Below, piece by piece: positions 1 to 64,000 of a stretch of 64,000 nucleotides of DNA. Location: NCBI RefSeq assembly GCF_016839145.1, contig NZ_CP069303.1, positions 2,666,001-2,730,000 on the forward strand. Reading direction: 5' to 3'. Numbering within the stretch: position 1 is the stretch's first letter; every line of letters begins with the position of its first letter. The notes beneath the pieces were generated by a model. It saw only the letters and a program-made list of their open reading frames with translations, was not told the origin of the DNA and searched no databases. A program made the translations under genes and the position numbers. The DNA comes from Shinella sp. PSBB067 (GTDB lineage Bacteria; Pseudomonadota; Alphaproteobacteria; Rhizobiales; Rhizobiaceae).

Positions 1-703
1 TCCCGAATTCACCATGATGGAATGCTACTGGGCCTATGCCGACTACGAGGACATCATGGACCTCGTGGAACGCCTCTTCGCCGAGCTTGCGGTGAAGATC
101 CACGGCTCGACGGAATTTGCCTATGGCGACAAGGAACTTTCCTTCAAGGGCCCGTTCAGGCGCGTGCCGATGCCCGATGCCGTAAAGGAAGCAACCGGCC
201 TCGACTTCCTCGCCATGAAGAGCGACGAGGAAGCCCGCGCCGCCGCGAAGGCCGCCGGCTTCGAGGTGGAGAAGGACTGGACCTGGGGCGAATGCCTTGC
301 CTTCATCTTCGAGGAGAAGGTCGAGCCGACGCTGATCCAGCCGAGCCACGTCACGCATTTCCCGAAGGACATCTCGCCCTTCGCCAAGGAAGTGCCGGGC
401 GAGCCGCGCCTCGTCGAGCGTTTCGAGACCTATTGCAACACCTGGGAACTCGGCAACGCCTTCTCCGAGCTCAACGACCCGGAAGAGCAGCGCGCCCGCA
501 TGGTCGAGCAGCTCGAACAGGCTCATGCCCGCGGCGAGAAGGCCAAGCAGCTCGATGACGAATTCCTCGACGCCATCGACCAGGGCATGCCCCCCGCCGG
601 CGGCCTCGGCATCGGCGTCGACCGCCTGATCATGCTCTTGACGAACGCCCCGTCGATCCGCGACGTCATCCTCTTCCCGGCACGCCGGGCGAAGGCGGAC
701 TGA
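1..703 (+). CDS. lysS: Lysyl-tRNA synthetase, class II, C-terminal part (5' end outside window)
   Basis: Charges tRNA-Lys with lysine in the cytoplasm, using ATP. The window opens inside the gene; the frame is open from base 2 and shows about 233 C-terminal residues. The first visible residues, [15 protein letters not shown], are motif 2 of the class II lysyl enzymes, and [15 protein letters not shown] near the end is motif 3 with its ATP-binding arginine. The C-terminus [10 protein letters not shown] is usual for the family. The N-terminal OB-fold anticodon-binding domain and motif 1 are missing only because of the window edge. A hairpin terminator follows about 100 bases downstream. Confidence 0.96.
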
Positions 704-740
704 CACGCTTCGTTGCGGTGGCAGGAAGCACCGCTTCCCC

Positions 741-775
741 TCCGTCGTGGTCGGGCTCGACCCGAGGATGACGCG
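741..775. repeat. Dispersed intergenic palindrome, copy 1
   Basis: The core TCGGGCTCGACCCGA is an imperfect palindrome followed by GGATGACG. A related sequence in inverted orientation (CGTCATCCTCGG, then GAGCCGAGGATCC) lies at 26369-26453. I infer a dispersed intergenic repeat of the kind common in rhizobial genomes. It lies between the lysS stop codon and the lysS terminator. Confidence 0.5.
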
Positions 776-804
776 GGTGCGGAGATAGCCGTCAAGTAAA
801 GATC

Positions 805-836
805 AAAGCCCCCTCATCCAGGATGACGGGGCTTTT
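805..836 (+). terminator. Rho-independent terminator of lysS
   Basis: AAAGCCCC (805-812) pairs with GGGGCTTT (828-835) across a 15-base loop and runs into a T-rich tail. It sits between lysS and the convergent gbcB stop codon at 844. Read from the minus strand the stem also has a partial A/T flank, so it may stop gbcB transcripts as well. Confidence 0.75.
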
Positions 837-843
837 CCTTGCC

Positions 844-1947
844 TCACGCCTCGATGGAGACATCCCCGATGGGCCGCGAGCAGCAGGCGAGGATATAGCC
901 TTCCGCGATCTCGTCGTCGAGAATACCGCCATTGTGGCGCATCTCCACCTCGCCAGAGACCTTCATCACCCGGCAGGTGCCACAAAGCCCGCCCTCGCAG
1001 GCCGCGCCGATGCGCACACCGGCGGCGCGGGCCGTCTGCAGGATCGTCTGGCCGGGCGGGCACTTGCCCTCCTTGCCGGCCATGGTGAAGCTGACGGTGG
1101 CGACGGCGTCGGCATCGACCTCCTGCTCGCCGGCGCCGGCACGTATGGCGATTTCCTCCGGCGCGGGGGCGCTCGACGGCTGGAAGCTCTCCTCGTGATA
1201 GCGGTCCATGTTGAAGCCGCAGACCTTCAGCATGTCGCGCACACCGCGCATGAACGGTTCCGGACCGCAGCAGAAGACAGTGCGGTCCCGGAAATCCGGG
1301 GCGAGCAGCGAAAGGCGCGCCGCGTCGATGCGGCCGCGAAGGCCATGCCAGCCGTCGCGCGGATTGTGGCCCTCGACGACGAAGCCGAGCGCAAGGTTCG
1401 GCATCTGGGCGGCAAGACATTCGAGCTCGCCCTTGAACAGCAGGTCCTCCGGCTTGCGCGCGCAGGTGACGAAGGCGACGTCGGACTGCGGCGCGCAATC
1501 GGCCATCCAGCGCGTCATCGACATCATCGGCGTGACGCCCGAGCCGGCGGAGATGAAGAGATACTTCTCCGCGGGATAACGGACGAAGGAGAAGTCGCCG
1601 AGCGGCCCGAAGGCCTTCAGCTTCATGCCGGGGCGCAGGTTGTCGAACATCCAGCGCGTGCCGATGGAGTTCTTCTGCGCCTTCACCGTCACCGCGACCG
1701 AGAACGGGCGCGATGGCGAGGAGGACAGCGTGTAGGTGCGCATGACCGGCTCGTCCTCCGACACCGGCAGCTCCAGCGTGACGAACTGGCCCGGCAGATA
1801 CCGGAACCAGTTCTTCTGGTCGGAGCTGAAGGTGAAGGTCATCACATCAGCCGTTTCCACGGTGACGGCGATGCACTCCAGCAGGTTGTGGCGGTCGTGC
1901 CAGGGATTGAGTTCGTCGAAATGGTGGAAATGGCTGACGACCGTCAT
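844..1947 (-). CDS. gbcB: Betaine demethylase reductase subunit (ferredoxin-NADH reductase, GbcB-like)
   Basis: Passes electrons from NAD(P)H to the Rieske oxygenase encoded immediately upstream. The 367 residues show an FAD-binding reductase domain (RTYTLSSSP at about 70-78), an NAD-binding domain (FISAGSGVTPMM at 131-142 and CCGPEPF near 227) and a C-terminal plant-type 2Fe-2S domain with ligands C317, C322, C325 and C355 or C356. This is the architecture of GbcB and of the hybrid-cluster-protein reductase Hcr; the linkage to a GbcA-type oxygenase favours GbcB. It starts one base after the gbcA stop, so the two are almost certainly co-translated. The partner substrate (glycine betaine or proline betaine) cannot be settled from this subunit. 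Confidence 0.88.
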   Translation of the reverse strand: MTVVSHFHHFDELNPWHDRHNLLECIAVTVETADVMTFTFSSDQKNWFRYLPGQFVTLELPVSEDEPVMRTYTLSSSPSRPFSVAVTVKAQKNSIGTRWMFDNLRPGMKLKAFGPLGDFSFVRYPAEKYLFISAGSGVTPMMSMTRWMADCAPQSDVAFVTCARKPEDLLFKGELECLAAQMPNLALGFVVEGHNPRDGWHGLRGRIDAARLSLLAPDFRDRTVFCCGPEPFMRGVRDMLKVCGFNMDRYHEESFQPSSAPAPEEIAIRAGAGEQEVDADAVATVSFTMAGKEGKCPPGQTILQTARAAGVRIGAACEGGLCGTCRVMKVSGEVEMRHNGGILDDEIAEGYILACCSRPIGDVSIEA

Positions 1948-1948
1948 G

Positions 1949-3193
1949 TCACGCGACCTTGGTAAGCGGCTTCTTGGCGCCGTCGAGCCGCTCGATCATG
2001 AAGTTCGAATACCATTCGACGAACTGCATGACGCCGCCCTCGTCCTCGGCCGAGTAGGGGCCGGGCTGGTAGGCGGGCGAGCGGATGCCGAAGGCATTTT
2101 CCTCGACGATCCGGCGGTCCTGGTCGTTGGTCTCGGTCCAGACATGGGTGAGCTCGTCGAGACGGTAGTCGACGCCCTCGACCGCATCCTTGTTGACGAG
2201 CCACTTCGTCGTGACCTGCGTCAGTTCCGGGCCGAGCGGCAGCACGCGGAAGGTGATGGCGTGGTCGGCGAGGACGTGGTTCCACGTCGTCGGATAGTGG
2301 AAGAGCAGCAGCGTGCCGACATGGCTTTCCAGCATGTCGTTGGAGAGCGGGCGCTGCACCGCGCGCGCGCCGGACATGGTGTAGCTCTCGGCATCCTGGA
2401 TGAGCGGCATGCGGGCGGCGCGGAACTGGCCGGTCGGCGAGATGCGGAATTCGCTCGGCAGGCCCGCGGCCTCGCACTTCGCCCAATGCGCGGCGATGAC
2501 CGGATCGTCCTTCGCCCCTTGCACGCCGGTCGCGCTCGGCGCTTCCGGATAGGTGCGGCAGAGCTCCGGGTGGTTTGCGGCGCAGTGGTAGCACTCGCGG
2601 TTGTTCTCCCAGACGAGCTTCCAGTTGCCCTTCTCGATGATCGTGCTCTCGAAGGCGACCTTCGTCTCGCCGAGGCGGTGGCGGGCGAGATAAGGCTCGG
2701 CCGTCGAACGGAAGGCGGAAAAGTCGGGCGCCTCGTCGGCGAGGCAGATGAAGATGTAGCCGCCGACGGTCTCGCAGTGGATCTGCTTCAAGCTGTGCTG
2801 CGTCTTGTCGAAATCCTCCGCCATGTGGCGGGCAAAGAGCAGAGAGCCGTCGAGCTCGTAGGTCCACTGGTGGTAGGGACAGACGAGCTTGGCCGAAGTG
2901 CCCTTGTGCTGCGTGCACACGCGCGAACCGCGATGGCGGCAGGAATTGTGCAGCGCGCGGACGGTGCCCGAACGGTCGCGGGTGATGACGACGGGATAAT
3001 CGCCGACCTGCACGGTGAAGAAGTTGCCGGCCTTCGGGATCTCGCAGTCATGGCCGATGAACAGCCAGTCGCGATACCAGATCGTCTCGAGGTCGAGCTT
3101 GTAATGGTCGGGGTCGATATAGAAGGCCTGCTCGAGGCTGTAGCCCTCGCGCCGGTTCTTGAGCTTGCGGAGCACGTCGCTGCTGATGTCCAT
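1949..3193 (-). CDS. gbcA: Rieske oxygenase, glycine betaine / proline betaine N-demethylase (GbcA/Stc2-like)
   Basis: Predicted to remove one N-methyl group from a betaine using O2, releasing formaldehyde. The 414 residues carry the Rieske motif C85-x-H87 and C105-x2-H108 and the mononuclear iron motif NNRECYHCAANH with H203, H208 and the bridging acid E200. An acid in the C-terminal TNDQDRR segment is the likely third iron ligand. Length and motifs fit both glycine betaine monooxygenase GbcA and rhizobial stachydrine demethylase Stc2, which belong to one family, so the substrate is open. The ATG at 3193 has GAGG about 8 bases upstream. The gene is the first of a two-gene operon whose leader contains a cobalamin riboswitch. 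Confidence 0.87.
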   Translation of the reverse strand: MDISSDVLRKLKNRREGYSLEQAFYIDPDHYKLDLETIWYRDWLFIGHDCEIPKAGNFFTVQVGDYPVVITRDRSGTVRALHNSCRHRGSRVCTQHKGTSAKLVCPYHQWTYELDGSLLFARHMAEDFDKTQHSLKQIHCETVGGYIFICLADEAPDFSAFRSTAEPYLARHRLGETKVAFESTIIEKGNWKLVWENNRECYHCAANHPELCRTYPEAPSATGVQGAKDDPVIAAHWAKCEAAGLPSEFRISPTGQFRAARMPLIQDAESYTMSGARAVQRPLSNDMLESHVGTLLLFHYPTTWNHVLADHAITFRVLPLGPELTQVTTKWLVNKDAVEGVDYRLDELTHVWTETNDQDRRIVEENAFGIRSPAYQPGPYSAEDEGGVMQFVEWYSNFMIERLDGAKKPLTKVA

Positions 3194-3310
3194 GGCGGAT
3201 CCTCAACTAATCCAGATTTGGGCCGAGGCGCGCGGGAGGAGACGGCATCCGGGCGGAAGACCGCACGGGCTGCACGCTTCCCGGCCGCCCGCCGCAGCCA
3301 GTCACGATCG

Positions 3311-3536
3311 TTTCTCCAGGCTGGTTTCCGGGCTGAGGAGCGTCCTGCCGGGCCGTTCCCTTTTCGAAGCCGGACGGCTTCAAGGGTCGTGCCTTGCCTG
3401 ACCGGTGCAGCGCCTTCCCAGACCTCCCGTCCAGTGGCCGCTGCTGCACCTTGCTCCAACACCGTTGCGGGGGCAGCGCCGGACTTCAACCGGCTTCCCA
3501 ATTCTCCACCCCCCTGCGGGGGCAGCACCTTGAGTG
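3311..3536 (-). promoter_or_regulatory. Cobalamin (B12) riboswitch in the gbcA-gbcB leader
   Basis: Read on the minus strand, the segment has the conserved elements of the adenosylcobalamin aptamer in the right order: GGTGCTGCCCCC at the 5' side, GGGAAGCCGG then GTCCGGCGCTGCCCCCGCAA with ACGGT, CCACTG, TGGGAAGGCG, and finally the B12 box AGCCCGGAAACCAGCC at 3334-3319. The order, spacing and sequence make chance unlikely. The B12 box ends about 125 bases before the gbcA start. The stretch between them has a possible stem (GGCTGC with GCAGCC) that could form the expression platform. No U-tract follows it, so control at ribosome binding seems likelier than termination. Riboswitches of this class usually turn expression off when cobalamin is present. 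Confidence 0.92.
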
Positions 3537-3565
3537 TCTCCATCTAACCGCAAGCGCGGCGGCGC

Positions 3566-3588
3566 GGCATGTCGGAAAACGACATGCC
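3566..3588. promoter_or_regulatory. Perfect 9-bp inverted repeat, candidate operator of the gbcA promoter
   Basis: GGCATGTCG (3566-3574) and CGACATGCC (3580-3588) are perfect inverted copies separated by five bases. On the minus strand the repeat lies about 30 bases before the 5' end of the riboswitch aptamer, where a -35 region would be, with a TTAGAT-like -10 near 3545. This fits an activator site, for example for a betaine-responsive regulator; that identity is inference. The remaining gene-free bases, 3589-3845, are richer in A+T than the coding regions and probably hold the promoter of the plus-strand gene at 3846; I see no further gene in them. Confidence 0.55.
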
Positions 3589-3845
3589 ATTCTGATTTGA
3601 CGACAGTCAAGACGGAGCATGGAGCACAGATAGAATCCGGTTTTCTCCACTTAACTCAACTACATATGCCGATTTTCACGGCAAGCCGCCCATTCTTTCG
3701 GCACGCCCGCATCCGCGATCAGTCTCTTGTCATATTGCGACCATGATTGTGACGCGCAAAAGAAGGCAGCCGCACGGAAAGGAATGCTTAACGACGTTTT
3801 CATAAGCTTTCCGGCAATCCGGGCGCGAGGACGGGGTGTCGAAGC

Positions 3846-4451
3846 GTGCAGCAGACGAAATTCCGATACTACGACGCCGTGGCGTTCAAGCGCGCGAACC
3901 CGCCGCGCTCCGCCGTTCATACGGAATTCCTGCGCACCGGCCGCATCGAGCGCAATTTTGGCTGGAGCCCGAACGAGAAGCGCTATCTCAGCTACCAGGA
4001 GGTGGCCGAGCGGACGGGCCGCAAGCTGGAGCGGGCGGGCAACGTCACCCACGAGCGCATCAACGGCTTCCACCGATCGATCCAGTTCCCGAAGCTGATC
4101 TTCCACCGCACGCTCGCCGGGACGCCGCATCTCGGCTACTGCCACATCACGGTCGCCAATTCGCGCTTTGCGGAGTTCGACAATGTGCAATGGGCCTTCT
4201 ACATGGCCAATTTCCTGGCCGAGATCGGCGACGGGGAACAGTTTTTCGCCGGCATTTCGCAAAAGCCGGGACGCATGTATTTCGCCGTCGCCATCGCGCC
4301 GGCGGAAGATGAAGGGCGCCTGACGATCGACCGGACGGTGCGCGGCAACGGCGTCATCTTCCGCACGGACGACCCGAAGCTCGCCATGAAGAACGTGCTG
4401 ATGCTCGGTGCGCGCAACGAAACCCTGCGCAGGGCCATCGAGGCGCTCTGA
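3846..4451 (+). CDS. Conserved hypothetical protein, possibly DUF6656 family
   Basis: A 201-residue soluble protein with no signal peptide or membrane segment. I do not recognise a characterised function; the length and the N-terminal MQQTKFRYYDAV are reminiscent of the rhizobial DUF6656 family, a tentative match from memory. It has a central HLGYCHITVANSRF segment and a C-terminal half rich in short strands. Upstream lies the gbcA regulatory region on the other strand, so it probably has its own promoter. It converges with the GGDEF gene, whose stop codon is 8 bases beyond its own. Confidence 0.72.
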   Translation: MQQTKFRYYDAVAFKRANPPRSAVHTEFLRTGRIERNFGWSPNEKRYLSYQEVAERTGRKLERAGNVTHERINGFHRSIQFPKLIFHRTLAGTPHLGYCHITVANSRFAEFDNVQWAFYMANFLAEIGDGEQFFAGISQKPGRMYFAVAIAPAEDEGRLTIDRTVRGNGVIFRTDDPKLAMKNVLMLGARNETLRRAIEAL

Positions 4452-4458
4452 CGCGGGC

Positions 4459-5523
4459 TCACGAAGCCTTGTAGAGCATCCACTCCTTGCCGGCCGGCAC
4501 CTCGTCGCCGCGGCCGTAGACGACGATCTGGTCGCCCCCCGCCGCCTTCGCCTCCGCCAGCGCCCGTTCGCAGGCGGACGAAAGGTCGAGCGCGCTGTCG
4601 GCCCGGTCCGTCATGCACACGCCGGTGGAAAGCGTGAGATTGCCGAGATTGCGGCCGGTGCGCGGATCGCGCAGCGGCACCGCCTGGAAGGCCGCGCGCA
4701 GGAGATCGACAAGGCGCGTTACCTCGCCCTCGTCCGCGGTGTTGAACAGGAAACCGAAACGCAGGCCGTCGAAGCGCACGGCAAGGTCCTGCGCCGGGAA
4801 GGCCTGGCGGATGAGGCCGCCATAGAAGGTGACGAGATGGTCCGACAGCGCCTCGATCTGGCCGGGCGAGAACCGCCGCTCGGCATCGACCTCCGCAATC
4901 GCCACGCCGCACAGCAGCGGCATCTGCGGATTGGCGTAGACACGGGCGAGCGCCTTGTTGAAGGCGCGGCGGTTGCCGAGCCTGGTCGGCGGGTCGATGA
5001 ACTTCGTCGCCTCGAACTCCACCATCTCCTTCTGGATGCTTTCCATGGCGGCGGTCTGCGCCGCGACCTTCTCCGCCATTTCCGCCGCATGGTTGACGCG
5101 CTGCTCGGTTGCCCGCTGCAGCGCCTCGAGCGAGCTGCCGAGCGCGCCTTCACCAAGGCCTCCGGCATCGCGGATGACCTGCGAGGCCTCGCCGATCAGG
5201 CGGCCATAGTCGTTGAGCGAGGAGCGCTCCTGGCTGAGCAGGTGCATGAAGTTGCTCATCTCGCTGCTGAGCGCGCCCGCCGAACGCTGCAGCACGCTCG
5301 CCTCGTGCTGGTGGGGCAGGTACTTGCGGCCGAGTTCGTCGAGGGCGGCCTGCGACTTGTATTTGCCGAGCGCGATGAAGTCGCGCACGAGATCCGGATT
5401 GCTGCCGGCATAGGCCTCGTAAACCAGTTCGTAATTGCGCGGCAGGCCGTCAATGCCCATCTGCTTCATCGCCATCGCGATCCGCAAGGCGATGTCGGTT
5501 TTCGAGGATTTCCTGTGAGTCAT
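4459..5523 (-). CDS. GGDEF-domain protein with degenerate active site
   Basis: The 354-residue protein has an N-terminal helical region (about 1-170) and a C-terminal GGDEF fold starting at DPPTRLGNRRAF (178-188). The signature is degenerate: the canonical R-x-G-G-D-E-F is R250-F-D-G-L-R-F256, so both metal- and GTP-binding acids are lost. It is therefore unlikely to make cyclic di-GMP and more likely acts as a sensor or binding partner. No transmembrane segment is evident. It is divergent from the tsaC-like gene at 5675, with about 150 bases between them for promoters. Confidence 0.85.
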   Translation of the reverse strand: MTHRKSSKTDIALRIAMAMKQMGIDGLPRNYELVYEAYAGSNPDLVRDFIALGKYKSQAALDELGRKYLPHQHEASVLQRSAGALSSEMSNFMHLLSQERSSLNDYGRLIGEASQVIRDAGGLGEGALGSSLEALQRATEQRVNHAAEMAEKVAAQTAAMESIQKEMVEFEATKFIDPPTRLGNRRAFNKALARVYANPQMPLLCGVAIAEVDAERRFSPGQIEALSDHLVTFYGGLIRQAFPAQDLAVRFDGLRFGFLFNTADEGEVTRLVDLLRAAFQAVPLRDPRTGRNLGNLTLSTGVCMTDRADSALDLSSACERALAEAKAAGGDQIVVYGRGDEVPAGKEWMLYKAS

Positions 5524-5674
5524 GATGGGGACCTGCGTGCGGGACTGTTGGCCCCCGTATAACAGGCGGCTCTTTCGGCCCCTCTAACCCGGTCGCTCGA
5601 ATTTTAGGCAACCGCGCGGTCTTGGCAGCCACGGCCAAAGCCCTGTAAAGGAAGCAGAAAGACGGAAGGACGAC

Positions 5675-6649
5675 ATGGCGGATATCGTGGATACCCGGAC
5701 GGATGGCGAGGCCGCGCTGGCGCGCGCCGTGGAGACCCTCGCGCGCGGCGTGCCCGTCGCCATTCCCACCGAGACGGTCTATGGGCTTGCCGCCGACGCC
5801 ACCGATCCGCTGGCCATAACCCGCATCTATGAAATGAAGGGCCGGCCGCGCTTCAATCCGCTGATCTGCCACATGGCCGATCTTGCCATGGCGGAAAGGC
5901 ACGCGGTCTTCGACCCGCTGTCACGCCGGATTGCCGAGGCCTTCTGGCCCGGCCCGCTGACGCTGATCGTGCCGGTCCGCCCGGAAAGTCCCATCCATCC
6001 GCTGGCACGCGCCGGCCTCGACACGGTCGGCATCCGCGTGCCGACCGGCATCGCAGGCCGCCTGATCGCCGCCTTCGGCCGGCCGCTCGCAGCCCCCAGC
6101 GCCAACACCTCCGGCCGCATCAGCCCCACCACCGCCCGCCATGTCGCCGAGGATTTCGGTGACCGGCTGGAACTGGTGCTCGACGGCGGCCCCACGACCG
6201 TCGGCCTCGAATCCACGATCCTCAAGGTCGAGGGGGAGACGATCCGGCTCTTGCGGCCCGGCGGGCTCGACGCCGCAGACGTCGAGCGCGTCATCGGCCG
6301 CCCGGTCACGCGCGGCGACAAGGCGGGTGCGACGATCGAGGCGCCCGGCATGCTGGCCTCGCACTATGCGCCCGACGCCCCGGTGCGCCTCGATGCCGGC
6401 GACGTGAAACCCGGTGAGGCGCTGATCCGTTTCGGCGGCACGCCGCTTCCCGGAGAAGATAAGGCCGCGCTGGTGCTCGACCTCAGCCCCAGCGGCAACC
6501 TTGCCGAAGCGGCCGCCAATCTCTTCGGCTACATGAAGACGGCGGATGCGGCGGGCGCGCGCTCCATCGCCTTTTCGCCGATCCCCACGACCGGCCTCGG
6601 CGAGGCGATCAACGACCGCTTGCGACGCGCGGCCGCCCCCCGTAGCTAG
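5675..6649 (+). CDS. tsaC: Threonylcarbamoyl-AMP synthase, Sua5/YrdC/YwlC type
   Basis: Makes L-threonylcarbamoyladenylate from threonine, bicarbonate and ATP for the t6A37 modification of tRNAs reading ANN codons. The 324-residue length indicates the long Sua5 form: an N-terminal YrdC domain (about 15-200; PTETVYGLAADATD, KGRPRFNPLICHM and SANTSGRISPT) joined to a C-terminal Sua5 domain (about 210-320). The ATG has GGAAGG in front of it. The FAD oxidase gene follows after 12 bases on the same strand, so the two probably share a transcript. Confidence 0.95.
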   Translation: MADIVDTRTDGEAALARAVETLARGVPVAIPTETVYGLAADATDPLAITRIYEMKGRPRFNPLICHMADLAMAERHAVFDPLSRRIAEAFWPGPLTLIVPVRPESPIHPLARAGLDTVGIRVPTGIAGRLIAAFGRPLAAPSANTSGRISPTTARHVAEDFGDRLELVLDGGPTTVGLESTILKVEGETIRLLRPGGLDAADVERVIGRPVTRGDKAGATIEAPGMLASHYAPDAPVRLDAGDVKPGEALIRFGGTPLPGEDKAALVLDLSPSGNLAEAAANLFGYMKTADAAGARSIAFSPIPTTGLGEAINDRLRRAAAPRS

Positions 6650-6661
6650 GAGAAACGCGCG

Positions 6662-8092
6662 ATGGTCCAGGCGACGCTCACCCCCGATCTCATCGCCCGC
6701 TTCGCGGACATCACCGGCCCCGGATATGCCCTCGCCGACGACAGGGACATCGCCCCCTATCTCGTCGAGAGCCGCGGGCTCTACCACGGCACCTCTCCGC
6801 TGGTGCTGCGGCCCGGCTCGGTGAAGGAGGTCTCGGCGATCCTGGCGCTCGCCACGGAAACGCGCACCGCGATCGTGCCGCAGGGCGGCAATACCGGCCA
6901 TGTCGGCGGCAGCGTGCCGCGCGAGGGGGCGGCGGATGTCGTGCTTTCGCTCTCCCGCCTCAACCGCATCCGCGACGTCGACCCGGTCGGCAACGTGATC
7001 GTCGCGGACGGCGGCTGCGTCCTTGCGGACATCCATAAGGCGGCCGAAGCCGTCGACCGGCTCTTCCCGCTGTCGCTCGGCTCGGAGGGCTCCTGCCAGA
7101 TCGGCGGCAACCTTTCCACCAATGCCGGCGGCACCGCGGTGCTCGCATACGGCAACATGCGCCATCTGTGCCTCGGCCTGGAGGTGGTGCTGCCGACCGG
7201 CGAAATCTGGAACGGCCTGCGCCGGCTGAAGAAGGACAATACCGGCTACGACCTGCGCGACCTCTTCATCGGCGCGGAAGGCACGCTCGGCGTCATCACC
7301 GGGGCGGTGCTGAAGCTCTTTCCCCGTCCGCTCGGCCACGAGGTCGCCTTTGCCGGCCTGAAATCGGTGAAGGACGCGCTCGCCCTTTTCGAACGCGCCT
7401 CCAGCCGCTGCGGCACGGCGCTCACGGGCTTCGAGCTGATGCCGCGCCTCGGCGTCGATTTCACCACGCGAAACATTCCGGGCGTGCGCGATCCGCTGGC
7501 CACCCGGCACGACTGGTACGTGCTGGTCGACATCTCGACCTCCGACGCCGCCGAAACGGCGACACGGATGATGGAGGCGCTGCTCGCCGAAGGCATCGAG
7601 GCCGGGCTGGTGGAAAATGCCGTCATCGCCGCAAGCGGGGAACAGCGAAAGGCCCTGTGGCACATGCGCGAGAGCATGTCGCCGGCGCAGAAGCCCGAGG
7701 GCGGATCGATCAAGCACGACGTCTCCGTGCCCGTCTCCTCCATTCCGGATTTCATGGCGGAAGCGGATGCGGCGGTGATGGCGGCGATCCCCGGCGCGCG
7801 CATCTGCTCCTTCGGCCACATGGGCGACGGCAACATCCACTACAACATCTCGCAGCCCGTCGGCGCCGACAAGGAGGCGTTCCTTGCCCGCTGGCGCGAG
7901 ATCAACCATCTCGTCCACGCCATCGTGCTGAAATACGGCGGCTCGATTTCCGCCGAGCACGGCATCGGGCAGTTGAAGCGCGACGAGCTTGCCGCCGTGC
8001 GCGAGCCGATCGAGATGGACCTGATGCGGAGGGTCAAGCGCGCTTTCGACCCCGCAGGGATCATGAATCCCGGCAAGGTCGTCGCCGGTTGA
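6662..8092 (+). CDS. FAD-linked 2-hydroxyacid dehydrogenase (GlcD / D-2-hydroxyglutarate dehydrogenase family)
   Basis: A 476-residue FAD-binding type 4 (PCMH) oxidoreductase that likely oxidises a D-2-hydroxyacid such as D-2-hydroxyglutarate or D-lactate. The FAD domain shows PQGGNTGHVGG (about 78-88) and GSEGSCQIGGNLSTNAGG near 140-157. The C-terminal catalytic domain carries the GHMGDGNIHYN metal-binding motif and the ending AEHGIGQLKRDEL, both usual for this family. It lies 12 bases after the tsaC-like gene and converges with the DUF1217 gene, whose stop begins at the next base. The exact substrate is unknown. Confidence 0.88.
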   Translation: MVQATLTPDLIARFADITGPGYALADDRDIAPYLVESRGLYHGTSPLVLRPGSVKEVSAILALATETRTAIVPQGGNTGHVGGSVPREGAADVVLSLSRLNRIRDVDPVGNVIVADGGCVLADIHKAAEAVDRLFPLSLGSEGSCQIGGNLSTNAGGTAVLAYGNMRHLCLGLEVVLPTGEIWNGLRRLKKDNTGYDLRDLFIGAEGTLGVITGAVLKLFPRPLGHEVAFAGLKSVKDALALFERASSRCGTALTGFELMPRLGVDFTTRNIPGVRDPLATRHDWYVLVDISTSDAAETATRMMEALLAEGIEAGLVENAVIAASGEQRKALWHMRESMSPAQKPEGGSIKHDVSVPVSSIPDFMAEADAAVMAAIPGARICSFGHMGDGNIHYNISQPVGADKEAFLARWREINHLVHAIVLKYGGSISAEHGIGQLKRDELAAVREPIEMDLMRRVKRAFDPAGIMNPGKVVAG

Positions 8093-10417
8093 TCAGGCCC
8101 CGCCCGTGCGAAGCTGCGCCAGCGACATCATGAGGTCCGCGCTGATGCCGGAGGAACCCGAATTCGTCAGCACCGAGAGGGCGGGATCGGTGGTCGCCTG
8201 ATTGTTCAGGTCGTAGAGCACGGAGAACTTCACGATCATCTTCGAAACTGCCTGCGGGTCCTGCAACTCCTTGAGGTCGAGATGGCGCTTGATCATTTCG
8301 GCCTGGGCGTCGATGTTCGCGCTGCCCACCTCGTCGGGAAGCTGGTAGACCACCTTGAAGACCTCGAAGAGCGCGTCGTCGGCAAGGATGTCGTAGGGGG
8401 TCGTGATCGTCGCGGCCTTGCGTTCGAAATAGAGTGCGAGGCGCACGCCGGCATTGTCGTTGCCCGCCTCCTCCTCCAGCATCTGGCGCACATGGCTGTC
8501 GATCGTCTCGTAGATGCCGCGGCGCGACTGGATCTCGGCATCGTCCGGCTGCTTGATCTTGCCCTCGGCGTTGAAGTTGAACGAGGCGACGATCTTGCGG
8601 AAGCCGCGGTCCGCCTGACGGTTCACGAAACTCTTGGGGTCGTCGAGGTCGGACGCGAAGATCTTCTCCATGAAGACCGGATCGACGCTCTTCGGATCGA
8701 TGCCGTTCGCCGTCAGCACGAAGGAGACGAGACGCTCGTCGGAGAGGAATTCCTTGGTCGTTTCGACCCGCTGGATCTGCGTGGCGTAATATTTCGCCTC
8801 TTCCTCAGCCTTCGCCTTGTCGTCCTTCGTCCCGAAACGGGATTTCGCCGTCACATAGGCGCGCGACATGACGAGGATCTCGGATTCCGACTGCGCCAGC
8901 TTCGGCGCGGTGATATTGCCGTCCGCACCGAAATTGAACGCCTTGGCAAGCTGCACGAAGCGGTCGTCCTTGAGCTGGTACACATAGCTCCTGGGATCGT
9001 TGAGGTCGCTCTTGAGCACTCTCTTGACGGTGAAGGCCGAGACGCTGGCAGGATCGAGCCCGAACGCCTTCAATGCGAAGTTGTAGACCGACGCCTCCCC
9101 GACGAAGTCCTGCACCGACTTGACCGCACCGATCTGGCTCTTGAACCGCTTGACGGCGGTCGCGTCCGCATCGTCGTCCTTGTCGTTGTAGTGGACCATG
9201 TAGCCGCGGGCGGCAGCAGCGGTCTGTACGGCCGTCTGCGCCGTGTCGCCGGCCGCAAGCGAGCCGTCGTCCTGGAAGTTGAAGGCGGCGCGCAACGCGA
9301 CGTACTTCGCCTTGTCGGCGCCGCCGAAGAGGTTGATGTAGCTCGTCGCGTCGTTCGGGTCGGGGTCGCTCGTCAGGATATTGGAGATCGTGGAGCTGAC
9401 GACGGACGCCTTGTTGAGGTCGAAGGCGACCTTGATGTAGTTCAGGAGGCGCGGATCGCTGACGAGTTCGTGCGCCGTCGTGATGCTTCCGATGCGACTC
9501 TCGAAATAGTCCTTGTTCATCAGCGCCGCCTCGGACGTCACGCGCGGATTGGAGAGCGTGTAGAGCTGGTTCGTGCCCGCCTTCTGCGCCGCATCCTGCA
9601 CGGTGCCGGCCGTCGCCGTCCCGTCGCTGGCGAAGCTGTAGGCCTCCGCCAGCGCGCGATACTTCTGGGCGTTGGCGATGACCGCGTTCTGCCGTGTGAT
9701 TTCCGCCCTGAGTTCGGCGATCCGTGCCTTGTTGGCATCGTTGGAGGGAAGGCCGGCCAGCTCCGCATTGGCCGCCTCGATCGCCGAGGCGGCCTCTTCG
9801 GCGCGTGCGCCGAACGTGGTGTTGAAATAGCTGCCCGGATCGTCGGGATCGCTGCCGAGGACGCCGCGCACCACCGTGCGCGAATAGGTGTTCGGATCGA
9901 TGCCGAAGGCCGTGAACACATAGTTGCGCAGACGGTCGTTGTTGAGGAGCTGGTCGGCGCTCGTCACCGTATCGATGACGATATTGTAGTAGCGCGTCTC
10001 CTCCTTGATCGCCGAGCCGGCATTAGCGGCCGTGGCGGAATAGAGACCGATGATCTCGTCGAGCTGGGTTTCCGTCTGGGGCGTTGCGGTCGAGGCGGAA
10101 AAGCTGAAGGCGCTGGCGAAGTTGCGGTAGCGCTCGTCGGACAGCTTGTTGGCAAAGCTGTTGGCGTCGGTCAGGTCGCTGTCCAGCACCTTGCGCATGA
10201 AGGCCTTGGCATAGGTCATGTCGTCGAGACCGTAGGCCTTCATGGCATAGGAATAGAGCCGGTAGTCATCAAGGAACGCGTCGACCGAGCCGACCTTGCC
10301 GATGTTCTCCTTGTAGTACTCGGCCTCGCGCGCATTGCTCGTCTCCGCCGCCGTGCGGTCCAGCGACTTCAGCATGTCCTTCGAGATGAGGTTGTAGCTC
10401 GTATAGGTCGACAGCAT
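8093..10417 (-). CDS. DUF1217 repeat protein, flagellum-associated type
   Basis: I place the start at the ATG at 10417 (MLSTYTSYNLISKDML), giving 774 residues; a further 39 codons are open upstream but are Arg/Pro-rich and look non-coding. The protein is built from about six related units of 80-130 residues, each with an aromatic start (YYKENIGKV, YYNIVIDTV, YFESRIGSI, RFKSQIGAV, YYATQIQRV, YFERKAATI), a middle like LKAFGLDP and, in the first five, a signature like VLxSDLxDPxSYV. DUF1217 proteins are found near flagellar genes in rhizobia, but no flagellar gene adjoins this one. There is no signal peptide. The last unit is the most divergent. Confidence 0.85.
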   Translation of the reverse strand: MLSTYTSYNLISKDMLKSLDRTAAETSNAREAEYYKENIGKVGSVDAFLDDYRLYSYAMKAYGLDDMTYAKAFMRKVLDSDLTDANSFANKLSDERYRNFASAFSFSASTATPQTETQLDEIIGLYSATAANAGSAIKEETRYYNIVIDTVTSADQLLNNDRLRNYVFTAFGIDPNTYSRTVVRGVLGSDPDDPGSYFNTTFGARAEEAASAIEAANAELAGLPSNDANKARIAELRAEITRQNAVIANAQKYRALAEAYSFASDGTATAGTVQDAAQKAGTNQLYTLSNPRVTSEAALMNKDYFESRIGSITTAHELVSDPRLLNYIKVAFDLNKASVVSSTISNILTSDPDPNDATSYINLFGGADKAKYVALRAAFNFQDDGSLAAGDTAQTAVQTAAAARGYMVHYNDKDDDADATAVKRFKSQIGAVKSVQDFVGEASVYNFALKAFGLDPASVSAFTVKRVLKSDLNDPRSYVYQLKDDRFVQLAKAFNFGADGNITAPKLAQSESEILVMSRAYVTAKSRFGTKDDKAKAEEEAKYYATQIQRVETTKEFLSDERLVSFVLTANGIDPKSVDPVFMEKIFASDLDDPKSFVNRQADRGFRKIVASFNFNAEGKIKQPDDAEIQSRRGIYETIDSHVRQMLEEEAGNDNAGVRLALYFERKAATITTPYDILADDALFEVFKVVYQLPDEVGSANIDAQAEMIKRHLDLKELQDPQAVSKMIVKFSVLYDLNNQATTDPALSVLTNSGSSGISADLMMSLAQLRTGGA

Positions 10418-10707
10418 GGAGAACCCGTTCCTTCCGGTCACCGGCCGCGCGCAGGCCGATCGCCGGCATTGTCGCGCGCGAGGCTTGTCCCGGCCTGTCG
10501 GCTCCCCTTCGGCAAAGGCGCCCGCGGCGTTCACGTCTCCTAAACCCTAGCCCGTTCGGTTTTGCTAACCATCAGGAACTGCAAAGTTTTCTTAACCGCA
10601 ATTTTTAAGCGGCGTGGAAGGGGGCGCGCCTATTCTCCCCCACAGAGGACGCAAAGTCCCGATGAGAAGACCGCACACGGCTCTCAAGGAAAACAAGGGC
10701 GAAAGAC

Positions 10708-11271
10708 ATGCTGAATACCGTTTCCAAGCCGGCCTGGGCCGGCACCACGCTCCGGCTCGATCCCAGGCGCTTTCCGCAGCAGGTGACCTTCGAGCTGCGC
10801 ACGGAGGGAACCGACGCCACGATCACCCTCGACGAGCGCGGCGCCGTGCTGCGCAAGGTCCTCCCCTCCAGCGGCCTGCCGCTCTCCATCGCGCTGCCGG
10901 CCCGCGCCTTCAAGGGCGTTGCCGCCCGCGCCATCGACCACGGCAACGGCGACGTGACGGTTACGCTGGAACTGCATCACGACGATCCGGACCTGTGCAT
11001 CCCGCTTCTGGTGGCGCACGATCTGTGCGACATCGCCGCCGACTGGCGAAGCTGGGCCGACGCCTACCGCATCCCCATGCTGATGGTGGAAGCCGACGGC
11101 ATCGCCCGCCCGCTCGACGACAGCCTGACCGTCGGCAGCCGCCCCGCCAGGCAGCGCCGCCGCCACTCCTATTTCGCGGACCGCCGCCCGCGCTTCCTCG
11201 TGCGCCGCACGACGGGCAAGCTCGGCGTCCAGATGAAGATCGACGGCCGGGAAATCATCGCCCGCCGTTGA
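10708..11271 (+). CDS. Conserved hypothetical protein, possibly DUF6101 family
   Basis: A 187-residue, probably cytosolic protein I cannot assign a function to; it is reminiscent of the rhizobial DUF6101 family, which is a tentative match. The first two thirds look like a beta-rich domain (TFELRTEGTDATITLDERG and similar). The C-terminal third is very basic (ARQRRRHSYFADRRPRFLVRR), which could contact nucleic acid or lipid. It is divergent from the DUF1217 gene across 290 gene-free bases that include an A+T-rich stretch (10555-10610), a likely promoter zone. A strong terminator follows. Confidence 0.72.
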   Translation: MLNTVSKPAWAGTTLRLDPRRFPQQVTFELRTEGTDATITLDERGAVLRKVLPSSGLPLSIALPARAFKGVAARAIDHGNGDVTVTLELHHDDPDLCIPLLVAHDLCDIAADWRSWADAYRIPMLMVEADGIARPLDDSLTVGSRPARQRRRHSYFADRRPRFLVRRTTGKLGVQMKIDGREIIARR

Positions 11272-11296
11272 GCCTGCGATGAACGTCTGACCTCGG

Positions 11297-11325
11297 AAAG
11301 CCGGCCGTCCCTGCGGCCGGCTTTT
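11297..11325. terminator. Bidirectional Rho-independent terminator
   Basis: AAAGCCGGCCG (11297-11307) pairs perfectly with CGGCCGGCTTT (11314-11324) over a 6-base loop, with T-runs on both strands. It separates the convergent gene ending at 11271 from ubiA ending at 11337, and can serve both. Confidence 0.88.
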
Positions 11326-11336
11326 CCGCGTCCGGC

Positions 11337-12290
11337 TCAGGCGAAGGGAATGGCAATCGCCAGCGCGAGGAAGATGGCAAAGCCGACGACGTGGTTGAAC
11401 TTGAACAGCGCGAGGCACTGCACCGGATCGTCGATGTCGAGCGACCGGATCTGCCAGGCGAGCATCAGCGCGGCGGCGGCAAGGCCGAGCCAGGCGATCA
11501 CGCCGACGCCGGCAAGCCAGAAGGACAGCGCGATGAGCGCCACCGTCAGGCCATAGAGGCCGATGAGCCATTGCCGCGTCTTTTCGCCGAACAGGCGCGC
11601 GGTGGAGCGCACGCCGATCAGCGCATCGTCCTCCTTGTCCTGGTGGGCGTAGATCGTGTCGTAGCCGATGGTCCAAGCGATGGCGGCGATGTAGAGCGCG
11701 ACGGGCGCCAGCGAGAGCGTGCCGAACGACGCCGCCCAGCCCATCAGCGCACCCCAGGAAAAGGCCATGCCGAGGAAGAACTGCGGCCAGTCGGTGAAGC
11801 GCTTGGCGAAGGGATAGATCGCGACGATCAGCAGCGAGGCGGTGCCGAGCCCGATGGAGAAGAGATTAAACTGCAGGAGGACGACAAGGCCGGCGAGCGC
11901 CTGCAGAGCGAGGAAGATCTTCGCCTGGCGGCGCGTGACGCGGCCCGACGGCAGCGGGCGCGAGCGGGTGCGCGCCACGGCCTGGTCGATGTCGTGGTCG
12001 ACGAGGTCGTTATAGGTGCAGCCGGCCCCGCGCATGGCGACCGAACCGATGAAGAACAGGAAGAGATGCAAGAGGAACCGCGGCCAGTCGAAGCTGCCGG
12101 CCGCCGCCCCGACATTGGCCGCCAGCGCCGCCGACCAGAAGCAGGGCCACATCAGGAGCTGCCAGCCGATCGGCCGGTCCCAGCGGGCAAGCTGCGCATA
12201 GGGCCAGGCCCCGCGCGGCAGGACGCGGTAGACCCAGTTGTCGGAAGGCGCGTCGGAGACGCGGCCGGAATCGGAAGGGGTGCTGATCAT
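11337..12290 (-). CDS. ubiA: 4-hydroxybenzoate polyprenyltransferase
   Basis: An inner-membrane enzyme that attaches the polyprenyl chain to 4-hydroxybenzoate in ubiquinone synthesis. From the ATG at 12290, which has TAGG just upstream, the protein is 317 residues with about eight hydrophobic helices. The first Asp-rich motif is NDLVDHDID (94-102) and the second is YDTIYAHQDKEDD around 205-217; both bind the Mg-diphosphate substrate. A start 15 bases earlier is open but poorly placed. It is divergent from purD with about 180 bases between them. Confidence 0.93.
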   Translation of the reverse strand: MISTPSDSGRVSDAPSDNWVYRVLPRGAWPYAQLARWDRPIGWQLLMWPCFWSAALAANVGAAAGSFDWPRFLLHLFLFFIGSVAMRGAGCTYNDLVDHDIDQAVARTRSRPLPSGRVTRRQAKIFLALQALAGLVVLLQFNLFSIGLGTASLLIVAIYPFAKRFTDWPQFFLGMAFSWGALMGWAASFGTLSLAPVALYIAAIAWTIGYDTIYAHQDKEDDALIGVRSTARLFGEKTRQWLIGLYGLTVALIALSFWLAGVGVIAWLGLAAAALMLAWQIRSLDIDDPVQCLALFKFNHVVGFAIFLALAIAIPFA

Positions 12291-12473
12291 GCACCTAGAT
12301 CGCAAGCGGCCACGCGCGGGTCAAGCCGGCGCGCGAGTCGCGGAGGCGATTCGGTTCGGCGAGAAGGCGTCGTGGCAGATCCGGGCCTGCCCCTCATGCC
12401 GCTACCGGCCCTTGACCTTTCGGCCCCGTCCCCTTAACCCGCCAGCAACAAGCATCAGGTCGAGGGTACGGGC

Positions 12474-13745
12474 ATGAAGGTTCTGTTGATCGGATCGGGC
12501 GGACGCGAGCACGCCCTTGCCTGGAAACTCGCGCAATCCCCCCTTCTCGACACGCTCTACGCCGCACCCGGCAATCCGGGCATCGCCGAATGCGCGACGC
12601 TGGTTTCCCTCGACGTCGAGGACCACGCCGCCGTCTCGGCCTTCTGCCAGGAGAACGGCGTGTCCTTCGTCGTCGTCGGCCCCGAGGCGCCGCTGGTCGC
12701 CGGCCTTGCCGACGTGCTGCGCGCCGACGGCATCGCCGTCTTCGGCCCCTCGGCCGCCGCCGCCCGGCTCGAGGGCTCCAAGGGCTTCACCAAGGACCTG
12801 TGCGCCAAGTACGACATCCCGACCGGCGCCTATCGACGCTTCACCGACGCCGCCTCCGCCAGGGCCTATATCGAGGCCGAGGGCGCCCCGATCGTCATCA
12901 AGGCGGACGGGCTTGCCGCCGGCAAGGGCGTGACCGTCGCCATGACGCTCGACGAGGCGCTCGCCGCCGTCGACGACTGCTTCGACGGCGCCTTCGGCGC
13001 GGCCGGCGCGGAAGTGGTCGTGGAAGCCTTCCTCGACGGCGAGGAGGCGAGCTTCTTCTGCCTGTGCGACGGCGTGAACGCGCTGCCGCTCGCCTCCGCA
13101 CAGGATCACAAGCGCGTCGGCGACGGCGATACCGGCCCGAACACCGGCGGCATGGGCGCCTATTCGCCGGCGCCCGTCATGACGCCCGGCATGGTAGAGC
13201 GCACGATGAAGGAGATCATCGTGCCGACGATCCGCGGCATGGCGGCGGACGGCCATCCCTTCCAGGGCGTCCTCTTCGCCGGCCTGATGATCACCGCCAA
13301 GGGTCCCGAGCTCATCGAGTACAACGTGCGTTTCGGCGATCCGGAATGCCAGGTACTGATGATGCGGCTCGAAAGCGACCTCCTGCCGATCCTGCACGCC
13401 GCCGCGGTCAGCCGGCTCGACAAGGTGACGGCCGCGTGGCGCGATGCGCCGGCCCTCACCGTCGTCATGGCCTCGAAGGGCTATCCGGGCGCTTACGAGA
13501 AGAACACGCCGATCCTTTCGCTGCCGGCCGACGACGCCGCCACCAAGGTGTTCCATGCCGGCACGGCCCTGAAGGACGGCAAGCTGGTCGCGACCGGCGG
13601 GCGCGTATTGAACGTCACCGCCGTGGCGCCGACGGTCGGCGAGGCGCAAAGGGCGGCCTATGCGGCGCTCGACCGGGTGGTATGGGACAACGGCTTCTGC
13701 CGCCGCGACATCGGCTGGCGGGCAGTGGCCCGCGAAAAGGCCTGA
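12474..13745 (+). CDS. purD: Phosphoribosylamine-glycine ligase (GAR synthetase)
   Basis: Second step of purine synthesis: joins glycine to 5-phosphoribosylamine with ATP. The 423 residues match the family length. The N-terminal domain begins [19 protein letters not shown]; the ATP-grasp domain shows [14 protein letters not shown] near 140-155, [13 protein letters not shown] around 220, and [13 protein letters not shown] near 280 with the metal ligands. The gene appears monocistronic, between divergent ubiA and a small secreted-protein gene. Confidence 0.97.
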
Positions 13746-13752
13746 CCGCAGC

Positions 13753-13770
13753 CGGCGAAAAACGCCGTTT
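13753..13770 (+). terminator. Weak hairpin after purD
   Basis: CGGCG, AAAAA, CGCCG then TTT lie 8 bases after the purD stop. The stem is only 5 bp with a short T-run, so it is a weak candidate terminator. Confidence 0.45.
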
Positions 13771-13850
13771 GCTCAAATTTTACCATTTCCCCTGACGGGA
13801 CCGTAACCGACGGGCGCTAGTCTTCTCCCAACGATGAGGGAGTTCCGTCG

Positions 13851-14315
13851 ATGCGTAGCCTGCTGCCGACCATTGCTTTCATGCTTCTCGCCGCCCCAGC
13901 CCTTGCGGATTCGATCCATCCCGTCGCCGGCACCACCTCGGCCGGCAGTATCGAGGCGATACGCTGCGACGACTGCCCGGCGCTGAAGCCGAAGCTGAAA
14001 GCCGCGACATACCATGTCGACGCCATCGCCCCCGGCACGCAGAAGGTGGAGATCCGGGAAGAGAACGGCGAGCGCAAGATCTACCGGACGGAGGCCTGGA
14101 TGGGCGGGTCCCCCGTGCTCTTCGTCAGCAAGGCAGCGCCCGGAACGGTCGAAGCCGCCACCGCGGAAAAAACCGAGGTCGGCAACGCGGTCACCGTCGA
14201 TGCGGGCGCCAAGACCAGCGCGCTCGGCGAGAGCGCGGCGCAGGACGCCCGGACGGCCGCGATGGCGTCTTCACGGGAGTTTGATCCGGCAACGTTTGAA
14301 CTCCGGCTCAACTGA
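13851..14315 (+). CDS. Small secreted protein, HPE1-like
   Basis: A 154-residue protein with a Sec signal peptide (MRSLLPTIAFMLLAAPALA, cut after residue 19 or so). The mature part has a close Cys pair (RCDDCPAL) and an acidic, alanine-rich C-terminal half. I connect it from memory with rhizobial proteins labelled plant virulence effector HPE1-like, but that label says little about function and the match is tentative. The ATG has GAGGGAG about 8 bases upstream. It is monocistronic. Confidence 0.7.
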   Translation: MRSLLPTIAFMLLAAPALADSIHPVAGTTSAGSIEAIRCDDCPALKPKLKAATYHVDAIAPGTQKVEIREENGERKIYRTEAWMGGSPVLFVSKAAPGTVEAATAEKTEVGNAVTVDAGAKTSALGESAAQDARTAAMASSREFDPATFELRLN

Positions 14316-14381
14316 GCCCATATTGGGTGGCCCTGCCTCTCAGTCCCTCCAGGCTGACAGGAATCCGCGAAAGCGGACGTT

Positions 14382-14409
14382 TGCGCCCCTGACCTCAAGC
14401 AGGGGCGCA
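14382..14409 (-). terminator. Hairpin ending the glyS-DUF523 transcript
   Basis: TGCGCCCCTG (14382-14391) pairs perfectly with CAGGGGCGCA (14400-14409) over an 8-base loop. It lies just after the DUF523 stop codon on the minus strand. No long T-run follows, so it could also be a transcript-stabilising stem. Confidence 0.55.
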
Positions 14410-14415
14410 CGCGTA

Positions 14416-14910
14416 TCAGCCGGCCTCCCCCATGTCGCCGACGAGCCTGTCGACCTCGCGGTCCGAATAGACGGCGATGCCGTTTCGCCGCAGCAGGGCC
14501 GCCGTCACGCCCTGTCCGGCATGGCGTGCGCCGGAGAAACTGCCGTCATAGACGAAACCGGAACCGCAGGACGGGCTGCCGTCGATCAGCAGCGCGTGCC
14601 GGCAGCCGTTCTCGCGCGCCACGGCGAGCGCAATGCGCGCGCCCTCGATATAGGCGGCCGAGACGTCACCGCCGGAAATCTCCAGCACGCGTGCCCGTCC
14701 GTCGAGCACGTCGTCGCCGTCGAGGCCGTTCTCGATCTCCGCGGGCGGCCGCGGCACCTGGAAGCCGCCGGCAAGCTCCGGGCACAGCGTCACCAGCCGT
14801 CCCTCGGCCTTCCAGCGCTCGACGGCCGCATGCATGAGCGGCTTTGCCGATCCGTTGTAGCGGACCGGCAGGCCCGCAAGGCAGGCGCTGATGAGGATCC
14901 TGCCGGCCAT
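14416..14910 (-). CDS. DUF523 domain protein
   Basis: A 164-residue protein starting at the ATG at 14910 (MAGRILISACLAGLPVRYNG). It shows the DUF523 pattern: an SACLxGxxVRYNG start, LCPELAGGFQVPRPPAEI near 43-60 and DGSPSCGSGFVYDGSF near 108-123, with conserved cysteines that could bind a metal. The family's function is not established. It begins 13 bases after glyS on the same strand and probably shares its transcript. Confidence 0.85.
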   Translation of the reverse strand: MAGRILISACLAGLPVRYNGSAKPLMHAAVERWKAEGRLVTLCPELAGGFQVPRPPAEIENGLDGDDVLDGRARVLEISGGDVSAAYIEGARIALAVARENGCRHALLIDGSPSCGSGFVYDGSFSGARHAGQGVTAALLRRNGIAVYSDREVDRLVGDMGEAG

Positions 14911-14923
14911 CAGCGCCCGTCCC

Positions 14924-17038
14924 TCACCCTGCGATCCGGGAGAAGTCGGCGACCGTCCCGGTCGCCGCGCGAATGGCGGCAAGCAGCGCGAGGCGGTTGG
15001 CGCGGATGGCCGGGTCCTCGTCGTTGACGAGGACGTCGTTGAAGAACCGGTCGACCGGCGCGCGGAGCGTCGAAAGCGCCGCCATCGCGGAGCGGAAGTC
15101 TTCCTTCGCGACTGCAGCGGCGGCATCCTTCGAAGCGGCGTCCACCGCGGCGTGAAGCGTCTTCTCCGCGTCGAGCAGCAGGAGACCGGCCGAGACCGCG
15201 CCCTCGACGACGGTGCCCTTCTTTTCCTCCGCCGCAAGAAGCTGCGTCGCGCGCCGGGTGCCGGAAAGAAGGTTCTGGCCGTCTTCGGAGGTGATGAATG
15301 CCGTCAGCGCTTCCACGCGGCGGGCGACCATCAGCAAATCGTCGGCCTCCGGCGTCAGCACGGCATCGATGAGATCGTGGCGCGCACCCATGTCGCGGAG
15401 ATAGACCTTGAGCCGGTCGTGGAAGAAGGCGATGAGGTCCGGGTCCTTCACGACCGAGAGAAGCGGCAGGCGGATGTTCTTTTCGAGCAGCATGCGAATG
15501 ACGCCGAGCGCGGCGCGGCGCAGCGCATAGGGGTCCTTCGAGCCGGTCGGCTTCTCGTCGATGGCCCAGAAGCCGATCAGCGTGTCGAGCTTGTCGGCGA
15601 GCGCCACGGTGAGGCCCACCTTGCCGGCCGGCACGCGGTCGGAGGGCCCCTGCGGCTTGTAGTGGTCCTCGATAGCTTCGGCGACGGCAGCGTCCTCGCC
15701 CTGCAGAGCCGCATATTTGCGGCCCATGATGCCCTGCAGTTCGGGGAATTCGCCGACGGCTTCCGTGCGCAGGTCCGCCTTCGCGAGCACCACGGCGCGG
15801 TCGACGAGGGCGGCATCGGCGCCGGTGACCTTGGCGAGTTCGGCGGCAAGCCGGCGAATGCGCGCGACGCGCTCGCCCTGCGTGCCGAGTTTCGCATGGA
15901 AGGTGACGTCGAGCGCATCGAGCTTGGCCATGCGCTGGTCGAGCGGCTTTCCAAGATCGAGGCTGAATTTCTCGGCCGACGCCTTCAGCGTGCCGAGGTC
16001 CGGCAGGTCGCCCTGGTCGCGCAGCCAGAAATGCTTGGCATCGGAAAGGCGCGCGCGCACCACCTTGCCGTTGCCATGCACGATCTCCCGGCCGCCGTCC
16101 TTCGCCTCGATGTTGGAGACGAGGACGAAATGGTTGGACAGCGTGTCGCCACCCGGCTTGCGGGTGACGAAACACTTCTGGTTGGTCTTGATGGTCAGGC
16201 GGATGATCTCGGAGGGGATCGCCAGGAACTCCTCCTCGAACGTGCCCATCAGCACCTGCGGCCATTCGACGAGGCCGCAGACCTCCTCCAGCAGGCCCTC
16301 GTCCTCGACCAGTTCGAGGCCGCTCGCAAAAGCGATGTTGTTGGCGTCCGTCGCGATGATCTGCTTGCGGCGCTCGGCGTCGAGCACCACCTTCGCCTTC
16401 TCCAGATTGGCGACATAGTCCTCGAAACGGCGCACGGTGATGGCCTCGGGCGCATGGAAGCGGTGGCCGTAGGTGACGTTGCCCGCGACGATGCCGTCGA
16501 CCTCGAAGGGCACGACGCGCGTCTCCTCGGTCTCCGAGCCGAAGGTGCAGAGGATCGATTGCAACGGGCGCACCCAGCGCAGCGCGCCCGGCCTTGCCGA
16601 CGCCGCGCCCCAGCGCATCGACTTCGGCCAGGGGAAGTTGCGCACGATGCCCGGCATCGCCTCGGCGATGATCTCGTCGGCGGGACGGCCCGGCTTGACG
16701 ATATGGGCAACGTAAAAATCGCCCTTCTTCGGATCGCTGTGCACATGCGCTTCGGAAATCGAGGAAAGGCCGGCGCCGCGCAGGAAGCCTTCGATGGCCT
16801 TCTCGTTCGCATCCGTGCGCGGGCCCCTGCGCTCCTCGCGGATGTCGGCTGAGCGGGCATTGAGGCCGCGGATGTCGAGCGTCAGCCGGCGCGGCGTCCA
16901 GTATTCGCGCGCGCCCTCATAGGTCAGGCCCGCCTCGACCAGCGCATCGGTGACGAGCTTTTTCAGGTCGCCGGCCGCCTTGCGCTGCATGCGGGCGGGG
17001 ATTTCCTCGGAGCGGAGTTCAAGCAGCAGATCGGGCAT
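14924..17038 (-). CDS. glyS: Glycyl-tRNA synthetase beta subunit
   Basis: Beta subunit of the heterotetrameric (alpha2-beta2) glycyl-tRNA synthetase, involved in tRNA recognition. I use the ATG at 17038 ([17 protein letters not shown]), preceded by GAGGAAA, giving 704 residues; an in-frame GTG at 17053 is a poorer start. [11 protein letters not shown] near the N-terminus and the C-terminal DALR-like anticodon region ([22 protein letters not shown]) are characteristic. The catalytic alpha subunit gene glyQ is not in the window: the next gene upstream encodes a membrane-anchored protein and then the strand changes at sitA. Confidence 0.95.
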
Positions 17039-17052
17039 GTCAACTTTCCTCA

Positions 17053-17087
17053 CCCTTCCCTGCGGGGAAGGGTCGGCACACGGTGCC
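17053..17087. repeat. Palindromic element in the glyS leader (RIME-like)
   Basis: CCCTTCCC (17053-17060) and GGGAAGGG (17065-17072) form a perfect 8-bp stem; next to it GGCAC and GTGCC (17075-17087) form a second. The first resembles the stems of the larger repeats near 35300 and 40680. Its position just upstream of the glyS ribosome-binding site means it would fold in the glyS leader. Confidence 0.55.
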
Positions 17088-17176
17088 GGTATGGGGTGAA
17101 AATCGTCGCCTCTGCTAGCAAAGTTAGGCGGTGCTGTACAACGGCAAATATGCCGTCCGGCCCGCGCAGGCGCGGG

Positions 17177-17857
17177 TCAATGGCCGCTGGCGGCGACCTC
17201 GTGGCTGGGTTCGGCGGCGGCGTGCTCGCCCTCGGCGGCATGGCCGCCTTCCTCCTTGGCCTCGCCATGGCCGGACTTCGCCGTCTCGGTCGCGTTCGGA
17301 TCGATGCAATCCTCGCGGTCCTTCATGGAGGTGACGATGGCCTTGATCTCGTCGAGCGAGAGTTCCTTGCGCTCGCCGTAGAACTCGCCGTTGGCGGCCG
17401 GCGAGCCGTCCGTGTAGCGGGCGACGAAGGGTGCCGTCATGCCCGGAACGGCGGCCGGATCGCGGGCGAACAGCACTTCGGCGCCGATGGCCCGGCCGCG
17501 CATGTCGGCCCTGTATTCGGGGCCGGCGGCGTCGACGAGGATCACCTGGTAGAGATCGGCCTCCTCGGCGTTGGAAACGGCGCCGGCGATGCGCAGCGCC
17601 GTCTTGATGCGCACCTCGCCGTCCTTGGCGTCCGAGCGGACATATCTGCGCAGCCAATGCTGGCCGTCCTGCTCGAGGCGCACGGTCGTCACCGTCGTGC
17701 AGGCCGCGCCGGAGACCTTTTCCGACGAAGGCCCCAGAAGCACGTCGCGCCCGACAAAGATTGCCGCGGCGCCCGAGGCACCGGTCAGGACCATGACACC
17801 GGCAGCGATGATCAGAAGCTTCCGGGACAGGCGGAACGAGGTCGGCAGGAACTTCAC
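17177..17857 (-). CDS. Membrane-anchored periplasmic protein with histidine-rich tail
   Basis: A 226-residue protein of unknown function. One hydrophobic segment near residues 14-35 (LLIIAAGVMVLTGASGAAAIF) anchors it, with the rest probably periplasmic. The end of the protein is rich in His and Glu (SGHGEAKEEGGH and GEHAAAEPSHEVAASGH; five His in about 30 residues), which could bind a divalent metal. It starts 210 bases from sitA on the other strand, so the manganese-type operators lie between the two. It is followed by glyS on the same strand after about 140 bases. Confidence 0.75.
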   Translation of the reverse strand: MKFLPTSFRLSRKLLIIAAGVMVLTGASGAAAIFVGRDVLLGPSSEKVSGAACTTVTTVRLEQDGQHWLRRYVRSDAKDGEVRIKTALRIAGAVSNAEEADLYQVILVDAAGPEYRADMRGRAIGAEVLFARDPAAVPGMTAPFVARYTDGSPAANGEFYGERKELSLDEIKAIVTSMKDREDCIDPNATETAKSGHGEAKEEGGHAAEGEHAAAEPSHEVAASGH

Positions 17858-17978
17858 GGGCGTGAAACTTCTCTTTGAACGCAGAACAGGGAGCGCGCCG
17901 AGATCGCGCGAACGTACCGCACTCTAACCGCCGGGCGTTTCGGAAGTTTTAAACGGAACGTTCGATTTCAATCCGTTT

Positions 17979-18048
17979 TTGCGAATGATTTGCAATTGCG
18001 TTGACAGACTTCAAAACAGCCCTATAGTTTATTGCAACTCATTCGCAA
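17979..18048 (+). promoter_or_regulatory. sitA promoter flanked by two Mur/Fur-like operators
   Basis: A good sigma-70-type promoter, TTGACA (18001-18006), 16 bases, TATAGT (18023-18028), is bracketed by TTGCGAATGATTTGCAA (17979-17995) and TTGCAACTCATTCGCAA (18032-18048). The second is the reverse complement of the first except for one base, and each is itself an imperfect palindrome. The sequence resembles operators bound by the manganese-responsive Fur-family regulator Mur upstream of rhizobial sitABCD. Two sites over the promoter ends imply tight repression when Mn is plentiful. Confidence 0.82.
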
Positions 18049-18067
18049 AAGCAGATCAAGAAAGCCG

Positions 18068-18958
18068 ATGATCCTCCGCTCCCTTGCCGCCCTCCTCTTC
18101 AGCCTGCCGCTCCTGTCGGCCGCCCCGGCCCTTGCCCAGGAAAAGCCCAAGGTGGTGACGACCTTCACCATCATCGCCGACATCGCGGCGAATGTGGCGG
18201 GCGATGCGGCCACGGTGGAATCCATCACCAAGCCGGGCGCGGAGATCCACAACTACCAGCCGACGCCGCGCGATATCCTCAAGGCGCAGGATGCCAAGCT
18301 GGTGCTGTGGAACGGTCTCAACCTGGAACTCTGGTTCCAGAAGTTCCTCGCCAATCTCGGCGACGTGCCCAATGTCACGGTCAGCGACGGCGTCACGCCG
18401 ATGAGCATCGTGGAGGGCCCCTACGAGGGCAAGCCGAACCCGCATGCCTGGATGTCGCCGGACAATGCGCTGATCTATGTCGAGAACATCCGCAAGGCGC
18501 TCGGCACGCTCGACCCGGCCAACGCCGCGACCTACGACGCCAACGCCAAGGCCTATTCGGACAAGATCACGGCGCTCGGCGCCGAGATGAAGGCGAAGAT
18601 CGGCGCGCTGCCGGCGGAAAAGCGCTGGCTGGTCACCAGCGAGGGGGCCTTCTCCTATCTCGCCCGCGATTTCGGCCTGAAGGAACTCTTCCTCTGGCCG
18701 ATCAACGCCGACCAGCAGGGCACGCCCAGGCAGGTGAAGGCGGTGATCGACGCCGTGCGCGAGCACAATATCCATGTCGTCTTCAGCGAAAGCACCGTTT
18801 CCGCCGACCCGGCCAGGCAGGTGGCGGCAGAAACCGGCGCGACCTATGGCGGCGTCCTCTATGTGGACTCGCTGAGCGAGGCGGACGGCCCCGTGCCGAC
18901 CTACCTCGACCTCCTGCGCGTGACCTCCGAGACCATCGTGAAAGGCCTTTCGCAATGA
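18068..18958 (+). CDS. sitA: Manganese/iron ABC transporter, periplasmic binding protein
   Basis: Captures Mn2+ (possibly Fe2+) in the periplasm for SitBCD. From the ATG at 18068 the protein has 296 residues with a Sec signal peptide ([23 protein letters not shown]). The cluster A-I metal ligands are visible: H61 ([12 protein letters not shown]), H126 ([10 protein letters not shown]), E192 ([14 protein letters not shown]) and D267 ([11 protein letters not shown]). An in-frame TTG at 18032 would start inside the operator, so I reject it. First gene of a four-gene operon in which neighbouring genes overlap by 4 bases. Confidence 0.95.
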
Positions 18959-19815
18959 TGATGGGCGGCAAGCCGAAGACGGTCGCGGGTATTATCGCCG
19001 AGGACGTGACCGTCACCTACCGCAACGGTCTCACGGCGCTGCGCCATGCCAGCTTCTCGGTGCCGAAGGGCACGATCACCGCGCTGGTCGGCGTCAACGG
19101 CGCGGGCAAGTCCACGCTCTTCAAGGCCATCATGGGCTTCGTGCCCGTCGCCACCGGCAAGGTGACGATCCTCGGCCTTTCCGTGCGTGAGGCACTCAAG
19201 AAGAACCTCGTCGCCTATGTGCCGCAGGCCGAGGAGGTCGACTGGACCTTCCCCGTGCTCGTCGAGGACGTGGTGATGATGGGCCGCTACGGCCACATGA
19301 ACTGGCTGCGCATCCCGACGAAGCGCGACCACGAGATGGTCGACGAGGCGCTCTCGCGCGTCAACATGGCCGGCTACCGCAAGCGCCAGATCGGCGAACT
19401 CTCGGGCGGGCAGAGGAAGCGCGTCTTCCTCGCCCGGGCGCTGGCGCAGGAGGGGCAGGTGATCCTGCTCGACGAGCCCTTCACCGGGGTCGACGTCAAC
19501 ACCGAGGAACAGATCATCGAGCTGCTCGGCAAACTGCGCGATGAAGGCCGCGTCATGCTCGTCTCCACCCACAACCTCGGCAGCGTGCCCGACTTCTGCG
19601 ACCGCACGGTCTTCGTCAAGGGCACCGTCATCGCCTCCGGCCCGACGGCGGAGACCTTCACCGAGGCCAATCTGGAGCGCGCCTTCGGCGGCGTGCTGCG
19701 CCACTTCATCCTCGGCGGCCGCGATCTCCACGACGACGAGGATCGGCGCTCGATCAAGGTCATCACCGACGACGAGCGCCCCTTCGTCATATACAGTGAG
19801 GAGGAGAAGCGGTGA
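18955..19815 (+). CDS. sitB: Manganese/iron ABC transporter, ATP-binding protein
   Basis: Cytoplasmic ATPase that drives Mn2+ import. The 286 residues show the Walker A motif GVNGAGKST, the signature LSGGQRKR and the Walker B motif VILLDEPF followed by a conserved switch His in STHNL. The start overlaps the sitA stop as ATGA; three consecutive ATG codons follow, so the precise first residue is uncertain by two. Confidence 0.95.
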
Positions 19816-20684
19816 TCGACGCGCTGCTGGAACCCTTCACCTACGGCTACATGGTCAACGCCATGTGGGTGAGCGCGCTGGTCGGCTGCATCTGCGGCTT
19901 CCTCTCCGCCTACCTGATGCTCAAGGGCTGGTCGCTGATCGGCGATGCGCTCTCGCATTCCATCGTGCCGGGCGTTGCCGGGGCCTATATGCTGGGCCTG
20001 CCCTTCGCGGCCGGCGCCTTCCTGTCCGGCGGGCTCGCCGCCGCCGCCATGCTCTTCCTCAACCGCCAGACGCAGCTCAAGGAGGATGCGATCATCGGCA
20101 TGATCTTCTCCTCCTTCTTCGGCCTCGGCCTCTTCATGGTTTCGCTCTCGCCGACGCCGGTGAACATCCAGACCATCGTGCTCGGCAACATCCTTGCCGT
20201 GACGCGCGAGGATACGATCCAGCTCGCGATCATCGGCGCCGTCACGCTGGTCGTCCTCATCGTGAAATGGAAGGACCTGATGGTGACGTTCTTCGACGAA
20301 AACCATGCCCGCTCCATCGGCCTCAACCCGTCGGGCCTGAAGATCCTGTTCTTCACCCTTCTCAGCGCCTCGACGGTCGCGGCCATGCAGACGGTCGGCG
20401 CCTTCCTCGTCGTCGCCATGGTGGTGACGCCGGGCGCGACCGCCTATCTCCTCACCGACCGCTTCCAGCGCCTCATCGTCATCGCCGCCGCCCTCGGGGC
20501 CGGCACGAGCCTTTTCGGCGCCTACCTCTCCTATTTCCTCGACGGCGCGACCGGCGGCATCATCGTCGTCCTGCAGACGGCGATCTTCCTCCTCGCCTTC
20601 GTCTTCGCCCCCAAGCACGGCATCATCGCCGCCCGCCGCAGGGGAAGGCGGGCGCTTGAGGTCCCGGAGGCCGGCACGCCATGA
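19812..20684 (+). CDS. sitC: Manganese/iron ABC transporter, permease 1
   Basis: Inner-membrane permease of the ABC-3 family, 290 residues with about eight hydrophobic helices. [20 protein letters not shown] near 37-56 and [20 protein letters not shown] are family-typical. It overlaps sitB and sitD by 4 bases each. SitC and SitD form the heterodimeric channel. Confidence 0.94.
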
Positions 20685-21523
20685 ACGAAACGCTTGAACT
20701 CGCCCTCCTGCCCTTCCAGCTCGCCTTCATGCAGAATGCCTTCCTGGTGACGCTGATCATATCCGTGCCGATGGCGCTGCTCTCCTGCTACCTCGTGCTG
20801 AAGGGCTGGTCGCTGATGGGCGACGCGGTGTCCCATGCGGTCCTTCCCGGCGTCGTCATCGCCTATGTCCTGGGCCTGCCCTTCGCGGCCGGCGCCTTCG
20901 TCGCGGGCCTCTTCTGCGCGCTCGCCGCCGGCTATCTCAAGGACAACAGCCGGGTGAAGGAGGACACGATCCTCGGCATCGTCTTTTCCGGCATGTTCGC
21001 GCTCGGCGTCGTGCTCTATGTGAAGATCCAGCCGGACATCCACCTCGACCATATCCTCTTCGGCGACATGCTCGGCATTAGCGCCGCCGACCTCCTGGAG
21101 ACGACGGCCATCGCCAGCGCCTCGGCGGCCTTCATCCTTCTCTTCCGCAAGGACCTCCTGGTGCAGGCCTTCGACCGGCAGCACGCCTCGGCCATCGGCC
21201 TGCCGGTGAAGCTGCTGCATTACGGCCTGCTCGCCGTGCTCTCGCTCGTCGTGGTCGGCGCGCTGAAGGCGGTCGGCATCATCCTCGCGGTCGCCATGCT
21301 GGTCGCGCCCGGCGCCATCGCAGCCCTTCTCACCCGCCGCTTTCCGAGCATGCTGATGGTCGCCGTCGCTGTTGCGCTCGGCGCCTCCTTCCTCGGCATC
21401 TGGCTGAGCTTCATGATCGACAGCGCGCCGGCCCCGACCATCGTGCTGCTGATGTCCATCCTCTTCGTCTTCGCCTTCCTGCGGCGCATGCTGGAAAGCC
21501 GCAGGCCCGCGCGGGAGACCTGA
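20681..21523 (+). CDS. sitD: Manganese/iron ABC transporter, permease 2
   Basis: Second ABC-3 permease, 280 residues, similar to SitC in length and motifs (LKGWSLMGDAVSHAVLPGVV; GIILAVAMLVAPGAIAALLT). It is the last gene of the operon; no clear terminator follows in the 104 bases before the next gene. Confidence 0.94.
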   Translation: MNETLELALLPFQLAFMQNAFLVTLIISVPMALLSCYLVLKGWSLMGDAVSHAVLPGVVIAYVLGLPFAAGAFVAGLFCALAAGYLKDNSRVKEDTILGIVFSGMFALGVVLYVKIQPDIHLDHILFGDMLGISAADLLETTAIASASAAFILLFRKDLLVQAFDRQHASAIGLPVKLLHYGLLAVLSLVVVGALKAVGIILAVAMLVAPGAIAALLTRRFPSMLMVAVAVALGASFLGIWLSFMIDSAPAPTIVLLMSILFVFAFLRRMLESRRPARET

Positions 21524-21627
21524 ACGGGCCGCGCCACACTCGGTCGACAGCCGTCGGGTTTCCGTCTATCGTCCGCCGCGACCGGCCTGCTTCGGCCGCA
21601 ACGATCGACAAACGGCAACGGGACGGC

Positions 21628-22863
21628 ATGGCGCATATCGGTATCGTCGGCGGCGGCCTCATCGGCTGCGCCACAGCGCTCAATCTCATGGAACAGGGCC
21701 ACAGCGTCACGATCCTCGAGCGGGATGCAGGCGGCCTGCCGGCCTCGGTCGGCAATGCGGGCATCCTGGCGACACCCGAGATCGATCCGCTCGCCCGGCC
21801 GGACATGCTGCTGTCCGTGCCGAAATGGCTGCTCGATCCGCTCGGTCCGCTCACCGTGCGCTGGCAGGACCTGCCGGCGCTCGCGCCCTGGCTCATCCGC
21901 TTCCTTCTGTCGGCCCGCCCCGGCAAGGCGGCGGCAAGCCGCGCGGCCATGCTCTATCTCATGCGGACCGCGGAGGCCGACCATGTGCGGCTCGGCGAAT
22001 TCGCCGGCATCTCCGGCCACATCCGCGACACCGGCGCGCTGACGGTCTTCGACAGCCTTCCGGCCCGCGACAAGGCTTTCGCCCACGAGGCGGAGAACGC
22101 CGTGCTGATCGGCTGCAATGTCGAGAGCCTCGATGCGGAAGAAGCGCGCCGCCGCGTGCCGGCCCTGCAGGGCGCCTTTGCCGGCGCGATCTTCAGCGAC
22201 GGCTACAAGACCTTCGAATATCCGCTGACCTTCCTGCGCCGGCTGCAGGCTTCGCTGCGCGAGCGCGCGACGCTTCTCGACGCCACGGTCTCCTCGGTGG
22301 CGCAGGCGCAGGGCGGCATCCTCGTGCGCACGGAAGGCGGCCGGGAATTCGCCTTCGACCGGCTGGCGATCACATCGGGCGTCTGGTCGCGCCGTTTCGT
22401 CGCCGATCTCGGGCTGAAGGTGCTGCTGGAAACCGAACGCGGCTACAACACGACCTTCATGAACCCCTCGACCACGCTGGAAATGCCGGTCTTCTTCTCC
22501 GAGCACGGCTTCGTCGCCACGCCCTTCGAAAATGCCCTGCGCATCGGCGGCGCGGTGGAGCTCGCTTCGCCCGACGCGCCCGCCAACTACAAGCGCGCCG
22601 CCGCCATGCGCCGCAAGATGCGCCGCTACGTGCCCGACCTCCAGGAAGAGGGCGGCACGGAGTGGATGGGCCGGCGCCCCTCGACGCCCGATACGCTGCC
22701 GGTCATCGGTCTGCATCCCCGCGATCCGCGCATCGCCTTCGCCTTCGGCCACGGCCATCTCGGCCTGACGCTCGCGGCGACGACCGGCCGCCACGTCGCA
22801 CGCCTCCTTTCCGGCGAGGACGATGGCGCGCTCGCCCCCTTCTCCATCGCCCGATTCCAGTAG
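21628..22863 (+). CDS. FAD-dependent oxidoreductase, DadA-like (D-amino acid dehydrogenase family)
   Basis: A 411-residue DAO-family flavoprotein with an N-terminal dinucleotide fold (IGIVGGGLIGCATALNLM, 4-21) and the C-terminal family segment GRRPSTPDTLPVIG followed by FAFGHGHLGLTLAATTG. It probably oxidises a D-amino acid or cyclic imino acid and feeds electrons to the respiratory chain; the substrate cannot be read from sequence. The nucleoside hydrolase gene follows 42 bases later on the same strand, but a shared pathway is not obvious. Confidence 0.85.
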   Translation: MAHIGIVGGGLIGCATALNLMEQGHSVTILERDAGGLPASVGNAGILATPEIDPLARPDMLLSVPKWLLDPLGPLTVRWQDLPALAPWLIRFLLSARPGKAAASRAAMLYLMRTAEADHVRLGEFAGISGHIRDTGALTVFDSLPARDKAFAHEAENAVLIGCNVESLDAEEARRRVPALQGAFAGAIFSDGYKTFEYPLTFLRRLQASLRERATLLDATVSSVAQAQGGILVRTEGGREFAFDRLAITSGVWSRRFVADLGLKVLLETERGYNTTFMNPSTTLEMPVFFSEHGFVATPFENALRIGGAVELASPDAPANYKRAAAMRRKMRRYVPDLQEEGGTEWMGRRPSTPDTLPVIGLHPRDPRIAFAFGHGHLGLTLAATTGRHVARLLSGEDDGALAPFSIARFQ

Positions 22864-22905
22864 ACGCGCGATCTCGATAACAACAACAAAAGAAAGAGAC
22901 CGACC

Positions 22906-23856
22906 ATGCACAAGGTTATTTTCGACACGGATCCCGGCGTCGACGACGCCATGGCGCTGCTGTTCCTGCACAACCATCCGGAAATCGACCTCATCGGCAT
23001 CACCACCGTCTTCGGCAATGCCGCCATCGAGACGACGACGCGCAACGCGCTGTTCCTCAAGCGAGAATGGGGCATTGCCGCCCCCGTCGCCCGCGGCGAG
23101 GGCAAGACCTACAACCCGATGCGCAACCCCACCGACTGGCCGGTGATGATCCACGGCCATGACGGGCTCGGCAATATCGACGTGCCCGAGACGATCGACC
23201 TGCCCGTCGATCCGCGCCCGGCGCACCGCTTCATCATCGACACCGTGCGGGCCAATCCGGGCGAGGTGACGCTGATCGCCGTCGGCCGCATGTCGAACCT
23301 TGCCTATGCGTTGAAGGAAGACCCCGAGATCGCCGGCCTCGTGAAACAGGTCATCATCATGGGCGGCGCCTTCGACGTGCCCGGCAATATCACCCCCGCC
23401 GCCGAAGCCAATATCCACGGCGACCCGGAAGCCGCCGACGTGGTGATGACCGCGCCGTGGAAGGTCGTCGTCGTCGGCCTCGACGTGACGATGAAGACCG
23501 TGATGACCCGCAAGCGGCTTGCCGAACTCACCGCGCAGAACGGCCGGCACCTCAAGCTGCTCTCCGACATCTCGCAGTTCTACATCGACTTCTACGGCCA
23601 GCATGTGAAGGACGAGGGCATGGTGGTGCACGACAGCTGCGCCTGCATCTACCTCGTCGCGCCGGACCTCTTCACCACCCGCCCCGGCGCGATCCGCGTC
23701 GTCGCCGGCGGCATCGCCGACGGACAGACCATCCAGAAACCCGACGCCCGCAGCTTCCCGCCCGGCAACTGGGACGGCCTGCCGAGCCAGCACGCCTGCA
23801 TCGGCATCGATGCGGAGAAGGTGATGGCGCTGCTGGACGAGACGCTGGTGCGGTAA
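22906..23856 (+). CDS. Inosine-uridine preferring nucleoside hydrolase
   Basis: Hydrolyses the N-glycosidic bond of ribonucleosides to base and ribose. The 316 residues open with the calcium-binding signature FDTDPGVDDAMALLFL (5-20) and contain VIIMGGAFDVPGNITPAAEAN (nucleoside-binding loop) and VHDSCACIYLVAPDLF near 240-255, including the family's Ca-chelating Asp. Base specificity is not predictable. It has a strong AAAGAAAGAGA leader before the ATG. Confidence 0.93.
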   Translation: MHKVIFDTDPGVDDAMALLFLHNHPEIDLIGITTVFGNAAIETTTRNALFLKREWGIAAPVARGEGKTYNPMRNPTDWPVMIHGHDGLGNIDVPETIDLPVDPRPAHRFIIDTVRANPGEVTLIAVGRMSNLAYALKEDPEIAGLVKQVIIMGGAFDVPGNITPAAEANIHGDPEAADVVMTAPWKVVVVGLDVTMKTVMTRKRLAELTAQNGRHLKLLSDISQFYIDFYGQHVKDEGMVVHDSCACIYLVAPDLFTTRPGAIRVVAGGIADGQTIQKPDARSFPPGNWDGLPSQHACIGIDAEKVMALLDETLVR

Positions 23857-23867
23857 AGCGGACGTAG

Positions 23868-24024
23868 CCGCCCCTCACCTGCCTGCCGGCATCCTCTCCT
23901 TGGCTGCGGGGCGAGGAGCGCTGGAGGCACGGGTTTCCTGCCTTCATGATGGTTTGAGGAAACCGGTGCAACACCCCGTTCTTCCCGCTTGCGGGGAGAG
24001 GATGCCAGCAGGGGGACGTGGGGC
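23868..24024. repeat. RIME-like mosaic repeat with inverted ends
   Basis: The left part (GCCGGCATCCTCTCC near 23886-23899) and the right part (GGGGAGAGGATGCC near 23993-24006) are inverted versions of one another, about 150 bases apart. The right part carries the stem TTCCCGCTTGCGGGGAGA. It fills the gap between the nucleoside hydrolase and the convergent ung. Similar stems occur near 35300 and 40680. Confidence 0.6.
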
Positions 24025-24048
24025 AGCCCCTGCGGTACCCCTGCCCCG

Positions 24049-24744
24049 TCAGCCCGCCGTCGCCGGCAATTGCCAGTCGATCGGCGTGCGGCCGTGCTTG
24101 ACGAGAAATTCGTTCGCCTTGGAAAAAGGCCGCGTGCCGAAGAAGCCGTTATGCGCCGACAGCGGCGAGGGATGCGGCGAGCGCAGCACGAGATGGCGGC
24201 TCTTGTCGACGAACGCCGCCTTCTTCTGGGCATAGGAGCCCCAGAGGATGAAGACGACGGGCTTTTCCTGCTCGTTGACGGCGCGGATGACCGCATCCGT
24301 GAAGCGCTCCCAGCCGCGCCCCTGATGCGAGGCCGCGCGGCCCATCTCCACCGTCAGCACGCTGTTGAGCAGCAGCACGCCCTGCCTTGCCCAATGTTCG
24401 AGAAAACCATGGCGGGCCGGCGGAATGCCGAGGTCGTCCTGCATTTCCTTGTAGATATTGACGAGCGACGGCGGGATGCGCACGCCCGGCTGCACGGAGA
24501 AGCACAGGCCATGCGCCTGCCCCTCGCCGTGATAGGGATCCTGCCCGAGGATGACGACGCGCACCTCGTCGAGCGGCGTCAGGTCGAGCGCGCGGAAATA
24601 TTCCGCTCCCTTCGGGAAGATGCGCCGGCCCTCCTGCCTCTGCTCCAAAAGGAAGCTCTTCAGCGCGGTCATGTAGGGGCTGGAGAATTCCGCCGCGAGC
24701 GGCGCCTTCCAGCTCTCTTCGATCTTTATGTCCGTCGCTGCCAT
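24049..24744 (-). CDS. ung: Uracil-DNA glycosylase
   Basis: Removes uracil from DNA as the first step of base excision repair. From the ATG at 24744, which is preceded by AGGAGAGG, the protein has 231 residues. The catalytic water-activating motif [13 protein letters not shown] and the minor-groove loop [13 protein letters not shown] with its catalytic His are both intact. A longer open frame upstream lacks a ribosome-binding site. Confidence 0.96.
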
Positions 24745-24824
24745 CGTCCTCTCCTTCGGGAGGAAGAGTTTAGCGCCGCACGGCGGAAAGGACCGGCCGA
24801 ACAACCGGTCATCCACAGCTAATC

Positions 24825-25991
24825 TCAGGCGACGCCCAGCACCGCCATGAGGCTCTTCATGCGCGCGGCGGCAAGCTCCGGCCTGTCGAGCACATTCGCC
24901 CGGTCGGCAAGGCGGAAGACATCGGCATAGTGCAGGACGCCGCGGGCGGACTGCATGCCGGCCGGCATGGTGAAATGATCCTGATGGCCGTTCAGCCAGG
25001 CGAGGAAGACGACGCCCGCCTTGTAATACTGCGTCGGCGCCTCGAAGATCTTGCGCGACAACGGCACGGTCGGTTCGATGACCGCACGGAAGGTCGCGAC
25101 ATCGCCGGCGGCAAGCGAGGCGAGCGCCTTCGACGCCTGCGGCGCGACCGCATCGAAGATGCCGAGCAGCGCATGGCTGTATTTGCGCCCGTCGCCCTCG
25201 ATCAGTTCGGCATAGTTGAAATCGTCGCCGGTGAAGCAGAGTACGCCCTCCGGCAGCCGGTCACGCAGCGCCACCTCGCAGGCATTGTCGAGCAGGGAAA
25301 TCTTGATGCCCTCGACCTTGTCGCGGTTCTCCTCGATGATCGAGAGCACCGCATCGAGCGCCGGCCCGAAGGCGTCCGAGCCCCAATAGCCTTTGAGTTG
25401 CGGATCGAACATGTCGCCGAGCCAGTGCAGCACGACCTTGTCCTTCGCCTGGCCGAGAATACGGCCATAGACCTTGCGGTAATCGTCCGGCGACTCGGCG
25501 ATGCGGGCAAGCGCCCGGCTCGCCATCATGATCGCGCGCCCGCCATGCTTCTCCACGAAGCCGACCTGCTCCTCATAGGCTCTCACGACATCGTCCAGCG
25601 AACGGGCGGCAACGGGATCGAGATGATCCGTGCCCGCGCCGCAGGCAAGGTCCGCGCCCGGCACCGTCTTCGCCTCCGCCAGCGAGCGGCGGATCAGCTC
25701 CTGCGCGCCGGCCCAGTCCAGCCCCATCCCGCGCTGCGCGGTATCCATCGCCTCGGCGATACGGAAGCCCAGCGACCAGAGGTGATGCCGGAAGGCCATC
25801 GTCCGTTCCCAGTCGACAGCCGGCGCCTCCCACGGCCGCGCATCGCGGCGCGGGTCGGAAACCACATGGGCAGCGGCATAGGCGATACGGTTGAAGCCCG
25901 GCACCGCGGCAGGGCGTTCCGTCGGCGCGCCCACGAGCCCATAGGCTTCGACGCCACCATCGGCACGCGGCAGGGAAAGGCTGATCGACAT
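24825..25991 (-). CDS. DUF993 family protein, dihydrodipicolinate-synthase-like aldolase
   Basis: A 388-residue protein of the DUF993 family, which has a TIM-barrel fold related to dihydrodipicolinate synthase. The reaction is not known; [12 protein letters not shown] (about 221-232) includes a lysine placed like the Schiff-base lysine of that superfamily. It is transcribed away from the LacI/Gfo operon at 26667, and both promoters carry the same operator, so it probably belongs to that catabolic regulon. The ATG at 25991 has GGGAGGACTCC in front of it. Confidence 0.85.
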
Positions 25992-26021
25992 GGAGTCCTC
26001 CCGAGGGTTTTGAAGGGCAAT

Positions 26022-26042
26022 AATTTAGATCGTTCCAAATTT
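26022..26042 (-). promoter_or_regulatory. LacI-type operator in the DUF993 promoter
   Basis: AATTTAGATCGTTCCAAATTT, read on the minus strand, matches 18 of 20 aligned bases of the site at 26598. It lies 31 bases before the DUF993 start. The CG-centred palindromic core is typical of LacI-family operators. It is most simply bound by the LacI protein encoded at 26667. Confidence 0.72.
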
Positions 26043-26183
26043 CAAGAGTGATTTTGAGGGAGAATGTTCGGCGTGATGCGGCATTCGATATGCTGGGGCG
26101 GCGACCTGACGCCGCCAGTTCGATTGGATTACCCGAAGTCCGGAAGCCCCCTCCCGACAAGCGTTCAGCTCCCCAGCCCTCAA

Positions 26184-26211
26184 CTCTTACCTCTTACCTC
26201 TCACCTCTTAC
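26184..26211. repeat. Four tandem CTCTTAC heptamers
   Basis: CTCTTAC occurs at 26184, 26191 and 26205, with CTCTCAC at 26198, so the period is exactly 7. It lies in a pyrimidine-rich tract. Nothing else in the window resembles it. Confidence 0.7.
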
Positions 26212-26368
26212 CCCTCGCCCCTTCCTCTCCTCACCTTTCCAGCCATACGAGCTTCCCCGATCGCCGGTCCTATCGAGACCGCCACTCTCTCTAGCCGCCA
26301 AGAGGCCCTTCCGGCCTGGACCCGCAGCATTGGCGACGCTTCCCGCCCTCAACCTCCCGCCCCTCCGC

Positions 26369-26453
26369 CGTCATCCTCGGCCTTGAGCCGAGGATCCACC
26401 ACAGCCGGCTCTTGGATGCGGCATGGATGGCCGAGTCAAGCCCGACCATGACG
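26369..26453. repeat. Dispersed intergenic palindrome, copy 2
   Basis: CGTCATCCTCGG followed by GAGCCGAGGATCC forms a palindrome; a degenerate inverted copy (CCGAGTCAAGCCCGACCATG) completes the element at its right end. It is related to copy 1 at 741-775. Confidence 0.5.
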
Positions 26454-26596
26454 ACAGAGAGGGAGTGCCGGATGGAAGGCAAGGGTAGAGAACAGGATGA
26501 CAGGAGAAGAACGGAGAGCGAAAGCAAGTTTGGAGAGCGGAGAGGCAATCGCAGATGCGGCACGCCCACCCGTCAATCCTCCAACATCACGCTTGA

Positions 26597-28705
<2,109 letters not shown>

Positions 28706-28711
28706 ACCATC

Positions 28712-30325
28712 ATGAGCAAGCATATCACCCCGCGCCAGGCGGCGGACCTCATTCCCGACGGCGCCGTCGTCTCGGTCTCCTCCTCCTCCGGCCTCGGCTG
28801 CCCGGACCTGACGCTGAAGGCCATCGGCGAGCGCTTCGAGGAAACCGGCCACCCGCGCAACATCACGACGCTGCATCCCATCGCCGCCGGCGACATGAGC
28901 GGCATCAAGGGCATCGACTACATCGCGAAGAAGGGCCTGCTCGCCAGGGTGCTGGCCGGCTCCTACCCGTCCGGCCCGTCCTCATCGGAGCCGCCGCTGA
29001 TCTGGCAGATGATCACCGGCAACGAGATTCCGGCCTACAACATCCCCTCCGGCATCCTCTTCGACATGCACCGCGAGGCCGCCGCCAAGCGCCCCGGCGT
29101 CATCACCAAGGTCGGCCTCGACACCTTCGTGGACCCGACCCGGCAGGGCTGCGCCATGAACGACAGGGCCGCGGCCGAGCCGATCGTCGAGAAGATCGCC
29201 TTCGCCGGCGAGGAATGGCTGTATTTCAAGGCGATCGCCCCTCATATCGCCATCATCCGCGCCACCACGGCCGACGAGCGCGGCAACCTCACCTACGAGC
29301 ACGAGGGCGCCACCCTCGGCGGGCTCGACCAGGCGCTTGCCGCCCGCAACAATGGCGGCATCGTCATCGCGCAGGTCAAGCGCATGGCCAAGGAAGGCTC
29401 GCTGAAGCCGCATGACGTGCGCGTGCCGGGCGTATTGGTCGATTACATCGTGGTCGATCCCGAGCAGAAGCAGACGACGCAGACGCTCTACGACCCCGCC
29501 ATCTCCGGCGAGATCTTCCGCCCGCTCGACAGTTTCCGCGTGCCGGAATTCAACATCCAGAAGGTCATCGCACGCCGCGTGGCGCAGGAACTGGAGGCCG
29601 GCAGCGCCGTCAATCTCGGCTTCGGCATTTCCGCCAACGTGCCGCGCATCCTCATGGAAGAGGGCCTGCACGGGGCCGTCACCTGGGTGATCGAGCAGGG
29701 CGCGGTCGGCGGCGTGCCGCTGCTCGACTTCGCCTTCGGCTGCGCCTCCAATGCCGATGCCTTCATGCCCTCGCCCTACCAGTTCACCTATTTCCAGGGC
29801 GCGGGCTTCGATGCCTCGCTGCTCTCCTTCCTGGAGATCGGCAGGGACGGTTCGGTCAACGTCTCGAAGCTCTCCTTCCGCCCGCATGTGACGGCCGGCT
29901 GCGGCGGCTTCGTCGATATCACGGCGCGGGCCAAGAAGGTCGTCTTCTCCGGCATGTTCAATGCCGGCGCAAAGCTCGCCGTCGCGGACGGCAAGCTCGT
30001 CATCGAGAAGGAAGGCAAACTGAAGAAGCTGGTCGACGAGGTCGAGCACGTCACTTTCTCCGGTCCGCGGGCCGTGGCGCAGGGGCAGGACATCACCTAC
30101 GTCACCGAGCGCTGCGTGATGAAGCTGACGCCCGAGGGCCTCATGCTGAACGAGATCGCGCCGGGCGTCGATCTCCAGGCGCATATCCTCGACCAGTCGG
30201 AATTCGCGCTGATCGTCTCGCCGGACCTCAAGGTGATGGATGCGGCCCTCTTCACCGATGCGCCCATTGGCCTGACGCTGCCCGAAAAGGCGCCGCGCCG
30301 GCTTGCGGAGACGCACCATGGCTGA
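28712..30325 (+). CDS. Family I CoA-transferase (acyl-CoA:acetate/3-ketoacid CoA-transferase type)
   Basis: A 537-residue enzyme with alpha and beta halves fused, as in propionate CoA-transferase and YdiF. The likely catalytic glutamate is E328 in WVIEQGAVGG, the E-x-G motif to which CoA is transferred. An early GLGCPDLTLKAI segment and C-terminal PGVDLQAHILDQSEF fit the family. It probably activates a short carboxylic or 3-keto acid made by the neighbouring enzymes. Its last 8 bases overlap the enoyl-CoA hydratase gene. Confidence 0.88.
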   Translation: MSKHITPRQAADLIPDGAVVSVSSSSGLGCPDLTLKAIGERFEETGHPRNITTLHPIAAGDMSGIKGIDYIAKKGLLARVLAGSYPSGPSSSEPPLIWQMITGNEIPAYNIPSGILFDMHREAAAKRPGVITKVGLDTFVDPTRQGCAMNDRAAAEPIVEKIAFAGEEWLYFKAIAPHIAIIRATTADERGNLTYEHEGATLGGLDQALAARNNGGIVIAQVKRMAKEGSLKPHDVRVPGVLVDYIVVDPEQKQTTQTLYDPAISGEIFRPLDSFRVPEFNIQKVIARRVAQELEAGSAVNLGFGISANVPRILMEEGLHGAVTWVIEQGAVGGVPLLDFAFGCASNADAFMPSPYQFTYFQGAGFDASLLSFLEIGRDGSVNVSKLSFRPHVTAGCGGFVDITARAKKVVFSGMFNAGAKLAVADGKLVIEKEGKLKKLVDEVEHVTFSGPRAVAQGQDITYVTERCVMKLTPEGLMLNEIAPGVDLQAHILDQSEFALIVSPDLKVMDAALFTDAPIGLTLPEKAPRRLAETHHG

Positions 30326-31097
30326 GCCGCGCATCCGCATCGACATCGACGGCCCCGTCGCGACGATCACCGTCGCGCGGCCGGAAAAGCTGAACGCCTT
30401 CGACATCGACATGCTGAAGGAACTGTCCGCCGCCTGCGACACCGTGGAAGCCAATGCTGGCGTGCGCGTCGCCATCCTCACCGGCGAGGGCAAAGCCTTC
30501 TCCGCGGGCGGCGACATCCGCGCCTGGGCGAGCATGGAGCCGAACGAATTCGGCCACGCCTGGGTGCGCTTCGGCCACCGCGTCTTCGAGCGGCTGGCGA
30601 CGCTGCGCATGCCGCTGATCGCCGCAATCAACGGCCATGCGCTGGGCGGCGGGCTGGAACTGGCGGCGGCGGCGGATATCCGCATCGCCGAAGCACAGGT
30701 GAAGATCGGCCTGCCGGAAGCCGGCCTCGGCATGGTGCCGGGCTGGTCCGGCACGCAGCGGCTCGTGAAGCGTTTTGGCGCGCAGACCGTGCGGCGCATG
30801 CTGCTCGGCGGCGAGGTGCTGACGGCAGCGGAGGCGGCAACGCTCGGCATTGTCGATCAGGTCGTAGCGACCGGTGCGGCCGTCGAGGCCGCCAGGGCCT
30901 ATGCGGCGCGCATCGCGGCGCGCGGGCCGGCGGCGACGGAGATTTCCAAGCTGATGATTTCAGTGGCGAACGGCGAGGACAACGGCGCGGCGGTGGAAGC
31001 CCTCGGCTCCATCCTCGTCGCCAAGACCGGGGACCTCAAGGAAGGCGTCGCCGCCTTCACGGGAAAGCGCCCCGCAGAGTTCAAGGGAGAATGGTGA
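30318..31097 (+). CDS. Enoyl-CoA hydratase/isomerase
   Basis: A 259-residue crotonase-fold enzyme. Both catalytic glutamates of hydratases are retained: E114 in GHALGGGLELA and E134 in GLPEAGLG. The oxyanion-hole segment is FSAGGDI (61-67). I use the ATG at 30318, with GGAG 7 bases upstream. With the CoA-transferase before it and the aldehyde dehydrogenase after it, it probably hydrates a 2-enoyl-CoA in a short catabolic route; the true substrate is unknown. Confidence 0.9.
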   Translation: MAEPRIRIDIDGPVATITVARPEKLNAFDIDMLKELSAACDTVEANAGVRVAILTGEGKAFSAGGDIRAWASMEPNEFGHAWVRFGHRVFERLATLRMPLIAAINGHALGGGLELAAAADIRIAEAQVKIGLPEAGLGMVPGWSGTQRLVKRFGAQTVRRMLLGGEVLTAAEAATLGIVDQVVATGAAVEAARAYAARIAARGPAATEISKLMISVANGEDNGAAVEALGSILVAKTGDLKEGVAAFTGKRPAEFKGEW

Positions 31098-32602
31098 TGA
31101 CCGCGCATGCGAAACCTAGGGCGATCGACGATTTCAAGGCGCGCGATTTCCGCATGCTGATCGACGGCGTCTGGACGGAAGGCGCCGGCAGCGCGCTCGA
31201 ACGCGTCGCCCCCGGCCACGGCGTCGTCGTCAGCCGCTATCCAGCCGGCACGAAGGCCGATGCCGAGCGCGCCATTGCCGCCGCCCGCAAGGCCTTCGAC
31301 GAAGGCCCGTGGCCGCGCATGACGGGCGCCGAGCGCTCCAACATCCTGCTCAAGGCCGCCGATCTCATCGCGGCGAAGGCCGACGATCTCGCCTTCCTCG
31401 ACTGCATCGAAAGCGGCAAGCCGATCAGCCAGGCCAAGGGCGAACTTTCCGGCGCGGCCGATATCTGGCGCTATGCCGCCGCCCTTGCTCGCGACCTCCA
31501 CGGCGAGAGCTACAACACGCTCGGCGAAGGCACGTTCGGCGTCGTGCTGCGCGAGGCGATCGGCGTCGTCTCGATCATCACACCCTGGAACTTCCCCTTC
31601 CTGATCGTAAGCCAGAAATTACCCTTCGCGCTCGCCGCCGGCTGCACGACGGTCGTCAAGCCTTCGGAACTGACTTCCGGCTCGACCCTCCTTCTCGGCG
31701 AAATCCTCATCGAGGCGGGCGTTCCGGCGGGCGTCGTCAACATCGTCACCGGCACCGGTCCTGAGGTCGGCGCGCCGATGACGACGCATCCCGATGTCGA
31801 CATGGTCTCCTTCACCGGCTCCACAGGTGTCGGCCGCCTCACCATGGCGAATGCCGCGCAGACGCTGAAGAAGGTGTCGCTGGAACTCGGCGGCAAGAAC
31901 CCGCAGATCGTCTTCCCCGACGCCGATCTCGACGCATTCATCGACGCCGCCGTCTTCGGCGCCTATTTCAATGCCGGCGAATGCTGCAATGCCGGCTCGC
32001 GGCTGATCCTGCACACGTCCATCGCAGCGGAGGTGACGGCGCGCGTCGCGGAGCTGGCAAAGAAGGTGAAGGTCGGCGATCCGCTCGATCCGACGACGCA
32101 GGTCGGCGCGATCATCACGCCGCAGCATCTCGAAAAGATCGGCGCCTATGTCGACGGCGCGGCGAAGGCCGGCGCCTCGGTGGCGCTGGGCGGCACGGCG
32201 CTCGATCTCGGCCTCGGCCAGTTCATGGCCCCGACGATCCTTTCCGGCGTGAAGCCGGACATGGCGGTCGCCCGCGAGGAGGTGTTCGGCCCGGTCCTCT
32301 CCGTGCTGACCTTCGAGACGACGGACGAGGCGATCCGCATAGCCAATGCCATCGACTATGGCCTTTCGGCCGGCGTCTGGAGCCGCGATTTCGACACCTG
32401 CCTGACCATCGGCCGCAAGGTGCGCGCCGGCACGGTCTGGATGAACACCTTCATGGACGGCGCGTCGGAGCTGCCCTTCGGCGGCTACCGCCAGTCCGGC
32501 CTCGGCCGCGAACTCGGTCGCCATGCCGTGGAGGACTATACGGAGACCAAGACGCTCAACATGCATATGGGCGCGCGCACCGGCTGGTGGATGCCGCGAT
32601 GA
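31097..32602 (+). CDS. NAD(P)-dependent aldehyde dehydrogenase
   Basis: A 501-residue ALDH-superfamily enzyme. The catalytic glutamate is in SLELGGKNPQ and the nucleophilic cysteine in NAGECCNAGSR; TPWNFPFLIVSQKL and FTGSTGVG mark the NAD site. GGGAGA lies 6 bases before the ATG at 31097, which overlaps the hydratase stop; an ATG 6 bases earlier is also possible. Last gene of the LacI operon, followed by a convergent regulator gene. Confidence 0.9.
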   Translation: MTAHAKPRAIDDFKARDFRMLIDGVWTEGAGSALERVAPGHGVVVSRYPAGTKADAERAIAAARKAFDEGPWPRMTGAERSNILLKAADLIAAKADDLAFLDCIESGKPISQAKGELSGAADIWRYAAALARDLHGESYNTLGEGTFGVVLREAIGVVSIITPWNFPFLIVSQKLPFALAAGCTTVVKPSELTSGSTLLLGEILIEAGVPAGVVNIVTGTGPEVGAPMTTHPDVDMVSFTGSTGVGRLTMANAAQTLKKVSLELGGKNPQIVFPDADLDAFIDAAVFGAYFNAGECCNAGSRLILHTSIAAEVTARVAELAKKVKVGDPLDPTTQVGAIITPQHLEKIGAYVDGAAKAGASVALGGTALDLGLGQFMAPTILSGVKPDMAVAREEVFGPVLSVLTFETTDEAIRIANAIDYGLSAGVWSRDFDTCLTIGRKVRAGTVWMNTFMDGASELPFGGYRQSGLGRELGRHAVEDYTETKTLNMHMGARTGWWMPR

Positions 32603-32649
32603 AAGACACCTTCCCGACAACCACGGCTGGGATCGGCTCCGCCGCCCGC

Positions 32650-33702
32650 TCAGGGCGTCGGGAAGCTGAATTGCGGGCTTTGCAGCAGGGTGAGCTCACC
32701 CGCCGGCTCGCCGGCGATGCGCCGCAGCAGCAGCCGGCCCATGGCCTCACCGGCCGCCGTCAGGTCCTCGTAGATGGTCTCGACCTTCGGCTGGATCTGG
32801 CTGAGCAGGCGCGAGGTCTGCTTGGCGACGATGTCGTATTCGCCGCCGAGGGCAAGGCCGTTGTCGCTCATGCCGGTGATGGTCGCGAGCGCGGAGACTT
32901 CGCCGGGACAGGTGAAGCCATCAGGCGGATCGGCCTCGGCGCTGCGGCGGCGCATATGGTCGCGGATCATGTCGGCGGGGCTGTCGAGGTCGAGGGCCTC
33001 GGGGATCTCGTAGGCGATGCCCGCCTCGCGCACGGCGGTCATGAAGCCGTGCAGCATGTGCTGGTGGAAGGTCAGGCGCCTCGGCGGCAGGATGATCGTC
33101 ACCTTGCGCCGGCCCTTGACGATCAGGCGCTTCGTCGCCTCGTAGGCGAAGGCGAAATTGTCGTAGTCGACGAAGGCGTGCGGGGTGGAAAATTCCGTGC
33201 GGCCATGCGTGATGAAGGGAAAGCTGTTCTCCAGCAGCAGCCGCACGCGCGGATCGAAGGGCTCGGTGCGCGAGAAGATCAGGCCGTCGGCCATGCCGTT
33301 GCGGATGATATAGTTGACCGCATCGACATTGCTGCCGTCGAGGAAATTCGGCGTGACGATGAGATGGTAGGGCGTCGCCTGGAGGGCGCGCGCAAGGCCA
33401 TGCATGACGGAGGTGCCGAAGCCGAGGATTTCCTCGTGCGGATCGAGCAGCACGGAAATGACATTGGTGCGGCCGGTCTTGAGGCGCTGGGCGGCGCGGT
33501 CCGGCAGGTAGCCGATGGCCGCGGCGACCTCGTGCACCCGGCGGCGCGTCGCCTCGGAGATCTGCGGCGCATTGCCGAGCGCGCGCGAGACCGTGGTGAT
33601 CGCAAGCCCCGTCATTTCCGCGATCGTCTTCAGCGTCGGCTTGCCGGCTCGAAGCGTGCTGCGGGCGGGGTCACTGTCGGCGGGCTTTTCGATGCGGGAC
33701 AC
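32650..33702 (-). CDS. LacI-family transcriptional regulator of the sugar ABC locus
   Basis: A LacI-type repressor with helix-turn-helix TLKTIAEMTGLAITTVSRAL and a sugar-binding-type effector domain. I use the GTG at 33702 (VSRIEKPADSD), with GAAGAAG upstream, for 350 residues; an ATG at 33762 would add 20 residues with no ribosome-binding site. It is divergent from the sugar-binding-protein gene, and two LacI-type sites lie between them. The effector is probably the imported sugar or polyol. Confidence 0.87.
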   Translation of the reverse strand: MSRIEKPADSDPARSTLRAGKPTLKTIAEMTGLAITTVSRALGNAPQISEATRRRVHEVAAAIGYLPDRAAQRLKTGRTNVISVLLDPHEEILGFGTSVMHGLARALQATPYHLIVTPNFLDGSNVDAVNYIIRNGMADGLIFSRTEPFDPRVRLLLENSFPFITHGRTEFSTPHAFVDYDNFAFAYEATKRLIVKGRRKVTIILPPRRLTFHQHMLHGFMTAVREAGIAYEIPEALDLDSPADMIRDHMRRRSAEADPPDGFTCPGEVSALATITGMSDNGLALGGEYDIVAKQTSRLLSQIQPKVETIYEDLTAAGEAMGRLLLRRIAGEPAGELTLLQSPQFSFPTP

Positions 33703-33784
33703 GGATACGCTTCTTCGGATGGCGTCAGTCAATTGGCGGCACCATATCGATGCGCCCGGCATTCGGCAATCTTGCGCTGCACAG

Positions 33785-33928
33785 AATTTAAAACGATTTC
33801 ACTGCGCCGCACAAAGCCATTCGGAACGGCTGACCTGCCTGCGCTTCCGGAATTTACCGCGTTTATCGAGACAGCCGCCGGTCCGTGCCATCGCGGCTTG
33901 ACTCCGCAAATTTACAACGTTTTAAATT
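33785..33928. promoter_or_regulatory. Two LacI-type operators between lacI and the sugar ABC operon
   Basis: AATTTACAACGTTTTAAATT (33909-33928) is a near-perfect CG-centred palindrome facing the binding-protein gene; AATTTAAAACGATTTC (33785-33800) shares the AATTTAxAACG half and lies on the regulator side. The pair suggests autoregulation plus repression of the transport operon, perhaps with looping over about 124 bases. Confidence 0.68.
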
Positions 33929-34034
33929 GGCGCGGCACTTTGAGCCATGGACCAGATTCCGACGCGCCTTCGGGCCTCGGGGAAATCGGCGGGAGGAGGC
34001 TCTCGCCCTCGAACTTGCAAACGGGAGGAATACG

Positions 34035-35285
34035 ATGCGCAAGTTTCTGACGACCACCGCAGCGATTGCGGTGCTGATGGGCATGGGTGGCACCGCCGCC
34101 CGCGCAGCCGAGAATGTGGAAGTCCTCCACTGGTGGACTTCGGGCGGTGAGGCCGCCGCGCTCGACGTCCTCAAGAAGGACCTCGAATCCAAGGGCATTT
34201 CCTGGACCGACATGCCGGTCGCCGGCGGCGGCGGCACGGAAGCCATGACGGTGCTGCGCGCCCGCGTCACGGCCGGCAACGCGCCGACCGCGGTGCAGAT
34301 GCTCGGCTTCGACATTCTCGACTGGGCCAAGGAAGGCGCGCTCGGCAATCTCGACGACGTCGCCGCCAAGGAAGGCTGGGACAAGGTGATCCCGACCGCC
34401 CTGCAGCAGTTCTCGAAATATGACGGCCACTGGATCGCCGCGCCGGTCAACGTCCACTCCACCAACTGGATGTGGATCAACAAGGAAGCGCTCGACAAGG
34501 CCGGCGGCAAGGAACCGGCGAACTGGGACGAACTCGTCGCCCTTCTCGACAAGTTCAAGGAACAGGGCATCACGCCGGTCGCCCATGGCGGCCAGCCGTG
34601 GCAGGACGCGACGATCTTCGACGCGGTCGTGCTCTCCTTCGGCAATGACTTCTACAAGAAGGCCTTCATCGACCTCGACCCGGAAACGCTGGGCAGCGAC
34701 CAGATGAAGGAAGCCTTCGACCGCATGACGAAGCTGCGCTCCTATGTGGACGACAACTTCTCCGGCCGTGACTGGAACCTTGCGTCCGCCATGGTCATCG
34801 AAGGCAAGGCGGGCCTGCAGTTCATGGGCGACTGGGCGAAGGGCGAGTTCATCAAGGCCGGCAAGAAGCCGGGCTCGGACTTCGTCTGCATGCGCTTCCC
34901 CGGCACGCAGGGCTCCGTGACCTTCAACTCCGACCAGTTCGCGATGTTCAAGGTCGCCGAAGACAAGGTTCCGGCCCAGCTCGCCATGGCCTCGGCCATC
35001 GAGAATCCGGTCTTCCAGTCGGCCTTCAACGTGGTCAAGGGCTCGGCCCCGGCCCGCACGGACGTCTCGGACGAAGCCTTCGACGATTGCGGCAAGAAGG
35101 CCATCAAGGACCTCGCGGAAGCCAACACCAACGGCACGCTGTTCGGCTCCATGGCGCACGGCCACGCCAATCCGGCCTCCGTCAAGAACGCGATCTACGA
35201 CGTCGTGACCCGCCAGTTCAACGGCGAGCTTTCCTCCGAGGAAGCCGTGACGGAACTGAAGGCCGCCGTCGAGGCCGCAAAGTAA
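34035..35285 (+). CDS. Sugar ABC transporter, periplasmic binding protein (CUT1 family)
   Basis: A 416-residue family 1 binding protein with a Sec signal ([19 protein letters not shown] then AARA, cut near 25). [19 protein letters not shown] opens the mature part, as in glucose/mannose-type rhizobial binding proteins. The ATG has GGGAGGAA upstream. It begins an operon with two permeases and an ATPase; the intervening 167 bases before the first permease hold a large palindromic repeat. The sugar is not determinable from sequence. Confidence 0.92.
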
Positions 35286-35297
35286 GGCAAGGGCGCT

Positions 35298-35410
35298 GCC
35301 CCTCACCCTGGCCCTCTCCCCGCAAGCGGGGAGAGGGAATTGAGAGGGCACGGCAGACCTCCTTTTCCCCGCCTGCGGGGAGAAGGTGCCGGCAGGCGGA
35401 TGAGGGGCAC
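35298..35410. repeat. RIME-like repeat between binding protein and permease genes
   Basis: Ends GCCCCTCACC (35298-35307) and TGAGGGGCAC (35401-35410) are inverted relative to one another. Inside are two strong stems: CCCTCTCCCCGC with GCGGGGAGAGGG (35312-35337) and CCTTTTCCCCGC with GCGGGGAGAAGG (35361-35386, one wobble). At least 22 bases after the second stem recur exactly near 40691. It matches the description of rhizobial intergenic mosaic elements. Confidence 0.8.
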
Positions 35411-35452
35411 GGCCCCGCCGCCGCAAACACACGAATAATGGTGGTATCGACC

Positions 35453-36334
35453 ATGGATAGCCGAAGCCGGCTGCAGGAGCTTCTGCCGAAGCTCGTGCTG
35501 GCACCCAGTTTCCTCATCGTGCTCGTCTTCGTCTACGGCTTCATCGCCTATACGGGCTTCCTGTCGCTGACGGACAGCAAGATGCTGCCCTCCTACAATT
35601 TCGTGGGGCTGAGCAACTATTCCAAGCTCTGGGCGCTGCCGCACTGGTGGCGGGCGATCTCGAACCTGGCGATCTTCGCCTCGCTCTACATCGTCATCTG
35701 CTCGGTGCTGGGCCTGGCGCTCGCCATCCTGCTCGACCAGAAGATCCGCGCCGAAGGCATCCTCAGGCCGATCTATCTCTACCCGATGGCGCTCTCCTTC
35801 ATCGTGACGGGCACCGCGTGGAAATGGTTCCTCGATCCCGGCATCGGCCTTGAGAACACCATGCATCTGTGGGGCTGGGAGAGCTTTGCCTTCAACTGGA
35901 TCAAGGACCGCAACTACGCCATCTACTGCGTGGTGATCGCCGCCGTCTGGCAGTCCTCCGGCTTCGTCATGGCCATGTTCCTCGCCGGCCTTCGCGGCGT
36001 CGACAACGAGATCATCAAGGCCGCCCAGATCGACGGGGCCTCCACCTCGACCATCTACCGCCGCATCATCATCCCGCTGATGCGCCCGGTCTTCCTCTCC
36101 GCCTTCGTCGTGCTCGCGCACCTCGCCATCAAGGCCTACGACCTCGTCGTGGCGCTGACCGGCGGCGGGCCGGGGCAGGCGACCGAGCTGCCGGCCACCT
36201 TCATGTATTCCTACACCTTCACCCGCAACCAGATGGGCATCGGCGCCTCCTCGGCGATCATCATGCTGGTCATGATCTTCTCGATCATCATCCCCTATCT
36301 CTATTCCGAAATCCGCGGAGGCAAAGGCCGATGA
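35453..36334 (+). CDS. Sugar ABC transporter, permease 1 (MalF-like)
   Basis: A 293-residue inner-membrane permease with about six helices and the ABC-coupling EAA loop (NEIIKAAQIDGASTSTIYRR). The ATG at 35453 has GGTGG 8 bases upstream; an ATG at 35438 is possible but poorly preceded. It overlaps the second permease by 4 bases. Confidence 0.92.
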   Translation: MDSRSRLQELLPKLVLAPSFLIVLVFVYGFIAYTGFLSLTDSKMLPSYNFVGLSNYSKLWALPHWWRAISNLAIFASLYIVICSVLGLALAILLDQKIRAEGILRPIYLYPMALSFIVTGTAWKWFLDPGIGLENTMHLWGWESFAFNWIKDRNYAIYCVVIAAVWQSSGFVMAMFLAGLRGVDNEIIKAAQIDGASTSTIYRRIIIPLMRPVFLSAFVVLAHLAIKAYDLVVALTGGGPGQATELPATFMYSYTFTRNQMGIGASSAIIMLVMIFSIIIPYLYSEIRGGKGR

Positions 36335-37212
36335 GCGCGCAAAGCCCCGACAACATCATCTCGCACGGCCGCCTGACGCGCGCCCTCATCTACACCGCGC
36401 TCATCGTCTTCGCGTTCTACTACCTGCTGCCGCTCTACGTGATGCTGGTGAACTCGCTGAAGCCGCTGGAGGAGATCCGCCAGGGCGGCATGCTGAACCT
36501 GCCGAAAGAATGGACGATAGAGCCCTGGATCTCCGCCTGGTCGACGGCGCAGATCGGCGTGCAGCCGACGGGCCTTCGCCCCTTCTTCATCAACTCGATC
36601 CTGATGGTCGTGCCGGCCGTCGCGATCTCCACGATCATCGGCGCGCTGAACGGCTACGTGCTGACCAAGTGGCAGTTCAAGGGCTCGAACGTCTTCTTCG
36701 GCCTGCTGCTGCTCTCCTGCTTCATCCCGTTCCAGATCGTGCTGATCCCGATGGCGCGCATTCTCGGGATGATCGGGCTTGCCGGCTCGCTCTGGGGGCT
36801 GATCCTCGTGCACGTCGTCTACGGCCTCGGCTTCACGACGCTCTATTTCCGCAACTACTATGAGAACTTCCCGACCGAGCTGGTGCGCGCGGCGCAGATC
36901 GACGGGGCGAGCTTCTTCCAGATCTTCTACCGCATCCTGCTGCCGTCCTCCGGCCCGATCATCGTCGTCTCGGTCATCTGGCAGTTCACCAATATCTGGA
37001 ACGACTTCCTGTTCGGCGCCTCCTTCTCCGGCGCATCGACGACGCCGATGACGGTGGCGCTCAACAACCTCGTCTCCTCGTCGACCGGCGTGAAGGAATA
37101 CAACGTGCATTTCGCGGGCGCGATCCTCGCGGCGCTGCCCACCCTCATCGTCTACATCGTCTCCGGACGCTATTTCGTGCGCGGCCTGATGTCCGGCGCC
37201 GTGAAAGGATAA
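36331..37212 (+). CDS. Sugar ABC transporter, permease 2 (MalG-like)
   Basis: A 293-residue partner permease with six predicted helices and the EAA loop TELVRAAQIDGASFFQIFYR. It starts in an ATGA overlap with the first permease; the ATPase follows after 6 bases. Confidence 0.93.
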   Translation: MSAQSPDNIISHGRLTRALIYTALIVFAFYYLLPLYVMLVNSLKPLEEIRQGGMLNLPKEWTIEPWISAWSTAQIGVQPTGLRPFFINSILMVVPAVAISTIIGALNGYVLTKWQFKGSNVFFGLLLLSCFIPFQIVLIPMARILGMIGLAGSLWGLILVHVVYGLGFTTLYFRNYYENFPTELVRAAQIDGASFFQIFYRILLPSSGPIIVVSVIWQFTNIWNDFLFGASFSGASTTPMTVALNNLVSSSTGVKEYNVHFAGAILAALPTLIVYIVSGRYFVRGLMSGAVKG

Positions 37213-37218
37213 CGCCCC

Positions 37219-38349
37219 ATGTCTTCCACGAATACGTCGTTCCTGAAGATCAGCAACCTGCGCAAGTCCTACGGCGCGCTCGAAATCCTGAAGGATATCA
37301 ACATCGAGATCGAGGAGGGCGGCTTCCTCGTGCTCGTCGGCCCCTCCGGCTGCGGCAAGTCCACGCTGCTCAACACCATCGCCGGGCTGGAGCCGATCAC
37401 CTCGGGCGACATCGCCATCGACGGCCGCTCGGTCACGGGCCTGCATCCTTCCAAGCGCGACATCGCCATGGTCTTCCAGTCCTACGCGCTCTACCCGAAC
37501 ATGACGGTCGCCGGGAACATCGCCTTCGGCATGGAGATCCGCGGCGTGCCGAAGGAGGAGCGCGACAAGGCGATCAAACAGGTCGCCGACATGCTGCAGA
37601 TCGGCCACCTCCTGGAACGCAAGCCCGGCCAGCTCTCCGGCGGCCAGCGCCAGCGCGTCGCCATGGGCCGGGCGCTGGTGCGCGATCCGAAGCTCTTCCT
37701 CTTCGACGAGCCGCTGTCGAACCTCGACGCGAAACTCCGCGTCGACATGCGCACCGAGATCAAGCGCCTGCATCACCGCATGAAGACGACCATCGTCTAC
37801 GTGACGCACGACCAGATCGAGGCGATGACGCTCGCCACCAAGATCGCCGTCCTGAAGGACGGCGTGCTGCAGCAGTTCGGCTCGCCCGCGGAGATCTACA
37901 ACAACCCGGCCAACACCTTCGTCGCCGACTTCATGGGCTCGCCCGCGATGAACCTTCTCACGGCAAGGGTCGAGAACAACGGCGCGGGCGTCGCCGTCTC
38001 GCTCGCCCGCCATCAGGCCGAGCCGCTGGTGCTGTCGGTGCCGAATGCGCCGGGCGGCCTTTCGGCCTATGGCGGCAAGGACGTGATCTTCGGCATCCGC
38101 CCGGAGGCCCTGACCGACCCTGATGGCGCGGACCGCAATGCCCGCACGGTCGCCGAGGGCGATTGCCTGATCGAGGTGGTCGAGCCCGCCGGCGCCGACA
38201 CCTTCGCCGTCACCCATCTCGGCGGCAAGGAGATCGTCGCGCGCCTGCGCGCCGACGTGCGCATCGCGGCCGGCCAGACCGCGCGCCTCGCCTTCAACCT
38301 CGACAAGGCCGTGTTCTTCGACCCCGCAAGCCAGCTTCGTATCGCCTGA
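37219..38349 (+). CDS. Sugar ABC transporter, ATP-binding protein (UgpC/MsmX type)
   Basis: A 376-residue ATPase with Walker A GPSGCGKST, Q-loop FQSYALYPNMTV, signature LSGGQRQR and Walker B LFLFDEPLSNLDAKLR. The C-terminal 130 residues form the TOBE/OB domain of the MalK group (DVIFGIRPEAL). The GMC gene begins 7 bases after its stop. Confidence 0.94.
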   Translation: MSSTNTSFLKISNLRKSYGALEILKDINIEIEEGGFLVLVGPSGCGKSTLLNTIAGLEPITSGDIAIDGRSVTGLHPSKRDIAMVFQSYALYPNMTVAGNIAFGMEIRGVPKEERDKAIKQVADMLQIGHLLERKPGQLSGGQRQRVAMGRALVRDPKLFLFDEPLSNLDAKLRVDMRTEIKRLHHRMKTTIVYVTHDQIEAMTLATKIAVLKDGVLQQFGSPAEIYNNPANTFVADFMGSPAMNLLTARVENNGAGVAVSLARHQAEPLVLSVPNAPGGLSAYGGKDVIFGIRPEALTDPDGADRNARTVAEGDCLIEVVEPAGADTFAVTHLGGKEIVARLRADVRIAAGQTARLAFNLDKAVFFDPASQLRIA

Positions 38350-38356
38350 GAAACCC

Positions 38357-39865
38357 ATGACCACGCAGCCGGACATCGTCATCATCGGATCGGGCATCGG
38401 CGGCGCCACCATGGCCGCCGCGCTGGCCCCGACGGGCGCCAGGATCGTCATCCTCGAGGCGGGCGACCATCTGCCCGACCTGCCAGAGAACCGCGACCAG
38501 CGCGCCATCTTCCAGCGCGGCCATTTCCGCCCGAAGGAGATGTGGTACGAGGCCGGCGGGACCGCCTTCAACCCCGGCAACTACTACAATGTCGGCGGCA
38601 ACTCGAAATTCTACGGCGCGGTGCTGGTGCGCTACCGCCGCGAGGATTTCGAGGAAATGCGCCACCGCGACGGCGTCTCCCCCGCCTGGCCCTTCCCCTA
38701 CGAGGAGCTGGAACCGTGGTACTCCGCCGCCGAAAGGCTCTACAACGTGCGCGGCACGCTGGGAGAGGACCCGACCGAGCCGCACCATTCCGCGCCCTAC
38801 CCCTTCCCACCCGTGCCGGACGAGCCGGCCATCGCGAAGGTCCGCGCGAAGATGAAGGCGAACGGCCTGCATCCTTATTCCCTGCCGCTCGGCGTCGATA
38901 TCGACCGCTGGCTCGCCAAGGCGAAGACGCCGTGGGACGCGCACCCGAACTGCAACGACGGCAAGATGGACGCGGAAAGCACGGCGCTGGCCGAAGCCCT
39001 GAAACATCCGAATGTCGAATTGCGCACCAACTGCCGCGTGACGCGGCTTGCCACCGCCCCGCACGGCCGCACGATCTCGACCGTGCACTACGTTCGCGGC
39101 GGCGAGGCGGAGAGCGTTTCGCCGAGGCTGGTGATCCTCTCGGCCGGCGCGGTGCAATCCGCCGTGCTTTTGCTGCGCTCGGCTTCGGAAGCTTTCCCGA
39201 AGGGGCTTGCCAACAGCTCCGACCAGGTCGGCCGCAACTTCATGAACCACAATTCGAGCGCCGTGATCGGCCTCTCGCCCTTCTACAGCAACACCTCCGT
39301 CTACCAGAAGACCTTCGGCTTCAACGACTATTACCTCTCGGACGGCAACGGCGGCCCGCCGCTCGGCAATGTGCAGCTTCTCGGCCGCGTCTCGGGCAAG
39401 ATCCTGAAGGCCAACATGCCCTCCGTGCCGGAATGGCTGCTGGAGCAGGTCGCCAGCCGCACCATCGATTTCTACGCGATGAGCGAGGACCTGCCGCATC
39501 CCGAAAGCCGCATCACGGTCGACCGTGACCGCATCGTCATAAAATGGACGCGCACCAACTGGCAGGCCCATCTCGATCTCGTGAGCAAGTTGAAAAGCGC
39601 GCTCAAGAAGGCCGGCTTCCCGATCGTGCTCGCCCGCGCCTTCGACAAGCGCACGCCCTCGCATCAATGCGGTACCGTGCGCATCGGCAGCGATCCGGCG
39701 ACGGCGCCGCTCGACATCTGGTGCCGCGCCCATGACCATCCGAACCTCTTCGTGGTCGACGCTTCCTGCCTGCCGACCTCCGCCGCCGTGAACCCGGCCC
39801 TGACGGTCGCTGCGCAGGCATTGCGGGTCGCCGATCACATCCAGTCGAGGGACCTCGCCGCATGA
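38357..39865 (+). CDS. GMC family oxidoreductase 1
   Basis: A 502-residue flavoprotein of the glucose-methanol-choline group. The dinucleotide motif is IIGSGIGGATMAAAL (8-22), with LEAGDHLP after it. The C-terminal part has HQCGTVRIGSDP, bearing the likely catalytic His, and AAVNPALTVAAQALRVADHI. It probably oxidises the imported sugar or polyol. It overlaps the next gene by 4 bases. Confidence 0.88.
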   Translation: MTTQPDIVIIGSGIGGATMAAALAPTGARIVILEAGDHLPDLPENRDQRAIFQRGHFRPKEMWYEAGGTAFNPGNYYNVGGNSKFYGAVLVRYRREDFEEMRHRDGVSPAWPFPYEELEPWYSAAERLYNVRGTLGEDPTEPHHSAPYPFPPVPDEPAIAKVRAKMKANGLHPYSLPLGVDIDRWLAKAKTPWDAHPNCNDGKMDAESTALAEALKHPNVELRTNCRVTRLATAPHGRTISTVHYVRGGEAESVSPRLVILSAGAVQSAVLLLRSASEAFPKGLANSSDQVGRNFMNHNSSAVIGLSPFYSNTSVYQKTFGFNDYYLSDGNGGPPLGNVQLLGRVSGKILKANMPSVPEWLLEQVASRTIDFYAMSEDLPHPESRITVDRDRIVIKWTRTNWQAHLDLVSKLKSALKKAGFPIVLARAFDKRTPSHQCGTVRIGSDPATAPLDIWCRAHDHPNLFVVDASCLPTSAAVNPALTVAAQALRVADHIQSRDLAA

Positions 39866-40641
39866 CGACCGCACCCCGTCCCGTCGCCATCGTCACCGGC
39901 GGCCGCCGCGGCATCGGCCTCGGCATCGCCAGCGCCCTTGCCGCCGAAGGCTTCGACATCGCCATCACCGGTATCGGCGAGAGTGACGCCGCGACCGACG
40001 CCATGCTCGCCGACCTTGCCGCGCTCGGCGGCCGGGCGATCTACCTCAAGGGCGACCTCGCCGACATTGCCGGCCACGCGGCGACCGTAGCAAGCATCGA
40101 GGACCGGCTCGGCGCCATCGCCTGCCTCGTCAACAATGCCGGCATCGCCTCCGTCGTGCGCGGCGATTTCCTCGATCTGTCGCCGGAAAATTTCGACGCG
40201 ATCATTGCCACCAACCTGCGCGGCACCGTCTTCTTCACTCAGGCCGTGCTGAAGGCGATGCTGCAGTCGAAGCAGGCCGCCGGCCCGCGCTCGATCATCA
40301 ACATCACCTCCGTCTCGGCCGGTCTCACCTCCCCCGAACGGCTCGACTACTGCATGACCAAGGCGGGCCTTGCCGCCTTCAGCCAGGGGCTGGCGCTGCG
40401 GCTGGCGGAGACCGGCATCTCCGTCTTCGAGATCCGCCCCGGCATCATCCGCTCCGACATGACGGCCGGCGTCTCGGCGAAATACGACGCGCTCATCGAC
40501 AGCGGCCTCGTGCCGATGAAACGCTGGGGCGAACCGGACGACATCGGCACCGCCGCGGCCGCGCTTGCGACGGGAAAATTCGCCTTCGCCACCGGCTCGG
40601 TGATCAATCTCGACGGCGGCCTTGGCATCGGGCGGCTTTAA
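39862..40641 (+). CDS. Short-chain dehydrogenase/reductase, 3-ketoacyl reductase-like
   Basis: A 259-residue NAD(P) enzyme of the classical SDR type. TGGRRGIGLGIA (12-23) is the cofactor motif; the catalytic set is visible as NNAGIA, S in ITSVSAG, and YCMTK. RPGIIRSDMT is also typical. It probably interconverts a sugar or polyol hydroxyl and ketone in this locus. Confidence 0.9.
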   Translation: MTTAPRPVAIVTGGRRGIGLGIASALAAEGFDIAITGIGESDAATDAMLADLAALGGRAIYLKGDLADIAGHAATVASIEDRLGAIACLVNNAGIASVVRGDFLDLSPENFDAIIATNLRGTVFFTQAVLKAMLQSKQAAGPRSIINITSVSAGLTSPERLDYCMTKAGLAAFSQGLALRLAETGISVFEIRPGIIRSDMTAGVSAKYDALIDSGLVPMKRWGEPDDIGTAAAALATGKFAFATGSVINLDGGLGIGRL

Positions 40642-40664
40642 GGTGCGGGAAAGGCGGTCGAGAC

Positions 40665-40805
40665 AAGTCCCCTTCTCCCCTTGGGGAGAAGGTGCCGGCA
40701 GGCGGATGAGGGGGCTGCCACGGATAAAAAAAGCAATGTTTCCGTTGGGGGTCTCCCCCTCATCCGACCCTTCGGGCCACCTTCTGCCCCAAGGGGAGAC
40801 GGGAT
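40665..40805. repeat. RIME-like repeat between the SDR and second GMC genes
   Basis: CCTTCTCCCC and GGGGAGAAGG (40671-40692) form a perfect 10-bp stem, followed by the segment shared with 35386-35407. An inverted partner (CCCCTCATCCG near 40756, ending GCCCCAAGGGGAGAC near 40800) closes the element. It interrupts an otherwise tightly packed operon. Confidence 0.78.
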
Positions 40806-40860
40806 CAAGGCAAGGCACCGGGCAACGCGAGGCGACGCAGCGGAATTTGAGGACAACAGC

Positions 40861-42516
40861 ATGACCTACGACTATATCATCACCGGCGCGGGACCGGCCG
40901 GCTGCGTGCTGGCGAACCGGCTTTCGGAAGACCCTGATGTCCGCGTGCTGCTGCTGGAAGCCGGCGGCGGGGACTGGAATCCGCTGTTCCACATGCCGGC
41001 TGGCTTCGCCAAGATGACGAAGGGCGTGGCGAGCTGGGGCTGGGAGACCGTGCCGCAGAAGCACATGAAGGGCCGCGTGCTGCGCTATACGCAGGCCAAG
41101 GTCATCGGCGGCGGCTCCTCGATCAACGCCCAGCTCTATACCCGCGGCAATGCGGCGGACTACGACCTCTGGGCGAGCGAAGACGGCTGCGAGGGCTGGA
41201 GCTACCGGGAGATCCTGCCCTATTTCAAGCGCGCCGAGGACAACCAGCGCTTCGCCGACGACTACCATGCCTATGGCGGGCCGCTCGGGGTCTCCATGCC
41301 GGTTTCGGCCCTGCCGATCTGCGATGCCTATATCCGCGCCGGCCAGGAACTCGGCATTCCCTACAACCACGATTTCAACGGCCGCCAGCAGGCCGGCGTC
41401 GGCTTCTACCAGCTCACCCAGCGCAACCGCCGCCGCTCCTCCGCCTCGCTTTCCTACCTCTCGCCGATCAGGGACCGCAAGAACCTCACCATCCGCACCA
41501 GCGCCCGCGTCGCCCGCATCGTGCTGGAGGGGATCCGCGCCGTCGGCGTCGAGGTGGTGACGGCAGGCGGCGTCGAGACGATCCGGGCGGAGCGCGAGGT
41601 GCTCGTCACGTCGGGCGCCATCGGCTCGCCGAAGCTGCTCCTGCAATCCGGCATCGGCCCGGCCGATCACCTGAAATCGGTCGGCGTCGAGGTGAAGCAC
41701 GACCTTCTCGGCGTCGGCTCCAACATGCAGGACCATCTCGATCTCTTCGTCATCGCGGAATGCACCGGCGACCACACCTATGACGGCGTCGCCAAGCTGC
41801 ACCGCACGCTCTGGGCCGGCCTGCAATACATCCTCTTCCGCTCCGGCCCCGTCGCCTCCTCGCTCTTCGAGACGGGCGGCTTCTGGTATGCCGACCCGGA
41901 GGCCCGCTCGCCGGACATCCAGTTCCATCTCGGCCTCGGCTCGGGCATCGAGGCTGGCGTCGAGAAGCTGAAGAATGCCGGCGTGACGCTGAATTCCGCC
42001 TACCTGCATCCCCGCTCGAAGGGCACCGTGCGCCTTGCCTCCGCCGATCCCGCCGCCGCGCCGCTGATCGACCCGAACTACTGGGAAGACCCGCACGACC
42101 GGAAGATGTCGATCGAGGGCCTGAAGATCGCCCGCGAGATCATGCAGCAGGCGGCGCTGAAGCCCTTCGTGATGGCCGAGCGCCTGCCGGGGCCGAAAGC
42201 CGTGACCGACGAGGACCTGTTCGACTACGGCTGCGCCAATGCCAAGACCGACCATCACCCGGTCGGTACCTGCAAGATGGGCACGGGCGCGGATGCGGTC
42301 GTCGGGCTCGATCTGAAGGTGCACGGACTTGAAGGTTTGCGCGTCTGCGACAGTTCCGTCATGCCGCGCGTTCCCTCCTGCAACACCAATGCGCCGACGA
42401 TCATGGTGGGCGAAAAGGGCGCCGACATCATCCGCGGCCTGCCGGCGCTGCCGGCCCAGGTCTTCTCATATGAGCGCAACGATGCGCGCCCGCGCGCCCG
42501 CGCCAACATCCGATAG
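40861..42516 (+). CDS. GMC family oxidoreductase 2 (choline-dehydrogenase-like)
   Basis: A 551-residue GMC flavoprotein. ITGAGPAGCVLANRLSE (7-23) binds FAD; GGSSINAQLYTRGNAADYD is GMC signature 1 and TSGAIGSPKLLLQSGIG signature 2. The active-site His is in HPVGTCKMG and the Asn in CNTNAPTIMVGEKGADII. It is BetA-like in sequence type, but the context is sugar or polyol catabolism rather than choline, so I leave the substrate open. ATG at 40861. Confidence 0.9.
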   Translation: MTYDYIITGAGPAGCVLANRLSEDPDVRVLLLEAGGGDWNPLFHMPAGFAKMTKGVASWGWETVPQKHMKGRVLRYTQAKVIGGGSSINAQLYTRGNAADYDLWASEDGCEGWSYREILPYFKRAEDNQRFADDYHAYGGPLGVSMPVSALPICDAYIRAGQELGIPYNHDFNGRQQAGVGFYQLTQRNRRRSSASLSYLSPIRDRKNLTIRTSARVARIVLEGIRAVGVEVVTAGGVETIRAEREVLVTSGAIGSPKLLLQSGIGPADHLKSVGVEVKHDLLGVGSNMQDHLDLFVIAECTGDHTYDGVAKLHRTLWAGLQYILFRSGPVASSLFETGGFWYADPEARSPDIQFHLGLGSGIEAGVEKLKNAGVTLNSAYLHPRSKGTVRLASADPAAAPLIDPNYWEDPHDRKMSIEGLKIAREIMQQAALKPFVMAERLPGPKAVTDEDLFDYGCANAKTDHHPVGTCKMGTGADAVVGLDLKVHGLEGLRVCDSSVMPRVPSCNTNAPTIMVGEKGADIIRGLPALPAQVFSYERNDARPRARANIR

Positions 42517-42525
42517 GGGATTGCC

Positions 42526-42843
42526 ATGATCCGCCACTGCGTCTTCATCCGCTTCAAGCCGACCATTTCCACCGCCTACAAGAGCGAGCTGTTCAACGAG
42601 ATCGACATGCTGAAGGATCGTCTGCCGGGCATGGTCGCCGTGCATGTCGGCACCAATGTCAGCCCGGAAGAGGGCATGGACAAGGGCTTCAGCGACGGCT
42701 TCATCGTCGACTTCGCCGACAGCTTCTCCCGTGACGCCTATCTGGAAGACCCCGGACACAGGGAAACCGGCGCCCGGCTCGTCGCGGCAGCGGAGGGCGG
42801 GGTCGCCGGCATCCTCGTCTACGACCTGGAGACCGAAGACTGA
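42526..42843 (+). CDS. Dabb family protein (stress-responsive alpha/beta barrel)
   Basis: A 105-residue single-domain protein with the ferredoxin-like Dabb fold (IRHCVFIRFKP start, SDGFIVDFADSFSRDAYLE in the middle). Such domains dimerise and in some pathways bind small cyclic substrates. It begins 9 bases after the second GMC gene and likely belongs to that operon. It is convergent with the osmoprotectant permease. Confidence 0.82.
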   Translation: MIRHCVFIRFKPTISTAYKSELFNEIDMLKDRLPGMVAVHVGTNVSPEEGMDKGFSDGFIVDFADSFSRDAYLEDPGHRETGARLVAAAEGGVAGILVYDLETED

Positions 42844-42847
42844 CCGC

Positions 42848-43591
42848 CTACACCCGGCCGGCCCGGCGCGACAGCACGCGCTCGACGGCGGAGAAGGCAT
42901 CGTAGATCAGCACCGCCAGCGCGGCGACGACGAGGCCGCCTTGCAGCACGAAGGCGAGGTTGTTCGATTGCAGGCCGGCGATGATGACCTCGCCGAGCGT
43001 CCTGGCCGCCACCGTCGAGCCGATGGTGGCTGTCGCCAGGCTGATCGTCACCGAAAGGCGGATGCCGGCGAGGATGATCGGCAGCGCAAGCGGCAGTTCC
43101 ACCTTGGTCAGCCGCTGCCGGGCCGTCATGCCCGTGCCGCGCGCCGCTTCCACGATGGCGGGCGGCAGGGTGGAAAGGCCGGTCATGGCATTTTCGAAGA
43201 TCGGCAGGAGACCGTAGAGGAAGAGCGCGATCAGCGTCGGCTTCTCGCCGAAGCCGACGACCGGCACGGCAAGCGCCAGCACGGCGACGGGCGGAAAGGT
43301 CTGGCCGATATTCACGAGGCTGCGCGAGAGCGGCAGGAATTCCGCACCGATCGGCCGCGTCACGAGAATGGCAAGGCCGACGGCGACGACGGTCGCGGCG
43401 AGCGTTGCGGTGAACACCGTGGCAAGATGCGAGAGCGTCAGCGACAGGAGGCTGCCCTGGTTGTAGACCGCCGGGGCATTGGCCTGCACGAGCGGTTTGA
43501 GGAGCGGCTCGAACAGGTTCGGCTGCACGAGGAAGGCGATGAGCACCGCCAGCGCGGCGAGCCGCAGCAGATTGGGCAGGAGCCGCCTCAT
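42848..43591 (-). CDS. yehW: Osmoprotectant ABC transporter permease (YehW type)
   Basis: A 247-residue inner-membrane permease of the OpuC family, with about six hydrophobic helices and the coupling loop VEAARGTGMTARQRLTKVELP. Size and place as last gene of the set match E. coli YehW. It overlaps the ATPase gene by 4 bases. Confidence 0.88.
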   Translation of the reverse strand: MRRLLPNLLRLAALAVLIAFLVQPNLFEPLLKPLVQANAPAVYNQGSLLSLTLSHLATVFTATLAATVVAVGLAILVTRPIGAEFLPLSRSLVNIGQTFPPVAVLALAVPVVGFGEKPTLIALFLYGLLPIFENAMTGLSTLPPAIVEAARGTGMTARQRLTKVELPLALPIILAGIRLSVTISLATATIGSTVAARTLGEVIIAGLQSNNLAFVLQGGLVVAALAVLIYDAFSAVERVLSRRAGRV

Positions 43592-44526
43592 TGCGGCCTC
43601 GCAGCGCGCCGGGCAAGGCCGGCAAGGGTGACGCGGCCGATGGGCGCGCCATCGGCGCCGACGACCGGCAGCGCCTCGCGGCCGGACCAGAGCAGCGCCG
43701 AGAGCGCATCGCGCTGGCTCGTTTCGGCCACGAGCGGCTCGCCTTCGGCGGTGCCGTTTTCCATGGCATCGCCGACGGTACCGATGGAGAGCAGCCGGAA
43801 CGGCCGCTCGCCCGCGCCGATCAGCGTCTCGACGAAATCGGTGGCGGGGTTGACCAGCATCTCCTCGGGCGCCGCGTATTGCACGATCCGGCCCTTGTCC
43901 ATCACGGCGATCCTGTCCGCGAGATGGAACGCCTCCTCCATGTCGTGCGTGACGAGGACGATGGTCGTGCCGAAATGCCTCTGGATCGCCAGAAGGTCGT
44001 CCTGCGCCTTGGCGCGGATGACGGGATCGAGCGCGCCGAAGGGCTCGTCCATCAGGAGGATGTTCGGCTCGGCGGCGAGCGCCCGGGCGACGCCGACGCG
44101 CTGCTGCTGACCGCCCGAGAGCTCATGCGGATAGCGCGGGCCGAAGGCGGCGGGATCGAGCTGGAAGAGGGTCAGGAGCTCGCGGACCTTGGCGTCGATG
44201 CGGCTCTTCTCCCAGCCGAGCAGCGCCGGCACGGTGGCGATGTTCTCGGCGACCGTGCGGTGCGGGAAGAGGCCGTGGCCCTGGATGGCATAGCCGATAT
44301 GGCGGCGCAGCTCGTAGCCGGGCATCGAGCGGTTGTCCTTGCCGTCGATCAGGATCGTTCCCGAGCTCGGCTCGACGAGGCGGTTGATCATGCGCATCAG
44401 CGTCGTCTTGCCGGAGCCGGACGTGCCGACGATCACGGTGATCGAGCGCGGCGCGATGGTCATCGAGACATTGTCGACGACGGTGGTATCGCCGTAGCGC
44501 TTGGTGATTGTCTCGATCTCGATCAT
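43588..44526 (-). CDS. yehX: Osmoprotectant ABC transporter ATP-binding protein (YehX type)
   Basis: A 312-residue ATPase with Walker A GTSGSGKTT, signature LSGGQQQR and Walker B ILLMDEPFGALDPVIR. The C-terminal 60 residues resemble a single CBS-like domain, as in OpuCA-type subunits. It overlaps both neighbouring permease genes by 4 bases. Confidence 0.9.
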   Translation of the reverse strand: MIEIETITKRYGDTTVVDNVSMTIAPRSITVIVGTSGSGKTTLMRMINRLVEPSSGTILIDGKDNRSMPGYELRRHIGYAIQGHGLFPHRTVAENIATVPALLGWEKSRIDAKVRELLTLFQLDPAAFGPRYPHELSGGQQQRVGVARALAAEPNILLMDEPFGALDPVIRAKAQDDLLAIQRHFGTTIVLVTHDMEEAFHLADRIAVMDKGRIVQYAAPEEMLVNPATDFVETLIGAGERPFRLLSIGTVGDAMENGTAEGEPLVAETSQRDALSALLWSGREALPVVGADGAPIGRVTLAGLARRAARPQ

Positions 44527-45683
44527 GCGGCCCTGCCGGGTTTGTTGCTGGAAAGCTCTGTCGCGGCATCGAGCACGATGGCCGCGGCGAAGGCGAGCGC
44601 GACGGTCGGCACCGCACCGAGCAGCACGAGGTCCATCGCCGTCTGGCCGATGCCCTGGAAGACGAAGACGCCGAAGCCGCCGCCGCCGATGAGCGCGGCG
44701 ATGGTGGCAAGCCCGATGTTCTGCACGAGCACGATGCGGATGCCGGTGAGGATGACCGGGAAGGCGAGCGGCAGCTCGACGCCGAAGAGCCGCTGGCGGT
44801 CGGTCATGCCGATGCCGCGGGCCGCATCGTTGGCGTCACGCGGCACGCCGGCGAGGCCGACCACCGTGTTGGCGACGACCGGCAGCAGCGAATAGAGGAA
44901 GAGCGCGACGAAGGCCGGGGCGGCGCCGATGCCGCGGATGCCGATGGCCGCGGCCCCGGGCACATGCAGCGCGACCCAGCCGAGCGGCGCGATCAGCAGG
45001 CCGAAAAGCGCGATGGAGGGAATGGTCTGGATGATGTTCAGCACGTTGAGCACGCCCGCGCGCAACGCTTCCACGCGGTGGCAGAGGATGCCGAGCGGCA
45101 GGCCGACGAGCGTGGCCGCAGCGAGCGAGCCGAGCGCCAGCACGACATGGCGGCTCGCCTCCAGCCAGAAGGTCCCGGCGCGGCTGCCGTATTCCTTGAG
45201 GATCGACAGCCCGTCCCAGGCGCCCGACATCAGGATGAGGGCGGCTGCAGTGGCAACGGCCGCAAGCAGCGCGACCCGCGCCAGCGGCGGCGGCCTCAGC
45301 CGCGCCAGCGCATCGGCCGTCAGCAGTGCGAAGGCGAAGCTGGTCAGCCAGAAGCCGGAGGCGGGCGAAACGCGGGCATAGGTGTTTTCCGGCGGCGTCA
45401 GGTGGCCGGCAGAAAGGCCGATGAGAATGGCAAGGGCAAGCAGCGCCACGAGCCCCAGCACCAGCCGGAGCACGGTGGGCGTCTTCAGCACGATGAGGAC
45501 GAGCGCAACGGCGATGAAGGCCATGAGCGCGACGCCGAGGCCGGAAGGCAGCGCGGCGAGGATCGGCTGCACCTCGCCGGGGACGATGCGGTTGGCCCGG
45601 AAATTGGCGAACGGTGCCATAAAGGCGCCGTAGGCCAGCAATGCGGCGATCACCACGCCGAGCTTGTCGATCCGCACCGTCAT
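44523..45683 (-). CDS. yehY: Osmoprotectant ABC transporter permease (YehY type, long form)
   Basis: A 386-residue permease, far longer than its partner because of an extra N-terminal block of hydrophobic segments, as in E. coli YehY. The C-terminal half carries the transport domain with coupling loop DAARGIGMTDRQRLFGVELP. Confidence 0.88.
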   Translation of the reverse strand: MTVRIDKLGVVIAALLAYGAFMAPFANFRANRIVPGEVQPILAALPSGLGVALMAFIAVALVLIVLKTPTVLRLVLGLVALLALAILIGLSAGHLTPPENTYARVSPASGFWLTSFAFALLTADALARLRPPPLARVALLAAVATAAALILMSGAWDGLSILKEYGSRAGTFWLEASRHVVLALGSLAAATLVGLPLGILCHRVEALRAGVLNVLNIIQTIPSIALFGLLIAPLGWVALHVPGAAAIGIRGIGAAPAFVALFLYSLLPVVANTVVGLAGVPRDANDAARGIGMTDRQRLFGVELPLAFPVILTGIRIVLVQNIGLATIAALIGGGGFGVFVFQGIGQTAMDLVLLGAVPTVALAFAAAIVLDAATELSSNKPGRAA

Positions 45684-45737
45684 GGATGCCTTTCGGGAAG
45701 GGGCGTCCCCCGCCGAAGGACGGGGGACCAGGGCAGC

Positions 45738-46649
45738 TTACTTGAGGAAGCCGTTCTTCTTGAGGAAGTCCTCGGCGACGGCCTTGGCCGGCTCGCCGCC
45801 GACCTGCACGCGGCCGTTGAGGTCCTGCAGCGTCACGAGGTCGAGCTTCTCGAAGACGGGCTTCAGGATTTCCTCGATCTGCGGATTGGCCTTCAGCACC
45901 TCTTCGCGGATGATCGGCGAGGGCTGATAGACCGGCTGCACGCCCTTGTCGTCTTCCAGGACGACGAGGCCCGACGGCGCGATGCCGCCGTCCGTGCCGT
46001 AGACCATGGCGGCATTGGCGCCGTTCGTCTGGTTGGCGGCGGCGGCGATCGTCGCGGCCGTGTCGCCGCCCGAAAGCGTGATGAGCTGCTCGGGCTTCAG
46101 CGTGAAGCCGTAGGTCGTCTGGAAGGCCGGAAGCGCGGCGGCCGAGTTCACGAATTCGGACGAGGCGGCGAGAACCACCTGGCCGCCATCGGCGACGTAT
46201 TTGCCGAAATCGGTCAGCGTCACCAGCTTGTTCGGCTCGGTGACATCCTTGCGAAGGGCGATCGCCCATGTGTTGTTGGCCGGCGAGGGCGTCAGCCAGA
46301 CGATCTTGTTGGCGTCGTAATCGAGGGTCTTGGCAAGCTCATAGGCCTTGGTCGCATCCTTCCAGGCCGGATCGTCGGCCTTTTCGAAGAAGAAGGCGGC
46401 ATTGCCGGTATATTCCGGATAGATGTCGATCTCGCCGGCGATGATCGCCTGGCGCACGACGGGCGTCGCGCCGAGCTGCACGCGGTCCGTCGTCTCGATG
46501 CCGTTGGCGTTCAGCACCGAAAGGATGATGTTGCCGAGCACCCCGCCTTCGGTGTCGATTTTCGAGGAGACGACGACCTGGGCCTGAGCGGCGCCGGCTG
46601 CAAGGCCGAGGGCCAGGGCTGCTCCGAGGAATTTGACGACTGGGCGCAT
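45738..46649 (-). CDS. osmF: Osmoprotectant ABC transporter binding protein (OsmF/YehZ type)
   Basis: A 303-residue OpuAC-like binding protein with a signal peptide (MRPVVKFLGAALALGLAAG then AAQAQ, cut near 23). VVSSKIDTEGGVLGNIILS and IDIYPEYTGNAAFFF are typical of the group. The ATG at 46649 has AAAGG upstream. The gene order binding protein, long permease, ATPase, short permease is that of yehZYXW, a low-affinity glycine betaine system in E. coli; the ligand here is inferred. Confidence 0.88.
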   Translation of the reverse strand: MRPVVKFLGAALALGLAAGAAQAQVVVSSKIDTEGGVLGNIILSVLNANGIETTDRVQLGATPVVRQAIIAGEIDIYPEYTGNAAFFFEKADDPAWKDATKAYELAKTLDYDANKIVWLTPSPANNTWAIALRKDVTEPNKLVTLTDFGKYVADGGQVVLAASSEFVNSAAALPAFQTTYGFTLKPEQLITLSGGDTAATIAAAANQTNGANAAMVYGTDGGIAPSGLVVLEDDKGVQPVYQPSPIIREEVLKANPQIEEILKPVFEKLDLVTLQDLNGRVQVGGEPAKAVAEDFLKKNGFLK

Positions 46650-46796
46650 GAGGTAAACCTTTCGTTCTGTGCGGGAACCCGTGGCGGTATTTTCACCACG
46701 TTTGGGACGGCCCGTCGGGGCAAGGAATTTCATATATGGCAGGCGATCGCAAAAAATAGACTGCGTCGAGGGTGCACGCGCGGTTTTTGTTGCGAC

Positions 46797-46814
46797 CTTC
46801 AAAGCGCTTTCAAG
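46797..46814 (-). promoter_or_regulatory. CG-centred palindrome upstream of osmF
   Basis: CTTCAAAGCGCTTTCAAG has a perfect 10-bp core (AAAGCGCTTT) and matching flanks with one mismatch pair. It lies about 150 bases before osmF, in the 320-base gene-free stretch between osmF and the tynA terminator. The form suggests a LacI-type operator; no regulator gene adjoins it. Nothing else gene-like is seen in this stretch. Confidence 0.4.
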
Positions 46815-46969
46815 ATTGCGCGAAGAGAACGGGCTTGGCAATAGAAGCGTGGTGCAATTTCGGGCCACGCCCGGCGGGGCCGAAGCCACTTTCCGAAAGG
46901 AATTCCATTGCCTGCGGCGCGGCGGCGGCCGTCGCGGGCGTCCGGCAGCGGGGAAACTGCCGAAAGGAA

Positions 46970-46992
46970 AAGGCCCGGGAAACCCGGGCCTT
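46970..46992 (-). terminator. Rho-independent terminator of tynA
   Basis: On the minus strand AAGGCCCGGG, TTT, CCCGGGCCTT is a perfect 10-bp stem followed by TTCCTTT. It begins 7 bases beyond the tynA stop codon. Confidence 0.92.
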
Positions 46993-46998
46993 GACCTC

Positions 46999-48978
46999 TT
47001 ACTTCGGGTTGCGGATCGTCAACGCCGGGTTATGGGCGAAGAAGTTGTGCGGCATGATGTGCACGGTCTTCCACTCCGTCGACATGACCGGCCAGTCCTC
47101 CATGCGCGGGATGTGGTGGAAGCCGGCGGAGAACCAGGTGACGATGTCCTTGCCCATCAGGCTCTGGTCCTTCTTGACCCATTCGGCGAGCGTGTCGGAC
47201 CCGTCGCTCTGCATGGCGAACTTGCCGCCCGCATAGCGCTGTTCCGGGTCGTAGACCGTGTTCCAGACCGAATATTCGATATAGGCGTTGCGCTTCATCG
47301 GCGGGTCGTTGGCAAAGTCGAACGGGCCGTAGGAAACGTCGCCGTGGTGGATCATGTAGCCCGGCTCATGGCCGAGATAGCCTTCGCGCGACGGGTTGGA
47401 GATGTGGAAGTAGCGCGGCTGCATGGACGAGAGCTTGTAGCGCGCCTCCATCTCCGTCTGCGGCATCTTGTGCTCGACCGTCCACATCGACTTGCGCGGG
47501 CTCGACGGGTCGAGCTTGGCCGGCACGATGTCCATCGTCGAGAAGTGGTTGACCGGCTGGTCGACGTCGAAGTCGATGCGGAAGTTGAAGTAGTGGTCGT
47601 GGTTGGCGGCGACGAGGTTCGGCGCGATCAGCGTGCCGTGGGCCGTGTCCTCCCTAGCCGTCGCATCCTTCATCGAGGTCGAGGCCACGCCCTTCACCGC
47701 ATCGAGGCCCGTGGCGCCGACATAGATGTTGACCTGGCCGTTCTGCTGCAGGCGGTAGTCGATGAGGTAGTCGTAGTTGCCGACCTCGGAGGCCGTGCGC
47801 ACGACGAGTTCCGTCGCCGGGCGGCCTTCCGGCGGGATCGGGTTTTCCGGGGTCTGGGCGAAGACCTCGAAGTGACGCCAGGCCGGGTCGCCGATGCTGC
47901 GCTCGAAGACGCAGATCGCATTGGGGATGACGAGCGGCGCGCCCTTGTCGTCGGCGATCGTCGCCGGCAGGAAGGTGGCATGGGCCGGGCAGTCGACGCC
48001 GGCGCGCAGCGGCGTCAGGAACAGGCCGAAGCCGTATTCCCCGCTGTCCATGTAGGTGCGCCAATACCAGCCTTCCGACGGGTCCATGTAGGGCACGAAG
48101 ACCTCGGACAGGTGCGTCTGGTAGATGACCGAGCGCCAGGTGCCGTCATCGTTGACGTCAAGGTTGGAGATGACGAGGCCGGGGCGCTTGTCGACGCGGA
48201 AGTTGAGGCGCCAGATGTCCCATTCGAGATGGCTGCCATTGATCTTGTAGTTCGGCCCGCCATCCTGCACCAGCTTGACGGGGTTGAAGCCGGCACGCAG
48301 CGGCACGCGCTTGGCGACCTCTTCCTCCGTGTAGCCCCAGCCGTCCTTCGGCACGTCGATGGCGCCGGTGTCGATGACGCGCAGCACTTCCTTCCTGCCG
48401 ATGTCGTAGATGGCGAAGAGGCCCTCGATCGGCTTGGCGTAGAAGTTGGAACCGTCGGGCACCTTGTAGCAGGGCACCTTCATCAGGCGGGAATTGGTGT
48501 ATTCGTCGGTGAAGAAGTTGCCGGCGGTGAGCGGCAGGCAGAAGGCCTCTTCCGGCTTCAGGCCGCGCTTTTCGAGGCCCGCCACCATGTCCGGATGGCC
48601 GAGCACGCCTTCCAGCGCGTTCATGAATTCGGTGAAGAGCACCATGGGCTGCCCCTTGGTCTTCTCATTGCTCTCGACCGTGCCTTGCGTGATGTTGACC
48701 ACCGCCTCGCCGAAGCCGTCGGCGCCCGTGAAATAGACGGTCGCCTTGCGGTCGAGGCTGTCGCCTTCCTTCCAGGCGAGAACGTCGGCCTTGGCCGGCT
48801 CCTTCAGCTCGATGAGCGGATAGAGCGTGGCGTCGTCCACGACCTTCCCATCGCGCAGGATCTGGTTGATCTTCTGGTATTCCTCGGCCGTCAGCCCGTC
48901 CAGCGGATGGGCCGCGGCAGCCGTGGCGACAAGGCCGAGCGCCAGTGCCGTCGAGGCAAGATGCTTCATCAGTCTCAT
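46999..48978 (-). CDS. tynA: Copper-containing primary amine oxidase (tyramine/phenylethylamine oxidase)
   Basis: Oxidises aromatic primary amines to aldehydes with release of ammonia and H2O2, in the periplasm. The 659 residues start with a signal peptide (MKHLASTALALGLVATAAAA). Y402 in VGNYDYL is the precursor of the topaquinone cofactor, D311 in TYMDSGEYG the catalytic base, and H460, H462 (ANHDHY) with a His in FHHIPRMEDWPVM the copper ligands. The ATG at 48978 has AGAGGGA 6 bases upstream. It is co-directional with an aldehyde dehydrogenase 23 bases away and an AraC regulator, the gene set of E. coli feaR-tynA-feaB. Confidence 0.93.
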   Translation of the reverse strand: MRLMKHLASTALALGLVATAAAAHPLDGLTAEEYQKINQILRDGKVVDDATLYPLIELKEPAKADVLAWKEGDSLDRKATVYFTGADGFGEAVVNITQGTVESNEKTKGQPMVLFTEFMNALEGVLGHPDMVAGLEKRGLKPEEAFCLPLTAGNFFTDEYTNSRLMKVPCYKVPDGSNFYAKPIEGLFAIYDIGRKEVLRVIDTGAIDVPKDGWGYTEEEVAKRVPLRAGFNPVKLVQDGGPNYKINGSHLEWDIWRLNFRVDKRPGLVISNLDVNDDGTWRSVIYQTHLSEVFVPYMDPSEGWYWRTYMDSGEYGFGLFLTPLRAGVDCPAHATFLPATIADDKGAPLVIPNAICVFERSIGDPAWRHFEVFAQTPENPIPPEGRPATELVVRTASEVGNYDYLIDYRLQQNGQVNIYVGATGLDAVKGVASTSMKDATAREDTAHGTLIAPNLVAANHDHYFNFRIDFDVDQPVNHFSTMDIVPAKLDPSSPRKSMWTVEHKMPQTEMEARYKLSSMQPRYFHISNPSREGYLGHEPGYMIHHGDVSYGPFDFANDPPMKRNAYIEYSVWNTVYDPEQRYAGGKFAMQSDGSDTLAEWVKKDQSLMGKDIVTWFSAGFHHIPRMEDWPVMSTEWKTVHIMPHNFFAHNPALTIRNPK

Positions 48979-49001
48979 GATCGTTCCCTCTCTTTGCTTT
49001 A

Positions 49002-50408
49002 TCAGGCGAAGACCACCTGGATGTCGGTGTATTCGGCAAGGCCCTCCTCGGCGAACTCGACGCCGAGGCCGGAGGACTTCACGCCGCCGAAGGGCGCGTT
49101 CGGCTGGATGGCGCCGTGCTTGTTGATCCAGACGGAGCCGCAGGCCATGCGGCTCGCCACCTTCTTCGCCGCCGCGATGTCCGACGACCAGACCGAGCCG
49201 CCGAGCCCGTTGGGACTGTCATTGGCAAGCCGGATCGCCTCCTCCACGTCGTGATAGCGGATGACAGGCAGGGCCGGGCCGAACTGCTCCTCGTCGACCA
49301 GCGCATCGCCGTTGCGAAGGCCGCAGATGATGGTCGGCGGGAAGAACAGCCCCTCGCCCGGCGCGCCGCCGAGCAGCACCGTGCCGCGTTCGCGCGCATC
49401 GGCGACGAGGCGCGAGACCTTGTCGAACTGCATGCGGTTCTGGATCGGGCCGAGAATGCTCGCCTCGTCCATGCCGTTGCCGACGGGGATGTTGCGCGCA
49501 TAGGCGACGAGCGCCTCGCAGACCGCGTCGTGGATCGTCTCGTGCACGTAGAGCCGCTTCATCGCCGCGCAGGTCTGGCCGTTGTTGATGAAGGCGCCCC
49601 AGAAGAGGCCCTCGGCGATCTTCCCGGGATCGGCGTCCGGCAGCACGATGCCGGCGTCGTTGCCGCCCATTTCCAGCGTCAGGCGCTTCATGGTCTCGGC
49701 CGCGGACTGCATGACCTTCTGGCCGGTGGCGCAGGAGCCGGTGAAGACGATCTTGCGGATGTCCGGGTGTGCCGACATGGCGCCCCCGAGATTGAACGCC
49801 CTGTCGTCGCCCGTCACCACGTTGACGACATCCGGCGGCAGCACTTCGTTCATGATCTCGACCAGCCTGAGCGTCGACAGCGGCGTATGGGGCGACGGCT
49901 TGACGACGACGGTGTTGCCGGTGCGCAGCGCCGGAAGGATATGCCAGACGGCGATCATGACCGGGAAGTTCCACGGCGTGATGGAGCCGACGACGCCGAG
50001 CGGCTTGCGGTGAAGCTCGATGCGGCCCTGCTCGTTGTCCTGCAGGACCTTGACCGGCAGCGAGAGCCCGGCCGTGTAGCCGGCCCAGGCGACCGCGCCG
50101 CCGACCTCCCAGCGCGAGCCGAGGCCGTTCAGGGGCTTGCCCTGCTCCAGCGTGATGATCTCGGCAAGCTCGCCGGCGTGTTCCTCGATCTTCGCCGCCA
50201 CGGCCGCGCAGGCCGCCTGCAGCGCCTCGTCGCTCTGCGCCGACCATGACGCGAAGGCCGCCTTTGCGGCCGCGACCGCCGCATCGAGCTCGGCGCCGCC
50301 CATGTTCCGCGCGCGGCCGATCTCCTCGCCAGTCGCCGGGTTGACGACGGCAAGGTCCGAGCCGCTGCTCGCCGGCTTGCCGCCGATGGTTGCCTTGGGT
50401 TCCATCAT
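49002..50408 (-). CDS. feaB: Aldehyde dehydrogenase, probable arylacetaldehyde dehydrogenase (FeaB-like role)
   Basis: A 468-residue NAD-dependent ALDH. The catalytic Glu is in TLEMGGNDAG and the Cys in NNGQTCAAMKR. The start is the first of two ATG codons at 50408, preceded by GGAGGAGG. From position between the amine oxidase and a FeaR-like regulator I infer it converts phenylacetaldehyde to phenylacetate. The sequence alone does not prove that substrate. Confidence 0.82.
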   Translation of the reverse strand: MMEPKATIGGKPASSGSDLAVVNPATGEEIGRARNMGGAELDAAVAAAKAAFASWSAQSDEALQAACAAVAAKIEEHAGELAEIITLEQGKPLNGLGSRWEVGGAVAWAGYTAGLSLPVKVLQDNEQGRIELHRKPLGVVGSITPWNFPVMIAVWHILPALRTGNTVVVKPSPHTPLSTLRLVEIMNEVLPPDVVNVVTGDDRAFNLGGAMSAHPDIRKIVFTGSCATGQKVMQSAAETMKRLTLEMGGNDAGIVLPDADPGKIAEGLFWGAFINNGQTCAAMKRLYVHETIHDAVCEALVAYARNIPVGNGMDEASILGPIQNRMQFDKVSRLVADARERGTVLLGGAPGEGLFFPPTIICGLRNGDALVDEEQFGPALPVIRYHDVEEAIRLANDSPNGLGGSVWSSDIAAAKKVASRMACGSVWINKHGAIQPNAPFGGVKSSGLGVEFAEEGLAEYTDIQVVFA

Positions 50409-50522
50409 TCCGCCTCCTCCATGAACGGCCCGCCTCCTCCGGCGGACCATCTCATGGCAGAAGATAGCGTCGGGCGGCGCATCGCACTTGGACGGCGCCG
50501 TCCCGCCTTTTGGACAAAAGCG

Positions 50523-51449
50523 TCAATGGCAGCGCGCGACCGCGCCCGGCGTCATGCCGTATTTCTTGCGGAACTCGCGGTAGAAATAGGAAAGGTCGTT
50601 GAAGCCGCAGTCGAAGGCAACCGCGGTGACGCCCTCGGAGGGCTGCTCGCCCCGGCGGGCGGACAGCCGTGCATGGGCGAGCTCCAGCCGGCGGTTGAGC
50701 AGCCGGTGGCCGGGCGTTTCGCCGAGCGGACGGAAATGCCGCTGCAGCATGCGTTCCGAGACGTTGAGGCGGACGGCGAGCTCGCGCGGCCCGAAGGCAG
50801 GATCGGCCCGGTAGCGGTCGATCATCGCGAGCGCGCGGGAAAGCAGCGTTTCGGCGGGCGCGGGGCTGCCCGCCATGCGCGTCGAGTGCAGATAGGCGCC
50901 CATCAGGCAGAGGAAGGCTTCGCCAAGCTGCGCCTGCCCGCCCTCCTCCATGATCATCTTGGCGATGACCGCGCGCATGGCGAGCCAGAGGGGATCGGCC
51001 CGCGAGATCGAAAGCCCGCCGGCGCAGGCCGTTCCGAAGCGGTGCACGATCTCTTCGCGCGGGATGTGCAGCGAGAGCTGGTTGGATCGCTCGCCGCGAT
51101 AGAGGAAGGTGGAGGGCCGGACGGAATCGACGAGGAACATGTCGCCCGGCGACAGTTCCGCGACCTGGTCGCCCTGTTCGATGCGACACTGGCCGGCATC
51201 CTGCACAAGCAGGAAGAAATACTCGCCGGGATCCTGCCGGATGGCGCGGGTGTTGCGAGCGACCTCGGACGCGTCGAGCGCGACGATCGCCGTGTCGAAC
51301 GAGCCGACGCGGCGCGTCGTGACGTCGCCGTTGACGACACCCGTGCGCCCCATCGGCTCCAGGGCGAAAGAGCCGCAGACCCTCCTGATCTCCGCCTCCA
51401 GAATTTCTACCGGCACAGGCTTGTGTCCCGGCGTTATCAGCGACTGCAT
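50523..51449 (-). CDS. feaR: AraC-family regulator, FeaR-like
   Basis: A 308-residue activator with an N-terminal AraC-binding-like domain (FFLLVQDAGQCRIEQGDQ, LSPGDMFLVDS) and a C-terminal double helix-turn-helix (RELAVRLNVSERMLQRHF; VTAVAFDCGFNDLSYFYREF). This is the architecture of FeaR, which activates tynA and feaB. Those genes begin 114 bases further on, the same strand, leaving room for its binding site. Confidence 0.82.
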   Translation of the reverse strand: MQSLITPGHKPVPVEILEAEIRRVCGSFALEPMGRTGVVNGDVTTRRVGSFDTAIVALDASEVARNTRAIRQDPGEYFFLLVQDAGQCRIEQGDQVAELSPGDMFLVDSVRPSTFLYRGERSNQLSLHIPREEIVHRFGTACAGGLSISRADPLWLAMRAVIAKMIMEEGGQAQLGEAFLCLMGAYLHSTRMAGSPAPAETLLSRALAMIDRYRADPAFGPRELAVRLNVSERMLQRHFRPLGETPGHRLLNRRLELAHARLSARRGEQPSEGVTAVAFDCGFNDLSYFYREFRKKYGMTPGAVARCH

Positions 51450-51528
51450 CGTGCCCTCCCCGGCTCTAGCAGAAAGCGTCTTCTCCCGAACTATCTCACC
51501 ACAGTCCGCCGCGCTTGCCTATCGTTCT

Positions 51529-53589
51529 CTAGCCTGCAAGCAGCGAAAAACCGCCGGCTTCCACCGCACGACGAAGGCCGGCGCAAGGCGGCTCGGCAAG
51601 ACCGTCCGCGCAAAGCCGGTCGAGCACGGCCACGACCTCGCAAAGGCCCCGCGCCTCGGCATAATGCATCGGGCCGCCGCGCCAGCGCGGGAAACCGTAG
51701 CCGTGGATCTTCACGAGATCGACATCTGCGGCGCGAAGCGCGACGCGCTCTTCCAGGATGCGCGCCGCCTCGTTGACCATGGGCAGCACGATGGCGTCGG
51801 CGATCGCGGCCTCGTCCCACGCCCGCTGCGGCCGGCCGGCGGCCTCCTCGGCGATGATCGCCGCCACCGCCTCGGATGGTGTCGGCGTGCGCTCGCCCGG
51901 CATGTAGTCGTACCAGCCGCCGCCGGTTTTCTGGCCGAGGCGCCCGGCGGCGCACAATCGGTCCGCGACCGGCGCGAAGGGGGTTTCGCCCCGCTCGCGG
52001 GCGGCCCTGCGCTGGAAGGCGGCGATGTCGAGACCGCCGAGATCCTGCGCCTCGAAAGGCCCCATCGGCAGGCCGAAGGCCCGCATGGCGGCATCGACGG
52101 TCGAAGGCGCCGCGCCAGACAGCAGCAACCGCTCGGCCTGCGCCCGCGTCACCTTCAAGATCCGGTTGCCGATGAAGCCGTCGCAGATGCCGGCGCGTAC
52201 CGGGATCTTGCCGAGCAGGCGGGCGAGTGCGAAGCCCGTCGCCAGCACATCCGGCGCGGTCGTCCCCGTGGGCACGATCTCCAGCAGCTTCATGACATGC
52301 GCGGGGCTGAAGAAGTGCAGGCCGAGGAAGCGTTCCGGATGGCCGATGCCCTCGCTGATGGCGGCAGGGTCGAGATAGGAGGTGTTGGTGGCGAGCACGG
52401 CATCCGGCCGGCAGATCCCGGAAAGCCTTTCGAAAACGGCGCGCTTGACGGCAAGGTCCTCGAAGACCGCCTCGATGACGAGGTCGGTATCGGCGAGCAG
52501 CCCGTAGTCGTCGCCGCCGGCAACGCCCGCCATGCGCTCGTCCGAGACGGCCTGCACAAGACGCCCGCGTTTCACGGCACCGTCATAGATCGCGCGGATA
52601 TTGGCCATTCCGCGTTCGACCGCCGCGCCATCGCGCTCGACCAGCACCACCGGCAGGCCGGCATCGCGCAGCGCCGCGGCGATGCCCGCGCCCATCGTGC
52701 CGCCGCCGATGACGGCCGCGGAGCGGATGGCGCGTGGCGTGACGCCGGAAAGCTCGGGCGGGCGCGGCGCGGCGCGCTCGGCGAAAAAGACATGGCGCAG
52801 CGCCGCGGCCTGCGCCGAGCCGCGCAGTTCCAGAAACGTCTCCCGCTCGAACGCCATGCCGGCGGCAAAATCCGTCCGGCTGGCATTGCGGATCGAAGCG
52901 AGCGCCCGCAGCGGCGCGGCCTCGCGCTTCGCCTTCGCGGCAACGGCCTTTTCCGCGCTTTCCCAGAAACTATCCTCGACTGCCGGCACCGCGCGGGCGG
53001 AGATCGGCTGCGGCAGAGGCTTTGCGGCGACGTCGCCGGCAAAAGCGATCGCGCCGGCGCGCAGGTCGCCGTCGATCACCGCATCGACAAGCTCGAGGCC
53101 TTCGGCCTTCTTCGCGCCCACCGGGCTGCCGCCCGTCACGAGGTCCACCGCGGCGGCGGGGCCGATCAGGCGCGGCAGGCGCACCGTGCCGCCGGCGCCT
53201 GGGATGATGCCGAGCCTGACTTCCGGCAGGCCGAGGCTGGCCGAGGCAACCGCGACGCGATAGGCGCAGCCGAGTGCCACTTCAAGGCCGCCGCCGAGCG
53301 CGCTGCCGTGTATGGCCGCGACCCAGGGCTTGCTTGCGCCCTCGATGCGCGCCACCACGTCCGGCAGGTGCGGCGGCTGCGGCGGCTTGCCGAACTCGCC
53401 GACATCCGCCCCGGCGATGAAGGTGCGGCCGGCGCAGATCAGCACGACGGCCTTCACCGCGCCATCCGCATCCAGTTCCGCCACCGCCTCCACCAGCGCC
53501 TGGCGCAGCGCCTGCGACAGCGCGTTGACGGGCGGATTATCCACGGTGACGACGGCGATGGAGCCCTCGCGGGCGATGGTGACGGTCAT
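51529..53589 (-). CDS. Fused enoyl-CoA hydratase / 3-hydroxyacyl-CoA dehydrogenase (FadJ-like)
   Basis: A 686-residue fusion. The N-terminal crotonase domain (about 1-190) has HGSALGGGLEVALG and GLPEVRLGIIPGAGGT with both catalytic glutamates. The dehydrogenase part (from about 290) has the NAD motif VIGGGTMGAGIAAALRDAG and catalytic GLHFFSPAHVM. Last gene of the paaN-ABC operon, it starts 4 bases after livF. In that context it may do the PaaF and PaaH steps on the way to 3-oxoadipyl-CoA, besides or instead of ordinary fatty-acid beta-oxidation; this is inference. Confidence 0.9.
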   Translation of the reverse strand: MTVTIAREGSIAVVTVDNPPVNALSQALRQALVEAVAELDADGAVKAVVLICAGRTFIAGADVGEFGKPPQPPHLPDVVARIEGASKPWVAAIHGSALGGGLEVALGCAYRVAVASASLGLPEVRLGIIPGAGGTVRLPRLIGPAAAVDLVTGGSPVGAKKAEGLELVDAVIDGDLRAGAIAFAGDVAAKPLPQPISARAVPAVEDSFWESAEKAVAAKAKREAAPLRALASIRNASRTDFAAGMAFERETFLELRGSAQAAALRHVFFAERAAPRPPELSGVTPRAIRSAAVIGGGTMGAGIAAALRDAGLPVVLVERDGAAVERGMANIRAIYDGAVKRGRLVQAVSDERMAGVAGGDDYGLLADTDLVIEAVFEDLAVKRAVFERLSGICRPDAVLATNTSYLDPAAISEGIGHPERFLGLHFFSPAHVMKLLEIVPTGTTAPDVLATGFALARLLGKIPVRAGICDGFIGNRILKVTRAQAERLLLSGAAPSTVDAAMRAFGLPMGPFEAQDLGGLDIAAFQRRAARERGETPFAPVADRLCAAGRLGQKTGGGWYDYMPGERTPTPSEAVAAIIAEEAAGRPQRAWDEAAIADAIVLPMVNEAARILEERVALRAADVDLVKIHGYGFPRWRGGPMHYAEARGLCEVVAVLDRLCADGLAEPPCAGLRRAVEAGGFSLLAG

Positions 53590-53593
53590 GGTC

Positions 53594-54295
53594 TCATATT
53601 CCCAGGTAAGCGGCGCGGATGCGTTCGTCCGCGATCAGTTCGGCGGCGGGGCCGGACATGGTGATGCGCCCCGTCTCCATGACATAACCCCGGTCCGCCA
53701 CGGAAAGCGCGCCGAAGGCGTTCTGCTCGACGAGAAGCACGGTGACGCCGAGCGCCTTCATGCTTTTGACCACGTCGAAGATCTGCGCGACGAGGATGGG
53801 TGCAAGGCCCATGCTGGGCTCGTCGAGCAGCAGGCAGGAGGGGCGCCCCATCAGCGCGCGGGCGATCGCCAGCATCTGCTGCTGGCCGCCGGAAAGTCCG
53901 CCCGCCGCAAGGTTCCGCTTCTCCCTGAGGATCGGGAACATCGCGAAGGCGTCCTCCCTGTCCCGGTCCACCTTCTCGTCGGCGAAGAGATAGGCGCCTA
54001 GGCGCAGGTTCTCCTCCACCGTCAGGTTGGTGAAGATCTGCCGGCCCTCCGGCGACTGGGCAAGGCCGCGCTGCACGCGGCGATGCGCCGGCACGGATGT
54101 CAGCGCCTCGCCGCGGAAGAGGATGGACCCCGCCGAGACCGGCTGGATACCGGAAAGGCACTTGAGCAGCGTCGTCTTGCCCGCGCCGTTCGCGCCGACC
54201 ACGGTGACGATCTCGCCGGACGCCACGTCGAGGTCGATGCCGTGCAGCACCTTGATGCGGCCATAGCGCGAGCGCAGTCCCTCAACCGTCAGCAT
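53594..54295 (-). CDS. livF: Branched-chain-type ABC transporter ATPase, LivF-like
   Basis: A 233-residue ATPase with Walker A GANGAGKTT, signature LSGGQQQM and Walker B CLLLDEPSMGLAP. It overlaps livG by 14 bases and is followed directly by the fused beta-oxidation gene. Part of a five-gene importer inside the phenylacetate locus. Confidence 0.92.
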   Translation of the reverse strand: MLTVEGLRSRYGRIKVLHGIDLDVASGEIVTVVGANGAGKTTLLKCLSGIQPVSAGSILFRGEALTSVPAHRRVQRGLAQSPEGRQIFTNLTVEENLRLGAYLFADEKVDRDREDAFAMFPILREKRNLAAGGLSGGQQQMLAIARALMGRPSCLLLDEPSMGLAPILVAQIFDVVKSMKALGVTVLLVEQNAFGALSVADRGYVMETGRITMSGPAAELIADERIRAAYLGI

Positions 54296-55067
54296 TGTCA
54301 GCCTCCGTCGCCTGGGCGCCGAGATACGCCTCGATGACGCGTGGGTCGCGCGCGATTACCGCCGGCTCGCCCTCCGCGATCTTCTCGCCGTGATCGAGCA
54401 CCACGATATGGTTGGAAATGCGCATGACCATCTTCATGTCGTGCTCCACGAGGAGGATCGACACGCCCTCGGCGGCGACCTGCGCGATGAGATGGTCGAT
54501 CTCCTCCGTCTCGACGGCATTGCAGCCGGCCGCGGGCTCGTCGAGCAGGAGGACGCGCGGCTTCAGCGCCAGCGCCCGGGCGATCTCCAGCCGCTTCAGC
54601 GCACCGTAGGACAGCGAGCCCGCCTCCTGCTCGGCGGCGCGGCCGAGGCCGACACGGTCGAGCAGCGCCCGTGCGCTTTCCTCCGACTGCTTGCTGCGGC
54701 GGCGCGCGGCGGGCAGCGAGAAGAGGTCGGCGAGCACGGCGCCGCGCTCGTGCAGGTGATGGCCGGCGACGGCATTCTCCAAGACGCTCATCGACTGGAA
54801 GATCTGCAGGTTCTGGAAGGTGCGCGACAGGCCGCGGCGGGCAAGCAGGTGCGGCGGCATGCGCGTGACGTCCTCGCCGTCGAGCACGACGCGTCCCCGC
54901 GCCGGGGCATAGACGCCGGAGATCATGTTGAAGAGCGTCGTCTTGCCGGCGCCGTTCGGGCCGATGACGGAGACGATCTCGCCGGGTTTCAGGGAGAAAC
55001 CGACATCGTTCACGGCGCGCAGGCCGCCGAAATCGATGCCGAGGCCTTCGATCTGAAGCAGGCTCAT
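54282..55067 (-). CDS. livG: Branched-chain-type ABC transporter ATPase, LivG-like
   Basis: A 261-residue ATPase with Walker A GPNGAGKTT, LSYGALKRLEIARALA as the LivG-type signature and VLLLDEPAAGCN as Walker B. Overlaps livM by 4 bases. Confidence 0.92.
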   Translation of the reverse strand: MSLLQIEGLGIDFGGLRAVNDVGFSLKPGEIVSVIGPNGAGKTTLFNMISGVYAPARGRVVLDGEDVTRMPPHLLARRGLSRTFQNLQIFQSMSVLENAVAGHHLHERGAVLADLFSLPAARRRSKQSEESARALLDRVGLGRAAEQEAGSLSYGALKRLEIARALALKPRVLLLDEPAAGCNAVETEEIDHLIAQVAAEGVSILLVEHDMKMVMRISNHIVVLDHGEKIAEGEPAVIARDPRVIEAYLGAQATEADNADG

Positions 55068-56020
55068 TCTCCCCTCCCCCGGATGCGGCGCGTGATCGAG
55101 GGCAGCAGGCCCTCGCGCATGAAGATCATGACGAGCATCATGACGAGGCCGAGCATGAGCTGTTCGTATTCCTGGAAGACCGTCAGCACCTGCGGCAGCG
55201 TGGTGAGGATCGCGGCGCCGAGGATGGCGCCGAGCACCGACCCCGCCCCGCCGAGAACCGTCATGGTGACCATCTCGATGGAATGCATGAAGCCCCCGAC
55301 GTCGGGCGTGATGAACTTGTTCTGCAGCGCGAGCAGCGAGCCCGAGACCGAGGCATAGACGGCCGAGATGACGAAGGCGACGAGCTTGTAATGCGCAACG
55401 TCGACGCCCACCGTACGGGCCGCGATCTCCGAGCCGTGCAGGGCCCTCAGCGCCCGGCCGGTCGGGCTGTGATGGAGGTTGAGCGCGAGCCAGGCGCCGA
55501 TCACCAGCACGAGGCCGGAAAAGGCATACCAGAATTCAGTGTTGGACAGGTCGATGCCGATGGCCTTCAGCGCGGCGCGAAGGCCGAGCTCCGGCACCGC
55601 CATGCCGTCAGGCCCGCCCGTCAGTTGCGCCTCGTTGGAGAGCACCATCGAGACGAGGATGCCGAAGCCGAGGCTGGCGACCGCGAGATAGTAGCCCTTG
55701 AGACGCAGGATCGGCCGGCCGACGAGGAAGGCGATGGCGGCGGAGAGGAACGCCCCGAGCACGGCGGCGAGCGCCGGATGCAGGCCGAGATGGACCGGCG
55801 CCAGCGCGCAGGCATAGGCGCCGATGCCGGCAAAGCCCGCATGGCCGAGGCTGATCTGGCCGGCATAGCCGATGAGGATGACGAGACCCGTCACCGCAAG
55901 GCCGTTGACGAAGATCAGCGAGCCGACGCGGAAATAGTAGGACGACGGGAAGAACACCGGCGCGATGGCGATGACCGCGGCAAGGATGAGGAGCGTGGTC
56001 GCCTTGCTGGAAAGCCGCAT
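55064..56020 (-). CDS. livM: Branched-chain-type ABC transporter permease, LivM-like
   Basis: A 318-residue permease starting at the ATG at 56020, 2 bases after livH. About eight helices; GYAGQISLGHAGFAGIGAY and GSEIAARTVGVDVAHYK are family landmarks. An open frame extends further upstream but overlaps livH and lacks sense. Confidence 0.92.
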   Translation of the reverse strand: MRLSSKATTLLILAAVIAIAPVFFPSSYYFRVGSLIFVNGLAVTGLVILIGYAGQISLGHAGFAGIGAYACALAPVHLGLHPALAAVLGAFLSAAIAFLVGRPILRLKGYYLAVASLGFGILVSMVLSNEAQLTGGPDGMAVPELGLRAALKAIGIDLSNTEFWYAFSGLVLVIGAWLALNLHHSPTGRALRALHGSEIAARTVGVDVAHYKLVAFVISAVYASVSGSLLALQNKFITPDVGGFMHSIEMVTMTVLGGAGSVLGAILGAAILTTLPQVLTVFQEYEQLMLGLVMMLVMIFMREGLLPSITRRIRGRGE

Positions 56021-56022
56021 GG

Positions 56023-56895
56023 TCACACCCGATCCGTCGACTTGCGGCCGAAAAGGCCCTGCGGCATGGCGAAGAGAACGGCGAGGATGACGATGAAGGC
56101 CGCCGCATCCTTGTACTGCGAGCTGATATAGCCCGCCGTCATCGCCTCCAGGATGCCGAGCAGCAGGCCGCCCGCCAGCGCACCCTTCGGATTGCCCATG
56201 CCGCCGAGCATGGCGGCGGCGAAACCCTTGAGCGCGAGCGCGAGGCCGACGTCGTAGCTCGTCAGCGTGATCGGCGTCACCAGCACGCCGGCAAGCGCGC
56301 CGATGGCGGCGGACATGGCGAAGGAAAGCGTCATCACATAGTTGGTGTTGATGCCGACGAGCTGGGCGGCGACGCGGTTGTTCGCCGTCGCCAGCACAGC
56401 CCGGCCGGTCAGCGTGCGCGTGAAGAACAGCCACAGACAGAAGAAGACGGCGAGCGCGCCGGCAATGACCCACAGGCTCTGCGGCAGGATGGTGGCGCCG
56501 CCGATGGCGATCGGCTGGTCGCCGGAAAAGGCCGGGAAGCGGTGGATCTGCTTGTCGAAGACGAGCTGCGCGGCGCCTCGGATAAAGATGGAGGCACCGA
56601 TGGTGATGATGATCAGCGAGACGACCGGCGCGCCGCGCGCCGGCTCGATGGCGAGCTTGTTCAGCGCAACGCCGACGCCCGCCGTGGCGATGACGGCGAT
56701 AAGTGCGGCAAGCGGCAGCGGCATACCGGCGGCATGCGCGAAGACGGTGATCATGCCGCCGAGCATGACGAACTCGCCCTGGGCGAAATTCACGACATCG
56801 GAGGCGTTGTAGATGATCGTGAAGCCGAGGGCGACCAGCGCATAGACCGCGCCGACCGTGATCCCGGACAGAAGGAATTGCAGGAGTTCGGGCAT
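56023..56895 (-). CDS. livH: Branched-chain-type ABC transporter permease, LivH-like
   Basis: A 290-residue permease; the ATG at 56895 has GGAGG upstream. GAVYALVALGFTIIYNASDV near the N-terminus and GGMGNPKGALAGGLLLGI near the C-terminus are LivH hallmarks. Confidence 0.93.
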   Translation of the reverse strand: MPELLQFLLSGITVGAVYALVALGFTIIYNASDVVNFAQGEFVMLGGMITVFAHAAGMPLPLAALIAVIATAGVGVALNKLAIEPARGAPVVSLIIITIGASIFIRGAAQLVFDKQIHRFPAFSGDQPIAIGGATILPQSLWVIAGALAVFFCLWLFFTRTLTGRAVLATANNRVAAQLVGINTNYVMTLSFAMSAAIGALAGVLVTPITLTSYDVGLALALKGFAAAMLGGMGNPKGALAGGLLLGILEAMTAGYISSQYKDAAAFIVILAVLFAMPQGLFGRKSTDRV

Positions 56896-56973
56896 AGATG
56901 CCTCCGCTTCGCGTGACGGGCTCCCCCGGCCCGGCGCGGTCAAGGCGCGGGGCCGGCCGGGACGGGCACTCGA

Positions 56974-58122
56974 TTACTCGATGATTTTCCAGCCGCCGTT
57001 TTCGATCTGCAGCATGCGGAAGGCCGAGAGGTCGAGGCCGAGATGATCCTCGGCCGTCATGGTGACGGTGCCCGTGGTCCCGACGAAGCCCTTCGTCGCC
57101 TCGATCGCATCGCGGATGGCCGAGGGCTCGGCATTGCCCGCCCGCTGGATCGCATCGACGAGGATGCGCAGCGCGTCATGGGCATAGCCGCCGAAGGTCG
57201 AGACCGGCTTGCCGGTCGCCTTCTCGTAGGCCTCCTTGTAGGCGACGACCACGGCGCGCTGCGGATCGCTCTCCGGCAGGAGGCCGGCGACCAGGAGCGC
57301 GGTGCCCGGCAGGCGCACGCCTTCGGCGGCCTGCGCGCCGGCAAGCTCGATGAAGCCGTCCGAGGCAACGCCGTGCGACTGGTAGAGCGGCAGGCCGACA
57401 GCGAGCTGCGCATAGTTGCGCGTGACGATCGCCGGGCCCTGGCCGAAGCCGGGGTTCAGCACGGCCTGGATGCCGTCCTTGCCCTTGATATTGGTGAGCT
57501 GCGGCGTCATGTCGGCGTCGGTCGGGCCGTAGGTCTCGTCGGCCAGCACCTCGATGCCGTACTCGCCGATGATCTCCAGGCACTGCTTGCGCATGGAGGC
57601 GCCGAAGCCGTCGGAGCCGGAGATCATGCCGATCTTGCCGATGCCGGCCTTCTTCATGTCCTCGAAGATCTTCGCGCAGGCCATGCGGTCCGTGTGCGGC
57701 GTCTTGAAGGTGTAGGGACGCACCGGGTCGATGATCTCGATGGCGCCGGCGAGCGAGATGAAGGGCACCTCGGCATCCTCGAAGACCGGGATGATGGCCA
57801 TGGACGTGCCGGTCGTGGTGCCGCCGATCACGGCGACGACCTCGTCGTCCTCGATGAGGCGGGTCGCGAAGGTGCGCGCCTTGTTCGGATCGCCGCCATC
57901 GTCATAGACGATCAGCTCGATCTTCTCGCCGTTGACGCCGCCGGCCGCATTGATCTCCTCGACCAGCATCTTGAGCGTCTTGGCTTCCGGATCGCCGAGG
58001 AAGGAGGCGGGCCCCGTCTCGGAAATGGTCGCGCCGATCCTGATGTCCGCAAGAGCGGGCGCGGCAAGGCCGAGGACGAGCGCAAGCGTGCCGGCAAGCG
58101 CGGTGGTGACGGAAAGTTTCAT
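56974..58122 (-). CDS. Branched-chain-type ABC transporter binding protein, candidate aromatic-acid or amine binder
   Basis: A 382-residue periplasmic binding protein (type I fold) with signal peptide MKLSVTTALAGTLALVLG then LAAPALA (cut near 25). IRIGATISETGPASFLGD opens the mature protein. It is 46 bases after paaN in the same operon, which suggests uptake of phenylacetate or a precursor rather than branched-chain amino acids; the ligand is inference from position. Confidence 0.88.
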   Translation of the reverse strand: MKLSVTTALAGTLALVLGLAAPALADIRIGATISETGPASFLGDPEAKTLKMLVEEINAAGGVNGEKIELIVYDDGGDPNKARTFATRLIEDDEVVAVIGGTTTGTSMAIIPVFEDAEVPFISLAGAIEIIDPVRPYTFKTPHTDRMACAKIFEDMKKAGIGKIGMISGSDGFGASMRKQCLEIIGEYGIEVLADETYGPTDADMTPQLTNIKGKDGIQAVLNPGFGQGPAIVTRNYAQLAVGLPLYQSHGVASDGFIELAGAQAAEGVRLPGTALLVAGLLPESDPQRAVVVAYKEAYEKATGKPVSTFGGYAHDALRILVDAIQRAGNAEPSAIRDAIEATKGFVGTTGTVTMTAEDHLGLDLSAFRMLQIENGGWKIIE

Positions 58123-58168
58123 GTCGGTTCTCCTCCCAACAGGTGAAAAATCTGGAATCGGGCTCCCT

Positions 58169-59830
58169 CTACCCCGCCGCAGGACGGCGCCACATCACCA
58201 CGCGGAACCGGCTGGCGACGAAGGCCGCATCCGTGAGGCTGGCATTTCCGGCCGGATTGGCGCCGGTGACGTGGAAATCGCTGAAGGCGGCGCTCTGGTT
58301 CACGTAGATGCCGCCGGTCAGGTTGACCGAAAGGTTGACGCCGGCCGAAGCGAAACGGTCGGCTGCGGCGAGGATCCGCGCTTCCTCGGTCGCATAAAGC
58401 GCGGCCGTGATCGCCCCTTTGCGCTCGGCAAGCCCGGCGGCCCGGTCCACGCCGTCGGCGGCATCGTCCACCGCCACGACGAAGGCGATCGGGCCGAAGC
58501 GTTCCTCGGCATAGGCTTCGCCATCCGCCGCATCGACGGCAAGGATGAGAGGCGTTGCGGTGCGCGCGTCGCCGAGACCTTCGACCGGCGCGGAATCGCG
58601 CACCACCCGGCCGAGCTGGCGCGCTTCGGCGATCCGCTCCAGCGTCGCGGGATTGGCGATGGCGCCGCAGACGCCGGCCGCACGGGCCGGATCGGCGAGA
58701 AGGGCATCGACGGCGGCGGCGATGCCGGTCGCGACCTCATCGAAGCTCTTATGGCCCTCGTTCGTCTCGATGCCGCCGCGCGGCACGAAGATGTCCTGCG
58801 GCGCCGTGCACATCTGGCCGGAATAGAGCGACAGCGAGAATGCGATGTTGCCGCACATGCCGGTAAAATCGTCGGTATCGGCGATCACGATGGAATTGAC
58901 GCCCGCCTCTTCCGTGTAGACGTCCGCATCGCCGGCATTGGCGCGTACCCAGCCGCCGAAGCTGCCCGAGCCCGTATAATCGACGATGGCGACCTCAGGA
59001 TGCTGCACGAGCGCGCGGGTGATCTCCGAACCGGGCGCGTCGGCGGCGAGCAACACCACGTCGGGCGCAAACCCTTCCTCCGCCAGCACCTGCCGGGCGA
59101 CCTCGACCGTGATGGCGAGCGGCAGGATTGCCGCCGGGTGGGGCTTGACGATGAAGGTGTTGCCGGTGGCAAGGCTTGCGAAGAGGCCGGGATAGCTGTT
59201 CCAGGTCGGGAATGTGTTGCAGCCGATGACGAGGGAGACGCCGCGCGGTACGATGCGCCAGTGCTTTTCCAGGACGATGGGCTCGCCCCCGCCCTGCGGC
59301 TTCGTCCAGGTCGCCCTTGCCGGCGTGCGGACCATCTCGGCATAGGCATAGGCGACGGCCTCGAGGCCGCGATCCTGGGCATGCGGACCACCGGCCTGGA
59401 AGGCCATGGCGAAGGCCTGGCCCGTCGTGTGCATGACGGCGTTCGCCATTTCGAAGCTCAGGGCATTGAGACGGGCGAGGATTTCGAGGCATATGCCGAC
59501 GCGCATCTGCGGCTCGGCAGCGGCCCATTGCGGGGCGGCGGCGCGCGAGGCGGAGACGAGCCTGTCGACGGAGGCGGCGGGATAGGTGATGCCGAGGGCG
59601 GGTCCGTAAGGCGAGACTTCCGCACCGACGGTGCCGTCCGAGGGATGGCCGGCGAGGTCGAAGGGTTTGCCGAGCCGTGCCTTGTAGGCGGCAAGGCCGT
59701 CGTCCCTGGCGGTCTCGCCGTAGATCTTGCCGCTCGGCACCTCGGGATAGGCGGACCAGAAATCACGCCTGGCCGCTGCCGCGAGGGCGGCGGTCAGTGT
59801 CGGGCGGTGGCGCTCGAAAAGTCCGGTCAT
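58169..59830 (-). CDS. paaN: Phenylacetate degradation aldehyde dehydrogenase PaaN
   Basis: A 553-residue ALDH-superfamily protein of the PaaN type linked to ring cleavage in phenylacetate catabolism. The cofactor segment is GCNTFPTWNSYPGLFA; YTEEAGVNSIVI and SLYSGQMCTAPQDI carry the catalytic Glu and Cys. The ATG at 59830 is preceded by GGGAGGAG. It starts the minus-strand operon paaN-ABC importer-hydratase/dehydrogenase and is divergent from paaG. It lacks the MaoC hydratase domain that PaaZ has; a separate paaZ lies at the window end. Confidence 0.85.
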   Translation of the reverse strand: MTGLFERHRPTLTAALAAAARRDFWSAYPEVPSGKIYGETARDDGLAAYKARLGKPFDLAGHPSDGTVGAEVSPYGPALGITYPAASVDRLVSASRAAAPQWAAAEPQMRVGICLEILARLNALSFEMANAVMHTTGQAFAMAFQAGGPHAQDRGLEAVAYAYAEMVRTPARATWTKPQGGGEPIVLEKHWRIVPRGVSLVIGCNTFPTWNSYPGLFASLATGNTFIVKPHPAAILPLAITVEVARQVLAEEGFAPDVVLLAADAPGSEITRALVQHPEVAIVDYTGSGSFGGWVRANAGDADVYTEEAGVNSIVIADTDDFTGMCGNIAFSLSLYSGQMCTAPQDIFVPRGGIETNEGHKSFDEVATGIAAAVDALLADPARAAGVCGAIANPATLERIAEARQLGRVVRDSAPVEGLGDARTATPLILAVDAADGEAYAEERFGPIAFVVAVDDAADGVDRAAGLAERKGAITAALYATEEARILAAADRFASAGVNLSVNLTGGIYVNQSAAFSDFHVTGANPAGNASLTDAAFVASRFRVVMWRRPAAG

Positions 59831-59864
59831 GTCTGGCTCCTCCCAGGTCGTGCTTTTATAATTG

Positions 59865-59878
59865 ACTGACCGGTCGGT
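59865..59878. promoter_or_regulatory. Palindromic operator between paaN and paaG, candidate PaaR site
   Basis: ACTGACCGGTCGGT is a 14-bp palindrome with one mismatched pair and a perfect GACCGGTC core. It lies 35 bases before paaN and 54 before paaG on the other strand. The TetR regulator encoded at 62609 is the obvious binder; TetR-family PaaR repressors of phenylacetate genes release DNA when phenylacetyl-CoA is present. Confidence 0.7.
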
Positions 59879-59931
59879 TTATGCAAGAGTTTTTTTACGG
59901 TCGCTCCCGGGAAGGGCGGCAGGGAGGTATC

Positions 59932-60720
59932 ATGTCCGAATCCGACACCATTCTATCGGCCCTTGCCGATGGCGTTCTGAGCTTTACGCTGAACCGCCCC
60001 GACAAGCTCAACGCTTTCAACGAGGAGATGCACCTTGCGCTGCGCGCCGGCTTCGAGCGCGCCCACGCGGATGCGGACGTGCGCGCCGTACTGCTGACCG
60101 GCGCCGGCCGCGGCTTCTGCGCCGGCCAGGACCTCGGCGACCGTGACCCGCGCAAGGGCGCGCCGGATCTCGGACACACGATCGAGACCTTCTACAACCC
60201 GCTGCTGCGCCTCATCCGCAGCCTCGAAAAGCCCGTCGTCTGCGCCGTCAACGGCGTTGCCGCGGGCGCCGGCGCCAATATCGCCTTCGCCTGCGATATC
60301 ACGCTCGCCGCCCGCTCCGCCCGCTTCATCCAGGCCTTCGCCAAAATCGGCCTCGTGCCGGATTCCGGCGGCACCTGGAGCCTGCCGCGCCTCATCGGCG
60401 AGGCGCGCGCCAAGGCGCTGGCGCTCACCGCCGAACCGATCGACGCCGAGACCGCCGCCGACTGGGGCCTCATCTGGCGCGCCGTCGACGACGAGAGGCT
60501 CGTGGAAGAGGCGACGGCCCTCGCCACGCGCCTTGCCGCCGGCCCGACGAAGGGCCTCGGCATGACGAAGCGCGCCATCCAGGCCGCCGCCACCAATTCG
60601 CTCGACCAGCAGCTCGACCTCGAACGCGACCTGCAGCGCGAAGCCGGCCGCAGCGCCGACTATGCCGAGGGCGTCTCCGCCTTCCTTGAAAAGCGCAAGC
60701 CGGAGTTCAAGGGCCGATGA
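59932..60720 (+). CDS. paaG: 1,2-epoxyphenylacetyl-CoA isomerase
   Basis: Crotonase-fold enzyme that isomerises ring-1,2-epoxyphenylacetyl-CoA to the oxepin form. In 262 residues it has the PaaG pattern: RGFCAGQDLGDRDP (60-73) for the oxyanion hole and FAKIGLVPDSGGTWSLPR with catalytic D144 in place of the hydratase Glu. GGGAGG precedes the ATG at 59932. It overlaps paaI by 4 bases. Confidence 0.93.
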   Translation: MSESDTILSALADGVLSFTLNRPDKLNAFNEEMHLALRAGFERAHADADVRAVLLTGAGRGFCAGQDLGDRDPRKGAPDLGHTIETFYNPLLRLIRSLEKPVVCAVNGVAAGAGANIAFACDITLAARSARFIQAFAKIGLVPDSGGTWSLPRLIGEARAKALALTAEPIDAETAADWGLIWRAVDDERLVEEATALATRLAAGPTKGLGMTKRAIQAAATNSLDQQLDLERDLQREAGRSADYAEGVSAFLEKRKPEFKGR

Positions 60721-61163
60721 ATGCCGCCAGCCTTTCCCCCGAGACGCTTGCCGGCGCCTGCGCCAGGGTCATGTGGGACGACGACAACGCCACGCGCCAT
60801 CTCGGCATGGAACTCGTTTCCGTCGCCCCCGGCGAAGCGACGATCGCCATGACCGTCACGGACATCATGACGAACGGCCACGGCACCTGCCATGGCGGCT
60901 ACATCTTCACGCTCGCGGACTCCGCCTTCGCCTTCGCCTGCAACACCTACAACCAGCGCACCGTCGCCCAGCACTGTTCGGTGACCTACATCGCACCGGC
61001 CTTCAGGGGCGACCGGCTGACGGCCACGGCACGGGAGGTGTCGCGCCGCGGACGGGGCGGGATCTACGATATCCGCATCACAAACCAGGAGGGCGAGCAT
61101 GTCGCGGAGTTCCGCGGCCACTCGCGAACAGTCAAGGGCGCCCATCTGCCGGAGCAAGGCTGA
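60717..61163 (+). CDS. paaI: Hydroxyphenylacetyl-CoA thioesterase
   Basis: A 148-residue hot-dog thioesterase that releases CoA from dead-end phenylacetyl-CoA derivatives. NGHGTCHGGYIFTLADSAFA (about 56-75) is the PaaI active-site region with its Asp. Overlaps paaG as ATGA; paaK follows after 36 bases. Confidence 0.93.
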   Translation: MNAASLSPETLAGACARVMWDDDNATRHLGMELVSVAPGEATIAMTVTDIMTNGHGTCHGGYIFTLADSAFAFACNTYNQRTVAQHCSVTYIAPAFRGDRLTATAREVSRRGRGGIYDIRITNQEGEHVAEFRGHSRTVKGAHLPEQG

Positions 61164-61199
61164 GGCCGGCGCCGTCCCGCATTCTCGGAGGAGACATTC

Positions 61200-62510
61200 A
61201 TGGAAGACCTTTCCCCCCGCCCCGGAGACCTCGACGCGATCGAGACGGCCTCGCGCGACGAGATCTCCGCGCTCCAGTTGGAGCGCATGAAGTGGTCGCT
61301 GGCCCACGCCTACGAGAATTCCCCCTTCTACCGCCAGCGCTTCGACGAGGTCGGCGTCCACCCCTCCGACCTCAAGACCCTGGCGGATCTTGCGAAATTC
61401 CCCTTCACGACCAAGAAGGACCTGCGCGACACCTATCCCTTCGGCATGTTCGCCGTGCCCCGTGAAAGGCTCGCCCGCATCCATGCCTCGTCGGGCACGA
61501 CCGGCAAGCCGACGGTCGTCGGCTATACCCAGAACGACATCGACACCTGGGCGAGCGTGGTCGCCCGCTCGATCCGCGCCTCGGGCGGCCGGCCCGGCGA
61601 CATCGTGCACGTCGCCTATGGCTACGGCCTCTTCACCGGCGGCCTCGGCGCCCATTACGGCGCCGAGAAGCTCGGCTGCACCGTCGTGCCGATCTCCGGC
61701 GGCATGACGGAGCGCCAGGTCACGCTGATGCAGGATTTCAAGCCGCGCATCATCATGGTGACGCCCTCCTACATGCTCTCCATCCTCGACGAGTTCCGCC
61801 GCCAGGGCGTCGATCCGCGCGAAAGCTCGCTCGCCGTCGGCATCTTCGGGGCCGAGCCGTGGACGAACGCCATGCGCGAGGAGATCGAGCAGTCCTTCGA
61901 CATGCACGCCGTCGACATCTACGGCCTCTCCGAGGTCATGGGGCCGGGCGTGGCCAACGAATGCGTCGAGACCAAGGACGGCCTGCACATCTGGGAAGAC
62001 CACTTCTACCCCGAGATCATCGACCCCGTGACCGGCGAGGTGCTGCCGGACGGCGCGCTCGGCGAACTCGTCTTCACGACGCTGACGAAGGAAGGCCTGC
62101 CGATCATCCGTTACCGCACGCGCGACCTGACGCGGCTGTTGCCCGGCACCGCCCGCTCCATGCGCCGGATGGAAAAGGTCACCGGCCGCTCGGACGACAT
62201 GATGATCCTGCGCGGCGTCAACGTCTTCCCGACGCAGATCGAGGAACAGATCTTGAAATGCCGCGGCCTTGCGCCGCACTTCCAGATCGAATTGACCCGC
62301 GTCGGGCGTATGGACAACATGACGGTTCATGTCGAATGTACGCCGGAATCGGCCGACGAGGGCGCACGCGCTGGCTCGGCGAAGGAACTCGGCCATCACA
62401 TCAAGAGCGTGGTCGGCGTCTCGACCAAGATCCAGGTGCATGAGCCCGGCGGCGTCATCCGTTCGGAAGGCAAGGCCAAGCGGGTGGTCGACAACCGGCC
62501 GAAAGAATGA
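61200..62510 (+). CDS. paaK: Phenylacetate-CoA ligase
   Basis: First enzyme of the aerobic phenylacetate pathway: makes phenylacetyl-CoA with ATP. The 436 residues match the family. The AMP-binding loop is ASSGTTGKPTVVGYT near 97-111; DIYGLSEVMGPGVA and YRTRDLTRLLPG are further PaaK landmarks. The ATG at 61200 has GGAGGAG upstream. Confidence 0.96.
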   Translation: MEDLSPRPGDLDAIETASRDEISALQLERMKWSLAHAYENSPFYRQRFDEVGVHPSDLKTLADLAKFPFTTKKDLRDTYPFGMFAVPRERLARIHASSGTTGKPTVVGYTQNDIDTWASVVARSIRASGGRPGDIVHVAYGYGLFTGGLGAHYGAEKLGCTVVPISGGMTERQVTLMQDFKPRIIMVTPSYMLSILDEFRRQGVDPRESSLAVGIFGAEPWTNAMREEIEQSFDMHAVDIYGLSEVMGPGVANECVETKDGLHIWEDHFYPEIIDPVTGEVLPDGALGELVFTTLTKEGLPIIRYRTRDLTRLLPGTARSMRRMEKVTGRSDDMMILRGVNVFPTQIEEQILKCRGLAPHFQIELTRVGRMDNMTVHVECTPESADEGARAGSAKELGHHIKSVVGVSTKIQVHEPGGVIRSEGKAKRVVDNRPKE

Positions 62511-62547
62511 GCACCGGGATGGTCCGGTAGGGGAACGAGCGTGTATA

Positions 62548-62567
62548 GGGAGGGTGGCCGCCCTCCC
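62548..62567 (+). terminator. Hairpin after paaK
   Basis: GGGAGGG, TGGCCG, CCCTCCC is a perfect 7-bp stem 37 bases after the paaK stop. No T-run follows, so it may only weaken read-through into the TetR gene. Confidence 0.4.
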
Positions 62568-62608
62568 GAAGCGGTCGTCGACCCGGTAAAAAGCAGAACA
62601 GGTTTCCC

Positions 62609-63205
62609 ATGGCACGCACGCGCGCAGTCGATTTCGAGGAAAAACAGCGCGGCATTCTGACAAGCGCGGCGGCAGTCTTCGCCGAGATGGGCATGGAGAA
62701 GGCCTCCATGTCGATGATCGCCTCGCACAGCAATGTCTCCAAGGCGCTGCTCTACCATTACTATCCGAGCAAGGACGCGCTGATCTTCGACATCGTGCGC
62801 ACGCACCTGACGGAGCTGGAAAGCGCGATCGAGGCGGCCGACCGCCCGGACCTGCCGCCGCAGGATCGCTTGCGCATGCTCGTCAAGGCCGTGCTGGAGA
62901 ACTACGAGGGCGCCGACAACGAGCACAAGGTGCAGCTCAACGGCACCAGCGCCCTCTCGCAGGAGCAGCTTTCCGAACTTCAGGCGATCGAGCGGCAGAT
63001 CGTCAAGCGCTTCTCCGGCGTCATCGGCGACATCAATCCCGATCTCAACAAAGATCGCCCCCTGCTGATGCCCGTCACCATGTCGCTCTTCGGCATGATG
63101 AACTGGGTCTACATGTGGTTCCGCCCCAACGGGCCGATCACGCGGGACGAATATGCGGATATTGCAACGACGCTGATCCTCGAAGGCGTCAAAGCCGTAA
63201 CCTGA
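62609..63205 (+). CDS. paaR: TetR-family regulator, PaaR-like
   Basis: A 198-residue repressor with an N-terminal helix-turn-helix (MEKASMSMIASHSNVSKALLYHYYPS within residues 30-56). Its position after paaGIK and before paaZ, and the TetR-style palindrome between paaN and paaG, point to PaaR, the phenylacetyl-CoA-responsive repressor. It is convergent with paaZ. Confidence 0.85.
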   Translation: MARTRAVDFEEKQRGILTSAAAVFAEMGMEKASMSMIASHSNVSKALLYHYYPSKDALIFDIVRTHLTELESAIEAADRPDLPPQDRLRMLVKAVLENYEGADNEHKVQLNGTSALSQEQLSELQAIERQIVKRFSGVIGDINPDLNKDRPLLMPVTMSLFGMMNWVYMWFRPNGPITRDEYADIATTLILEGVKAVT

Positions 63206-63289
63206 AGCTTACGCACACCGTCTCCTCGCCTCCTGAACCGGCCATGCCGCAGATCCCGCCGCGCGTAAAATGCCGGTGGACATGACGGC

Positions 63290-64000
63290 TCACTCCCTCG
63301 TCTTGGCCACCATGGTCAGCACGTCGTATTGCGCAACGGTGGCGCCCGTCTGGTTGGTCACCTGGCAATCCCAGCGCACCTCGCCGTGCTCGGCATTGGC
63401 GCGCGGATTGATCTCCTTGCAGGTGAGCTGCACCGTGAGCGTATCACCCGGATTGACCGGCGTCAGGAAGCGCAGGTTGTCGACGCCGTAATTGGCGAGC
63501 ACCGGGCCCGGCGCCGGATCGACGAAGAGGCCGGCGGCGAAGGAGACGATGAGATAGCCATGCGCCACGCGCCTGTCGAAGAACGGGTTGGCCTTGGCGG
63601 CTTCCTCGTCCATGTGGGCATAGAAGGTGTCGCCGGTGAAATTGGCGAAATGCTCGATGTCGTCGAGCGTCACCGTGCGCGAGGCGGTGACGAGCTGGTC
63701 GCCGATCTTCAGCTCCGCGAGCGACTTGCGGAACGGATGCTCGCCACCGGCATGCGCTTGCGCGCCCGGCATCCAGCGACCGGTAACGGCCGACAGCAGG
63801 GTCGGCGCGCCCTGCACGGCGGTGCGCTGCATGTAGTGCTTCACGCCGCGCATGCCGCCCAGTTCCTCGCCGCCGCCCGCGCGGCCGGGACCGCCGTGCA
63901 CGAGGCCCGGCAAGGGCGAGCCATGGCCGGTGGAGGACTTGGCGCTGACGCGGTTGCCGATCATCACGCGGCCGTGGAACGGCGCAAGGCCCAGCACGAC
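63290..64000 (-). CDS. paaZ: Oxepin-CoA hydrolase / 3-oxo-5,6-dehydrosuberyl-CoA semialdehyde dehydrogenase, C-terminal part
   Basis: Ring-opening enzyme of phenylacetate catabolism. About 237 C-terminal residues are visible; the gene runs off the window end. The visible start, with [20 protein letters not shown], is the end of the ALDH domain of PaaZ, and [11 protein letters not shown] the link to the MaoC-type hydratase domain. Its catalytic Asp-His motif is [12 protein letters not shown], and [21 protein letters not shown] is also typical. Confidence 0.94.

Follow-up and report, generated by a model that had tools for sequence, protein, structure and literature searches.

A cobalamin riboswitch precedes a gbcA-like betaine demethylase operon of Shinella and accompanies a corrinoid demethylation system in Rhizobiaceae

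A cobalamin riboswitch in the leader of a Rieske demethylase operon

A cobalamin riboswitch lies before a gbcA-gbcB-like operon of Shinella sp. PSBB067, and among related genomes its presence is coupled to that of MtgC, the corrinoid protein of MtgBCD-type betaine demethylation. Judged from sequence comparison, the leader very probably acts as an OFF switch that responds to B12 and controls the B12-free branch of betaine catabolism, in which GbcAB would back up the corrinoid route. The window analysed is the whole 64,000-nt stretch of contig NZ_CP069303.1 (positions 2,666,001 to 2,730,000).

The original prediction had placed a full cobalamin aptamer, in the sense orientation, before gbcA-gbcB, and scoring with the Rfam model bore this out. 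A cmscan search matched RF00174 (model positions 1-189) at window positions 3547-3302 on the (-) strand with 88.7 bits and an E value of 1.4e-20, well over the gathering score of 31.5 bits at which membership is assigned; it was the sole Rfam match at the gathering threshold in the window. The aptamer (3302..3547, (-) strand) is full length and ends 108 nt 5' of the gbcA-like ATG (3193). A second model, R1, which was built from eight other riboswitches of the Shinella genome and included no gbcA leader, also detected it, with a modest 48.7 bits. An insert of about 50 nt in the window aptamer is common to the leaders L018 and L019 and is missing in the other seven aligned leaders, so that it is present in 3 of 10.

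Conservation of the structure was analysed in 72 R1 matches (70 distinct), namely 70 gbcA leaders, the window and one further match in L051. Both sides were altered in 14 of the 27 pairs, with 200 such cells compared to 72 in shuffles, and 92% of cells were paired; none of 500 shuffles was as high. These values come from related sequences in an alignment fitted to the R1 model. We assign the gbcA leader RNA to RF00174 as a conserved and covarying structure, of which cobalamin is the expected ligand.

The Rieske demethylase and its reductase

The first gene (1949..3193, (-) strand) encodes a gbcA-like Rieske quaternary-amine demethylase of 414 aa with the Pfam domains Rieske and Ring_hydroxyl_A. 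The second (844..1947, (-) strand), whose ORF starts 1 nt after the first, encodes a gbcB-like FAD/2Fe-2S reductase of 367 aa with FAD_binding_6, NAD_binding_1 and Fer2. Past the reductase gene, the opposite strand carries the end of lysS, and the divergent neighbour of the operon encodes a DUF6656 protein (window 3846-4451, (+) strand). Close relatives among the matches listed (best 120 proteins, best 80 loci) were those of Shinella.

The names gbcA and gbcB held in part. The best NCBIfam matches were indeed GbcA (NF058607, 512.1 bits) and GbcB (NF058606, 386.7 bits), but the curated equivalog cut-offs of 670 and 500 bits were missed; a second GbcA orthologue likewise fell below the NF058607 cut-off, with 523.6 bits. 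Since both scores are under the cut-offs, "gbcA-gbcB" is a good guess and no certified equivalog. The solved chains closest to the Rieske protein were 3n0q (546 bits), a putative dioxygenase, and 3vca/4qup (520 bits), which we take to be Stc2.

The active-site stretch of the Rieske protein holds N198, E200, C201 and C204, placed by local motif rather than by structural alignment. According to the available portions of PMC7948474 and PMC10952381, the group Vb demethylases of glycine betaine and proline betaine have an Asn at the position of CntA Tyr203, a bridging Glu and a Cys pair. The Shinella protein combines the Rieske and mononuclear-iron domains with an Asn in place of Tyr/Phe, the Glu and the Cys pair, and on this pattern we call it a GbcA-like betaine demethylase, the substrate of which would be glycine betaine or proline betaine. 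As far as the same portions describe them, the group Vb enzymes GbcAB of Pseudomonas and Chromohalobacter and Stc2 of S. meliloti share this domain architecture and the Asn/Glu/Cys pair. Unlike them, the Shinella protein stays below the GbcA cut-off and is encoded behind a B12 riboswitch.

A betaine-type corrinoid system in the same genome

The original prediction had also supposed that an MttB-family methyltransferase with a corrinoid protein would provide the B12-dependent alternative, and a betaine-type corrinoid system is present in the Shinella genome by homology. One of four MttB-family proteins, an MtgB-like protein, is encoded at C2:1766091-1767659; it matched Pfam MTTB only, with the trimethylamine model at 284 bits compared to a cut-off of 525. 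Divergent from its gene is that of an MtgC-like protein, a two-domain, B12-binding protein of the corrinoid type that scored under both MtgC cut-offs (215 vs 370 and 177 vs 310 bits). The MtgC-like gene is followed by genes for DUF1638, an MTHFR-like protein, an MtgD-like methyl-THF:corrinoid methyltransferase (398 bits, over the cut-off of 259) and a RACo activase. The MttB-family, corrinoid and methyl-THF methyltransferase proteins and the activase of an MtgBCD system were thereby found by homology in one locus. A gene for a GbdR-like regulator (354 bits, under the cut-off of 480) adjoins this locus, and mtgB is separated from cobN, cobB and cobQ by about 13-28 kb.

The best match to this system, which the prediction had not named, is the aerobic MtgBCD betaine demethylase described in 2025; in the available part of that report, it is demonstrated in Ruegeria and noted in S. 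meliloti, where mtgBCDE lies beside a cobalamin operon (PMC12478193). The Shinella set of an MttB-family protein, MtgC-like and MtgD-like proteins, DUF1638 and RACo is similar to what this part gives for MtgBCDE of Ruegeria pomeroyi, which serves glycine betaine demethylation and methionine synthesis, and the Shinella proteins would act as those of Ruegeria do. GbcAB is discussed there for bacteria without MtgBCDE, whereas Shinella has both in one genome. The available text of PMC12478193 places no riboswitch on gbcAB, and the sole occurrence of "riboswitch" in its main text is the title of a cited SAR11 paper. In the open-access literature, we found no report of a betaine demethylase gene led by a cobalamin riboswitch; one paper, on a denitrifying reactor, mentions both a cobalamin riboswitch and formaldehyde dehydrogenase, and a line in a table of the older B12-element surveys is possible. 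A B12 switch on gbcAB therefore seems undescribed.

The same switch might instead serve another betaine, such as proline betaine, with another MttB-family protein that shares MtgC as the counterpart. Proline betaine is possible because GbcA and GbcB are under their curated cut-offs (512 vs 670 bits for NF058607), 3vca/4qup, presumably Stc2, is about as close at 520 bits, and there are four MttB-family proteins to choose from. On the other hand, the GbdR-like regulator beside the mtg locus and a BHMT-like gene in an fdhA operon of genome G063 (see below) both point to glycine betaine, although neither is a proof. We consider this compatible variant unlikely, but worth keeping in mind.

The riboswitch is coupled to MtgC among relatives

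Set A was drawn as 121 Rhizobiaceae genomes, 54 of which had a GbcA-like protein at E 1e-100 and 43, Shinella included, an orthologue with at least 65% identity. The GbcA regions were searched with R1, since gbcA leaders score lower in the RF00174 survey. The homologues indeed carried the leader in many cases: R1 matched it in 28 of 43 (27 of the 42 other regions plus the window). MtgC was found in 27 of the 28 genomes with a match, compared to 1 of the 15 without (Fisher 2.8e-9, ignoring kinship), and the MtgB orthologue was split in the same way. Set B consisted of the 80 nearest loci in named genomes, not randomly drawn, 79 of which were testable (L068, with 41 nt upstream, was dropped). 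R1 matched 70 of the 79 leaders, and MtgC was found in 66 of these 70 compared to 2 of the other 9 (Fisher 3.7e-6, again ignoring kinship). A B12-dependent counterpart in the same genome, as expected of an isozyme pair, was therefore found in 27/28 and 66/70 of the genomes with the riboswitch. The exceptions with MtgC and no gbcA riboswitch were three, G102, L067 and L070.

Rfam likewise gave no match in ten of the 15 set A leaders that are riboswitch-free by R1; three others were called by R1 alone, and two have the same GbcA as the Rfam-negative L027 and L039. A genome survey with RF00174 counted between one and five cobalamin riboswitches away from gbcA in each of these 15 genomes; its filters were stricter and no more than 19 candidates per genome were scored, which makes absences soft. 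These genomes are therefore still under B12 control.

The two sets partly overlap, and seven duplicate GbcA rows were dropped from the tree, which is a GbcA tree of 115 rows and follows the gene rather than the species. It gave seven independent supported contrasts in MtgC; the riboswitch was concordant in 6.5 of them on average and opposed in none (median sign-test p 0.0156, range 0.0156-0.0625). When contrasts were taken on the riboswitch side, 6.3 of 7 were concordant (median p 0.031, range 0.0156-0.125). Seven contrasts are few, and MtgC may track another shared trait.

Five gbcAB loci (L186-L190), chosen for a second riboswitch nearby and not a sample, were inspected for their company. 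The riboswitch-led neighbours of gbcAB were nrdAB in L186 and L187, metE in L186 and L188, a MesD/MesX pair in L187 and a TonB receptor in L190. In L189, the second riboswitch lies between an ORF and a 1277-aa ORF taken for metH by eye. Together with the corrinoid system in the genome and the coupling of riboswitch and MtgC, the metE and nrdAB neighbours support the predicted isozyme pattern of GbcAB versus a corrinoid route. Alternatively, betaine could supply cobalamin synthesis with methyl groups and glycine, and the switch would then limit precursors when B12 is plentiful. The available portion of PMC8123684 describes a stimulation of industrial B12 production by betaine, and cobN, cobB and cobQ are in the Shinella genome. 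However, the riboswitch tracks MtgC, the riboswitch-free set A genomes keep their other cobalamin riboswitches, and the neighbours at the loci chosen for a second riboswitch are mostly metE, nrd and fdhA, not cob. We rate such feedback on B12 supply as very improbable compared to a backup of the corrinoid route by GbcAB.

Outside the orthologues, none of 14 GbcA-like places with at most 58% identity in the family draw had a riboswitch by R1. A draw from the class (385 genomes, at most 4 candidates scored a genome, so that absences are soft) gave 11 genomes, Shinella included, with a homologue at E 1e-130. Among the 10 homologues from other families, at 49-67% identity, 6 had a cobalamin riboswitch upstream. 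Since the riboswitch was found in 0/14 inside the family and 6/10 outside it, identity alone does not fix its limit. In one other-family genome, two divergent cobalamin riboswitches lie upstream of the gbcA homologue (L193 2877-3366).

Loss and probable decay of the aptamer

Rhizobium freirei and R. lusitanum SEMIA 4060 have no MtgC, and, judged against intact relatives, their leaders keep both ends of the riboswitch but have lost some 105 nt of its core. Four set B leaders from genomes without MtgC (L047, L049, L052 and L069) still scored with R1, at 44-50 bits. They have lost the GCCACTG...GGGAAGG part, and other letters that six other aligned leaders keep are altered. Three of the four were given to Rfam and scored 56-58 bits, still over the gathering score. 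From the alignment, we read these four aptamers as probably decayed.

An intact-aptamer motif, defined after the exceptions were seen, was present in none of the rows without MtgC (0/15 in set A, 0/11 in set B, 0/23 non-redundant) and in 23/28 and 63/68 of the rows with MtgC in sets A and B, respectively. Seven leaders from genomes with MtgC match R1 yet fail the motif, and one of them, L129 (47.1 bits), is as weak as the four damaged ones.

These losses bear on whether the leader is simply inherited, its association with MtgC reflecting shared ancestry or a general B12 lifestyle with no functional coupling. That there are only seven independent contrasts and that some genomes with MtgC are without the switch would fit such an origin. 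The changes in the tree contrasts are concordant, however, the aptamer core is deleted or damaged in genomes without MtgC, B12 riboswitches occur elsewhere in the riboswitch-free set A genomes, and the same pattern of riboswitch and MtgC is seen at fdhA. Mere inheritance of the leader has in our view little to recommend it, and a switch functionally coupled to the corrinoid route is the reading we retain.

Expression platform and upstream repeat

Between the aptamer and the start codon lies a hairpin, GGCUGC-GGCGG-GCGGCC (3283..3299, (-) strand). Platforms were compared in 67 of 71 leaders; the four damaged leaders (L047, L049, L052 and L069) lacked the motif used for cutting. A 6+5+6 hairpin with at least five pairs was found in 62 of the 67, with 14 different stem pairings, and the loop was GGCGG in 60 and GGUGG in 2, which means a near-constant loop on a varied stem. 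By eye, the GGYGG-loop hairpin also occurs in the fdhA and DUF6925 leaders of the Shinella genome, and the cores of the three riboswitches are similar.

The presumed target of the switch is a Shine-Dalgarno-like GAGGAU (3199..3204, (-) strand) before the gbcA start. An SD-like 4-mer was present in 66 of 67 leaders, with a mean predicted pairing of 0.72 when the platform was folded alone; the fold of the window platform was weakly better than shuffles (z -1.6). A terminator mechanism was considered and rejected, the only terminator-like site in 3150-3720 being on the other strand, at 3566-3588, where it coincides with the upstream inverted repeat. TTTTT occurs in the platform of 4 of 67 leaders. 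Since there is no terminator-like site on the (-) strand and an SD-like sequence in 66/67 leaders, the switch most likely acts on translation initiation. A sigma-70 promoter match was looked for at the gbcA leader, and none was found.

Upstream of the aptamer is a direct repeat, TGTCG-N16-TGTCG (3580..3605, (-) strand), a presumed activator site, the second half-site of which is held in a 9-bp inverted repeat (3566-3588). The 21-nt spacing is conserved: 71 neighbouring TGTCG pairs had it in 79 leaders with and without the riboswitch (L046, short upstream, was left out). The repeat also precedes the fdhA and DUF6925 riboswitches of the Shinella genome (G000) and fdhA in G106. It occurs nine times in 282,514 bp of G000 pieces, compared to 0.85 expected, three times before the gbcA, fdhA and DUF6925 riboswitches and six times elsewhere. 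The 21-nt repeat and the GbdR-like gene beside the mtg locus suggest a betaine-responsive activator, and the repeat is presumably the operator of such a GbdR-like protein.

fdhA and a proposed switch between two demethylation routes

RF00174 has 11 places in the Shinella genome, 10 of them over the cut-off. The genes behind these riboswitches include nrdE, metE, metH, fdhA and CbtA, over NCBIfam cut-offs, and relatives of a TonB B12 receptor, an ABC ATPase and an ABC binding protein, under them; Pfam names DUF6925 behind one. The fdhA product, a glutathione-independent formaldehyde dehydrogenase, scored 711 bits (cut-off 637), and its own riboswitch is of a type similar to that of gbcA. In the 121 genomes, fdhA was found in 14, namely 13 of the 43 with a gbcA orthologue compared to 1 of the 78 others, with at most 15 candidates scored a genome and absences accordingly soft. 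A riboswitch stood before fdhA or its operon in 3 of 3 genomes with MtgC compared to 0 of 11 without. In G063 (L174 2614-5283), it heads an apparent operon of a BHMT-like gene and fdhA; the first gene product matched mammalian BHMT with 212 bits and the NCBIfam BHMT model with 94 bits, compared to a cut-off of 338. The available part of PMC12478193 gives formaldehyde as released by GbcAB, and fdhA under the same control fits because of this release.

GbcAB, together with FdhA, is most likely a B12-free backup of the corrinoid route. When B12 is present, betaine would be demethylated by MtgB-MtgC-MtgD, with the methyl group passing to the corrinoid and then to tetrahydrofolate, and the riboswitch would turn gbcAB off, most likely by blocking the translation start. 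When B12 is absent, the corrinoid route would stall and the switch would open; GbcAB would then take the methyl group off with O2 and NADH and release it as formaldehyde. In genomes that own fdhA, the riboswitch-led formaldehyde dehydrogenase would be switched on as well. The 21-nt-spaced repeat, presumably bound by a GbdR-like activator, would add the signal that betaine is present.

The cobalamin riboswitches of metE and nrdAB/nrdEF belong to the same RNA family and follow the same logic as the gbcA leader, and metE, nrdE and gbcA riboswitches coexist in the Shinella genome and lie close together in others. In contrast to these, the target here would act in catabolism, as a demethylase, rather than in biosynthesis, and its counterpart would be a multi-protein corrinoid system. 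If this is true, a catabolic step joins the jobs for which a riboswitch chooses between B12-dependent and B12-free enzymes, and GbcAB and MtgBCD stand together under one switch in Rhizobiaceae, including Sinorhizobium medicae (L056). Loss of the aptamer along with the B12-dependent partner amounts to a natural experiment, and a test for coupling between riboswitch and partner could reveal other hidden isozyme pairs.

Further genes behind cobalamin riboswitches

We lean, with some reserve, towards a wider two-signal regulon, in which a betaine activator and a B12 riboswitch of one subtype would control gbcAB, fdhA, DUF6925 and one BHMT-like-fdhA operon, the aptamer being deleted or decaying where MtgBCD is lost, and in which the DUF6925 protein would have a hitherto overlooked role in betaine or one-carbon metabolism without B12. 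In L173, metE, nrdEF, fdhA and the DUF6925 gene follow four riboswitches in one row. The DUF6925 genes (L101 13160-14601, G000 C2:1305159; L173 3090-4835) are preceded by a cobalamin riboswitch closely resembling the fdhA one; the gene is near metE in G000 and adjoins fdhA in G106. For DUF6925, 905 homologues were found, and the best 120 of the 905 are named only DUF6925, hypothetical or uncharacterized. A part for it in B12-free metabolism is possible.

A cobalamin riboswitch was also seen before the B12-dependent metH of the Shinella genome, with an ORF of about 70 codons between them (L102 5810-6422, G000 C2:3648809). A repressing switch on metH would be odd, and the short ORF may be the real target. 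Near gbcAB in L187, a MesD-type core methionine synthase and MesX (12252-14599) lie behind a cobalamin riboswitch, and by their sequence and position they appear to be another B12-free methionine route under B12 control. Furthermore, a second, distant GbcA-like Rieske oxygenase was encountered at L101 8318-9547 and L187 10393-11649 (264 and 273 bits with the GbcA model, respectively); in G000 its gene stops shortly ahead of the metE riboswitch, and in G062 it lies directly behind gbcAB.
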